From Siphonodentalium dalli (Eukaryota; Mollusca; Scaphopoda; Gadilida; Siphonodentaliidae), in contig CP136066.1 of the NCBI GenBank assembly GCA_032622095.1, positions 49,386,911 through 49,450,910 of the forward strand: 64,000 nt of DNA. Direction: 5' to 3'. A program made the position numbers and the translations under genes. Each line of letters opens with the position of its first letter. Position 1 is the first letter of the stretch. A model generated the notes under the pieces. It worked only from the letters and a program-made list of their open reading frames with translations. It did no database searches and was not told where the DNA came from. Shown here in pieces: positions 1 through 64,000 of this stretch.

Positions 1-755
1 TTGATGAAACTCAGCGACAAAAAAATGTCATCAATTTTGTTGACCTTCTCCCCTTTCTATCCCTGTCCGATAAAGTGCCAGTTTAAAAATTTGCACCCAT
101 CACCATTATCTTCCTCGTAAAAAGATACCCAAGTTAAAACCCCTTGGAGCCTTCTAGATGGTCCCCGTTACGTGCTATAGCTGGTATACAGAGATACATT
201 CGCAATTATGGATATAGATATAAGAGTAGTGTATGTCTGTCTGTGATTTTTCCCCAAGACCACTGGAGCGAATTCAACCAGGATGTTATATCCGCAATAG
301 TTTTTATTCAAAAAAGTAGATTTGTTTTTGCTAAGGCGGGCAACTTACACGAATTACCAAAGGAATCCCCATTAGAGCACACGTTATCGTAAGATACCAA
401 CTATCGGCTCGAGTTATCATCGCACGAAACTGGCGGGCTGTCAGAGTCGTGTCATACTAGATTAAATTAAACCAGATAACGGAGGCGGAGCTAACCACAA
501 TTCGACCAATTACGTGATACTGCTAAATTATTCCAAACCAGAGAAATATAGCATTGTGGATACCTAAATACTGTCCTACTCACTAGTAGCCTACTGGAAG
601 TCACAGGGGAGCGACCAATTCAACTGAAGTGATACACCCACCTACTGCTCAAATATCGACAGATCCGCTTCCTCATTGGTACCGGGTGCCATGACAACCT
701 ATGCTTCGGTGGGTGCCGTTGGAACGCCATAGGCCATGGGAAAAAGCATATATCT
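1..755. repeat. Dispersed long repeat, left block, copy 1
   Basis: This block matches 9998-10755 in the same orientation, from the 'gatgaaactcagcgaca' start to 'ggaacgccatagg'. The differences are scattered substitutions and small indels, so these are diverged copies of one repeat. The match begins at the window edge, so the true left end may lie outside. Short open frames inside are not shared intact by both copies. No transposase or other protein motif is visible. Confidence 0.85.
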
Positions 756-1917
756 CAAATCTTTAATTCGAGTTATAGTGTCAGCTGATAAAGTGCCCCA
801 TACCATGACAGTGTGGGTCCTCTCATTGCTAACATGTCTGCACATAAAAATCACTACCACGTGACCTGAAAGCAGCGACGCTCTCATTTCGTGGGCGGAA
901 AGCAGCCGCAGTTAAAATGTTATTGGGTTTTTCAAACTCACGTTTTTCACATAAAGCTGTGAACTTTAAATTGATATCGTGCAATTTGGAACATGCTATT
1001 GTAATGACTTTCAAAATATATAGGTTGCAATTTACCCGGAAATTTGGTTCCGACGAATGGGTCTGGCCCATATAGACCAATAGACTAATATGCGTTTGTG
1101 GCTATAAAATGTGAAAGAGGAGAACAAAATTGTGTATTCACCTATCACAGACACATACTATATACAGTAATGTTCTAAGTAATCGACTTCTTAACCACAG
1201 CAGAATTATGGGTAACTTTTCAGGATTTAGTCGGAAATATGGCTTGTTGCCATTCATCGGAAAGCTCTCAGAGCTTTCTGATGAATGGCAACAAGCCATA
1301 TTTCCGAATAAATCCTGAAACGTTACCCATTATTCTGCTGTGGTTAAGAAGTCGATCACTTAGATAATTAATGTAGTTAGAGTATTATTGGAGGGCGGCA
1401 TAGCGCACATAAGTGCCATTATCTCATAATCGATATGCGGACACCTAAGTGATGACACTCATTACAACAAGAATATTATTAGTCTATTGTGCACGCTTAT
1501 ATTGTTTAGCAATCGAAGCACAACGGTGGGTAAATGCGTTCATTACACGCTTGTTACTAGAAGTACCGAGTTTACAAATCCGTATGACGACACATGACGT
1601 ACATGGCTTTCGCCTCAGCCATGAAACCGGAACTCTAAACTAAAAGCACCATCACACAAGATAAAACAAGCCCTACATGTTCATACATACACCTTGTAAG
1701 ACTGTATTGTTTAATATAATGCATGGAATATAGGATGGGTGACGTGTAATAAACACAAAACGACACGTGTGACAATGGGCTAGTTGATACGGCACTTTGC
1801 CATCGTGGACGGACATGTAACTCTGGGTTGCGCCTCTCGTTCTATCTTTCCGCGCTTGCACTCGTGTCATATCAACAAACCCGTTAACACACTCGTGTTT
1901 TTCTGTGTATATATATA
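735..1917. repeat. Dispersed long repeat, right block, copy 1
   Basis: This block matches 13672-14657, starting near 'atatctcaaatctttaattc' and ending in the TA-rich 'ctgtgtatatata' stretch. Here it joins directly to the left block, whereas in copy 2 about 2.9 kb separates the two. Copy 1 also carries a foldback insertion (1175-1363) that is absent from the matching place near 14095. The family is not recognised. Confidence 0.85.
1175..1363. mobile_element. 189-bp foldback (hairpin) element
   Basis: The two halves are near-perfect inverted copies, with arms of about 94 nt meeting at position 1269 with almost no loop ('aaagctctcagagcttt'). The outer ends are 'ctaagtaatcgacttc' and its complement. 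The related repeat near 14095 lacks this segment, so it is a real insertion in copy 1. It is a MITE-like foldback with no coding capacity. Confidence 0.85.
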
Positions 1918-1919
1918 GA

Positions 1920-2063
1920 ATATGTAGCTAGTGTCGTCGCTTAAACTGTTTATGTCCGTGAGGGGGATTTGAGCATTTATTGGGCGAGGTTCTGCCGAGT
2001 CCAATAGATGACAATTCCCCCGAGCGGACATAAACAGTTGTAGCGACAACATTAGCTACATAT
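1920..2063. mobile_element. MITE with ~45-bp terminal inverted repeats
   Basis: The ends are 'atatgtagcta' and its complement 'tagctacatat'. Inverted similarity runs inward for about 45 bp and includes 'actgtttatgtccg' on both arms, leaving about 50 bp of unique centre. It sits exactly where similarity between copies 1 and 2 of the flanking repeat ends. It has no coding capacity and the superfamily is not assigned. Confidence 0.75.
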
Positions 2064-2184
2064 GTTATTTATCCATCGCACACAACTTGCATTTTCCTAA
2101 GTTGTACATTCGTTACTTCGATGACGCCCTTACATTTATTAGGTCGAGCAAACTAATTAGCATTCATGACGTGGAAAAACCGAA

Positions 2185-2405
2185 GTGCAGCTTAGAGCGA
2201 AATAGTTCGTTTGGTTTTTTAAATAGTTTTTCTAAGCTGGCCTTTAGCTAATGGTTTATATATGTTTTAGAGCGGAAACACACATCCGATTACGAATTTT
2301 GTATCAATTTCGGTGAATTATGGACGATAAAAACGTCCCAAAATCACAATGAGGTCATTCAGGTCGGTTGACGTCCTTAGTTAGCTGTGCAATTTGCATA
2401 TACAT
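2185..2405. repeat. Dispersed repeat block X, copy 1
   Basis: This block matches 9625-9840 in the same orientation. Shared words include 'gagcgaaatagttcgttt', 'gatggtttata' and 'gacgataaaaacgtcccaaa'. It follows the left and right blocks here but precedes them near 9.6 kb, as expected if the family was once tandemly arranged. Confidence 0.75.
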
Positions 2406-3480
2406 TTACGTCACGAAAGTAGTACTAACCCAATAACGAACCAAAGCCGGACGCTTTGGGTCGCATATAGACTATATCTGATTTTGTGACGTCTACTCCG
2501 GCACTCTACTGGATCAAATCATAATCAGCTAAAATCACCACAACTCAACACGATCTACGTGTATCTCAAAGCTTTATTTTCCAACTATGCACAACAGTTG
2601 ACCAATACTGCATGGTTTTGTAGAGACTATACCGTGCGAAAGGAAATAAGATAATATTTAATATGGATTTGATTGTTATCATAAGTCTGCATACTTACAT
2701 GCATCTGATAATCCATATATATCCTATTTTCTGGAATAGAATGAAAACCCACATTTATGAACAAAGCAGAAGATAATTATATTCAGTTCCACGCGAATTC
2801 GGTCAATGGTGAAAGTTACACGATGACGTTGTTTGTCGACTATCGTTGAAATTGACATGTTATGAATGAAATGAACATCCTGAGTATCTGAAGCGGAGAG
2901 CTCCCCCATTACGCCTAGTAATATAATGGTCAGTTTCAGTTCCATACACTCTCGACAACATATATAACTATTTATGATTACCACACCAAACATAAGCCTT
3001 ATGCATGTGAATCATATTTGGTGGGAATCTATAAAGTGATTTTGACAAGAATTGTTTTAAACGCTACATGCAGTGTTTGTTCAGCTTATGAACAATAGTG
3101 GTTACTGTTAACAGAGACCATAAACTGTATTGTAAAATTTTGTCACAAATAATCGTTAATTATACTCGTTATCGCTTATATAAGTGGAACACAACAATAC
3201 AAGCAATCAATCTGGGACATTTGACTTTCGGTGCATAGCCATAGGAACAGTCCAGTACTCTGTATCACAATATGGTATCATCCGAATGGTCTGTTCTAAA
3301 AATAGACACATAAAAGGTCCCGACTTAATATTCAAAATAAAATCAATATTAATTGATAGCTCTTCCGGACAGGGGTCTTCAGTTCATATCTATTATTTTA
3401 TACCCACGCACCTATTTAAAAAAAATTATTTAAAGAGATAATCCATCTTTAACCCTTTCTTAACTGGAGCTTTCTGAAAT
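2406..3480. other. Gene-free stretch
   Basis: I see no coding exon, RNA gene or clear repeat here. The open frames are shorter than about 90 codons and match nothing I recognise. Confidence 0.5.
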
Positions 3481-3600
3481 TTTGCAAACCCTGTGCCAGT
3501 GCATTCTCTTATATAGGCGAGTCGCCAATATGGCGCCTCGCATAGTAATATAAAAGAGAATGTATTGGCCAAGTCCTTCCCAGGAAAAAGGAGCAATTAC
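3452..3600. mobile_element. Decayed copy of the TTAA hairpin MITE
   Basis: The diverged hairpin 'gcattctcttatata...' with its complement spans about 3499-3570. It matches the cores of the elements at 8217, 16818 and 25814. A TTAACCCTTT-like end lies near 3452, but the other terminus is not recognisable, so this copy is truncated or old. Confidence 0.6.
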
Positions 3601-4569
3601 CCCAACACCGATAATTACTCGCAATATTTTATTCGCGGGTGTCAAAATTTTCACTTGCCCACTTGTCAAAATGTTTATGGTCACTGTAATAGTTGATTAA
3701 ATATTGAAATTTTCGAAGGTATATTTATAACCTTTCCCATCTCAGTTAAATTATGGACATCTGAAAAGTTTAACTGGACATACATGTATGTCTATCCCAC
3801 AATCCCACAGGTATTATTATTTTTTGGCCTAATACGCTTGAGGATTATCAGCATTGGTCATGTGTTCAATTATTTGAACAGTTACTACTATGATGCTAAT
3901 AAGACATTTATCTTTCATGATAAGTTTGCAGTGGTACATGTAACTTAAAATGGTTGAGTTTTAACATGTACGGTTCCATGGTAACTGCGACGAACAGTGC
4001 CTTGTCACTGGGGTCAGTGTCCACTGAGCCACTGACCATGGACATGAGAAGATAAATTTACTTTCAGAAAAGTTCTCCTTGTGCGAAACAAAATGAGAAA
4101 TATGATATTGTACTGACTCTCACTGATCGTTGGCTGACTAAACAATAAAATAATTGAAAAACAAACCACTTGGGTTTTAACATAACCACAAATCATGTAA
4201 ATATTTCGCATTCAGTAAGTTAATACATTTTATATCTCAGCTTACACATGGATATGCATGGTTAACTGATAGGCCTACATGGGGAAACCGAAGAAATGCA
4301 TGGTTAACTGATCATGATGGAAGGCCAGCTCACATGATAGTTGTTTAGGTCTAATGTATAGTGTTTTCACGATGGAGTTGTGTTTAAATTTGTTTTGTAT
4401 TTATAACAGGAAGAGGTAAAAGTGTGCAACAGTAATGTTCGGCAAAAAATTATCGCTGACGAAGAAATAAAATTAGGATTGAGGTATTGAACATGGATTT
4501 TGGTCAGTCGAAACATGCATATTTTTTTGGCCTTTTTATATGTACTGGTGCATGCAGTATATTTACATG

Positions 4570-4947
4570 TACCCTGCTGGACAAAACAAGTGTCCACTTA
4601 ACCACGGTGCGGTTAGCGTCGCTACCGCGGCCGAAATGCAACAACACTGCGGCTCCACCGGCTAACTACAGTTGGGCCGCAGTATACTTGCCATTCGACC
4701 ATGGTGTAGTTGCTGCGGTGTACGTTCATTAAACTGAAAAAGATGATACAAACCAGAAATCTAACCACGGTGCACATGCCATTCGGCCGCGTTGTAGTTG
4801 CCTTTCGGCCATTGTGTACTTGCCGTTTGGCCGCAGTGTACTTGCTTTCGGCCGCAGTGCTCAACCGCAGTTACAAACGCTGAGACCGCGGCCGAACGGC
4901 AAATACACCGCGGTGCCAAATGGACACTTGTTTTGTCGAGCGGGGTA
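4570..4947. mobile_element. TIR MITE with 'CC(C/T)GCTGGACAAAACA' ends, copy 1
   Basis: The left end 'accctgctggacaaaaca' and the right end 'ttttgtcgagcggggta' are imperfect inverted copies extending through 'agtgtccactt'. TA flanks both ends, suggesting a TA target duplication as in Tc1/mariner elements. The interior is CpG-rich for this genome and made of degenerate words such as 'ttcggccgcagtgtacttgc' in both orientations. A second copy is at 36964-37215. Short frames in it are by-products. Confidence 0.8.
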
Positions 4948-7215
4948 TGTTGTGCATGTCGGTTCTCAAATATATCTGCAACATCGATTAAGAACAGTGT
5001 ATGTAGTTGCGTAAATTTAAAACTGAGCGAAAAATAATAATGTTCATATAATATATCAACGAGAGACTATTATAATATTTTTTAAATATTACATGTACAA
5101 ATATTTGGATCAAACTCAAACTCACGTGATTTTATTTGATGATCAATGCATAAATTAATGGAAAATATCAATTACTAAACTTTGAAAGTTTCGAAAAATA
5201 ATAGCTGGATCCAAGACAATTCCCACTACGGTATTTCCTTGAAATCATGATTAACTTGAAAATGAAGTGCATAAACATACTAGTACTAGTAGTGGTGAAG
5301 CCTAATGTGAGGCCATTTGGTATTGCAGAATGGTTACCAGTTTTGTTATGACATTTTCAAAACAAACTGTAATATTAATAAACGGTACTGTACTGTAGCC
5401 AGTGTAATGTACGGCAGACTTATTGTATTATCCCATACTTTCTCATCAGGATTATAACCGTGAAAGTCATTTTACCGCCGCCGTGTGTCAGTGTTCTATC
5501 AGTCGACGGGTCAACAATGCGAGAATTCGATGAGCTTCCGTTCTGTCTAAATAATTTCTGGTCGCAGTTAGTGACACCTTTGACAAAACTGTGTTCATAA
5601 ATTAATTGTTCGCTGTGTACAGTACTCACAAGTATATTCACAAACGAGGTAGATCTTGATTCGTTCAAATTGTAATTTATAAATTTGGTGCAAGAGTGAA
5701 TCGTGGAATTATGACTTTGAACCCGAGTCACCGAGTCTGAGAAGTTAGAACTAAGTAAGTTACTTAGTTAGAACTTAGAAGTTAGAGTCAACGGTCAAGA
5801 GTCAGTCTGCATCATAGTGCATGCCCTCGCCTGGAAATTGAATTACTCAATTAGTGAATTTGTTACATTCGCGGTCAAACAAGGCGTATAATGGTACATC
5901 CTACATCCGATAATGATCATGTACATGTACTCACCTTGTATATCATAATGTAAGCAGTTTTTTCTTGCCCACCGCGTGTGTTGTAATTGGCAATTCGTGG
6001 AAATAATAATCCGAGGTGGCGATTTCCATTTGTTTGAATAGCATCACTTGCCTAACAACCGCCTGTGAGCAACGTTAATTCTGATTGGTTAAGACAAACG
6101 CGATCGTCCAATCGCTAAATAGGTGACTCGGAAACACGATACCAAGAGTTCAATAGGGCATGTCAAAGGTCATCTATTTTTAAGAAACAAATTTTCAAAG
6201 GAACGGTATTGCAATTCAGCTCTCCCAGCATCGCGTGTGTGCTCCCAGTACACTCAGAGCCCTACGTGGGCTTATAAACATAAACACTACATGTATACAT
6301 ATGTATGTTTGGAACGCGATTTCCAATCTTAGCATATACATGTACTAGCACGGTTATACATCGTTGCTCAGGTCAAAAAGTAACCAAAGCTTTGATATGT
6401 TTCTTATCGGCTATAATAAATATGCACCATACGAATTGGCTAAAAATCTTAATCAATTCGAAATAATAAACTGAATAAATATCTTTTGTGTTTCAGAGAA
6501 TCCCCTCCTATAATTCAAGCGCCGCTAATTCAGAAAATTAAACAACGCTATATATCGCATCATGTACAGTGTGTATGTATCAATATTGGTGAAATCGGTT
6601 ACATTTTTTATAGATGTTAGTGCTACGTCTACCGCTCATCATGACTAACTCTGACAGCACCACTGTGTCGACTACAAACTTCTCCGTCAGATGAAACATA
6701 ATGTACATTACATACTTAGAGTGCGCTGTCGATTTGTGTTGCCATCGACCCTGACTCCGATGGTGCATATTTGAGCCACACACATCATTTAATTGCTTGT
6801 ATCGCGACGATTTATTTGCTTGGTAAAAAAACCCATCGGTGATAACAATCTGTTTGAAATGTTGATGCCTTACTCCGTACTACTCGAATCATCGCATTGC
6901 CAATAAGTTTGGATGAAATCGACTAGAACAAGGCTTTATCGATTTTGGGGACCATCATTCAACACCTATTCCTGGAACGGACATTGCCACTTTGGCACAT
7001 TTGAACAACACTCATGGGAGCAAACTTATTTTGTCTTGTTTTATTCATTTCATATATGTATTATATTATATTGCTTTTTGCTTGAATTTATGAAACATGC
7101 TTATGTTAATTTAGGATTGGAAATAAATATGTTTGCACTAACCATTGAATTTCACATATAACGAGATCCCAAAGTATGCGTATAGTGAAACTCTGCGGTC
7201 AATATTTATTAGCAA
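4948..7215. other. Gene-free stretch
   Basis: No exon or RNA gene is recognised. A small 9-bp-stem palindrome (ctaagtaa/ttacttag) lies near 5750. The stretch is otherwise unremarkable AT-rich DNA. Confidence 0.45.
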
Positions 7216-7217
7216 TT

Positions 7218-7400
7218 GCGGTATCATCTAACCCGAAACCCATCCATGGCATGGACGAATTGTTTACCATCTAACCCGAAACCCATCCCTGGCATGGACG
7301 AATTGTTTGTGCTATTCGGGCAACTCCACTTTGGCATCTTTAGACCAGCAGCCCCTGTATCATGGAGATGATGAAGGATATCAGCGAAAAAAAACCAAAG
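7218..7400. repeat. 45-bp tandem duplication plus relic of the long repeat
   Basis: The segment 'ccatctaacccgaaaccc' to 'gacgaattgtttg' occurs twice in tandem between 7218 and 7310. The following bases ('cactttggcatc', then 'catggagatga') resemble the start of the long repeat near 9950-9990. This looks like a third, very diverged fragment of that family. Confidence 0.6.
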
Positions 7401-8216
7401 ATTCTGGTTCCCGGCTTCTCTACCGCCTTGACACCCGACTGAATGTTTAAACTATATAACTTTCTAGTGCCTTCTCCGTACATTTATCCCAGTTAGACCT
7501 GTTTGGAGCTTGCGCGAATGTACCATGTATATGGCTATAGCGAACAAGCAGACACACATTTGACAGGAATGGACGAATCTGATGGATCCATCTCAGCGAT
7601 ATACATGTACATACTCATACTTTTAGAAAATATCCCCACATTCATTTACAGTGACGCTGATCATGTGTCTCACATAATACCATAAAATTGCCCTTGATAT
7701 TTCAGTTGCTAGCCACACATTTAAGTCTGTTTATTGCATGGCACATGCTTCTGTCGCACAATGGGGTGAGTTTCTAGTCAAGACGTAATCTGTTAGACCC
7801 TTCTATCGGTCAATATGAGTAATGGCGCATGCACAATTCGCGAAAGTTTTCAAGATGCCCACAATACATCGCAGCGACTGATGCAGAATTACAAAAGAGT
7901 TATTTGATTGCACTCGGTCGTGTAATAGGTGTCCATTAGATCTCACTGTTATAAGCATTTTCAGTACTGCATGGGTTAAGATATGTCTTTAAAATATTGA
8001 TCGTGATTGCATGAACCAATTTAACATAGCGCTGCTGATGCGTTTATCAGTGGGAAGCTATTAGTTGTGTATGTTAACAACAGTACAAGTTATTGGACGG
8101 ATTGTACCTCCAATTTGAAATCCGACATATTGGAAAAATACGAGATGGCCAGCCATTGTGCCCATCACGAAAATTACGTAGAGAGTAATATATCACATTC
8201 AGCACGGCCTTCACTA

Positions 8217-8617
8217 TTAACCCTTTACCCAACAGAACGGCCCTGTGCCAATGCATTCTCTTATATATGCGAGTCACCATAGGTCGATTCGCATATATAA
8301 GAGAATGCATTGGCTTAACACATTAAAAATGATCAAATTGTCAAAGAATGTAGAAAATATTATAAGAAAAAAAATGGTAAAAAGTGTTTTTTTAGGCCAA
8401 TGCATTCTCTTATATATGCGAGGCGACCTATGGTCGACTCGCATATATAACAGAATGCATTGGCACAGGGCATAACTGTAACCATCACAATGTGGTCAAT
8501 GAACCGGTTCCAATGATATCCATATTTGTATGGTGTTATTGAGACAGACCGAAGATATTTTAGGCTGGTGAAGCTTTATATGGGCGTTTTTGGCCGTTTT
8601 GTTGGGTAAAGGGTTAA
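8217..8617. mobile_element. piggyBac-like MITE with TTAA flanks, copy A
   Basis: The element reads TTAA-CCCTTTACCCAACA at the left and TGTTGGGTAAAGGG-TTAA at the right, except that the last T of the right-hand arm complement varies slightly. A TTAA target duplication and CCC termini are hallmarks of piggyBac elements. The interior holds two separate hairpins of about 68 bp, at 8247-8314 and 8396-8464. Both are built from 'gccaatgcattctcttata' and its complement. There is no transposase, so it is non-autonomous. Confidence 0.85.
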
Positions 8618-9624
8618 GAAGAGTATATTGCACCCAAATTCCCAGATGCTAAAGACACCCGGATCTTTTTTCTTTCCGTGGGTACTGGTGATTTATTTTA
8701 GGTGAGACAAATATGATATATATAGGTTTATATAATATATCAGATAATTTACTTGCTTGCAACGTGTGATATTATGGTAGTGGCACAGATATTGATTATG
8801 AAATGGCGGGAAACATCACGCGAATATGAACACGACTATAGGAGTTGGCATAGGCGAATGGGAAGACGGCTATAGGAATTCACATATGCGTCATCCGTAG
8901 AAGGATTGTGCATCTTTTTGGTAAACACTTGTCTTTCGGAGTATATATGACTTTCATGCTCATCGCGTAATATTCTTAATTTACTCTAAGGAATCTTTGT
9001 TAATTTCCGAATAACACCACCAAGTATAACCTGCCATTTGTTCTCGCATTAAACCGGAATAAATCCCTCAGGTTTTAATATAACATAATTTGGCTATAAC
9101 GAGAGAAAATACATACATATTGTCATGGCAACAGGTGCCATTTCGAAATATGTAAACTACACCATTATTGTGTTCGTTATAGCATCGGAAAGCCAACAAA
9201 TAAGTATGGAGAAAATCTACGATAAAATGTTTTATTAATCGTGGTGCTACTCTGCAGCCTCCATCGTTGACACGACGGTGCCGCTTTAACAAATGTACAC
9301 TTCCTTTATAATAGAAATGACTATATAATGTACATTTAGTGGACATGGGCTACAGAACAGTTTTTATCAATGATGTGGCACTATCCATGCCCCATCCTCA
9401 ACCAGACGGTCCCGGTTTGGAAAAAGTTAATCTACACCTTTAGACTTAAACAGGCACTGAGATATACATATGCATGAATTTGGTGGAAATCGGTGAACAC
9501 TAATTAAGTTTGGCACCTGTCCTAAAGACGGCATCACTGTTGTATCCTTAAGTCACACACTAAGCGTCCATGTGTCATGTAAGTCCAATAGATACCAAAT
9601 CACCAAGCGGACAGTGTGCCACTT

Positions 9625-9840
9625 AGAGAGCGAAATAGTTCGTTTGCTTTTGTATAGTTATTCAAAGCTGACCTTGTTCTGATGGTTTATAGATGTTTTA
9701 GAGTGAAAACACATATCCATTTGTACGAACGTTTGTATCAATTGCGGCGATTTGCGGACGATAAAAACGTCCCAAAATCAGAATGACGTTATTTGGGTCT
9801 GTTGACGTCCCTAGTCTCCTGCGCAATTTGTATATGGCAT
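9625..9840. repeat. Dispersed repeat block X, copy 2
   Basis: This is the diverged partner of 2185-2405, in the same orientation. It lies just upstream of the second copy of the long repeat. Confidence 0.75.
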
Positions 9841-9997
9841 TGCATCGTAAACGTATCACGCAGAACAATATGTATTTAGTCGACGTTAAACAAGTTAATC
9901 AGTTTTGATGCCCCCTTACCATACTCAAACGGCGCCACTTTGGCATCATTTAACCAAACCGTTAACCCCACGTAACATGGAGATGAATGTATATGAA

Positions 9998-10755
9998 TTT
10001 GATGAAACTCAGCGACAAAAAATGTCATCAATTTTATTGACCTTCTCCCCTTTTCTGTCCCTGGCCGATAAAGTGCCAGTTTAAAAATTTGTATCCAACA
10101 CCATTATCTTCCTTGTAAAAAGATACCCATGTTAAAACCCATTGGAGCCTTCTAAATTGTCCCCGTCACGTGCTATAGCTGGTATACAGAGATACATTTG
10201 CAAATATGGATATAGATACAAGAGTAGTATAATTATGTCTGTTTGTCTGTGATTTTTTTCTCAAGACCGCTGGAGCGAATTCAACCAGGATGTTATATCC
10301 GCAATTCAAAAACTTTGATTTAAAACAAACGAAATTTAAAGGTTTTTTTTGCTAAGGCGAGCAACTTACACGAGTTACCAAAGCAATCCCCCTAAGAGAC
10401 AAGTTACCGCAAGAGACCAATTATCGGCTCGAGTTCTCATCGCACGAAACTGGCGGGCTGTCAGAGTCGTGTCATAAATAGATTAAATTAAACCAGATAA
10501 TGGAGGCGGAGCTAAACCACAATTCGCACAATTACGTGATATTGCTAAATTATTTCAAACCAGAGAAATATAGCACTGTGGATACCTAAATACTTTCCTA
10601 CTCACTAGTAGCCTACTGAAAGTCACAGGGGAGCGACCAATTCCACTGAAGTGATACACCCACATACTGATAAAATATCGACAGATCCGCTTCCTCAGTG
10701 GTACGGGGTGCCATGGCGACCTATGCTTCTGTGAGTGCCGTTGGAACGCCATAGG
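9998..10755. repeat. Dispersed long repeat, left block, copy 2
   Basis: This block matches 1-755 in the same orientation. Similarity stops abruptly after 'ggaacgccatag', where copy 1 continues straight into the right block. That places an insertion or deletion breakpoint near 10755. Confidence 0.85.
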
Positions 10756-13671
10756 GTCCCAAAAAAAGCCGACCGCACCGCCCCAGAAGTCCGAACGAAT
10801 TTGTATCTTGCACTATTCTGCAGAATAGACATTCAGTTTATGTACCAAAGTTCCATTGCCCAAGTAATACTGCGATTATCAGCCCATAACTTACGGCCGG
10901 TTCCACCAGATACGCAAACATAAAAAAGGCACTTAACGGACCTGTTATAGCTTGTTGAACACGGAAAGGGGTATACTATCAAGCAGCGAATACCCATGCA
11001 TCCATGAGCGATAGGGTAAGTTGATAGATAAGGGGAAATAAATATATTAACCCATTCGCTACGAATTCGCTATATTCATTTACGCAAAAACACAAAGTGT
11101 AACACCCGACCATACCGCTCAGAGGACTCCGAACGCGGTTGATCATCGTGCAGAATATACCTTTGTGTACCAAATGTCCATTCCCCAAGTCGGTAGCTCG
11201 AACGCAACAACAATTGATAGCCCCTAATTTTCAGTCCGTTCCACAATGTGCGCAAATAAAAAAATGCAAGGTTCGCTTGTTTTCCAAAACATTACGGCTC
11301 CGAAGAGTTTCTGGGAATTTGATCAATAGCTCTGTCAGAAACTCTTGCCCTCACCAATACATAACACAATAACTTGAAGAAATAACCATTGAGTGCGAAT
11401 TGACAGGTAATTAGGTGTCATGTGTTTATACAAATCGCAGGTGTCCATGACGTTCACCACAAAAATGAACACATAAATACAAGATGCAAATGAATGTTTG
11501 TGCCAAAATAAATGAGCGATTTGTGACACTGAAAGACACCAATCATCGGCCACCACGTGGATTCCAATATCTGACCAACCTATGTGCTATGTCAATTGAG
11601 CTATATATGGCGTTATAAATGCCCTGCCGAAGCAGTGTTCGTCATTTAACTCCTTGCTACCCAGACATCGCGTCATCTACGCGGATTGATCGGGTAACAT
11701 TAATCGAACGCGTCGCTTGCTCTCAATTGATCGCTATACGAAATGTTGAACAGGCGAGACATTGTTCGTCGCATGGCTCCATGCCACAACGTCATTTATT
11801 TGCTCTATAGAATTATAAATGCCACATGTCTAAGTAATGTTCGCCATTGCTCTCCATTTTACCAGGACATTACAACACTGGGGATGGGATAGATCGAAAT
11901 CTGAACAGTGTGTGGACGCGTTACCTACGATAAATTGGTCGGTTCCGTGCGGTTACGCAAGCAGGTAGCAAGCTCCAATTATTGGCATATCAACCAGTTA
12001 GTGCTTTCAATTAATAACATACCAAACTTATCAGCCGAACACTAGTATGGGGTTATAGACATTAGGATTCCCACATGCATTCGTCTTGCCTACACGTCCA
12101 CGACTCTCAGATTATAGAGTGCTCATAATTTAGTTTGGTATGGGTGCTTAACTGGGTGACGAATCCGACTGTAGCGTATGTGATCATATATTAACTTTTG
12201 CCATAGCTAGCGACTTGTCTGGTCGCCCATCAATGCAGATGGATATTCACTGCATGATCCTATACCCATTCCCCTGGTCGGTGCGAAAAGCTGTAGACAT
12301 GTTGTAATAAAGATCGTTCACAAATATGATCTTTCGTACACATTTTCATTTTAGGATGACTTTAGGTAGTAGGTTGTTTTGCGGCATTGAAGTGAAGCTA
12401 TGCATGACATTGCAAACAGCTGCCCCGTAGAAACTGTCTATGCCTATGCTATGCTAGTTGGATGTTTATCTAATTTTGCAGCCACAATTCCTCAGAATTT
12501 TAATTAGCTGATATTCCAATCCATTTGTTGAGGTCTAGTATTTTAAAAACTAGAAAAAAGGGGGGATTGTGCGATGTTTTAATACATTCCTCACTCAATG
12601 ATGTACAACAATGATTACTTTATGCATCTATTATTGAGAAGAAAAAATATCCATGAACAAAATGTGGGTAACTTCTATGGATTGAGCCAAAGTTTCTGTG
12701 ACACAGTACAGTCATGATGAAATGCCATATTTGATGTCATGTAACTCGTGTAAATTGATATCCATATGTCATTTTTCATCAATGAACCTATAACAGTTTG
12801 AACACATTGTGAAGGAATTTCCACAAAGAAAAAAACTTAATATGAAACCTTTGTCTTGGCTCTTTGACTAACACTTATATCAAAAAGTTAAGCGTCGGCG
12901 CAACAGGGACAGCAGTGATTATGCCTACAATAATGACATTCAGATAATTCTTAATTACTTCGAAACGTTGAAAGCATTTCAAACGGAGTCAGTTGTAGAG
13001 TTTTCGAGTTATTACCGTTATATTTTTACTCTGAAAAAAGGTCATATCAACATCGGAACCGTACACAACGTCGCGAAGTCATTTAGCAGTGGCGATGCTA
13101 AAGATGAGAATAATCACAAACAATTCGGATATAGAATACGGTATCTCATGAAACGGTGTGTTAAGTTCAATCACATCTAAGGTTCGCTTGCCACTTGCCA
13201 AATTTGCCAATGGCAGAAATAATTCAGTTTCATTTGGCAAAAGATTTGACAAGTCACTTTTTAATTTATCAAGAAAATTGAAAAAATACTGGCCATTCAT
13301 TTCAGGAAATTTCTTACCATGTAATTGTATTATTTGTGTTTTATAAGCTATCGGAAAAGTTAACACCTCTGTCGGGATGCATAATATGATAGCATCTGCT
13401 AATTTGATAGCATTTGTATCGACGGATGGAAGGATTACTGGTATTTTTGTTATTGGTTTACTGTTGTATGACAAACCACAGTAGAAGCAATAATAATTAA
13501 TAACCGCTTTCCTAACGATATCAAAATTTTTTCAAACGGCGACTGTCCAAATATAAGAATCAATGTTGCAGAAACTGATGGCATTTGTCAATTTCTAAAA
13601 TAATTTGGCAAACACATATTTTAATTTGGCAAAATATTTGGCAAAAGTAAATATCGGTCTAGCGCGGACAT
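10756..13671. other. 2.9-kb segment interrupting repeat copy 2
   Basis: This DNA separates the two halves of copy 2 and is absent from copy 1. It contains two diverged direct repeats, about 10765-10930 and 11100-11275, sharing 'ccgaac', 'tgtaccaaa' and 'cgcaaa(c/t)a'. A further related pair lies near 11600-11680 and 11810-11875 (the 'ataaatgcc' words). I find no clear terminal inverted repeat or target duplication. A 131-codon open frame at 13079-13474 on the minus strand has no recognisable motif and is within chance length. Confidence 0.6.
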
Positions 13672-14657
13672 GGGAAAAGGTATATATCTCAAATCTTTAA
13701 TTCGAGCTAAGTGTCAGCTGATAAAGTGCCACATACCATGACAGTGTACGTGGGTCCTCTCATTGCTAACATGTCTGCACATAAAAATCACCACCACGGG
13801 ACCTGAAAGCAACGACGCTCTAATTTCGTGGGCGAAAGCAGCCGCAGTTAAAATGTTATTGCGTTTTTCAAACTCATGTTTTTCACATAAAGCTGTGAAC
13901 TTTAAATTGATATCGTGCAATTTGGAACATGCTATTGTAATGACTTTCAAAATATATAGGTTACAATTTGCCCGGAAATTTGGTACCGACGAGCGGGTCT
14001 GGCCAATATAGACTAATAGACTAATATGTGTTTGTGGCTATAAAATGTGAAAGAGGCGAACAAAATTGTGTATTCCCTTATCACAGACACATAATATATA
14101 GTTAGAGTATTGTTGGCACATAAGTGCCATTATCTCACAATCGATATGCAGATACCTAAGTGATCACACTCATTACAACAAGAATTTTATTTGAGGGCGT
14201 GAGACTCCAATCTATTGTGCACGCTTATATTATTTAGCACTCGAAGCAGAACGGTGGGTAAATGCGTTCATTATACGCTTGTTATTAGAAGTACAGTGTT
14301 ATGGCTGTTCTATAACGTACGTCATGTGCATATCGTTGATAACAAATGTCGTACATGGCGTTCGCCTCAACCATGAAACCGGAACTCAAAAATAAAAGCA
14401 CCATCACACACGACAAAACAAGCCCTGTGTGTTCCTGGACACACCTTGTAAGAATATATTATTTAATGCACGGATTCTAGGACGGGTGACGTGTAAAGAA
14501 CACAGAACGACACGTGTGATAATGGGCTTGTTGATAAGGCACTTGCACCATCGTGTATATAACTCTGGCTGCGCCCCACGTTCCACCATTCCGCGCTAGC
14601 ACTCGTGTCATATCAACAAACACTCGTGTTGTTCTGTGTATATATATTAATGTATAG
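13672..14657. repeat. Dispersed long repeat, right block, copy 2
   Basis: This block matches 735-1917 in the same orientation. It lacks the foldback that copy 1 carries at 1175-1363, and it has small indels near 14180 and 14290. It ends at the same TA-rich position as copy 1. Confidence 0.85.
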
Positions 14658-15828
14658 TATATAATTATACACTTGCAATATCGCGAGTTTCCTCCCATCG
14701 TGGGCCCATGCAACGATAATGAAAGGTATTGTTTTTAAATTCAGTCACTAGCCAGGAGCAGTTCCATTTAGCTCACAGGTTAAATCTGCTTTGCCTTTGT
14801 TAACCGCGATTGGATGTTTTATTTGAACAACCCAACAGGTAATAATAAAATGAGAATGTTATTGAGTATTCAGACAATTCATTAACGTAAAATTTGGTAA
14901 ACAAGAAAAGAAACTGATCACTTTATTTGCAATGTCTTTTGTGTGTTTTATTAAAATAATCTTTAGAGTAGGTGAAAATTACTGATTTTGATAATTGCGA
15001 AATGGGTCAAAAACAGAAATATCGCAATTTTCATCTTCATTGTTGTGTCCTAATATCATTTCAAAGCTCAGTATCTGACAGTCATCATGATGATTATACC
15101 GATATACAGATAAAGAATTCAAAAATATTCTTTGTTGTATGACTAATTTGTGCAACAACAGTCTGTTTGGCCCAGGGTGACATTGGCGTGGAATTACCCA
15201 TATACCAGATTATCGTTCCAAAGTTTGAATTTCAGCGCTTCAAAATATATCCTCAACCAGTGGCAACATACTTTTTAAGTGTTTATAAATACAATGATGT
15301 TGTCTTCGGTTCACTTATTGCATAGGGAATATATAATGTGCAAAACCGTACCAGAAATCTTCAAATCAATTGATTCATGTGTTTTACAAAGTTGTAGGTA
15401 CAAGTTAGTTACGTCGTAGCTACAAAAACTAAACTGTTCATCAATGTAAATATATATCAGTAATGATTGTAACAATATATCTACAGTATACTCGAGTGTT
15501 ATACCATATTATAATACGGGTATACAGCTTCCTACTATGGGTACAAATTTCTACTGTGGGTGTACATGTTCAAACGTAAATGCATGTGTTAAAGATATAT
15601 ACCCATAGTAGAACTAAATCGTAGTTAGCAAAATTTATCCCTTGTCAGTCATTTAAAATTGGAAGTTGTCATGATATCAATTAGAAAATTGCTTGCATTT
15701 CACCTAATGTAGCTTAGAGGCTTGTTTATTATGTGCCACTTTAATGCTCAAATAAGGTGAACACATTTATATATGTACATACAAGTTGATATATGTATAT
15801 GAGTCTATTAGTTTTCTATGCTGAACAG
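14658..15828. other. Gene-free stretch upstream of the WSC exon
   Basis: No exon is recognised. If the WSC exon at 15829 is internal, this is intron of the same gene. A 12-bp inverted pair (ctactatgggta and its complement) lies at about 15533 and 15600. Confidence 0.4.
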
Positions 15829-15969
15829 AACAACAAAAAGAGGCCACTGGTACAGAAGAGTACATGGGGTGTTTCGGAGATGACTGGGACCGGGACCTGT
15901 GCGGATTGTCTGTTGTCGACACAGTTCAGAACTCACCTGCTTTCTGCATCAACTTCTGCGCGGCTCAAG
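15829..15969 (+). CDS. WSC-domain protein, internal exon (N-terminal half of domain)
   Basis: The frame giving TEEYMGCFGDDWDRDL, followed by AFCINFCAAQ, shows the start of a WSC domain: the GC(Y/F)xD motif, then the CxxxC pair. WSC domains are cysteine-rich, putative carbohydrate-binding modules of secreted or membrane proteins. The exon is bounded by 'tttctatgctgaacag' on the left and the strong donor GTGAGT at 15970. Its 141 nt start and end in phase 1, as is usual for shuffled extracellular modules. It joins in frame to 17878, restoring the G-Y-x-Y-A-G-V-Q core. The rest of the gene is not identified. Confidence 0.85.
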
Positions 15970-16196
15970 GTGAGTAACCACGAGGAATAGATGCACGCAC
16001 CACAGAGTGAATATCAGAACAGTGGAGAACATCAGTTCGCTGTGGTAATCTAGATAACACATATGAGCTAATAAATAAATGTATGCACAGTTTTAGTGCC
16101 AAATATAGTATATAGTATATTGCACATTACACATACATGCAATGTAATACCAACTACACATAACACAAGACGATTGTTTACTGTCATGAATGTATA

Positions 16197-16342
16197 ATGA
16201 ATAGAGCATGGCTTGGAGTTGACTACGCCAGTTTAGTGCCCCTAGTGAGTGTTGTAGTTCCCGACGCGGAGTCGAGGAACTACACCACTCCCGATGGACA
16301 CAACATTGGAATGGTCAACTCCAAACCATGCTCTATTCAATA
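16197..16342. mobile_element. 146-bp hairpin MITE in the WSC intron
   Basis: The arms 'tgaatagagcatggcttgg' and 'ccaaaccatgctctattca' are inverted copies, and the inverted similarity continues for about 70 bp to a GC-rich centre near 16268. It is non-coding, with no clear target duplication. Confidence 0.75.
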
Positions 16343-16531
16343 AATATTCATATGACAGTTAACGACTTTTAGAATATGATCTGCCTCCACCTTTTTTTCT
16401 GACCTGTTGATTTGCAAATTGCAATGTGACAAAGAAGTTCAAATAGAGAAGTTCCATAATTGTCACTCATATCATTTTAAACTGGAATATTAGACGAAGT
16501 AATCACAACACAGCAGAATATGTAATTGTCC

Positions 16532-16747
16532 ATTAGCTTACCATTAGCTTACCATTAGCTTACCATTAGCTTACCATTAGCTTACCATTAGCTTACCATT
16601 AGCTTACCATTATACACAATACAAACGTCCATTAGCTTACCATTATACACAATTCCATTAGCTTACCATTAGCTTACCATTAGCTTACCATTAGCTTACC
16701 ATTAGCTTACCATTAGCTTACCATTAGCTTACCATTAGCTTACCATT
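16532..16747. repeat. 11-bp minisatellite (ccattagctta)n
   Basis: Uninterrupted runs of the 11-mer 'ccattagctta' occur in two main blocks. They are separated near 16613-16650 by 'tatacacaatacaaacg' and 'tatacacaatt' spacers, so the spacer has been duplicated along with the units. The array is intronic. Confidence 0.95.
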
Positions 16748-16817
16748 ATACACAATACAAACGAACACAATGACGCGAATTTGTCAAATTGCTCACAAGG
16801 AAGCAATCAACCATGAG

Positions 16818-17168
16818 TTAACCCTTTACCCAACAGAACGGCCCTGTGCCAATGCATTCTCTTATATATGCGAGTCGACCTTGGCATTGGCTTAACACAT
16901 TAAAATTTTTAAAATTGTTAAAGAATGTAAGAATTTTTTTTTTTAGGCCAATGCATTCTCTTATATATGCGAGGCGACCTATGGTCGACTCGCATATATA
17001 AGAGAATGCATTGGCACAGGGCATAACTGTAACTATCACAATGTGGTCAAGGAGCCGGTTCCAATGATATCCATATTTGTATGGTTCTATTGAGACAGAC
17101 CGAAGATATTTTAGGCTGTTGAAGCTTTATTTGGCCGGTTTTGGCCGGTTTGTTGGGTAAAGGGTTAA
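16818..17168. mobile_element. piggyBac-like MITE with TTAA flanks, copy B
   Basis: It has the same TTAACCCTTTACCCAACAG left end and GTTGGGTAAAGGGTTAA right end as 8217-8617. The first internal hairpin has lost most of one arm ('gagtcgaccttggcattggc'), while the second, at about 16948-17015, is intact. It lies within the WSC intron. Confidence 0.85.
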
Positions 17169-17657
17169 AGTAAAATATGGTAGGACTGTTGCGAAACATT
17201 TTATTTTCATTTACTTATTGCCGGATTTAAGGCCACATAGCGATCAATATTTAATGACATAATCCCAGATTCATGTCCCACATTGAGGAGCTGAGAAACT
17301 TTCACAAATATATGTTGTATTTGTAACTACGGATAGGGGAAAACAACAATGAATATAAAGAACATAAATTCTAGTTACGAAACACCTCATTCGTAATTCT
17401 CATAAGCAGCAGTTTGTTATACGAAAGTCGTCAACACGTGTACAGTGACATTAAGATATCTAAATATAATTATCATCACCCCGCAATCATGTATGTGATG
17501 CCAGTTGTATCGCAGCCTATCCTCCAGCAATTATTGGGCTGCATGTAGACCCCCTTTTGGTGGTTATAGTATCTTTGTATAACTATATCAGTCCTTCAAT
17601 TTGCCGGTGTTTGTCATCTGGCTATGGGGTCTTTATATATTTATCGGTTTTGAATCC

Positions 17658-17788
17658 AAGATGGCCGCGAACATTGAATATCTGACCAGGTAAATTTCAA
17701 TTAGCAATTACTCAGGAAGTTTATGAGGTATTACGTCGCGCGATATGTCATTATATTGATAAATGAGTATTTCTTATTTATTTCATAT
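17658..17788. repeat. Dispersed ~125-bp repeat, copy 1
   Basis: The stretch from 'atggccgcgaacattgaata' to the following T-rich bases matches 34303-34425 in the same orientation, including 'caattactcaggaagtttat'. It sits just before the second WSC exon. The opening 'aagatggccgc' resembles a YY1-type site, but this is only a word match. Confidence 0.7.
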
Positions 17789-17877
17789 ATTAAAAATGGC
17801 CGCCAAAATGGTCACCGGAAGTGGAAAAGGTGTCAATGTGGGTGAACCGATTCTTATTTCGTATGAATTATTTTCAG

Positions 17878-18040
17878 GGTACCACTACGCAGGCGTGCAG
17901 AACGTGAAAGAGTGTATCTGTGGCATGAGCTATGGCAAATATGGAAGCCTTCCTGAATCCAACTGTGTCTCGGCTTGCCCAGGAGACAACACTCAGGATT
18001 GCGGGAAATCTTACGCTTCGGCAGTGTTCAAAACTGGAGT
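17878..18040 (+). CDS. WSC-domain protein, internal exon (C-terminal half of domain)
   Basis: After the acceptor 'tgaattattttcag' the frame gives YHYAGVQNVKECICGMSYG, then CVSACPGDNTQDCGKSY. These are the central GYxYAGVQ...ECxCG motif and the closing CxxxCxG...CG motif of a WSC domain. It enters in phase 1, matching the exon that ends at 15969. The exon must end before the TGA at 18042. Candidate donors are GTGAGG at 18041 (phase 2) and GTGTGA at 18039 (phase 0), so the right edge is uncertain by 2 bp. The next exon is not certain. Confidence 0.85.
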
Positions 18041-18217
18041 GTGAGGCCACACTCACCAACGACTCCGTCAATACCGCTGGAAGTAACATCTACTCCGCTG
18101 GAAATCATGAATACACTACCGAGACACGCCCGTTAGAACGCATCTATTATAAATGGGTAGATATTCAACAGACAGACAAATTGCATATTTTAGTGTTCAG
18201 TTGTTAAACAGTTTGTA

Positions 18218-18665
18218 TTAAAGGCCCACTATTTTTCAAATCACCGATTATTTTTATAGTGCCTTGACATACGATTTTAATAACAATCTGTGCCATAATA
18301 TATGATTAAAATGCTATAATTCATTACCACCTGGAACGGCCCTGCCTAAGAATGTGCCCATAAAGTAATAGAAAATAGCTGAAATCATAAAATCATTTCC
18401 CCGTTATGGCCCCCAGAATGCAACAAAATTCAAAATATAGTTTATTTTCAATGGAAGGGGAATAAAACTATATCTACCACGGCTTTGTGCAGAGGATTGA
18501 GCACAGAACAGACATCGATATCTCAACAAAAACATGCTTACTGTTTATTACAATCGAATAAGTGGAAACTACAATGTTTTGGGGCTTCCTCTTTCAAATG
18601 GTATATAATATGGCATATATCTTATATAATGTGATATGTGGTTCGAAAATTAAGTGGGCCTTTAA
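18218..18665. mobile_element. TTAA-flanked MITE with AGGCCCACT ends
   Basis: TTAA precedes AGGCCCACTATTTTTC on the left, and AAATTAAGTGGGCCT is followed by TTAA on the right. Inverted similarity runs about 25 bp. It is 448 bp including the flanks and non-coding. The TTAA target suggests a piggyBac-type mobiliser, but the tip differs from the CCCTTTACCC family, so it is a separate family. Confidence 0.75.
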
Positions 18666-20436
18666 ATATGGCATGGCGATTGTTTTGCACGTCTATATAT
18701 AGAACAGTATATTTCCAGCTGAATTTGGCCGAGTCGTTGAGAATGAATTAAGTCAAGTTAATAGGTTACATACAACTAATATATTCATTAGAATACAACA
18801 CCGAGGTGTGTTAAAAGCGCACACATGTTTACCGAAATCTCATACTTCACATGGAGAGTCTCAAGCGTTATATATTCATTGCATGAAGCCGATGGATGTA
18901 GTGGTTTGTCCATTCAACTTCACATACATCGTTTCGCTGACCACCGATGGTTTCGCAGCAAATTAAGAAATACAAACATCAACATTTATGGAAACATCCA
19001 GCAATGTTCTAATCATGCATGCTGTGCACAGCAGCGTGCGCGTGCATATATATTACTTAATTGTATTTCTATTTTTCATCAATCAGTTGACAGGATTAGT
19101 TTAAATCCGATTCTAGTTTCTCAACAGAAATTCAACACTATGGATTTAGTTGTATGTAACCTATATCATATCGAAGATCGAGGTGAATAAACCAATTTGT
19201 TACTGATGTTTTGTTTGAAAAGTTCTTTTGTATTAATTAAATATAGCAGTTTTCATCCACCAAGATGGGTGTGAATTATTTACTATGATGGGACACACCC
19301 GAATTATTGATTACCACAGATTAACAGCAAGACAGCCACAAATGTTAACCCTATGGATTTTGAAGAATATGAACTAAACATCAGTTTGTGAATTTTGCAT
19401 AGAAATGTTATTTATGTATTTCCCCCGAAGGGCATTGTCAGAAAATATAGTAATATATGTACAAGTTTACACATAATTATCACAATAAGGAATCCAACAT
19501 TTTCCGATATCGAATCCCAGAAATTTGTAATTCAGCTGGGACTGCCTCTCGAAATAAATGTGTAACTAAAAATCGGAAACTCAATAGCCTTTGTTGCACA
19601 CAATCTTCGAACAACAAGCTACACGAATGGTTTATCTACGCAAAACATCTGATATAATTTCATAAGTGTTGTTTGACAATGGACACCTAGTGGTGTGGCC
19701 TAATTGTCTGTGTTTATGGTCTCGTGTCTTGTTGAGAACTTTTCTCCTATTGATTTCTCTAAAATTATATTCTTGTATATGATTTCGTGTGACATTTGAA
19801 TAGCTGAGCCAATGCCATGATGCCAATAGGGATTTTGAAGTATTCAAAATGGAATGGTGGTTACAACTTCATTTCCCCTACTTCGATATACACCGTAATA
19901 GTTATATTAATCTAAAGGTAGTCAATCCGATCATCCCATATCACCAAGATCCAGCAACAAAAGCATTTCTTAAAAATTCGCTTTAGTTATCAGAATCGAT
20001 TAATTGCAACAAAATAATGCTAACCACTGTCAACTATGGCATAACATTTCCCAAAAACGTGTTATTTATCAACATTTTGTTCAATGAAATATCGCCGTAA
20101 TATCACTTGATTATTCACGAAAGTTGGCCGTATTACCACTTGTTTAGAGTTATCCATCTTCATCAGCAATTTTGACAGTGACAATCCTTTTGACGGCGTG
20201 TTTCTGGGCCTCAAACAATAGAAATAACAAACTTCAAAAATCGATATCTGATCACTCTTGAGTGTTGATTGGTAGGTTTCTCGACTCGAATCAAATACTT
20301 TGTACCCCCGAAACCAAAGAAATAGTAATTTAGGGGTGTTTATTCGAGCCATTTATGTTATTCACAATCAGTGTTATTAAAACATTGAGCCTCTCACATT
20401 GCATGTAAATACTGCACACAATTTGGTCCCAGAACA
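18666..20436. other. Gene-free stretch, probably intron
   Basis: No convincing exon is seen. Open frames here, the longest being 121 codons at 18825-19190, show no known motif or splice-bounded domain. Confidence 0.4.
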
Positions 20437-20502
20437 AATATCTCAGTATCAAGAATATCAATAGTATCAAAAGTATCAAGAGTATCAACAGTATCAGAAA
20501 CA
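20437..20502. repeat. Short tandem 'agtatcaa' repeat
   Basis: About six imperfect 12-bp units contain 'agtatcaa' or 'gaatatcaa'. It is a simple low-complexity repeat. Confidence 0.8.
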
Positions 20503-20563
20503 AACTTCAGCAGATAGTAAATTCAAATTCAATTTCTGATTTTGGTACCTCGTGTTTTTACAG

Positions 20564-20694
20564 AAACGCATTTCGTTGAATCCTATCCAAGCAGTGGTAT
20601 CGAAGGTGTGGGTTTTCAGAGCCCCGGGTCAGTCATATTTGACTGTTCGAGCTATGGGGGAGGAGTCTGCTGGCTATGTTTTCAGAACACCTAG
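20564..20694 (+). CDS. Possible terminal exon (weak)
   Basis: The acceptor-like 'ctcgtgtttttacag' is followed by a frame that stays open to TAG at 20692 and includes VIFDCSSYGGGVCWLC. Entered in phase 1 it gives this cysteine-containing peptide. A second frame (phase 0) is also open, and phase 2 stops at once. It could be a downstream exon of the WSC gene only if that exon B uses the phase-0 donor. No known domain is recognised, so this may be chance. Confidence 0.2.
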
Positions 20695-21924
20695 TATTCG
20701 TGCGATCAGCTAATCTAGAGTCTGATGATGCAATCAGATGGCTCAAAATTAATTCCAACACATCCGATTATGTCTTTTGTGTGTCTTACCACTCTTATCA
20801 ATTCTGTAATCGGAGATATTAAGAATTGTTTGATTATCAGTTTCGACATGAATCTTGCAAAGATCGTCACCGGGAGCCTTATTCCAAAGGATGCTTCGGA
20901 ACCCTCGTGCAGTGACATTGAACATTCTTTATGTGTATAATCTAACCGATATAATAAACTTATCAACCAAGGTTACAGCTGGGATATACTATATTCAACG
21001 ATTCAAATCCTTGGCTTTCGATATCATTGCTTGGAAAAAGATTCATCGATATGCAGTTTCTTTCACAACAGAAGTCAGTTATATATTTTATCGGCATATA
21101 TTTATAAATTATAAATGCATAACACACAAATGTTGGCCCTGAAATTAAATAATGGATGGAATTTAATAGCCTAAGATTTAAACTGTGGAATTTAATATGT
21201 CCATGTATAATTATTATTGTATTATCAAATGATGATCTTTGAGAAATTTGATGGTAGATTTCAGGATGATTGAATTAAATGTATTATTGAAAATGTTGCA
21301 TGTTGTAAAATTTGTAAATATGTATAATTTAAATTAAGTTAATATATATGGTACGATATAAATTGCCAACACAATTTACAAAGATACACTGATGTATATC
21401 ATAAAATTCGATATATACTTTCAGTTAGACGAGACCATTATTTTGTTTACCTGGTCATGGGACATATATAGGATGACAATTCCCGATAATATAATTATGT
21501 GGGGATATTAGTGTCCGCGAGCAATGCGCATGTGTTGTGCGAGGTGAGGTGTCCATTTTCTGTGACATTGCAAAAGCATCTTCTCTCGCTATATTCTCAT
21601 CTTGTTCACCGAAAGGCTCCTGTTATTCTCAATAACCTATATATCACAGAACCCATGCAATATCATATGTATCTATCTGTTATCAAGCCCCGATATTAAC
21701 GCAAAATCCCAGGAAGAATTATATATGCATTGTACAGGGCCCCTTCATGACACGTAATGGAGGACACCCGAAAAGCCATGTTCTTACTGTGTCGTTCTCT
21801 CTTTCTACCTGGTAAAATAAATCAGCATACATATTATAATAATATATTTACGCATTCAATGTCCAATGCACTTCTATGAAACAGTATCTTGTAGATAATT
21901 AAACCATGTTGAAAACAAAGCATT

Positions 21925-22145
21925 TGAACGTGTATGGTACACGGGGTTTATATTCAAGTTAACCCAATATGGGATAATTGGACTCCTACTGAACTAATCT
22001 GAAAAATATATAACCAGCCGATTAGAAGATGATTGGGTTGACATTTCATATTCTGATTACGCATCAATCGGAGCTGGTGTGTACCAAGGATATATATTGG
22101 GACCTTCCCCCTTATAGCTTACATTAACGACACAGAATAATTGTA
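21925..22145 (+). pseudogene. Decayed LINE reverse transcriptase fragment, copy 1
   Basis: Translation gives a broken remnant of the non-LTR RT palm region: a QYGIIGLLLN-like piece, then GAGVYQGYILGP. The latter corresponds to the conserved (A)GVPQGSILGP motif, and a YIND-like stretch follows. Several stop codons and shifts interrupt it. It resembles the Jockey/CR1 group but is too decayed to classify. No target-site duplication was found. Confidence 0.7.
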
Positions 22146-22864
22146 CTTGTCGAGATATCTGACACCATCATATCTCTGACTCATATGTATGCTGGTGGTA
22201 GATGTTTTGTCAGTGTGAGACCTCAAGTTCAATTTGCCCAGACTCTCTTAAATTTCAGGATGATTGAATTAAATGTATTATTGAAAATGTTGCATGTTGT
22301 AAAATTTGTAAATATGTATCATTTAAACTTTAAAACTTACAATTTAAATTACGCTAATATATATGGTACGATCTAAATGTCCAATACAATTTTAAAAGAA
22401 TTGCAATATCATAATATTTGGTATTTACCTTTCAGTTAGACGAGACCATTATTTTGTTTATCTTTGCGACCACATGAAGATGTCTGAGAATATAATTATG
22501 TGGGGACATTAGTGCCCGCGAGAGTTCACGCACGCATCACTGCATGTTTGACTGCTAATAAGATCTTATGATAATGCGCATGTGTTGTGTGAGGTGAGGT
22601 GTAAATTTTCTGTTACATTGCAAAAGCATCTTCTCTCGCTCCATCCTCATCTTCTTCACCGGATGGCGCCTCTTATTATCAATACCCTATATATCACAGA
22701 ATCCATGCACTATCCTATGTATATGTCTATCACCAAGTTCCGATATTAACGCAACATGCAGAGAAGAATTATATATACATGTTACATGGCCCTTCATGAC
22801 ACCCGAAAAGCCATGTGCTTACTGTGTCGTTATCCCGTTCTAATATGTTAAATAAATCAGCATA

Positions 22865-23080
22865 ACGTGTATGGTACACGGAGTTTATGTTCAAATTAAC
22901 ACAATATGGGATGATTGAACGCCTACTGAAATAAACTGATAATTATTTAACAACTGATCGCAACAGGTATTGGGTTGGCATTTCACATACTGTTTACACA
23001 ACAGTCGGAGCTTTTGTGTATTTATTGGGTCCTTTCCCCTTTTTATCTTACATTCAAAACATAGAATAATTGTATTTGTT
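22865..23080 (+). pseudogene. Decayed LINE reverse transcriptase fragment, copy 2
   Basis: This is the second member of the tandem duplication. It starts at 'gtgtatggtacacgg' and runs through the matching RT region, with further decay: the VYQGYILGP-like motif is now damaged. It was duplicated along with the surrounding non-coding DNA, so the copies did not arise by two retrotransposition events. Confidence 0.6.
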
Positions 23081-23249
23081 GACATATCTACCACCATCAT
23101 ATCTCTGACTCATATGTATGTAGGTGGCACATGTTTTTTTTCAGTGTGAAACCACAAGCCCACTTTGCCCAGACCCTCTGACTCCTATGTATGGTGGTCC
23201 CACGTGTGTTTTCAGTGTTAAACCGCGAGTTCAGTGTGCCCTGAATCTT

Positions 23250-25813
23250 ACCGACTGATGGTCTTGACCGCGTGACGCAATTATAAAAAATAAAGGGTGG
23301 TTAGTTTAAGCGCTAAAAGTAATTATATTATGAATCATCGTAAATTAAAATTAATGTTCAAAGCTTATTCTTTGTCTCTCATACAATATATGTACGGCAA
23401 TGTTGTTGGTGATAACGCTTTACATAATCTCCCCAATAAGCTCGACCGTCTCTAGCTGGATTCTTGCTTGATCCATAATGTTTCTGATAATATATTTCTA
23501 CTGGATCTGGGATGGTGCCCACTCAATGAAACAAAAAGTAAGCAAGAACAAATTTGGCGGGACATTTACAATCAAACAAATCACTGACTAACTTGCAAAT
23601 CTATTGGCCAATACATTTGGTGAATTAATCAAGTGCCCATAAATGATTCCAGTTCGTATTTAGCATTATATAAAAAAACAAACAATTGGATTCCACATTA
23701 TTTCATAGTATAATTGTCGAATGGCACACTGCTGGCAAGTTAACTTCTGACGGCGCAGTCCGAAAGATGGAGGGAAAACCGTCCATAAATATAAATGATG
23801 TGGCTGCAAAAATGTGTTCATGATGAACTTTGGTAATCTGTAAATCCAAATTAGACAGTCAACGAGTGTTTGCGAAGAGTCCGTAGAGTCAGGAAATGAT
23901 GTACTTATGTTCAAAACGTGGTTCTGATGTGTACATACGTACATGTACAAACTGTCCACAACTTAGTATCGGCATGTCAATGTTTATGGCACGTGTCGTT
24001 TTAATTCTAATATCATGAACTCAATAGTAACTTTTCGACCTTTGGATGACTATTTGGCGTCATGTGCACCATCGGAGCAAATTTCCAGTAGTACTCCAAG
24101 TGAACTGTGCTTTAATGTTATGTTATTAATTGTCTCAGTTGTTCCGCGTATATTTACGGCGTTTGACGGGGGCGCTGTTAAATAATTGGCGGAATCTCAA
24201 TAAAACCATGAACAATGATGGCTAATATGTTTAGGATCACTTCAAACATTCACACAAAGCCACAATCTTAGTATAATATGTACAAAAGGAAGTTGAATAT
24301 AATACATTGTCGACTCCGATATAGCTGCAGTGATATGAAATTCGATAAATATCGTAATATTGCGCTTAGCCCATGTTGCTGGTATGAATATTCTTTATTG
24401 TATATCGATATCAAATTAGACCAGTCAAATTTTGTCTTATTTTGTAACAAGGCTTACTCTCTGGAATCCCTGCAGAAAAGGCAGCATGTACATTTTTATA
24501 TTTTAAACACAAATTAAAATTAATTTAAAAATATTAAATTATTGTTTGATTGAAAAAAAAACTAACACTATTATAACATCCACCTGGGCAGCCTGAGTCA
24601 CCAAAACAATTTTGTGTTAATCGGTTCAGTGTTGTAGGAAATATCGCGAACAGATATATCCTACTCTTATATATACATTTCAATTAACTGAGCATATACT
24701 GGACTCATGTACGTTATACCGTGTTGTGGCGCGGGCCACAGTGAAAACACATGTTAAAGAGCGCACATCTGATAAGTCGTGATTTGACTTATTTGGGTCA
24801 TTGTCCTCACATAATTAACCTATAATGAAGTCATTGTGAGTCGATAATGTGACTAAAACGCTCTCATTTTCAGTTCATTATCGATTCAAAATGTGGCGAT
24901 TCTAACCAGATTATCGACCTAAAACAAATGTTATTATAAGCAGATAATGTGCGGGTTTTCGGGAGAGCAGGCTGTTAGGCATATAAGTTATATATAAATT
25001 AATGGATCCTTAAATACTTTTTCTTTATTTGGTTTATACATTTTTTCTTTCAGGTTTCAACTTTTGTAATAATCGTTATAACTATATGCTATTCGTTGAT
25101 TTTTATTTTATTTTATGTGCTATCATGATTTTGTTCTCTCTCTGTCTCCAAATATTTGCTATGCTCTAATTTCAATGATTTGTCCAAATAAAAAGTTTTA
25201 AAACAATCTTCGTCTCATCACAAATATCACCCCATAAAACAACAGTCGCCTGTTGATTATTCACACCATACCACAGAAAACAAATCATGGACGACTCATA
25301 GATGAACAACCTTACATGTGCGAAATACCCACATGTGTTCCACATGCGGCAAATAACCCACAAATTCCACATCCTGTAAAAAATGCAAACCAATCCGACT
25401 GTTTCATATATATAGATACTCATATCTAATTATATTTTGTAATGCTCACATGTACAATTTTGGGAATGATCTATATGCTTAATGTAGTCAACAACGAGTT
25501 CATATATTAAAACAATTATATTATTTGTCATCGGAACGTAATGATGATTGCAAAACATACACATGTACACATAGCAGTTGATCTAAACTCGCAAAGTGTT
25601 TATCTTTTGAACGGCAGAGGGTTCAATTCCCGCGCTAGTGTGATTACGTCAATGTGATTCTCTAACGTTAGGACGGACAATTTTGACGCACAATATTCAA
25701 CCGATTGTCATTTAGATATGTAATCTTGTACAATGTAGCCGAAAGTGTATTTTTGAATCATCACTGAGAAAGGCCTGTGGCCGAAAACTTTGATATTGAG
25801 CAACTATTATATA
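23250..25813. other. Gene-free stretch
   Basis: No exon or clear repeat is recognised. A region near 25567-25645 has a B-box-like 'gggttcaattccc' but no convincing tRNA cloverleaf. Confidence 0.4.
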
Positions 25814-26201
25814 TTAACCCTTTACCCAACAGAAGAGCCCTGTGCCAATGCATTATCTTATATATGCGAGTCGACCATAGGTCGCCTCGCATATATAAGA
25901 GAATGCATTGGCTTAACACATTAAAAATTATAAAATTGTTAAAGAATGTAAGAAAAAATGGTCAAAAGTGTTAAAAAAGGCCAATGCATTCTCTTATATA
26001 TGCGAGGCGACCTATGGTCGACTCGCATATATAAGAGAATGCATTGGCACAGGGCATAACTGTAACTATCACAATGTGATCAAGGAGCCGGTTCCAATGA
26101 TATCCATATTTGTATGGTTCTATTGAGACACACCGAAGATATATTAGGCTGTTGAAGCTTTATTTGGCCGGTTTTGGCCGGTTTGTTGGGTAAAGGGTTA
26201 A
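25814..26201. mobile_element. piggyBac-like MITE with TTAA flanks, copy C
   Basis: It has TTAACCCTTTACCCAACAG at the left and GTTGGGTAAAGGGTTAA at the right. Two intact internal hairpins (about 25846-25913 and 25979-26047) repeat the 'ccaatgcattctctta' core. It is the best-preserved copy in the window. Confidence 0.9.
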
Positions 26202-26810
26202 ATGCTGTTTATCTTCAGTTTATTGAATGCTTATACTTTTGTTGAAAACATGTTGGATTTCCTACAATACGAATGTGCAGTCTTGGTTACATAAGTAACG
26301 AAAAACTGTTAAACATAAATTACGTTCGGCTCCCAGTGGTGACGTAAAGATAACAACAAACACAAATCATTCAACAAACATGAATCATGACCAGATCTAG
26401 ATGCTCTGAAACCAAAATAGAGAACGGAGCTCCCATCTGCACCCCCGTGTGCGTGGTATCGCCAAACCCGAGGGCATCACCAAACCCGAGAATTGCGGTT
26501 TTGATAAATGAACATATCTTCCCTCAGATGAAACTATATATCTCCCAGTTAAATGGTGATATCCACTATTCAAAACATAATTTCGCAAAGCAGAATGTTC
26601 CCTCAATGGGATAGCGACCATAGCTTGCTCTCACCCCAATAAATGTAATAGAAATTCCGACTCATTTCCGATTTTATCATAAATTGTAGACACTTTTTGA
26701 CGTTAGGTAGTTCGTTTGAAACATAAGTATCAGACATAGATGGCGGTTAACCCGTGTATCAATAGAAAAATATATGTTTAATTAACCATACAATTCTATA
26801 TGCGTCCAAG

Positions 26811-28100
26811 TGTGGGTACCCACCATAATTTCGGGTATCAACGCCGCAGATCGAGATGCCACCAAACACAGATCTGGGATGTCAAAGATGCGAATGCTAT
26901 ACTTTTTGACATTTTGACCGTTTCTTGAAAATATCCCAATTATCATTCGGACAGGCCGGCACTTGGGTCATCTTTAGGGTGTGGGTACACGTGCAAGGGT
27001 GAAAACATGTATGTTTGTTTGTGTTTTATGTTCTAATGTCATATTAATAGTACAAGGCTATTTTGTGTTACTCGACATTATAGGCCCAGAACTGTACAAT
27101 GAATGGAAAATTAAGTAAGTGTAAAACATGAGTTAGCAGGGACGTGGATATAAGGTCCTTGTTGGGGTTGTTTACCTATAGTTTCTAAATGCACACCCTT
27201 CCAGTAACTAAATATGCGGGTTTTTGTCTGAAAACAATTTACACACTTAATACTTTAAAAATGTGAACCAAGTTTTGGAATGAAATTTCCAACTGAGGTT
27301 ATGTCGGGCAAGACTTTTCCAAATGTTGAAAGTGTTGACCGACGTGCCGACACTGCCACAGCCCTATGAGCGAATGAGTGGATGAATCACCTGACTAAGA
27401 GAACAGGACATGTGAACTTCGGATGTAGCCCAGTATTTTCGTGGATATAGAGCACGCATAACTATTTATCTTTTCTTGCGATGTTTTGTATCAGAATTAT
27501 AATTGCAAATTGCTCGCTTGATTTGCACCACGTGCTATTTTATACATTTTTCTCTGTTGAACGGTTTGACCGAGGTTGAGAGATACACCCAACAAAACTA
27601 ATCATGTCCATGAAGACAAATGCATTTAAGATGAATGACACGTTATATTCATCATCAGGTCTCGTGTTCGTTTTGCACGAGTGGAGCAAAATCACAATTA
27701 GCTCTGTGAACAAAGCAAAAACAGCCACTCCGCATGATATCACCGGGCGCGGAAGGCTTAATTGTATTATAATTAGTCCCTTAATCAGTCCTTTCAACCG
27801 GTCCCTAACCCTTTTTAGTATTTAGTGTGTAAATTGTTTTCAGAAAAACCCCGCATATTTTGATCATATAAATAATAACGGCCAAATTTGTGAACTGAAA
27901 TGGTCACAGATGAAAACAAATCAAAACTTAGAGGTTGTCATATCCAACAGTTGGAAGAACCCGTTGTAAACTCGATGAAAACTCGAACCTAACATGTGGG
28001 GTGCAAACAGAAGTAAAAAACAGCAGAAACGGTCAAAATGTGAAGTTTGGCGACATCTCGATCTGCTGCGTTGATACCCGAAATTATGGTGGTACCCATA
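26811..28100. repeat. Inverted repeat pair 1.2 kb apart
   Basis: The segment 26811-26925 ('ataatttcgggtatcaacgc', 'agatcgagatg', 'cattttgaccgtttct') is the inverse of 28023-28100. The left arm has about 25 extra bases. The pair may mark the ends of an old element, but no terminal motif or target duplication is evident. The DNA between shows no coding exon. Confidence 0.65.
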
Positions 28101-28259
28101 TATATGAAGATTGACTTTGGCCGTTGATTGCATCATAATTTAATACATACTTAAACAATATGAAGTTTACATGTGAACAATTTAGATCTTAGAACATCGT
28201 AGCGTCGTCGTTTCTTTCGCTGTATAGTATAAGTCCATTCCCGGACTATTCTCTGGCAT

Positions 28260-28321
28260 AGTGTATCTGACTGACCGTCCGACTGACTGACCGACTGGCT
28301 GACCGAACTCCTAACTGACTT
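28260..28321. repeat. Short tandem (gactgacc)n-like repeat
   Basis: The imperfect 8-bp word 'gactgacc' and variants such as 'gactggct' are repeated about seven times. Confidence 0.75.
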
Positions 28322-29033
28322 CTTGTTAATTTGCACACGTTATATACCCATGCTAGTCGTGTCCATATAGCAATGTCATCCATCAGCCGTGAAGGTTCGT
28401 GACTATGGGACTGTGGCTATTATGTATATAGGCCGTTCATAACTATATAATAATAGATGTAGTGTTCGTGTGACGGAGAGCGTACATCAGCACCATGTCT
28501 TGTCACTCCCGCAATCGCAATTGTTGATACATGTAACTGGCACCCCAATATTGTCACAATGAGATATGGTTTCAAAACTGATCACTTACACCAATAGTTT
28601 CCGTATATATTACTTTTACTACTTCTTTACAAGACTGCTTCTGGTCACCATTGTGTCCAACATCTTGGAAAGAGATGGCTTAATTTGTATACAAATTGAC
28701 ACTAGTGGTCCGTGTCTGCCATCTACTTAATATGTATTACAATCGTGTGCGCTTCGGATTCTGGAAAATAAAGATTCATAATGTTTTAACAATTTAGTAA
28801 ACCTATTTCCAATCTTATCCGCCATTTTGGATTTTGATAATAGAATCTTCAAATTCAGATGTACGTCATGGAAACAAGAATACCAAGGGTCTTGCCGCAT
28901 ATTTAGGTGGGCGACATAACTCCCGGACTATACTCGTAACTGGTGGGGCCGGGAACAAATAGCGGGATAATGTGGGTGGGTTGTCTGTCCTTAACGCATT
29001 ATATTGTAGCACTATCTACTGATAGCTGGACGG

Positions 29034-29134
29034 CCGTGAATATGTTAATATAATTTAATCTGTAATTTCTAAGAACCCTTATCTCGCCTAATTAAAGTTT
29101 ACAACAGGAGATTAAATTCTTAATATATTCACGG
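29034..29134. mobile_element. 101-bp MITE
   Basis: The ends 'ccgtgaatatgttaa' and 'ttaatatattcacgg' are inverted copies, and similarity continues through 'tttaatct'. The arms are about 30 bp. It is non-coding. Confidence 0.7.
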
Positions 29135-29611
29135 AACACCTGTCCCTTTTGTATATTGCACGAGTAAGTTAATATTGTTGATCTGAGGGGAAATTGGAGC
29201 CATTGAGAAAATATTATACTTGTGTTAATAAATCTCATCATGTCTAAGATTTCTAACTTGGTGAAAAGGAAACCTGGGGGTACTACACTATTTCAGACCA
29301 AGATATCCAAAAACAATGATTTAAATATAACTACCGTGCATTTGTATCATTGAATATATCTCGACTAATGGTTCTTCTTTGTTGACTAAGTTTGTAAGAT
29401 TAATATTTTCTGAACAGCTACTGCAAATGTTTCCCCTTTGGGGTGAGAGTTAGCGTTTCCACTATTACTCGAGAACTGTCATATGATTGTCGTTGGATGC
29501 ACAACGTAATGGAATTTCCAAAGATATATGATACTATCCGATTTATTTTATAGTTTTCTTTCTTTCAAACAGAGATGAAATGCCAAAATTTCTCCAAATT
29601 GTCACGAACCC

Positions 29612-31338
29612 ATATCACAGTGGCTAAACCGTACACAAATATAATCGGAAGATGCTTTCGCGACGACGAAAAATTCTATTTTTAAAACATAAAAACTACT
29701 GAAGAATCAAAACAACACCATACAAACAAGTTTTCAGACCGGATAGGCGGTTTCCCCACAGCAATAACCATAAGTATAAATTGTTCATACAGATTTGCCG
29801 ATCGCAAGCGAGCTCCATTTGAGCGAAGGACTCTTTTTTATAGATAAAAACGGCCTTTGATCACTTCCGAAAATAAATTTCTCTCAAAACTTCCCTCTTC
29901 AAATGTCATGTTAACACATATACAGCATCTTTCGGAAACCCACTATAGTGCAACAGAAAGGCCGTTATGTGTGCAACATATATTAACATTACTTGGCTCG
30001 AGTGTATTTACAATCTGAAAGTAGAGACTATTTTTTGGACACCTCACTCATCAGTCTCTGTACGCCTAGTTGTTTAAGTTGCTGATCACTAGTTGTCAAA
30101 AATCTGTACGTCAAGTTGTGATGATGGGATTTGTGTGCAAAGACGAAACCATGAATTTCCATATTTGACATGGTCCGCCTCCCGATGGTCATTATTAACC
30201 TTCAATCACACGACGAAGGCACTGTTTCGTTACACATCCGTTTTCCGATTTCTCGACCAAATTTGTTTTTATATATTCAAGCACCGAACGTAACTATGTC
30301 GAAAAGCATGGTATGTAATTGAAAACTTATGATCTCACATGTATGTATACATATCATGCATATTACTTCTCAAATTTTCCGGTGACTCAAGAGAAGAAGC
30401 TCTATCTTTTCAAAAAAAAGTACCAAAAGCATTTCAACTTATTGAAAACATAAAACCTTGAAAAGTCTTGAATGTTCGTCATCAGCACTTGGAGTGATTT
30501 GTTGATTTAAGCGACAAGAAACTGAAATATGCATGTACAACCAAAATCGACATCCCATGACATCTCTCTTAACGGGGTACTTCCGTACATAGCACACCTT
30601 TTCAGATCGATACAGGCACAGTGAACCGTAAAATACAGTCTATCTATTGTTGTTTCTCCAGTTAACGAACATGGACAATTCCTATATTGTCGTCCCAATT
30701 GTGACACAATATGTCTTATCCACACATATCTTAGCCAAGTTTACTTCTGAAGACATATGTGGTTTTATTAGAGATACTGTGTCTAAAATGTGGGCATATA
30801 TATGGTCCTGTATCCAAGGACTTTGTGATGTGCGAGCGCTATCTACCCCCCATTGTTTTGGGTTTCCAATATGAATCTAAATCGAACTACCAATGGGCAG
30901 GGTGGGTTGGGGGATAATTTCTCCAATCGTTTGTCTGTGAGTCTCTGCCGGAAAATTCCAACGCAAGAGGTGAAACTCGAAGCTGGTACTTGTAGGACAT
31001 TTCGGGACTAGACATTCAATATTCATGTAGTGACACCCAAGGAGGCACTCGCAGTCACGACCCCTTCGTCGCATCACCGCAGATATAAGGCGATGATGCA
31101 CATACGCCCTGTAGTGTTTATATTAGTAATTCCCACGTATACACAATTTCTTCACATAATATAACATACAGGCCCCACCCAAACGCAGTGTTTGTTACTT
31201 GCGGAGTCGAATAATAGTCGGTAATTGTTAATATGAATACATTGATTGATTCAGACAGAGTCTATAAGTATTCGTCTTGGCGAAAGCATCTTCCGATTAT
31301 ATGTTTGTACGGTTTGGCCACTGTGTATATATGTGATG
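29612..31338. repeat. Inverted repeat pair enclosing 1.6 kb
   Basis: The arms 29612-29670 and 31271-31338 are inverted copies sharing 'ataatcggaagatgctttcg' and 'cacagtgg(c/t)(c/t)aaaccgtac'. This may be an old TIR element. The enclosed DNA has no transposase. A minus-strand frame at about 30900-31060 has a VWC-like cysteine spacing (CECLLG...C....CP) but lacks supporting splice signals. Confidence 0.6.
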
Positions 31339-31839
31339 CCATATGTAGTCACGACGTCATGACAGTTCGAGAAAACCGAAAACTACATTAAAAAAATAAT
31401 AATACATGGAGTATTCGTTATTTTAAGACGAATCTCTTGGCGTTTGACGATATATGAACGTTTGGTGTTGCATTATCCACCTCGCGGTCGTCGGCAAAAA
31501 ACGTCGTGATATTTGAAGGGGTGACCTTGAAAATAGGTCTGAAATCAATATTTAGCTGCCGCTGTCGGACAAACGGATGCGACATCGGTAATAATTTTGC
31601 CGTAAGACGACGCTAGTCCCAATAATGACATATTTAGGTGACACGACAGTCATCCCTCCATCCACCCATGTAGTAATCAATGTTTGGTCGATCGCTTGGC
31701 AAGCTAGCAAAACATCAAAACCCGATAGTTCTGAAAGAGAACAGTGCGAATCGAAAATATCCAGTTTCTTGTGTCGCCAACGTCATGAATGGCCTATATA
31801 ATTATGTGACAAGTTGGATTTCATAGGTAGACCATAGCA

Positions 31840-32136
31840 AATTGCGCGCATGCTCACAGTCGATTTGGAAACGTGTTTGCGCGCACGGCGGTAGTTGGCA
31901 GTTATTCGTTGGGACACCAGTGAATGTGGCTTCCTGTAAATGCTGGGGTTTAGCATTACGTCGGTCTTGTATTATTTATTGATAACAACATTGGACGAAC
32001 CTGATATTATTGCCCTAGGTAACACACTTGACTGTTAGCGAATCTCATTTGGTCAGAGTTTCACATTACGATATTGTCTAGTCCCAGTGTATTTTATAAT
32101 GATGCGCGCCAATTGTTTCTTCAACCTTCAATCACC
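31840..32136 (+). promoter_or_regulatory. Probable promoter and 5' region of the PAN-domain gene
   Basis: This stretch precedes a signal-peptide-bearing first exon. It contains 'ttgcgcgcatgctcac' and 'tttgcgcgcacggcgg', CpG-bearing words unusual for this AT-rich window and similar to NRF1-type promoter sites. No TATA box is obvious at a fixed distance, so the start of transcription cannot be placed. Confidence 0.3.
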
Positions 32137-32401
32137 ATGGCTTCACTTTGTGTGATGATCATATTCGCATTTCGAACGAATGCTGAGTTCTTTAGAAAAC
32201 AAGAGCAGATAACATCGAGTCTTAGTACGTATTTTCGGTGCCCCATCGACGGAGGGGTTACAGCATTATCGAAAGAGGAATGTGCCGCGTACTGCCTCAG
32301 TATACCCGGATGCAAGAGGTTCTCGTTCAACGCGCCAAGTTGTCACGTGAGCGAACGTGAGCTATACACACGGGAGACTGGCGCCGCTGTGTTCGAAAAA
32401 G
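32137..32401 (+). CDS. Secreted PAN/apple-like protein, first exon
   Basis: Translation from the ATG at 32137 gives MASLCVMIIFAFRTNA, a short signal peptide with likely cleavage near A16. A cysteine-rich stretch follows: FRCPIDGG, EECAAYCLSIPGCKRFSF and SCHVSE. The spacing C-x3-C-x5-C-x2-F and the later cysteine fit PAN/apple modules, which bind proteins or sugars outside the cell. The frame is open upstream to an ATG at 32074, but the later ATG gives the better signal peptide. The exon ends at 32401 before GTGAGC, in phase 1. Downstream exons are not identified and may lie far away. Confidence 0.7.
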
Positions 32402-32538
32402 GTGAGCGTTATCATGTAATATAACAAATATAATGCACTCGTTAGAGCTGCCTATAATTGCGCCCACCACACGTTTGTTGGCTTTTTGTGCCTTGCCAAC
32501 AAAAGAGTAAACACGGTACTGGGCAATCTTCTGAAATA

Positions 32539-32915
32539 GTGATATAAGAAATATAATGCACACTGTAAAACAGTGTTTAGATGTGTGATATATTATCAAC
32601 GCATTCTGTTAGACCGATATAAGAAATATAATGCTAACTGTAAAACAGTGTTTAGATGTGTGATATATTATCAACGCATTCTGTTAGACCGATATAAGAA
32701 ATATAATGCTAACTGTAAACTAGTGTTTATATGTGCGACATATTATCAACGCATTCTCAAAGACCGATATAAGAAATATAATGCTAACTGTAAAATAGTG
32801 TTTAGATGTGTGGCATATTATCAACGCATTCTGAAAGACCGATATAAGAAATATAATGCACACTGTAAAACAGTGTTTAGATGTGTGACACATTATCAAT
32901 GCATTCTGTTAGTTT
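32539..32915. repeat. 75-bp minisatellite, ~5 copies
   Basis: The unit runs from 'gatataagaaatataatgc' through 'gtgtttagatgtgtga' to 'caacgcattctg', with an exact 75-bp period. Because 75 is a multiple of three and the unit has no stop in one frame, a 126-codon open frame with 25-residue repeats appears at 32573-32953 (DRYKKYNANCK units). It lies about 140 bp after a splice donor, so I take it as intronic and non-coding. A partial diverged unit precedes it near 32420. Confidence 0.9.
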
Positions 32916-33109
32916 ACGCGTGTCGACGTTTAGAACCTAAATATGCATTATAGACCGTGAGCTACAATATGACCACCCTCCCCCTATGCGGGTTTTTGCG
33001 GACTATGTTTTTTTCCGATAAACTGATGTAGTTTACACATTGTTCTGCTTGTTTGCGACTCTGGCGTTGGGGATTTTTGTTATTTTATAGCGAATTGCAA
33101 TCAGTGTTC

Positions 33110-33975
33110 GCGCTCTCGTTGGCCTAATTGGCCATTGTTTCGAAATTGGCCAATAAACATTTCATTTGGCCAACTTTTAGCCAAACTTTTTTTACCCAAA
33201 TGGAGACGGGAGGCTAATTCCAAAGCGCTGAATAAATTTAGGTGACGAAAGCGGGTTTCGTACTTTGGAAATATCGTACCATGAGAACCCAAATTTAGTT
33301 TGTAATGGGTAAGCGTTGATTGATTGGCGACGGCTGTCTGTTTAGTAATGTGTCATAAACCGCCTCCAGTCTAATAACAACATGGTTTCACACCATAAAA
33401 GGTTAATTTGAATACAATAGATATTCAACAGTTATCGCCTCACGATAATAAGCAACATTTGTTTTTATCTCGGTGAAAATAGCGATGACAACTAACACAG
33501 CTCATTATTAATTAGTTGGTGACCATGGTGTTATATCATTTGGTTAAGGGGGTTTATGCGATTATAATTATATAGAATGTTAGTTTCACCGTTTGCATTG
33601 ATGGCCTAGCCGTTTCTGATTTCGATTTCCATCGTGCTTTTTATACATGGTCAGATATGAGAACTCGTCGTATTTTGAATAAACAAATATTGACTTACGT
33701 GAATTGATCTGTCTGCAACGTGTGACATAACGCATACATACATGTATATGCTCGTAAAACAATATGTTTTTTAAATTTCTTTTAATTATGTTTTTATTCT
33801 GAGTGACAGATAAAGTTTAAAACTAATATTTTAGTCATCAATTGTGAACAGCCCAGAAAACGAGGATGTAATTTCACCAAAGTTGTTTTAACTTGTGCAA
33901 AAAACATTTGGCCACAGTTTTTTTTTAATTTGGCCATAACATTTTCATTTGGCCAAACTTATTGGGTAGGGGAAG
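33110..33975. repeat. Direct repeats rich in 'tttggcca'
   Basis: The segments 33110-33195 and 33895-33975 share 'catttcatttggccaa'-like and 'aatttggcca(a/t)' words in the same orientation, with 700 bp of unremarkable DNA between. A similar word set (atttggcaaa) occurs near 13190-13650. The origin is unknown. Confidence 0.5.
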
Positions 33976-34302
33976 TATCTTTTCAAACTCAGGTACATTC
34001 GAACGGTCTATAATAAGTGTCCGCGTTGATAGCGTTACAGGGGATCCGACTCGATATATTTCTTAAAGTGACACCGACGATATGACATTTTTTATTTATG
34101 TTGAAGATATATCTGAAAAGGTACAGTGTGTAAACTTACGGATGCATAACGTAATTAAACTATGAACAATACCGATGTTTCCATGATTTTCCACGAGAAA
34201 GTAGGTCAGGCGGGTTTTTCATAACAACTCACGAGCACTTTGGTAGGTATATAGGTAGTCAATGGTCACATGCTTCGAGGCCGATTTGTTTAACAATTTC
34301 TC

Positions 34303-34425
34303 ACGATGGCCGACAAAATTGAATATCTGACCTGGTAAATTTCAATTCGCAATTACTCAGGAAGTTTATGAGGTATTAAGTTAGCAATTTGTCATTCTAC
34401 TGACAGTTTTATACTCCTTATTTCA
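34303..34425. repeat. Dispersed ~125-bp repeat, copy 2
   Basis: This is the partner of 17658-17788 in the same orientation, sharing 'caattactcaggaagtttat' and 'ttgaatatctgacc(a/t)gg'. It lies just outside the left end of the large composite element. Confidence 0.7.
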
Positions 34426-34769
34426 TGGTAGCCTGAAGTAGAAAATATGACGCCTTTTCACTAATATCTTCCAAATCAGTTTCTGCTGTTTGGAGCTGAT
34501 TGAGAATTGTGACATTATTTTTTACATGTATTATTGGGGTCCGTGAAGTTAGCGCAACATTCAACATTCGTGTGAAGTTGGCACAACATTCAATATTCAA
34601 CATTCGTTCAACATTCGATGTTTCTTATACATAAGTTTTTTTTTAACGTGAATGGATTAAGTGGGTCGTATATATAGCAACCCTATCAAAATTAGAGTAT
34701 TCGATACTTCGATGCTCATTTTTGAGGAATTTTAATACCGGTAGAGAGAGATAGGGGCACATCATACAC

Positions 34770-35310
34770 TACTGCGCGCACACCCATTAAATGCCCATTA
34801 AAGGCCCATTAATGATATACCATTACAAATCCATTAAAAAACCCATGATTTTCCCGTTAAAAACCCATTAAAATACCCCCTTAATATGTAACCTTTCACA
34901 GCCATTAAATTGCCATTATTATAAGAAAGTTAACGGCCATTAAAGCTAAATTATTTTAATGGGTATGTGTATGGCCATTAAATTAACTGGGGTAATGGGC
35001 ATTAAATGAAGGCGGGAACTAAAGGCCATTAAAAAATTAATGGCAACATTCTGTGTTTAATTGCCATTAAAACCCCTTTAAAATCCAATGAAAGATTACA
35101 TATTAAGGCCCATTAAATATAATGGGCATTAAAATGGGTCATTATAATGGGCATTAATTTTGGGAGGTCAATTTTGATGCCCATTAAATTTATGGGGGCA
35201 GGGTGCCCACAAAATTGATGGCCATTAAATACAGCCTATATTTGATGGTTGGTTCATGGGGCATAATAAGGCCCATTAAATATGATGGGCATGAAAAACT
35301 GGTCATAAGC
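34770..35310. repeat. Degenerate CCATTAA / TTAATGG tract, left
   Basis: The 7-10-bp words CCCATTAAA, GGCCATTAAA and TTAATGGGC recur every 10-25 bp for over 500 bp in both orientations. No fixed period exists. Its outer edge 'cactactg...ccattaaa' is mirrored at the outer edge of the right tract near 42510. Confidence 0.85.
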
Positions 35311-36245
35311 AGAATGAGGTCTCCAGAAGGTGAGTTTGGCGACGCTGGTCCGCTTCACTGAAATGACTAGACACTTTATCTCCAAACTTGGGTATGATAC
35401 CCGGAATTAGGTGTTTATAGCCAGAATATGGCCCGGGACCTTGAATGTCCCTTTAAAGTGGTACTGTGTGTATATTTATGGACTTCCCGATTCCTCATTT
35501 CTCTGTACAATATAGTTCAAGATGATCTATTTTTAAATGGGGCATCACCTGTGTTGAAATTAATTACAATTGGATAGAAATAATAATAAAACATATATAA
35601 GGCCATTACAAATTCAAGTCTGGGTTCACAAGCAATTATGTCTAAATGTTTTGATAAGGGAGGGAGGGAGTCTTTTTATATTTATTATTTATTTAAAAAA
35701 TTTCAAAACATACTCAAAATCCAATATTAAATCTTTTTTCATGATTCCAGGTTCATGTAATACAACTTGTATCTGTGTAATCACATGTATAGCTCAATAC
35801 ATGGGAATATTCTGACACCTCTGTTGCCCAATTCCAAAAGCATGGCTCTAAATGGATATTGAGGAAAGGCATAGCATGAGTTTTGTCTGGTTCTATTCAT
35901 GATAGTGTGAGGGATATGGTTTATAAAGTCAGAAGCACTCAATGTCTCCCACCAAATATCATAACTGTACAATGTAACCACACATACATGTATAGAGAAA
36001 CACACACCACTCAAATTACAAAAAACTTCTGACAATTATATTAGGAATTCTGAGAAATCTGATTCAAATGTAGCAGTGCCATAAATTGCTCTACATGTAT
36101 TTATTTACTGCAATGCCCATGGATATCCACTATCAGGAACAATTCTCAGTGACACTGATGTAATTTTTCTAGTGTTCCACAAGAATCCTATATACCGGTT
36201 TATATCATTATACTTTTATACTGATGGCTGCTGATGTGAGAACAT
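35311..36245. other. Interior of the composite element, no gene
   Basis: No domain, exon or repeat is recognised. The open frames are short and unremarkable. Confidence 0.4.
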
Positions 36246-37273
36246 ACCTTCTCAAAATTAACTTTAAATAAGTGTCCCTCTCAAACGTTGGAACCGTGTT
36301 GAGAATTGACCATCGACGCGATTCTCGTGTTAACGGAACGCGATCGTAACGTTACTCCAATGCAGTTGTGATTTTCCTCAATGCGGTCGAGGTAACCGTC
36401 AATGCAACATAGCGCGGTGGGCATGACTGTAAACGCAACAAACGCGGTTGAGATAACCGTCAACGAAACGGAACATTGCCAACATAATACAATGTTATTT
36501 TGGCATGGTGGGAGGTATGGATAAAATGATTGATTGGTGTTAAATGTTTTACATTTTCATTAGAATTTTTCTGGAAAAAGCTAATAAATAAATGTAGATC
36601 GCATTGATCGTGCTGCACGAATTAATAGAGATGCAATTGAGATTTCTAACAACCAAAACACTTTTGAGTTCACGTCGCGTAGTTATGTGATTTTCTGTTT
36701 TCAGAGAGTGGGAAAATGACACTAAATTAGTCATATGTGATCATAAATTATATTTAAAACAAAAAATTTAATGGTTAAAAAACTACTTACATGACTCATC
36801 GTCTGTACATGTATATTTTTCGGCGCGGTGATTGTAATCTTCGCGTGTTGCGTTGATCCTTGACGCAACGCATTTAACATAAACGCGGTCTGTGTTAAAC
36901 TTCAACGCGGTCGTAACGTACCAACACTGCGTTATCAACGCAACGACCGCATTGTGTTGAAGGTACCCCGCTGGACAAAACAAGTGTCCACTTAACCGCG
37001 GTGCGGTTTGCGTTGCCACCGTGGCCGAACTGCAACTACACCGCGGCTCCACCAGCTGACTGCAGTTCGGCCGTGTACTTGCCGTTCGGCCGTGGTGTAC
37101 TTGCCATTCGGCCGCGGTGTACTTGCCGTTCGACCGTGGTTACACACAATGACACCGCGGCCGAACGGAAAGTACACCGCTGTGTCAGTGGACACTTGTT
37201 TTGTCCAGCGGGGTACAACCGCGTTGTTAACTCCTGAGAACCGCGTTAAAAGGGACACTTATTTTGAGAAGGT
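36246..37273. mobile_element. Outer TIR element with 'ACCTTCTCAAAAT' ends
   Basis: The left end ACCTTCTCAAAAT is the inverse of ATTTTGAGAAGGT at the right, and 'aagtgtccct' lies just inside both. The interior on both sides is full of degenerate 'aacgcggt' and 'caacgcaac' words. Another TIR element sits inside it (36964-37215). A small left-arm insert (about 11 bp after CAAAAT) distinguishes the arms. Confidence 0.7.
36964..37215. mobile_element. TIR MITE with 'CCCCGCTGGACAAAACA' ends, copy 2 (nested)
   Basis: The ends CCCCGCTGGACAAAACAAG and CTTGTTTTGTCCAGCGGGG are perfect inverse copies flanked by TA. It is shorter than the relative at 4570-4947. The interior has 22-bp tandem units 'gtacttgccgttcggccgtg' and variants, and inverse units in the other half. 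It is non-coding. Confidence 0.85.
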
Positions 37274-37904
37274 CTGTGCATGTGCTGTCAAAGTGACAGT
37301 TCTGATAGATTGGTTGAATTCAATTTCAATGATTGGGAGGAACGTACATGTACTTCAAAGATTGACAAGAAGAAAGTATTTGTGAATAACTTCATTTTTA
37401 TTTTTCTATTAGATCACATATTTTGGCACCAGGAAACACTTTTTGCCCATTGAAACTACTCGAGTTTCCAATATAGCATTCGGTTTAATGTATTTCAAAT
37501 CGTTTGGAATTTTCCGGATTTCGCCAAAATCATCAGATTTATTGCATTGCATTGTCGCAAATAGTTCACCAACCAACATATGTTCCTTCGGTTAATCCTC
37601 CATATACACTCAACGGTATAACTGTGATCCCTGACGTAATGCACATCGAAAACGAACTCATTTTTTCCAATTTATTTGTCCAAAATTGAAAAAATGGACA
37701 GACGATAAAATATCAGACCACGTGCTTTTTACCGGAAGTAAATATAACCGGTGTTCTTAAACATGTGACCGGTGAACCAAAAATAAGTCCCTATCACTAG
37801 CGTATTGAGGGAGGATTTTTTTTTTTTTTGGAGATTGCGCTAAATAGTTTTGCTGCAGCCATGAAGCGGACTTTTAGTGATGCGGGCGTTAATTATACAC
37901 CCTT

Positions 37905-39035
37905 TAAAAAGAGGGTTAAACTGTTTTGCACCTATCCGTCCGTACATGTGTCTGTGTGTGCGGCCGTACGTACGACCGTCCGATGTTTGTTCATGTCATA
38001 ACTTGAACAGTAGTGCTCCGATCTCAATGAAATTAGGTATGGATGTTCACTACAATGAGGACATTAAATAGAGGGTTCCATCGTTTTGTTCCGATTTTCC
38101 ATTCTAGAGTTATTCATCTTTCTTTATCTGGAAATGTTGGCTTTTGCATGGTATGCCTGGTGTCAGTTCATGTTGTAACTTCAACAGTTTTGATGGGATC
38201 TCAATGAAATTTGGTATGGATGTTCACTACAATGAGGACATTAAATAGAGGGTTCCGTCGTTTTGTTCCGATTTTCCATTCTAGAGTTATTCATCCTTCT
38301 TTATCTGGAAATGTTGGCTTTTGCATGGTATGCCTGGTGTCAGTTCATGTTGTAACTTCAACAGTTTTGATGGGATCTCAATGAAATTTGGTATGGATGT
38401 TCACAACTATGAGGACATTAAATAGAGGGTTTCATTGTTTTGTTCGGAGTTTCCATTCTAGAGTTATTCATTTTTGATTATCTGGAAATGTTGGATTTTT
38501 GGTCCGTCTGGTGTCTGTGCTTGTCATAACTTGAACAGTAGTGATCGGATCTCAATGAAATTTTGTATGGTTGTTCACTACTGTGAGGGCACATGCAATA
38601 GAGGGGTCCATAAATTTTTTTCGGATTTTACATTCTAGAGTTATTCATCTTTGTTTATCAGGAAATGATGGCTGTTTGGTATGTATGCATGGTGTCAGTT
38701 CATGTTGTAACTTCAACAGTTTTGATGGGATCTCAATGAAATTTGGAATGGATGTTCACTACTATGAAGACATTAAAAAGAATCTTCCATCGTTTTGTTC
38801 GGATTTTCAATTCTAGAGTTATACATCTTCGATTATCTGGAAATGTTGGATTTTTGGTCCGTCTGGTGTCTGTTCGTGTCATAAATTGAACAGTAATGCT
38901 CGGATCACAATTAAATTTGGTATGGATGTTCACCATTATGAGGACATTTAATGGCACATTCAACTATTTGTCTTGTTTTGTTTTTTTGTTCTATAGTTAT
39001 TCATCTTTGTTTATATGAAAATGCTGATTATTGGG
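37905..39035. repeat. 177-bp tandem satellite, ~6 copies
   Basis: Units share 'atctcaatgaaatttggtat', 'gatgttcacta', 'gaggacattaaatagagggt' and 'attctagagttattcatctt'. The 'aacttgaacag/aacttcaacag' word recurs at about 38010, 38187, 38364, 38539, 38720 and 38895, giving periods of 175-181 bp. Two subfamilies alternate imperfectly (tcataacttgaacag versus tgtaacttcaacag). Confidence 0.9.
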
Positions 39036-39889
39036 TCCATCTGTCTTAGTATAGCAGTCATATTTTATAGATATACCCACACTAGGCGGTATGTAACAAG
39101 GGAGTATGTACCGGACGACAGTCCATCTCTTGTTTTTAATGGCCTAACTTTAAAAGATTATGCAATATATTAATTAAAAAATAATATAATATAATACTAC
39201 TTGTATTGTTAATAAACAAATAAAAAATAGAAGGTCTCTTCTCACTAGGGGCCAGTGAAACTTCGAGTACATGTATTCTATATCGTAGTGAAGCTTCCGA
39301 TTCTTATGGATTAAAAATTTTGAATGGTGGGGTCAACCTGACAATCAAACAAATGACCAATGGGCTCACTTCAGTAAAATACACAATCAGAAGAAGATAC
39401 GTGAGGCCAAAATAAAAATAAAACATCCATGTTTCCGGTTTGTCTTGCTTCTCAATTGCATACATGGCTTTTTCATTGATTTACCTCCTTGATTTAACTT
39501 CTTGTTTATATTTTCCCCACCATGGAAGAGCCCTGCGTGGTAGTACTTGTATAGTTGGTTAGGCATGGACTAGCATAATGAGAAAGAATAGGGCTTCAGT
39601 AACCACTGCTTGAGATAAAAGTCTCTCTTAAAGTGGAGCAGAGAAATACATAAATGATCATCATTGTCTGAGTTTGTGCCTCTGTTGCGTCATGACGTGA
39701 GCTTCTGCTTAAAGTGACGTGAAACACCAATTAAGAAAACAAACCACCATTCGAGAAATTCAAATGGCTGATTCAGTGGAGCATAGACATAAATGATTGC
39801 CATTGCCTGATTGTGTAGGTCATGTTATGAGCTTCCACTTAAAGTGACGTTAACTACATGTAGCTGACTATATAAGTACTTTCCTTGGT
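39036..39889. other. Interior of the composite element, no gene
   Basis: It holds a small repeat of 'cttaaagtgacgt' context (about 39710 and 39838) and no coding exon. Confidence 0.4.
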
Positions 39890-40113
39890 TGAAACCATGG
39901 ATATGGTCAATTCATGGCCATCACCTATGCAGCCATTGAAATAATTTCCTAGTGATGGGCATTAGTTCGCAATAATAATTTAATGGGCATTAAATGTGGT
40001 CATTTGATGGACATTACCTGGGCAGCCATTGAAATCATGGCCATTAATATTACAACAGTTGTGAGTGATGGGCATTAATTTGCAATAATAATGTAATGGG
40101 CATTAAATTGGTT
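39890..40113. repeat. CCATTAA tract, right, first part (split by LINE)
   Basis: It has TTAATGGGCATTAA-type words like those at 34770-35310. The LINE at 40114-42161 interrupts it and it resumes at 42162. Confidence 0.8.
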
Positions 40114-42161
40114 TTGTTTAAACATATTTTATTGTATATCAATTATATACATGGGGATTGGGACACAAGTTTTGTCAACTTAGTGACGCCCCTCTCCCGC
40201 ACAAAAGGTATAACATAACATTTAAACAAGATGGCAGGATGAAATTGTGAATATTTAAGCAGGGAAACAGATGTGAATATTTGTACAGAGTGTGCTATGA
40301 GTGGAGTTTTATTGTGTCCAGTTCTACCCTCACGTTGTCATAAGTTGTGTCTAAAAAGGCCGGGCAATTAAATTTTTAATTGTTTTCAATGACAGGTTGA
40401 CATAACAGAGAAAAATATATGATCGAAGTTACCCAAAACGTTTAGTTGCATTAATGTAGGACTGTGTAATATGAAATAGCAATATATTTCTTCTGTGGTC
40501 ATTTTCAGAGATTCCACAGAGAAGATGCTTAATATTTTCTATATGAAAGTTATTTGTTTCAAGTTTGTGGTAAAATATTCTTCTCTGATTGGTGAACAAT
40601 GGACAGTGGAAGAAGAAATGACTAGCATCCTCCTTCGGAAAACCACATTGACAATTAGGACTATCAGCTATGTGATTATTTTGCATGTCACTCTTTAAGT
40701 CGCTACAATAGTTTCGGAGTTTACAATGGTTGACACTAACATTCCGATGACCTGTTCTATAAAGTGGATAGGGTTTTGGAGCAGGGGCGATTATGTTTAG
40801 GTGAGTTTTAAAATCGGATATATTTTCAGAATCTATGACAAACGAAGGGAGCTTATTCCACTCATGAGTTGTGTTTAGGAAGAATGATTTCCTATAATGT
40901 GCTGTTGTCCAGCGGTACGAGTAGAAAAAACGCGGTTGTCTAAAGTTGTACCGGTTGTTTGATACATGTGCCGCCCGGGCTGGTAGAAGAAGGGTGAGAT
41001 ATTCTGGAGTTTCTTCGTTAGTTATTTTAAAAAGTGTTTGTAGGTGGTGTTTCTCCCTGCGCTCCCTAAGGTTGGACCACCCCACTTCGAGTAAAACATT
41101 TGTATTGGAGACAGAGCGGGTTAACCCGGTCACTATTCTGGCGGCGTCCACGTGTATACGTTCAAGTTTGTCCATCCAGTATTGTGGTGCACAGTCCCAA
41201 ACTACATCTGCATAATCCATTATTGGCTGAACGTAAGTTTTGTAAATTTTTTCTAACGTGTTTGCACTTAAGCTGTATTTGAATCTTCTTAGTTGTGAGA
41301 TGCGGGACGAAACTCTCTTAATTATATTATTAATGTGATCGTTCCAGTCTAAATTTGATTGAATTTCAACACCAAGGTGTGTATGTGACGTTTCGAAAGA
41401 GATGTTTTGGTCTTGGAATACAAGTGTGGGGTTCGTTTGTTTGCCCGATAACGAGAAAGATATTGCTTTGGTTTTCGATGGATTGAAATTTACCAGCCAT
41501 TTGCGCGCCCAATTTGATATCGATTCTAGGTCTTGATTTAGATCGAATTCAAGGATGGTCAGGTCGTAATGAGATGCGATAATGCATGTGTCGTCGGCGT
41601 ACATTCTAGTTGTTGAGATAAGGTTATCCGGGAGATCATTTATGTAGGATAGGAACAGAAGAGGTCCGAGTATTGACCCTTGAGGCACTCCAGCGGGGAC
41701 CAATTCGAACTCGGAGTATGTATTATTCACCAAGACTCTTTGTTGTCTGTTAAAAAGATAGTCCTCCAACCAAATGGACAGCTGACCAGAAATTCCGTAC
41801 TTGTCTAATTTATGTATCAAACCCTTATGCCAGACCATCTCGAACGCCTTTGAAATATCACAAAAAATAGCACAGGTGTGCAAGTTGTTGTCGAGGCTCT
41901 GACATAAGTTATGATACATATCCAGAAGTTGATATGTTGTATTATGTCCTTCAGTAAAGCCAGATTAGTGTCGATATAGGAGGCAGTTCTCGTCGAAGAA
42001 TACATTAATATATTTGAGTACCGTTTTTTCGAAAACTTTTCCAAGGATAGGTAGAAGTGAAATTGGGCGATAATTTAAACAGTCCGCGGGATCTCCTTTT
42101 TTGAATATAGGTATTACGTTAGCTTTCTTCCAGTTCGACGGAAATTTGCCCATATTTAGCG
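40114..42161 (-). mobile_element. 5'-truncated CR1/Jockey-like LINE with 12-bp TSD
   Basis: The 12-bp word ATTAAATTGGTT lies on both sides (40102-40113 and 42162-42173), an evident target-site duplication inside the CCATTAA tract. The element is on the minus strand, with its 3' UTR at about 40114-40428. It begins inside the reverse transcriptase domain, so endonuclease and promoter are missing, as in typical target-primed truncations. There is no poly-A; the 3' end is 'atgtttaaacaa'. The clean TSD suggests a fairly recent insertion. Confidence 0.9.
40429..42161 (-). pseudogene. LINE ORF2 reverse transcriptase, truncated and interrupted
   Basis: On the minus strand the frame opens at the truncation point with MGKFPSNWKKANVIPIFKKG and NYRPISLLP (RT fingers). 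It continues with FCDISKAF (catalytic Asp), AGVPQGSILGPLLFL, the catalytic MYADDT box and the thumb motif HLGVEI. It ends with a CQCGFPKEDASHFFFHCP cysteine-histidine motif. One in-frame TAA at 41965-41967 breaks it, where related elements usually have Gln before SGFTEGH. No frameshift is needed. The 496-codon part at 40429-41919 is uninterrupted. The missing N-terminus removes the endonuclease. Confidence 0.9.
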
Positions 42162-42520
42162 ATTAAATTGGTTAGTTGATGGCCATTACCTATGAGGCCA
42201 TCAAGATCATGGGCATTAATTTCATGACAAGTGTACTTGGCATTAAAAGTATACCAAATCATTGCCATTAAATTCAGTCAATACAAATTTTAATGGGGTT
42301 TAATGGGCATTAGAAAAATAGAATGTGTGTTTAATGGCCAATTCAATGTTTATAATGGTGAACTGGCCATTAAATCTTTAAAATTAATGGTGTTTTAATG
42401 GGTTCAGTGGAGCCCCATTAAAATTGTTGTTACAAGAATTAATGGTATAAACTAATGGTTTTGGCCAATTTAATGGTATTTTAATGGGATTTTCATGGCA
42501 TTTTAATGGAATGCATGTAC
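42162..42520. repeat. CCATTAA tract, right, second part
   Basis: This is the continuation of 39890-40113 beyond the LINE. Words such as TTTTAATGGGATTTT dominate near its right end. That end is the inverse of the left tract's outer end. Confidence 0.8.
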
Positions 42521-43799
42521 AGTAGTGATATACGTATGAGCGGATCGGGCCCATATATGCAGGGATTGTACCCTGATGGTACTTCAATTATCCATAGGGC
42601 CCACGCCTAGCATGTGTGGTTTTCGCTGGCGAATTTTGAACAGAGAGCACAATCAGCATTCGTTCAACATTCGTGTGAAGTTGGCACAACATTCAATATT
42701 CGTTCAACATTCGATTTTTCTTATATATAAGTTTTTTGGAACGTGAATGGATTAAGTGGGTCGTATATACAAATTAGATTATTCAATACTACGATGCTCA
42801 TTTTTGATGAATTTTAATTCCGGTAGAGAGATAGGGGAGAGGGGGCACATCATATACGCATGATCGGGCCCACATATGCAGGGATTGTACCCTGATTGTA
42901 CTGTAACTCTCCATAGGGCCCACGCTGGGAGTGATATATTACACATACCGGTATCCATACCACCACCCTCTCCCAACCCAACCACACACCCTCTATACTG
43001 TCGCCACTCATGTCCCTAAAATTACTTACCGGGGTAATTAATACAATAGTGAGAAAAACACTTTATTTGCTAATACCACGAAATGCCATCGCCTATACGG
43101 TACCGGTAGGTCTATAGAAAAATCGAATGTTGAACGAATGTTGAATGTTGTGCCAACTTCACACGAATGTTGAACGAATGTTAAATGTGCTCTCTGTTCA
43201 ACATTTGCCAGCGAAAACCACACATGCTAGGCGTGGGCCCCATGGATAATTAAAGTACCGCCAGGGTACAATCCCTGCATATATGATGTGCCCTCTTTCT
43301 CTACCGGAATTAAAACTCCTCAAAAATTAGCATCGAAGTATCGAATACTCTAATTTTGATATGGGTGCTGTGTATACGACACATAATCCGTTCACGTTAA
43401 AAAAAACTTACGTACAAGAAAAATTTAATGTTGAACGAATGTTGAATGTTGTGCCAACTTCACACGAATGTTGGACGAATGTTGAATGTGCTCTCTGTTC
43501 AACATTCGCCAGTGAAAACCACACATGCTAGGCATGGGCCCTATTGAGAATTAAAGTACCATCAGGGTACAATCCCCGCTCACTCTATCTCTCTATCCCG
43601 GAATTAAAATTCCTCAAAAATGAGCATCGAAGTATCGAATATTTTTGATAGGGGTCTATATATACGACCCACTTAATCCATTCACGTTAAACAAAACTTA
43701 TGTATATGAAACATTGAACGTTGAACGAATGTTGAATGTTGTGCCAACTTCACACGAATGTTGAACGAATGTTGAATGTTGAGCTAACTTCACGGACCC
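42521..43799. repeat. Right arm of composite element: three arm units, one inverted
   Basis: One forward unit (about 42655-42870) is followed by two inverse units (about 43120-43420 and 43430-43799). Each contains the 'gaagttggcacaacattca' word or its complement and 'gcatcgaagtatcgaat'. A linker word, 'gcagggattgtaccctgat' or its variants, recurs at about 42560, 42890, 43265 and 43570. The forward and inverse units form a hairpin-like centre near 43000. Confidence 0.75.
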
Positions 43800-44700
43800 G
43801 TATTTTTTATATTTTAACTGATCGTTGGGACAATGAAATAAGCATTTCTTGGGGTTCTAACTCTTCGGATCCCTCAAACATATGATTTTACAGAGCACGG
43901 CATAACATTTCACAAAGAGATCACAATTGGGTTTCTAGTCATATTTCAACAAGAAATGAGCAGAACTGTGGAATGTAAGTGAGGCAAACCATAACTAATG
44001 AATGTTCAAACTAATAGGAACAAATATTTTTACTTTGGCTCAAAATGACCACCAAAATGGAAGCCAAAATATGTAAAATTGTAGGTACTGCCCCAGTGTG
44101 CCCTGCAATCGCTGACATGTTGTGGGTGGGTAATAAAATGGGCAATTCTACATTCTATATATTGAATACTAACATGTCTGATGCACTTTGGTTAATTGGT
44201 ACTATTGTAACCAAGATATTATTAAAAAAAATGAATTTTTCTCTTACAAAAAACATTGGCAAAGAATCGCTTTTCAGTTTTATCAAGTAAAATATAAAAA
44301 TATAACTATCTTCGGTATGAACAGTATTGTTGTCTAAGGTGTTCAGTGACCAAATTACTCAAGATGGCTTCCAAAATGGCAACTAAATTGTGAAAAGTAA
44401 TTTTTCACATATATCCGGAACATAGTTCTCTGCTGTTCCGAAAAGGTAGCAATGTGTGACTCACTGTGTCATTATACATGTTACTTAAGTAGTTAAGGAC
44501 TAGTTGAAAGGAAATGGGCAGAACATTGAAACGGAAATGAGAGGGGCCATGATATGTGGCTACACTAGTATCAATCTTTATCAACTATTGTCGGGAAAAT
44601 AGTTTATCATTTCTTCATAACCACCATTGTGCATAAACTCCACCAAGATGTATAACTTTATGACATGACATCTCTATCGATTAGCATGTCATTGAGTTAT
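43800..44700. other. Gene-free stretch
   Basis: No coding exon is seen. Words like 'caaaatggaagccaaaat' and 'caagatggcttccaaaatgg' recur at 44050 and 44360 and suggest a small old duplication. Confidence 0.4.
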
Positions 44701-44712
44701 AGTGGAAAGCAA

Positions 44713-44895
44713 TAGCCACCCAGTGTACACCTATACAACCCACTCAGCATACTGTCATTTCATATACACATTAACACCACCACCCAAGGTACACCTGTAC
44801 AACCCACTCAGGATGCTGTCACTCCATATACACATAAAAACCTCCACCCAGGGTACACCTGTACAACCCACTCAGCATGCTGTCACTGTCATGGT
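44713..44895. repeat. ~60-bp tandem repeat, ~3 copies
   Basis: Three units share 'gtacacctgtacaaccca', 'ctcagcatgctgtcact' and 'atatacacat'. It appears to be the left part of the degenerate satellite that resumes near 45350. Confidence 0.8.
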
Positions 44896-45350
44896 TACTT
44901 GAATAATATGTAACCTTGTCCCTTATGAACAGAACTGATGGATATGAACAAAATGAATAGCTATCTATAAAAAGGCTCTTATTTTGTCATATAGTCTAAA
45001 CTATAATATTTCAGCCATACCCACTGCACATATGATAAGAGTAATATTGGCCCAGTGCTTGGTATAACCAGTACATACAACAGTACATATACCAGCATAC
45101 TATTTGCACCATGTACATGGTTTGGATACGCCATGCATGCATATTTTGTTGTTTGTTTCTTCATATTTTCATGTATTTAGATATTACTATACTTCAAGTT
45201 GTCATTTTACTATTTAAGTTTCATTTCCAAACAGGGGCGGCAGGAAGACGGTATATTTGGCCATGCCGCTCCTGTACAATATAATCATGTTTATTTATGA
45301 ATATTTCACTGTCAGCTTATGTTTGTAAATATTGTACAAATAAACAATCA
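44896..45350 (+). mobile_element. Insertion in the satellite, LINE/SINE-like 3' tail
   Basis: This DNA interrupts the satellite. Its right end 'tgtacaaataaacaatcaat' looks like the 3' tail of a non-LTR element (an AATAAA-like word, then a short tandem 'aatc' tail). Upstream 'cggcaggaagacgg' and 'ccatgccgctcc' can form a small stem. No coding region remains and the left end is uncertain. Confidence 0.35.
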
Positions 45351-46620
45351 ATCGATCACTCCATATACATATAAACACCACACATATGACAATATAGTCG
45401 CTCGCTTGAAAAACATATACGTGTGTATACCTATACATAAAACACACGACTACGAACCGTCAGTAACATTACGGTATACTTCCTACACCTGACACATGAT
45501 AATATCGTCACTCCCTGAATACACATTCACCACATTCATGGTCATCATTGTATACCTATCTACTTCCCTATTTGCCATACAGTCACTCCCGGTATACATA
45601 TTGTCAACACCAATGACCATATAACCACTCAGTATATGCAAATACACTCGCCAAGTCCACAAAGGCACCCCGTGTATTCATATGCACCTCACAATGGCCA
45701 CTCGCTGTATACAATCGCCCTCACAGACATGGGACACCACACAGGCACACACGGTAAACTACTGGACCTGACCCATGATCACATAGTCACTCCGTGTATA
45801 TCTGTTAACAACATTCATGATCAAACAGTCACTACTGGTATACATATTCACCTCACCATTGACCATACCGTAACTCCTTGTATATATATTTGCCCATACA
45901 TATGCGAAATAACCACTCAAGATACAAATATATACCCCACACATCAGGTTTACTCTTACAGCTGACCCAATACCATATAATCACTCCCTGTATACATATT
46001 CACCATTCATGATCATAAAGTCACTCCGTGTACATACATTGGCAATACAGTCACACCCTGTATACCTATTCGCCAAACACATGGCCATATAGCCACTCGA
46101 TATATACATATACACCCCACCATAACCATTGAGTCACTCCAGGTATATATACACATAATGACCATACAACCCTTCCAGATGTACAAACACCCTCACACCG
46201 GCCGCTCATACATGTACCTTCCAGACTTGAATATACACCCCACACTTGGCAATTCAGCCACGACATACATGATCATGCAGCTACTCCCTGTATAGATATA
46301 CATCCACCAATGACAATATACATCCACGACATAATTATATAGATACACACACCGTCCAGTAACACAAGGGCACTCCATGTATACCGACACGCTCGCGAAC
46401 GACCACCCAGATATACCCCAAGGCGTGCATATACACTTATATCGTGAACGACCACCCAGATATACCACAAGGCGTACATATACACTTATATCATGAACGA
46501 CCACCCAGATATATCCCAAGGCGTGCATATACACTTAAATCGTGCCAGTACATGTTGACATAAACACATAGCCATCCAACCACTCCCTATTTATCCATAT
46601 GCACCAGCAATGATCGACCA
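45351..46620. repeat. Degenerate satellite of 40-60-bp units
   Basis: The word 'tcactccctgtatacatatt' and variants, followed by 'caccacattcatgaccatat', recur about 20 times with variable length. Near 46401, 46450 and 46499 a cleaner 49-bp unit ('gaccacccagatatacc...') is tandemly tripled. Frames that run through the array are by-products. Confidence 0.85.
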
Positions 46621-46627
46621 GACAACG

Positions 46628-46628
<1 letters not shown>

Positions 46629-46662
<34 letters not shown>

Positions 46663-46672
46663 ATATATATAT
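46629..46672. repeat. (AT)n microsatellite
   Basis: An alternating TA run with one C interruption forms the boundary between the degenerate satellite and the large array. Confidence 0.95.
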
Positions 46673-46815
46673 AGCTAACAACACTAACGACCTTAGGGAG
46701 ACTGTTGAAATAATCCGACCTTAGGGAGACATCTCGATATATCATTTTCTATGCATTTTCATAGCTTCTGTGTGTGGTGAGAGCATTTGGTATTAATCGA
46801 AAAACCATCAATTAT
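46672..46815 (-). repeat. Inverted fragment of the large-array unit
   Basis: The words 'ccgaccttagggagacatct' and 'gtgagagcatttggtattaa' are the inverse of the array unit's 'gtctccctaaggtcgg' and 'ttaataccaaatgctctcac'. It is the only minus-orientation piece of the unit seen. It lies at the very left edge of the array. Confidence 0.8.
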
Positions 46816-46857
46816 GTCATTTGTGATGACTATTATAATATTTAAAAATATATACCA

Positions 46858-46975
46858 AGTGTCCCCCTAATACCGTCTCCCTAATGTTTGGTCATTTTAC
46901 ATACAACATGAACCATATTAGGGGGACATATACAATAAATACCACTACATGCGGTATTAGGGGGACACATATTAA
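46858..46975. mobile_element. Small inverted-repeat element, 'GTGTCCCCCTAATACCG' ends
   Basis: The 17-bp end GTGTCCCCCTAATACCG is the perfect inverse of CGGTATTAGGGGGACAC. A further internal 'attagggggacat' is present. It is non-coding and sits between the inverted fragment and the forward array. Confidence 0.7.
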
Positions 46976-49900
46976 AAATCAAAGTTATGGAGATACATAA
47001 TATGTACTTTATATTTTGAAGCCATATTCTTGCAATAGTCTTACGAAATGACTAGATATAATTTAAGATGCTAGCATACGCGAGAAATTTGACCCTCAAT
47101 ACACGAATGCGGGACCTGGTTTAATCTTTGTAAAACGCTATATCAGTACATGGCATTGGTTATAATAATCAAAGGCACGGGCGGCGTTCGCTGCAGAAAT
47201 ATCATATGTATTCAAATCCCAACCAACAGAAGGAATATTAAAAAATATATAATTTTGATCATATGCAAACATAATCAGCGCGTAAATAGTATATTGTCCT
47301 CAATGTGCACTATGGTGGCGTAAAAAGCAGTCTGCTCATGTTACAGAAGTTTTGCTTTTGTTTACACAACACAACGCAAGTATAGTAGTTGACCACACCA
47401 AAATTATATAAACGCTCTTTATTATTTCCATATAAGGAACAAATAACGCTCTTTATGTTTACCATATCCGGATCTAAACAAAAGCAAGGAAACGTAACGA
47501 TTTTTTCCCTTTCTTTACATAATATGCGCAAAACACAACGCAATCATATTGGTTAATCACACAAACATTATATAAACGCTCTTCATTATTTCCATATAAG
47601 AAAAATAGTAACAAACAACGCTCTTTATGCTTACCATATCCGGATCTATACAAAAGTCAGGAAACGTAACGGTTTTTTCCTTTTGTTTGCACAACAAAGT
47701 GAAAACGATTGACAATAACATACTGTTTATGCCATATTTCTGTATGATATATCAACAACTTCTGCCTATATTTTACTATTTCTGTTTATGGCGGTTTTTG
47801 ACGGAGATGAATATTGTAACAGCATACCCACCGCCAAAGACAGCCCGTATCTTTAATATGAGCAATAAAAGATGTTTTTTTATTAATACCAAATGCTCTC
47901 ACCATACCCTGAAGCTGCACGTTGCATGGAAAATGATATATTGAGATGTCTGCCTAAGGTCGGATTATTTCAAGAGTCTCCCGAATGTCGTTTCATGTTG
48001 TTAGGTATATGTATATCATTACATGGTATTGGTTATAATAATTAAAGGCACGGGCGGCGTTCGTTGCAGAACTATTCATATGTGATCAAATCGCCACCAA
48101 CAGATGGAATATTAAAATATATATAGCTTTGTCGAGATGTCTCCCTAAGGTCGGATTATTTCAAGAGTCTCCCTAATGTCGTTAATTTTGTTAGCTATAT
48201 GTATATGTATATCAGTACATGGCATTGGTTATAATAATTAAAGGCACGGGCCGTGTTCGTTGCAGAAATATTAATATGTGGTCAAATCGCCACCAACAGA
48301 TGGAATATTAAAATATGTACAGTTTTGTTCATATGCAAACGTAATCAGCGCGTGAATAGTGTATTGTCCTCAATGTGTACGATGATTGCGTAAACAACAG
48401 CATGCTCGTGTTACAGAAGTTTTGCTTCTGTTTACAAAACACAACGCAATCATATTGGTTAATCACACAAACATTATATAAACGCTCTTCATTATTTCCA
48501 TATAAGAAAAATAGTGACAAACAACGCTCTTTATGCTTACCATATCCGGATCTATACAAAAGTCAGGAAACGTAACGGTTTTTTCCTTTTGTTTGCACAA
48601 CAAAGTGAAAACAATTGACAATAACATACTGTTTATGCCATATTTCTGTATGATATAACAACAACTTCTGCCTATATTTTACTATTTCTGTTTATGGCGG
48701 TTTTTGACGGAGATGAATATTGTAACAGCATACCCACCGCCAAAGACAGCCCGTATCTTTAATATGAGCAATAAAAGATGTTTTTTTTATTAATACCAAA
48801 TGCTCTCACCATACCCTGAAGCTGCACGTTGCATGGAAAATGATATATTGAGATGTCTGCCTAAGGTCGGATTATTTCAAGAGTCTCCCGAATGTCGTTT
48901 CATGTTGTTAGGTATATGTATATCATTACATGGTATTGGTTATAATAATTAAAGGCACGGGCGGCGTTCGTTGCAGAACTATTCATATGTGATCAAATCG
49001 CCACCAACAGATGGAATATTAAAATATATATAGCTTTGTCGAGATGTCTCCCTAAGGTCGGATTATTTCAAGAGTCTCCCTAATGTCGTTAATTTTGTTA
49101 GCTATATGTATATGTATATCAGTACATGGCATTGGTTATAATAATTAAAGGCACGGGCCGTGTTCGTTGCAGAAATATTAATATGTGGTCAAATCGCCAC
49201 CAACAGATGGAATATTAAAATATGTACAGTTTTGTTCATATGCAAACGTAATCAGCGCGTGAATAGTGTATTGTCCTCAATGTGTACGATGATTGCGTAA
49301 ACAACAGCATGCTCGTGTTACAGAAGTGTTGCTTCTGTTTACAAAACACAACGCAATCATATTGGTTAATCACACAAACATTATATAAACGCTCTTCATT
49401 ATTTCCATATAAGAAAAATAGTGACAAACAACGCTCTTTATGCTTACCATATCCGGATCTATACAAAAGTCAGGAAACGTAACGGTTTTTTTCCTTTTGT
49501 TTGCACAACAAAGTGAAAACAATTGACAATAACATACTGTTTATGCCATATTTCTGTATGATATAACAACAACTTCTGCCTATATTTTACTATTTCTGTT
49601 TATGGCGGTTTTTTTAAGGAAATGTATATTTTAACAGCATACCCACCGCCAACAACGCCCGTATCTTTAATATGAGCAATAAAAGATGTTTTTTTATTAA
49701 TACCAAATGCTCTCACCATACCCAGAAGCTGCACGTTGCATGGAAAATGATATATTGAGATGTCTGCCTAAGGTCGGATTATTTCAAGAGTCTCCCGAAT
49801 GTCGTTTCATGTTGTTAGGTATATGTATATCATTACATGGTATTGGTTATCATAATTAAAGGCACGGGCGCTGTTCGTTGCAGAACTATTCATATGTGAT

Positions 49901-52900
49901 CAAATCGCCACCAACAGATAGAATATTAAAATATATATAGCTTTGTCGAGATGTCTCCCTAAGGTCGGATTATTTCAAGAGTCTCCCTAATGTCGTTAAT
50001 TTTGTTAGCTATATGTATATGTATATCAGTACATGGCATTGGTTATAATAATTAAAGGCACGGGTGGCGTTCGTTGCAGAACTATTCATATGTGATCAAA
50101 TCGCCACCAACAGATGGAATATTAAAATATATATAGCTTTGTCGAGATGTCTCCCTAAGGTCGGATTATTTCAAGAGTCTCCCTAATGTCGTTGATTTTG
50201 TTAGCTATATGTATATGTATATCAGTACATGGCATTGGTTATAATAATTAAAGGTACGGGCGGTGTTCGTTGCAGAAATATTAATATGTGGTCAAATCGC
50301 CACCAACAGATGGAATATTAAAATATGTACAGTTTTGTTCATATCCAAACGTAATCAGCGCGTGAATAGTGTATTGTCCTCAATGTGTACGATGATTGCG
50401 TAAACAACAGCATGCTCGTGTTACAGAAGTTTTGCTTCTGTTTACATAACACAACGTAATCATATTGGATAATCACACAAACATTATATAAACGCTCTTC
50501 ATTATTTCCATATAAGAAAAATAGTAACAAAGAACGCTCTTTATGCTTACCATATCCGGATCTATACAAAAGTCAGGAAACGTAACGGTTTTTTCCTTTT
50601 GTTTGCACAACAAAGTGAAAACAATTGACAATAACATACTGTTTATGCCATATTTCTGTTTGATATAACAACAGATTCTGCCTATATTTTACTATTTCTG
50701 TGTATGGCGGTTTTTGACGGAGATGAATATTTTAACAGCATACCCACCGCCAACACCGCCCGTATCTATAATATGAGCAATAAAAGATGTTTTTTTATTA
50801 ATACCAAATGCTCTCACCATACCCTGAAGCTGCACGTTGCATGGAAAATGATATATTGAGATGTCTGCCTAAGGTCGGATTATTTCAAGAGTCTCCCGAA
50901 TGTCGTTTCATGTTGTTAGGTATATGTATATCATTACATGGTATTGGTTATAATAATTAAATGCACGTGCGGCGTTCGTTGCAGAACTATTCATATGTGA
51001 TCAAATCGCCACCAACAGATGGAATATTAAAATATATATAGCTTTGTCGAGATGTCTCCCTAAGGTCGGATTATTTCAAGAGTCTCCCTAATGTCGTTAA
51101 TTTTGTTAGCTATATGTATATGTATATGAGTACATGGCATTGGTTATAATAATTAAAGGCACGGGCGGTGTTCGTTGCAGAAATATTAATATGTGGTCAA
51201 ATCGCCACCAACAGATGGAATATTAAAATATGTACAGTTTTGTTCATATGCAAACGTAATGAGGGCATGAATAGTGTATTGTCCTCAATGTGTACGATGA
51301 TTGCGTAAACAACAGCATGCTCGTGTTACAGAAGTTTTGCTTCTGTTTACATAACACAACGCAATCATATTGGTTAATCACACAAACATTATATAAACGC
51401 TCTTCATTATTTCCATATAAGAAATATAGTAACAAACAACGCTCTTTATGCTTACCATATCCGGATATATACAAAAGTCAGGAAACGTAACGTACTGTTT
51501 ATGCCATAGTTCTGTATGATATAACAACAAATTCTGCCTATATTTTACTATTTCTGTTTATGGCGGTTTTTGACGGAGCTGAATATTTTAACAGCATACC
51601 CACCGCCAAAGACAGTCCGTATCTTTAATATGAGCAATAAAAGATGTTTTTTTATTAATACCAAATGCTCTCACCATACCCTGAAGCTGCACGTTGCATG
51701 GAAAATGATATATTGAGATGTCTGCCTAAGGTCGGATTATTTCAAGAGTCTCCCGAATGTCGTTTCATGTTGTTAGGTATATGTATATCATTACATGGTA
51801 TTGGTTATAATAATTAAAGGCACGGGCGGCGTTCGTTGCAGAACTATTCATATGTGATCAAATCGCCACCAACAGATGGAATATTAAAATATATATAGCT
51901 TTGTTGAGATGTCTCCCTAAGGTCGGATTATTTCAAGAGTCTCCCTAATGTCGTTAATTTTGTTAGCTATATGTATATGTATATGAGTACATGGCATTGG
52001 TTATAATAATTAAAGGCACGGGCGGTGTTCGTTGCAGAAATATTAATATGTGGTCAAATCGCCACCAACAGATGGAATATTAAAATATGTACAGTTTTGT
52101 TCATATGCAAACGTAATCAGCGCGTGAATAGTGTATTGTCCTCAATGTGTACGATGATTGCGTAAACAACAGCATGCTCGTGTTACAGAAGTTTTGCTTC
52201 TGTTTACAAAACACAACGCAATCATATTGGTTAATCACACAAACATTATATAAACGCTCTTCATTATTTCCATATAAGAACAATAGTAACAAACAACGCT
52301 CTTTATGCTTACCATATCCGGATCTATACAAAAGTCAGGAAACGTAACGGTTTTTTCCTTTTGTTTGCACAACAAAGTGAAAACAAATGACAATAACATA
52401 CTGTTTATGCCATATTTCTGTTTGATATAACAACAGATTCTGCCTATATTTTACTATTTCTGTGTATGGCGGTTTTTGACGGAGATGAATATTTTAACAG
52501 CATACCCACCGCCAACATCTATAATATGAGCAATAAAAGATGTTTTTTTATTAATATCAAATGCTCTCACCATACCCTGAAGCTGCACGTTGCATGGAAA
52601 ATGATATATTGAGATGTCTGCCTAAGGTCGGATTATTTCAAGAGTCTCCCGAATGTCATTTCATGTTGTTAGGTATATGTATATCATTACATGGTATTGG
52701 TTATAATAATTAAAGGCACGTGCGGCGTTCGTTGCATAACTATTCATATGTGATCAAATCGCCACCAACAGATGGAATATTAAAATATATATAGCTTTGT
52801 CGAGATGTCTCCCTAAGGTCGGATTATTTCAAGAGTCTCCCTAATGTCGTTAATTTTGTTAGCTATATGTATATGTATATCAGTACATGGCATTGGTTAT

Positions 52901-54745
52901 AATAATTAAAGGCACGGGTGGCGTTCGTTTCAGAACTATTCATATGTGATCAAATCGCCACCAACAGATGGAATATTAAAATATATATAGCTTTGTCGAG
53001 ATGTCTCCCTAAGGTCGGATTATTTCAAGAGTCTCCCTAATGTCGTTAATTTTGTTAGCTATATGTATATGTATATCAGTACATGGCATTGGTTATAATA
53101 ATTAAAGGCACGGGCGGTGTTCGTTGCAGAAATATTAATATGTGGTCAAATCGCCACCAACAGATGGAATATTAAAATATGTACAGTTTTGTTCATATAC
53201 AAACGTAATCAGCGCATGAATAGTGTATTGTCCTCAATGTGTACGATGATTGCGTAAACAACAGCATGCTCGTGTTACAGAATTTTTGCTTCTGTTTACA
53301 TAACACAACGCAAACAAATTGGTTAATCACACAAACATTATATAAACGCTCTTCATTATTTCCATATAAGAAATATAGTAACAAACAACGCTCTTTATGC
53401 TTACCATATCCGGATCTATACAAAAGTCAGGAAACGTAACGTACTGTTTATTCCATAGTTCTGTATGATATAACAACAAATTCTGCCTATATTTTACTAT
53501 TTCTGTTTATGGCGGTTTTTGACGGAAATGAATATTTTAACAGCATACCCACCGCCAAAGACAGCCCGTATCTTTAATATGAGCAATAACAGATGTTTTT
53601 TTATTAATACCAAATGCTCTCACCATACCCAGAAGCTGCACGTTGCATGGAAAATGATATATTGAGATGTCTGCCTAAGGTCGGATTATTTCAAGAGTCT
53701 CCCGAATGTCGTTTCATGTTGTTAGGTATATGTATATCATTACATGGTATTGGTTATAATAATTAAAGTCACGGGCGGCGTTCGTTGCAGAACTATTCAT
53801 ATGTGATCAAATCGCCACCAACAGATGGAATATTAAAATATATATAGCTGTGTCGAGATGTCTCCCTAAGGTCGGATTATTTCAAGAGTCTCCCTAATGT
53901 CGTTAATTTTGTTAGCTATATGTATATGTATATCAGTACATGGCATTGGTTATAATAATTAAAGGCACAGGCCGTGTTCGTTGCAGAAATATTGATATGT
54001 GGTCAAATCGCCACCAACAGATGGAATATTAAAATATGTACAGTTTTGTTCATATGCAAACGTAATGAGGGCATGAATAGTGTATTGTCCTCAATGTGTA
54101 CGATGATTGCGTAAACAACAGCATGCTCGTGTTACAGAAGTTTTGCTTCTGTTTACATAACACAACGCAATCATATTGGTTAATCACACAAACATTATAT
54201 AAACGCTCTTCATTATTTCCATATAAGAAATATAGTAACAAACAACGCTCTTTATGCTTACCATATCCGGATATATACAAAAGTCAGGAAACGTAACGTA
54301 CTGTTTATGCCATAGTTCTGTATGATATAACAACAAATTCTGCCTATATTTTACTATTTCTGTTTATGGCGGTTTTTGACGGAGCTGAATATTTTAACAT
54401 CATACCCACCGCCAAAGACAGTCCGTATCTTTAATATGAGCAATAAAAGATGTTTTTTTATTAATACCAAATGCTCTCACCATACCCTGAAGCTGCACGT
54501 TGCATGGAAAATGATATATTGAGATGTCTGCCTAAGGGTGGATACACACATGCATGTAATCTCTGTAATTATCGTGTATTTGGCGTTTTACATGGATCAT
54601 ACAGACCATGTAATATGTGTCCGTTGACAACCCAATCATTGCGGCTATGTTTGACCACAGTGAGCCAAGCTCTGAGCGTGCAGAGAACCGTTGACTGAAC
54701 GAAGTCGTCAGGCCGCTTAGAATAATTGTTCGCGCGATAACCCAA

Positions 54746-54973
54746 ATGTTGGACTTTCTGTTTAAATCATTGTCAACATATCTTGAAAAGCCCACAAGAA
54801 AAACTCGATTCCACCATCAGGAAACATTCAGACGCATTCATGCAGGCCCAAATTACTTCAGATATTCCTTCTTCCCTGCCACTGCAATTCTCTGGAATAA
54901 CCTAAACCCTGACCTGGTCACACTCTCAGACCCTGACATGATCAGAAAGGGTGTGTACCAGCATATCAAATAA
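54746..54973 (+). pseudogene. LINE ORF2 C-terminal fragment
   Basis: The frame gives a stretch with YFRYSFFPATAILWNNL followed by an LSDPD-type tail and a stop. It resembles the YxxSFFPRTIxxWNxLP region near the C-terminus of many non-LTR retrotransposon ORF2 proteins. The reverse transcriptase core is absent, so this is a 5'-truncated remnant. It lies inside the TIR element at 54537-55783 and is a different family from the LINE at 40114-42161, which ends in a cysteine-histidine motif. Confidence 0.7.
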
Positions 54974-55155
54974 TTGGCTCAAATTATCATTCTTTTAACC
55001 TAGTGTTTTTAACTGTTTTTATCTCTCTTCTGTAACATAAAACCTATAAACTTTATTCTCCTATCTCACTGTCATCTCCTTTCTGAACAAACGCTACCTC
55101 TATTCTGCACAGACGCGCACTGGATATAATACTCGATAAGGGGGTCTCCAGTAAC

Positions 55156-55180
55156 GATAGATAGATAGATAGATAGATAG
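55156..55180 (+). repeat. (GATA)n tail of the LINE fragment
   Basis: Six GATA units lie about 180 bp after the ORF2 stop. Short tandem tails of this type end several LINE clades, so this probably marks the 3' end of the inserted LINE. Confidence 0.75.
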
Positions 55181-58100
55181 TCTTCTCTTTATTTTTATAC
55201 AGATGATGGCCCCAGGAGTTCCCCAACCCAGGGGCTATGATTCCCAACATGGGGGCAATATTATCAGGATTTCCTGGCGCAGGGGCTAAATATGACACCC
55301 GACTTGGGGCTATATATGATCCCGAAAGATACCAGACGGGGTGGCTAACTCTGAGCTATTTAAGTAAAACATATATTGTACCTTCTTGCCCAGATTATTC
55401 CGACCGATACATTCAACTAAGTCACTTAGCGATTTGAAGCTTTCGAAACCCCACGCCAAGCAAACATCATGCATGGTCGAAAATGTTCTATATCAAAACT
55501 GTATACACCAGATGTGTCGCTTCTAATTAATTCGCATTAATAAAATGTCAGATATCACACAGACTTAACTAATTTCCACATTCTTAAGAGAAGACAGGTT
55601 TTGGACTGGCCTTAAATGTCCTGATAGCAGAGAGTTTGATTTCGCTTATGACTACTCACTTGTCTGGCCTGGTAACAATGAACCGCTCGCGCGCAGGTGA
55701 TTAATGTTGTCAATTATTGGTGTGGCCATGTAAAATACATGTATTTTACATACAGAGATTACATGCATGTGTGTATCCACCCTAAGGTCGGATTATTTCA
55801 AGAGTCTCCCGAATGTCGTTTCATGTTGTTAGGTATATGTATATCATTACATGGTATTGGTTATAATAATTAAAGGCACGGGCGGCGTTCGTTGCAGAAC
55901 TATTCATATGTGATCAAATCGCCACCAACAGATGGAATATTAAAATATATATAGCTTTGTTGAGATGTCTCCCTAAGGTCGGATTATTTCAAGAGTCTCC
56001 CTAATGTCGTTAATTTTGTTAGCTATATGTATATGTATATGAGTACATGGCATTGGTTATAATAATTAAAGGCACGGGCGGTGTTCGTTGCAGAAATATT
56101 AATATGTGGTCAAATCGCCACCAACAGATGGAATATTAAAATATGTACAGTTTTGTTCATATGCAAACGTAATCAGCGCGTGAATAGTGTATTGTCCTCA
56201 ATGTGTACGATGATTGCGTAAACAACAGCATGCTCGTGTTACAGAAGTTTTGCTTCTGTTTACAAAACACAACGCAATCATATTGGTTAATCACACAAAC
56301 ATTATATAAACGCTCTTCATTATTTCCATATAAGAACAATAGTAACAAACAACGCTCTTTATGCTTACCATATCCGGATCTATACAAAAGTCAGGAAACG
56401 TAACGGTTTTTTTCCTTTTGTTTGCACAACAAAGTGAAAACAAATGACAATAACATACTGTTTATGCCATATTTCTGTTTGATATAACAACAGATTCTGC
56501 CTATATTTTACTATTTCTGTGTATGGCGGTTTTTGACGGAGATGAATATTTTAACAGCATACCCACCGCCAACATCTATAATATGAGCAATAAAAGATGT
56601 TTTTTTATTAATATCAAATGCTCTCACCATACCCTGAAGCTGCACGTTGCATGGAAAATGATATATTGAGATGTCTGCCTAAGGTCGGATTATTTCAAGA
56701 GTCTCCCGAATGTCATTTCATGTTGTTAGGTATATGTATATCATTACATGGTATTGGTTATAATAATTAAAGGCACGTGCGGCGTTCGTTGCAGAACTAT
56801 TCATATGTGATCAAATCGCCACCAACAGATGGAATATTAAAATATATATAGCTTTGTCGAGATGTCTCCCTAAGGTCGGATTATTTCAAGAGTCTCCCTA
56901 ATGTCGTTAATTTTGTTAGCTATATGTATATGTATATCAGTACATGGCATTGGTTATAATAATTAAAGGCACGGGTGGCGTTCGTTTCAGAACTATTCAT
57001 ATGTGATCAAATCGCCACCAACAGATGGAATATTAAAATATATATAGCTTTGTCGAGATGTCTCCCTAAGGTCGGATTATTTCAAGAGTCTCCCTAATGT
57101 CGTTAATTTTGTTAGCTATATGTATATGTATATCAGTACATGGCATTGGTTATAATAATTAAAGGCACGGGCGGTGTTCGTTGCAGAAATATTAATATGT
57201 GGTCAAATCGCCACCAACAGATGGAATATTAAAATATGTACAGTTTTGTTCATATACAAACGTAATCAGCGCATGAATAGTGTATTGTCCTCAATGTGTA
57301 CGATGATTGCGTAAACAACAGCATGCTCGTGTTACAGAATTTTTGCTTCTGTTTACATAACACAACGCAAACAAATTGGTTAATCACACAAACATTATAT
57401 AAACGCTCTTCATTATTTCCATATAAGAAATATAGTAACAAACAACGCTCTTTATGCTTACCATATCCGGATCTATACAAAAGTCAGGAAACGTAACGTA
57501 CTGTTTATTCCATAGTTCTGTATGATATAACAACAAATTCTGCCTATATTTTACTATTTCTGTTTATGGCGGTTTTTGACGGAAATGAATATTTTAACAG
57601 CATACCCACCGCCAAAGACAGCCCGTATCTTTAATATGAGCAATAACAGATGTTTTTTTATTAATACCAAATGCTCTCACCATACCCAGAAGCTGCACGT
57701 TGCATGGAAAATGATATATTGAGATGTCTGCCTAAGGTCGGATTATTTCAAGAGTCTCCCGAATGTCGTTTCATGTTGTTAGGTATATGTATATCATTAC
57801 ATGGTATTGGTTATAATAATTAAAGTCACGGGCGGCGTTCGTTGCAGAACTATTCATATGTGATCAAATCGCCACCAACAGATGGAATATTAAAATATAT
57901 ATAGCTGTGTCGAGATGTCTCCCTAAGGTCGGATTATTTCAAGAGTCTCCCTAATGTCGTTAATTTTGTTAGCTATATGTATATGTATATCAGTACATGG
58001 CATTGGTTATAATAATTAAAGGCACAGGCCGTGTTCGTTGCAGAAATATTGATATGTGGTCAAATCGCCACCAACAGATGGAATATTAATATATGTACAG

Positions 58101-61100
58101 TTTTGTTCATATGCAAACGTAATCAGCGCACGAATAGTGTATTGTCCTCAAGGTGTACGATGATTGCGTAAACAACAGCATGCTCGTGTTACAGAAGTTT
58201 TGCTTCTGTTTACATAACACAACGCAATCATATTGGTTAATCACACAAACATTATATAAACGCTCTTCATTATTTCCATATAAGAAAAATAGTAACAAAC
58301 AACGCTCTTTATGCTTACCATATCCGGATCTATACAAAAGTCAGGAAACGTAACGGTTTTTTCCTTTTGTTTGCACAACAAAGTGAAAACGATTGACAAT
58401 AACATACTGTTTATGCCATATTTATGTATGATATAACAACAACTTCTGCCTATATTTTACTATTTCTGTTTATGGCGGTTTTTGACGGAGATGAATATTT
58501 TAACAGCATACCCACCGCCAAAGACAGCCCGTATCTTTAATATGAGCAATAAAAGATGGTTTTTTTATTAATACCAAATGCTCTCACCATACCCTGAAGC
58601 TGCACGTTGCATGGAAAATGATATATTGAGATGTCTGCCTAAGGTCGGATTATTTCAAGAGTCTCCCGAGTGTCGTTTCATGTTGTTAGGTATATGTATA
58701 TCATTACATGGTATTGGTTATAATAATTAAAGGCACGGGCGGCGTTCGTTGCAGAACTATTCATATGTGATCAAATCGCCACAAACAGATGGAATATTAA
58801 AATATATATAGCTTTGTTGAGATGTCTCCCTAAGGTCGGATTATTTCAAGAGTCTCCCTAATGTCGTTAATTTTGTTAGCTATATGTATATGTATATGAG
58901 TACATGGCATTGGTTATAATAATTAAAGGCACGGGCGGTGTTCGTTGCAGAAATATTAATGTGTGGTCAAATCGCCACCAACAGATGGAATATTAAAATA
59001 TGTACAGTTTTGTTCATATGCAAACGTAATCAGCGCGTGAATAGTGTATTGTCCTCAATGTGTACGATGATTGCGTAAACAACAGCATGCTCGTGTTACA
59101 GAAGTTTTGCTTCTGTTTACAAAACACAACGCAATCATATTGGTTAATCACACAAACATTATATAAACGCTCTTCATTATTTCCATATAAGAAAAATAGT
59201 GACAAACAACGCTCTTTATGCTTACCATATCCGGATCTATACAAAAGTCAGGAAACGTAACGGTTTTTTCCTTTTGTTTGCACAACAAAGTGAAAACAAT
59301 TGACAATAACATACTGTTTATGCCATATTTCTGTATGATATAACAACAACTTCTGCCTATATTTTACTATTTCTGTTTATGGCGGTTTTTTACGGAAATG
59401 AATATTTTAACAGCATACCCACCGCCAACAACGCCCGTATCTTTAATATGAGCAATAAAAGATGTTTTTTTATTAATACCAAATGCTCTCACCATACCCA
59501 GAAGCTGCACGTTGCATGGACAATTATATATTGAGATGTCTGCCTAAGGTCGGATTATTTCAAGAGTCTCCCGAATGTCGTTTCATGTTGTTAGGTATAT
59601 GTATATCATTACATGGTATTGGTTATCATAATTAAAGGCACGGGCGCCGCTCGTTGCAGAACTATTCATATGTGATCAAATCGCCACCAACAGATAGAAT
59701 ATTAAAATATATATAGCTTTGTCGAGATGTCTCCCTAAGGTCGGATTATTTCAAGAGTCTCCCTAATGTCGTTAATTTTGTTAGCTATATGTATATGTAT
59801 ATCAGTACATGGCATTGGTTATAATAATTAAAGGCACGGGTGGCGTTCGTTGCAGAACTATTCATATGTGATCAAATCGCCACCAACAGATGGAATATTA
59901 AAATATATATAGCTTTGTCGAGATGTCTCCCTAAGGTCTGATTATTTCAAGAGTCTCCCTAATGTCGTTGATTTTGTTAGCTATATGTATATGTATATCA
60001 GTACATGGCATTGGTTATAATAATTAAAGGTACGGGCGGTGTTCGTTGCAGAAATATTAATATGTGGTCAAATCGCCACCAACAGATGGAATATTAAAAT
60101 ATGTACAGTTTTGTTCATATCCAAACGTAATCAGCGCGTGAATAGTGTATTGTCCTCAATGTGTACGATGATTGCGTAAACAACAGCATGCTCGTGTTAC
60201 AGAAGTTTTGCTTCTGTTTACATAACACAACGTAATCATATTGGTTAATCACACAAACATTATATAAACGCTCTTCATTATTTCCATATAAGAAAAATAG
60301 TAACAAACAACGCTCTTTATGCTTACCATATCCGGATCTATACAATAGTCAGGAAACGTAACGGTTTTTTCCTTTTGTTTGCACAACAAAGTGAAAACAA
60401 TTGACAATAACATACTGTTTATGCCATATTTCTGTTTGATATAACAACAGATTCTGTCTATATTTTACTATTTCTGTGTATGGCGGTTTTTGACGGAGAT
60501 GAATATTTTAACAGCATACCCACCGCCCGTATCTATAATATGAGCAATAAAAGATGTTTTTTTTATTAATACCAAATGCTCTCACCATACCCTGAAGCTG
60601 CACGTTGCATGGAAAATGATATATTGAGATGTCTGCCTAAGGTCGGATTATTTCAAGAGTCTCCCGAATGTCGTTTCATGTTGTTAGGTATATGTATATC
60701 ATTACATAGTATTGGTTATAATAATTAAATGCACGTGCGGCGTTCGTTGCAGAACTATTCATATGTGATCAAATCGCCACCAACAGATGGAATATTAAAA
60801 TATATATAGCTTTGTCGAGATGTCTCCCTAAGGTCGGATTATTTCAAGAGTCTCCCTAATGTCGTTAATTTTGTTAGCTATATGTATATGTATATGAGTA
60901 CATGGCATTGGTTATAATAATTAAAGGCACGGGCGGTGTTCGTTGCAGAAATATTAATATGTGGTCAAATCGCCACAAACAGATGGAATATTAAAATATA
61001 TATAGCTTTGTCGAGATGTCTCCCTAAGGTCGGATTATTTCAAGAGTCTCCCTAATGTCGTTAATTTTGTTAGCTATATGTATATGTATATCAGTACATG

Positions 61101-64000
61101 GCATTGGTTATAATAATTAAAGGCACGGGCGGTGTTCGTTGCCGAAATATTAATATGTGGTCAAATCGCCACCAACAGATGGAATATTAAAATATGTACA
61201 GTTTTGTTCATATACAAACGTAATCAGCGCATGAATAGTGTATTGTCCTCAATGTGTACGATGATTGCGTAAACAACAGCATGCTCGTGTTACAGAAGTG
61301 TTGCTTCTGTTTACATAACACAACGCAATCAAATTGGTTAATCACACAAACATTATATAAACGCTCTTCATTATTTCCATATAAGAAATATAGTAACAAA
61401 CAACGCTCTTTATGCTTACCATATCCGGATCTATACAAAAGTCAGGAAACGTAACGTACTGTTTATGCCATAGTTCTGTATGATATAACAACAAATTCTG
61501 CCTATATTTTACTATTTCTGTTTATGGCGGTTTTTGACGGAAATGAATATTTTAACAGCATACCCACCGCCAAAGACAGCCCGTATCTTTAATATGAGCA
61601 ATAACAGATGTTTTTTTATTAATACCAAATGCTCTGACCATACCCAGAAGCTGCACGTTGCATGGAAAATGATATATTGAGATGTCTGCCTAAGGTCGGA
61701 TTATTTCAAGAGTCTCCCGAATGTCGTTTCATGTTGTTAGGTATATGTATATCATTACATGGTATTGGTTATAATAATTAAAGGCACGGGCGGCGTTCGT
61801 TGCAGAACTATTCATATGTGATCAAATCGCCACCAACCGATGGAATATTAAAATATATATAGCTGTGTCGAGATGTCTCCCTAAGGTCGGATTATTTCAA
61901 GAGTCTCCCTAATGTCGTTAATTTTGTTAGCTATATGTATATGTATATCAGTACATGGCATTGGTTATAATAATTAAAGGCACAGGCCGTGTTCGTTGCA
62001 GAAATATTAATATGTGGTCAAATCGCCACCAACAGATGGAATATTAAAATATGTACAGTTTTGTTCATATGCAAACGTAACCAGCGCACGAATAGTGTAT
62101 TGTCCTCAAGGTGTACGATGATTGCGTAAACAACAGCATGCTCGTGTTACAGAAGTTTTGCTTCTGTTTACATAACACAACGCAATCATATTGGTTAATC
62201 ACACAAACATTATATAAACGCTCTTCATTATTTCCATATAAGAAAAATAGTAACAAACAACGCTCTTTATGCTTACCATACCCGGATCTATACAAAAGTC
62301 AGGAAATGTAACGGTTTTTTCCTTTTGTTTGCACAACAAAGTGAAAACGATTGACAATAACATACTGTTTATGCCATATTTCTGTATGATATAACAACAA
62401 CTTCTGCCTATATTTTACTATTTCTGTTTATGGCGGTTTTTGACGGAGATGAATATTTTAACAGCATACCCACCGCCAACACCGCCCGTATCTTTAATAT
62501 GAGCAATAAAAGATATTTTTTTTATTAATACCAAATGCTCTCATCATACCCAGAAGCTGCACGTTGCATGGAAAATGATATATTGAGATGTCTGCCTAAG
62601 GTCGGATTATTTCAAGAGTCTCCCGAATGTCGTTTCATGTTGTTAGGTATATGTATATCATTACATGGTATTGGTTATAATAAGTAAAGGCACGGGCGCC
62701 GTTCGTTGCAGAACTATTCATATGTGATCAAATCGCCACCAACAGATGGAATATTAAAATATATATAGCTTTGTCGAGATGTCTCCCTAAGGTCGGATTA
62801 TTTCAAGAGTCTCACTAATGTCGTTAATTTTGTTAGCTATATGTATATGTATATCAGTACATGGCATTGGTTATAATAATTAAAGGCACGGGTGGCGTTC
62901 GTTGCAGAACTATTCATATGTGATCAAATCGCCACCAACAGATGGAATATTAAAATATATATAGCTTCGTCGAGATGTCTCCCTAAGGTCGGATTATTTC
63001 AAGAGTCTCCCTAATGTCGTTAATTTTGTTAGCTATATGTATATGTATATCAGTACATGGCATTGGTTATAATAATTAAAGGCACGGGCGGTGTTCGTTG
63101 CAGAAATATTAATATGTGGTCAAATCGCCACCAACAGATGGAATATTAAAATATGTACAGTTTTGTTCATATACAAACGTAATCAGCGCATGAATAGTGT
63201 ATTGTCCTCAATGTGTACGATGATTGCGTAAACAACAGCATGCTCGTGTTACAGAAGTTTTGCTTCTGTTTACATAACACAACGCAATCATATTGGTTAA
63301 TCACACAAACATTATATAAACGCTCTTCATTATTTCCATATAAGAAATATAGTAACAAACAACGCTCTTTATGCTTACCATATCCGGATCTATACAAAAG
63401 TCAGGAAACGTAACGTACTGTTTATGCCATAGTTCTGTATGATTTAACAACAAATTCTGCCTATATTTTACTATTTCTGTTTATGGCGGTTTTTGACGGA
63501 GCTGTATATTTTAACAGCATACCCACCGCCAAAGACAGCCCGTATCTTTAATATGAGCAATAAAAGATGTTTTTTTATTAATACCAAATGCTCTCACCAT
63601 ACCCAGAAGCTGCACGTTGCATGGAAAATGATATATTGAGATGTCTGCCTAAGGTCGGATTATTTCAAGAGTCTCCCGAATGTCGTTTCATGTTGTTAGG
63701 TATATGTATATCATTACATGGTATTGGTTATAATAATTAAAGGCACGGGCGGCGTTCGTTGCAGAACTATTCATATGTGATCAAATCACCACCAACAGAT
63801 GGAATATTAAAATATATATAGCTTTGTCGAGATGTCTCCCTAAGGTCGGATTATTTCAAGAGTCTCCCTAATGTCGTTAATTTTGTTAGCTATATGTATA
63901 TGTATATCAGTACATGGCATTGGTTATAATAATTAAAGGCACGGGCCGTGTTCGTTGCAGAAATATTAATATGTGGTCAAATCGCCACCAACAGATGGAA

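Follow-up and report, generated by a model that had tools for sequence, protein, structure and literature searches.

A nest of three transposons at a symmetric repeat locus of Siphonodentalium dalli

The window, a 64,000-nucleotide stretch (C6:49386911-49450910) of a 2.23-Gb genome in 9 contigs, holds a symmetric repeat locus that proves to be an ordinary set of three nested transposons. The full account, a foldback element with a CACTA element inside it and a non-LTR retrotransposon inside the CACTA element, served by enzymes acting in trans, is very probably correct. Each layer displays ends and a target duplication, relatives are uninterrupted where the second and third layers stand, and larger relatives of the CACTA element encode a CACTA transposase. 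A false composite element is thereby removed, and its CCATTAA tracts are explained as CACTA subterminal repeats.

In the proposed course of events, a non-autonomous foldback DNA transposon of ~1.5 kb, with arms of ~625 and 685 bp, would have inserted with a 9-bp duplication. A non-autonomous CACTA/EnSpm element of ~5.7 kb would then have entered its left arm, duplicating ATA, and a truncated 2.05-kb non-LTR retrotransposon would have entered the right CCATTAA tract and duplicated 12 bp there. The foldback is placed as the oldest insertion because its arms are 74-88% alike to their longest-matching relatives; the CACTA insertion, being 99.5% alike to its relative L117, is placed second and recent. 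The non-LTR element is the last insertion. Both DNA elements would move by cut and paste with enzymes supplied in trans.

Layers of the locus

The features, with strand and supporting evidence, are:

34528-34536, no strand: putative 9-bp target duplication, left flank GTATTATTG (7/9 match with the right flank)
34537-34766, plus: outer foldback, left arm part 1, tip GGGTCCGTGAAGTTAGC (inverted matches, tip search, relatives)
34764-34766, no strand: ATA, left copy of the CACTA 3-bp target duplication (sequence; relatives continuous here)
34767-42527, plus: nested CACTA/EnSpm-type element, 7,761 bp including the non-LTR element, ends CACTACTG / CAGTAGTG (genome matches, paired ends)
34783-35300, plus: left subterminal CCATTAA tract of the CACTA element (word counts, relatives)
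36963-37216, no strand: 254-bp segment with perfect 30-bp inverted ends, within the CACTA element (self-comparison)
37989-38952, no strand: 177-bp tandem array of ~5.5 copies, within the CACTA element and present in L117 too (repeat comparison)
39940-40112, minus: right subterminal CCATTAA tract, piece left of the non-LTR element (self-comparison, L117)
40102-40113, no strand: ATTAAATTGGTT, left copy of the non-LTR 12-bp target duplication (L117 comparison)
40114-42161, minus: non-LTR retrotransposon insertion, 2,048 bp, apparently 5'-truncated (L117 continuous, with a single 12-bp copy)
40429-41964, minus: open frame for 511 aa; reverse transcriptase domain RVT_1 (E 3.6e-23, covering 43-194 of the 205 profile positions)
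42162-42512, minus: right subterminal CCATTAA tract, remainder (word counts, L117)
42528-42530, no strand: ATA, right copy of the CACTA 3-bp target duplication (sequence; relatives)
42531-42925, plus: outer foldback, left arm remainder, left-arm orientation kept (joined left arm is 1-625 of 1,499)
42926-43115, no strand: outer foldback, inter-arm spacer (joined-flank comparison)
43116-43799, minus: outer foldback, right arm, repeated units spaced ~300 bp (self-comparison, relatives)
43800-43808, no strand: putative 9-bp target duplication, right flank GTATTTTTT (flank comparison)

The foldback tips (34537-34571 and 43765-43799) are 97% complementary over 35 nt, and 34560-34754 pairs with pieces of 43116-43765 as inverted matches of 87-98%. 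The long inverted arms with a common tip that had been described from the letters alone are thus real, and so is the repeated unit of the right arm, where direct repeats are spaced 301 and 290 bp. Joining the flanks in silico without the CACTA element yields a 1,499-bp foldback with arms at 1-625 and 931-1499 and an additional right-arm unit that begins at 816. The 9.26-kb size of the window copy is therefore due to the CACTA insertion, the foldback without it measuring ~1.5 kb. Its own 9-bp duplication is imperfect, at 7/9, and agreement of at least 7/9 is also found in 15 of the 1,122 cross-pairs of flanks. The 9-bp flank word common to the window and L042 was dismissed as a coincidence: the left flanks align over 22 AT-rich bases only, and the right flanks score 24, against 18-25 at unrelated sites.

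The innermost layer is delimited by L117, a full CACTA relative of 5.7 kb, which matches 34767-40113 at 99.46% and 42162-42527 at 99.45%. These two matches overlap by the 12 bases ATTAAATTGGTT only, and the same bases flank the window's extra 2,048 bp at both ends. The extra sequence is a non-LTR insertion, apparently 5'-truncated, and the patch at 39940-40112 belongs to the right CCATTAA tract, which the insertion has split in two.

The CACTA element and its larger relatives

Against the expectation of an order-1 Markov model, the left tract (34783-35300) holds 14 CCATTAA where 0.39 are expected and 2 TTAATGG where 0.33 are, and the right tract (42162-42512) holds 9 TTAATGG against 0.17 and 3 CCATTAA against 0.13. 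A search with 34760-36270 gave 41 matches from 40 scored candidates (627 at first look); 38 of the 41 listed matches, the window included, start at most 7 bases from position 34767, where the CACTACTG end lies, and are 94-100% identical. The pattern of CACTACTG followed by CCATTAA is present at 108 + 113 places, compared with 8 + 4 for the control, and many of the first 100 listed places form facing pairs ~5.4-13 kb apart that combine the window's left and right end types. All 10 sampled copies of the window-type CACTA element have 3-bp duplications, which in the window is ATA. Relatives of the foldback run through the CACTA insertion point in 170 alignments from 60 fetched loci, some of them overlapping, and L048 is continuous across this point on both arms at 86%. 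A 25-kb member of the outer family is matched by the arms of the window element only, not by its tract-bearing middle. From the CACTACTG-end matches, the 3-bp duplications, the continuous relatives and the arms-only match it follows that the CCATTAA tracts belong to the inserted CACTA element and not to the foldback.

The sequence-only reading was right that mirrored CCATTAA tracts exist, and tips, arms and tracts do stand in symmetric order. It took them for one nested symmetric structure of 9.26 kb, a single giant composite foldback with the tracts as part of its arms. We regard that reading as scarcely tenable. Dozens of further sites carry the tract-bearing piece, its CACTACTG ends exact, and 3-bp duplications flank all 10 copies sampled, whereas CCATTAA and TTAATGG each number 0-4 per locus in 20 outer loci and three pieces of the 25-kb member; relatives of the arms, being continuous where the tract-bearing piece starts, refute it. 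Three insertions replace the single structure, and what stands of the foldback reading is the paired arms with the same ends, the tracts being CACTA subterminal repeats. Helitrons and Helentrons make no target duplication and have no terminal inverted repeats; they were rejected for both DNA layers, where inverted ends and target duplications are present.

The assignment of the middle layer to CACTA/EnSpm elements is based on its CACTA...TAGTG ends, on subterminal repeats in direct and inverted orientation, on a target duplication in the 2-3 bp range (found in the sampled copies and the window, absent from the one 32-kb copy read) and on the tnp2 / Transposase_21 of large relatives that share these ends. 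No Transposase_21 was seen among the open frames of the window copy. Among the listed places, CACTACTG ends are paired at a distance of 31-33 kb in six cases, and all six of these listed ~32-kb pairs enclose a 909-aa open frame with Transposase_21 (PF02992). The PF02992 matches number 78, with 12 of them in a 909-aa open frame. One ~32-kb element, read fully, carries CCATTAA tracts at both ends, and its 909-aa frame matches Transposase_21 (E 1e-26) and DUF4218 (6.7e-12); its flanking triplets are TGT and CAC, so there is no 3-bp duplication there. Sequence partly similar to the 254-bp segment at 36963-37216 is also present in the 32-kb CACTA element. Similarity between the window element and the 32-kb copy is confined to the two ends (69.5% across 430 bp, 73.9% across 291 bp) and to a short segment in the middle. 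As the ends are just 70-74% alike, the 32-kb subfamily may not be the mover of the window element. A Transposase_21 (tnp2) protein supplied in trans would move it, and by analogy with plant Spm/En the CCATTAA repeats would be putative binding sites for an element-encoded protein.

The foldback family, its giants and its mobiliser

The 17-bp tip, with at most one mismatch, is found 157 times forward and 166 times in reverse across the genome, compared with 1 + 2 occurrences of a reversed-pattern control. Pairing used exact tips only: out of these 323 tips, 228 are exact (33 + 91 + 104 when split by the preceding base), and 224 of the 228 were listed. Among the 224 listed tips there are 54 facing pairs no more than 40 kb apart, with sizes of ~0.3 to 25.6 kb; non-facing neighbours within the same distance form 8 pairs, of which 7 share an orientation (5 minus-minus, 2 plus-plus) and 1 points outward. 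In 500 random placements of the tips, with lengths rounded for three contigs, facing pairs averaged 0.24 and never exceeded 3.

The 9-base flanks of 34 elements agree at 9/9 positions in 25, 8/9 in 3, 7/9 in 3, 5/9 in 1 and 1/9 in 2; agreement is thus 7/9 or lower in 6 of the 34, with the window among those at 7/9. Cross-pairs (n=1,122) reach 9/9 in 3 cases and 7/9 in 12. Two of the three perfect cross-pairs arise because L070 and the 20-kb element on C7 represent one insertion in duplicated DNA, for which reason 33 of the 34 sampled elements are taken as independent. The sample leaves out L039 and L040, which have common flanks, two right tips each and a 9/9 match after a one-base shift, and L041, whose flanks match 7/8. 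Tip pairs and flanks together therefore identify the outer family as foldback-armed transposons that move by cut and paste and duplicate 9 bp of the target.

Like foldbacks, its members have long inverted arms of tandem repeats that vary in length, and genomic copies have both arms with the same ends. The sequence-only reading had named two outcomes that would speak against it, namely arms with no partner at a similar distance and no genomic copy with both arms and the same ends; neither was seen, given the 54 facing pairs and the perfect 9-bp duplications in 25 of 34 elements. Long TIRs and a target duplication in the 8-11 bp range, mostly 9, are features of Mutator-like elements. Arm length would shift through the gain or loss of tandem units. 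Among foldbacks the outer family stands out as an unusual variant of large size.

Seventeen of the 54 facing pairs measure 15.6-25.6 kb; one such giant was read through and flanks were read in 11. The flanks AAAATACTT of the former, a 25.1-kb member on C2, match perfectly, and its arms consist of ~450-bp units with ~120-bp sub-repeats. Arm repeats occupy 5.9 kb on its left and ~6.4 kb across 8.4 kb on its right, where 2 kb of other sequence lies between them, and the largest frame of its 11-kb middle is at most 182 aa. Perfect 9-bp duplications flank 9 of the 11 sampled giants. Core probes taken from either side of the C2 middle are found inside 13 and 11 of the 17 giant pairs, the source counted in both, with identity mostly of 97-99% (93-94% in two) and often across part of the probe; since each search scored just 40 candidates, giants without a match prove nothing. 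In the 11 giants with both probes the relative order and strand agree in every case, at different sites. The shared cores and perfect duplications favour transposition of giants as whole units. The insertion present in two duplicated places (L070 and C7:144682547) spans 9.0 kb in one and 20 kb in the other with its flanks in common, so element length changes in place too.

We tentatively suggest that the family includes true giants of 16-26 kb, with no detected transposase and with ~6 kb of satellite-like repeats per arm (in the one read), which may transpose whole and thus carry and seed satellite DNA; we hold this as a possibility rather than as the expected outcome. If it is true and the enzyme is Mutator-like, the giants would lie well past 7 kb, the upper size given in a review for the Pack-MULEs of one 2004 study (PMC6431247), and the multiplication of arm units may provide additional docking sites, making jumps of such length possible. 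Among the listed titles on foldback transposable elements in molluscs we found none describing such giants, an observation on titles that makes no claim of absence from print. Two families are exposed by the dissection of the locus: foldbacks with satellite-like arrays as arms, which apparently moved when 16-26 kb long, and CACTA elements of ~32 kb, whose 909-aa transposase frame is open in 12 instances. The former makes testable both the spread of satellite arrays by transposons and the idea that multiplied binding sites aid very long jumps.

A genome scan for PF10551, which misses weak copies, found no match within the 54 tip pairs among the 148 compared (of the best 150 scored, from 813 candidates), the nearest lying 51 kb from an exact tip. 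A broken Mutator-like gene was found at a tip locus (L023, continued in L120), with PF10551 at E 2.4e-9 in one frame and the broken domain ~1.5 kb from the unpaired tip C1:87879332. The arm there is a 478-bp foldback whose second tip is missing, with the gene on its far side; over the 4 kb that follow the gene no further tip or arm was seen. Either an autonomous relic or a mere neighbour may be at hand, and the place of the gene beyond an arm that lacks its second tip, with no tip or arm in the next 4 kb, makes it a lead and not an assigned transposase. At a 19.9-kb element on C1, the left flank encodes the portion of a related Mutator-like gene that precedes the insertion and the right flank the portion that follows; this gene is therefore an insertion target, not cargo. 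Frames of 189 and 370 aa in this pair, which was read in part, have no Pfam match.

The 25-kb member, five elements of 5-9 kb (L066-L070) and 20 loci contain reverse transcriptases, a nested ACGGAAGCCTATTAGGGCC piece and short frames, and no transposase in the part of the frames scanned. A 199-aa frame in a 4.3-kb outer element (L041) was considered as the foldback transposase and rejected, as its copies lie mostly outside tip pairs: a 97-aa part of it has 105 genome matches, and of the 43 compared only that of L041 itself lies inside a listed pair; the next copies lie at distances of 12 kb and 191 kb from a tip. Together the copies make up a distinct element, with ACGGAAGCCTATTAGGGCC as its end and repeats of ~20 bp, which makes the frame nested cargo. 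It gives nothing above the cut-off in Pfam or NCBIfam and no hit in a PDB sequence search.

The outer family is probably served by a Mutator-like transposase in trans. We file it there because of its 9-bp duplication and long TIRs, by the reasoning used for Tetris (PMC4079207). An enzyme from outside this group (of the P superfamily as in Galileo, Merlin-like or new), with duplication length as the only Mutator-like trait, is rather unlikely: it would agree with the lack of a PF10551 domain inside tip pairs among the 148 matches and with the span of published foldbacks over more than one superfamily (PMC4079207, PMC3169594), but the 9-bp duplications of 25 of 34 elements fall within the 8-11 bp range stated for Mutator-like elements (PMC6446971), and Galileo, the P-type example, is described as bounded by 7-bp sequences (PMC3573991). 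More doubtful still is the view that the 16-26 kb giants grew in place from short foldbacks by tandem amplification, nested insertions and gene conversion. The 9.0- and 20-kb states of one insertion speak for it, as does the fact that a single giant was read through; core probes that recur in 13 and 11 of 17 giants, with order and strand agreeing in 11 of 11 at different sites, and perfect duplications in 9 of 11 sampled giants speak against it.

Comparison with known systems

Foldbacks with tandem-repeat arms are already known, and the longest foldback arms that we found quoted are the ~1.26 kb of Galileo in D. mojavensis (PMC3573991). The outer family shares with Tetris of Drosophila virilis, as described in PMC4079207, TIRs with tandem repeats of variable number (~220 bp in Tetris), duplications of 8-10 bp, a lack of coding capacity and of any autonomous copy found, and repeats that grow into satellite-like arrays. 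The likeness is one of structure and differs in scale: the units here are of ~450 bp with ~120-bp sub-repeats and fill ~6 kb per side in the giant read, and there are 54 facing tip pairs, whereas three structurally complete copies are given for Tetris (PMC4079207). Tm1, a Mutator/Foldback element of root-knot nematodes, likewise has composite TIRs whose length varies and which contain tandem repeats, along with mostly 9-bp duplications, but its repeats are of 13-15 bp and one 2.6-kb element encodes a Phantom-type transposase (PMC3169594), where none is assigned here. Galileo of Drosophila, from the P superfamily, also has long TIRs that change length, partly via gain and loss of tandem repeats, and differs in its 7-bp boundary sequences and P-type transposase (PMC3573991).

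The middle element, for its part, resembles the soybean CACTA/Spm element Tgmt* (20.5 kb) in its CACTA ends, its 3-bp duplication (ATA in both), its direct and inverted subterminal repeats and the tnp2-type transposase of a large member (PMC2613891). Compared with the Tgmt* of that report, the repeat word here is CCATTAA, the window copy is without a transposase and the large relatives reach ~32 kb (PMC2613891).

Genes and duplicated DNA beside outer foldback elements

Two members of the GGGTCC-tipped foldback family to which the outer element of the window belongs lie beside or within Mutator-like genes. A broken gene of this type, with the Mutator-like transposase domain PF10551 in one frame, is found in a locus fetched from outside the window and in its continuation (L023 2560-3016 and L120 3-784), where it adjoins a truncated outer foldback of 478 bp, and is possibly a relic of an autonomous relative. 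The 19.9-kb outer element on contig C1 is inserted in a Mutator-like gene, with the two parts of the gene in its flanks:

L025 989-1488, Mutator-like gene part flanking the C1 element
L026 1499-1624, Mutator-like gene part flanking the C1 element

Two duplicated outer elements adjoin a 426-aa open frame of the C2H2 zinc-finger type (L011 and L014, both 2-1279; the domain scan was of the L011 copy). Duplicated DNA also holds a single insertion present twice, at L070 and C7:144682547-144702536, where identical flanks enclose 9.0 kb in the former and 20 kb in the latter.

A separate family hosting a foldback

Elements with the end ACGGAAGCCTATTAGGGCC and repeats of ~20 bp (L041 ~793-3950 and L072-L076) form a family of their own, which carries a conserved 97-aa piece and has more than 40 near-complete matches in the genome. 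One contains a 1.28-kb outer foldback (L067 4898-6181) flanked on both sides by AATGTTTGA, and the uninterrupted sequence of this insertion site is present at L072 1241-1451.

CACTA sequences and tandem arrays

The large CACTA relative at C3:459920-491706 (L062-L065) spans ~32 kb and encodes, besides the 909-aa transposase frame, a second frame of 561 aa. It holds sequence partly similar to a short segment of the nested CACTA element (window 36963-37216) that is bounded by perfect inverted repeats of 30 bp, and the 22-bp word of a minisatellite at window 4770-4859 is similar to the same segment. Approximately 19.5 tandem copies of CCATTAGCTTA occupy window 16530-16748; the word resembles the CCATTAA subterminal repeats, yet the array is located outside the nested element. 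A long higher-order array extends from 47943 to the end of the window (64000), with 196-bp units grouped by two or three in blocks that recur every ~900-1,100 bp.
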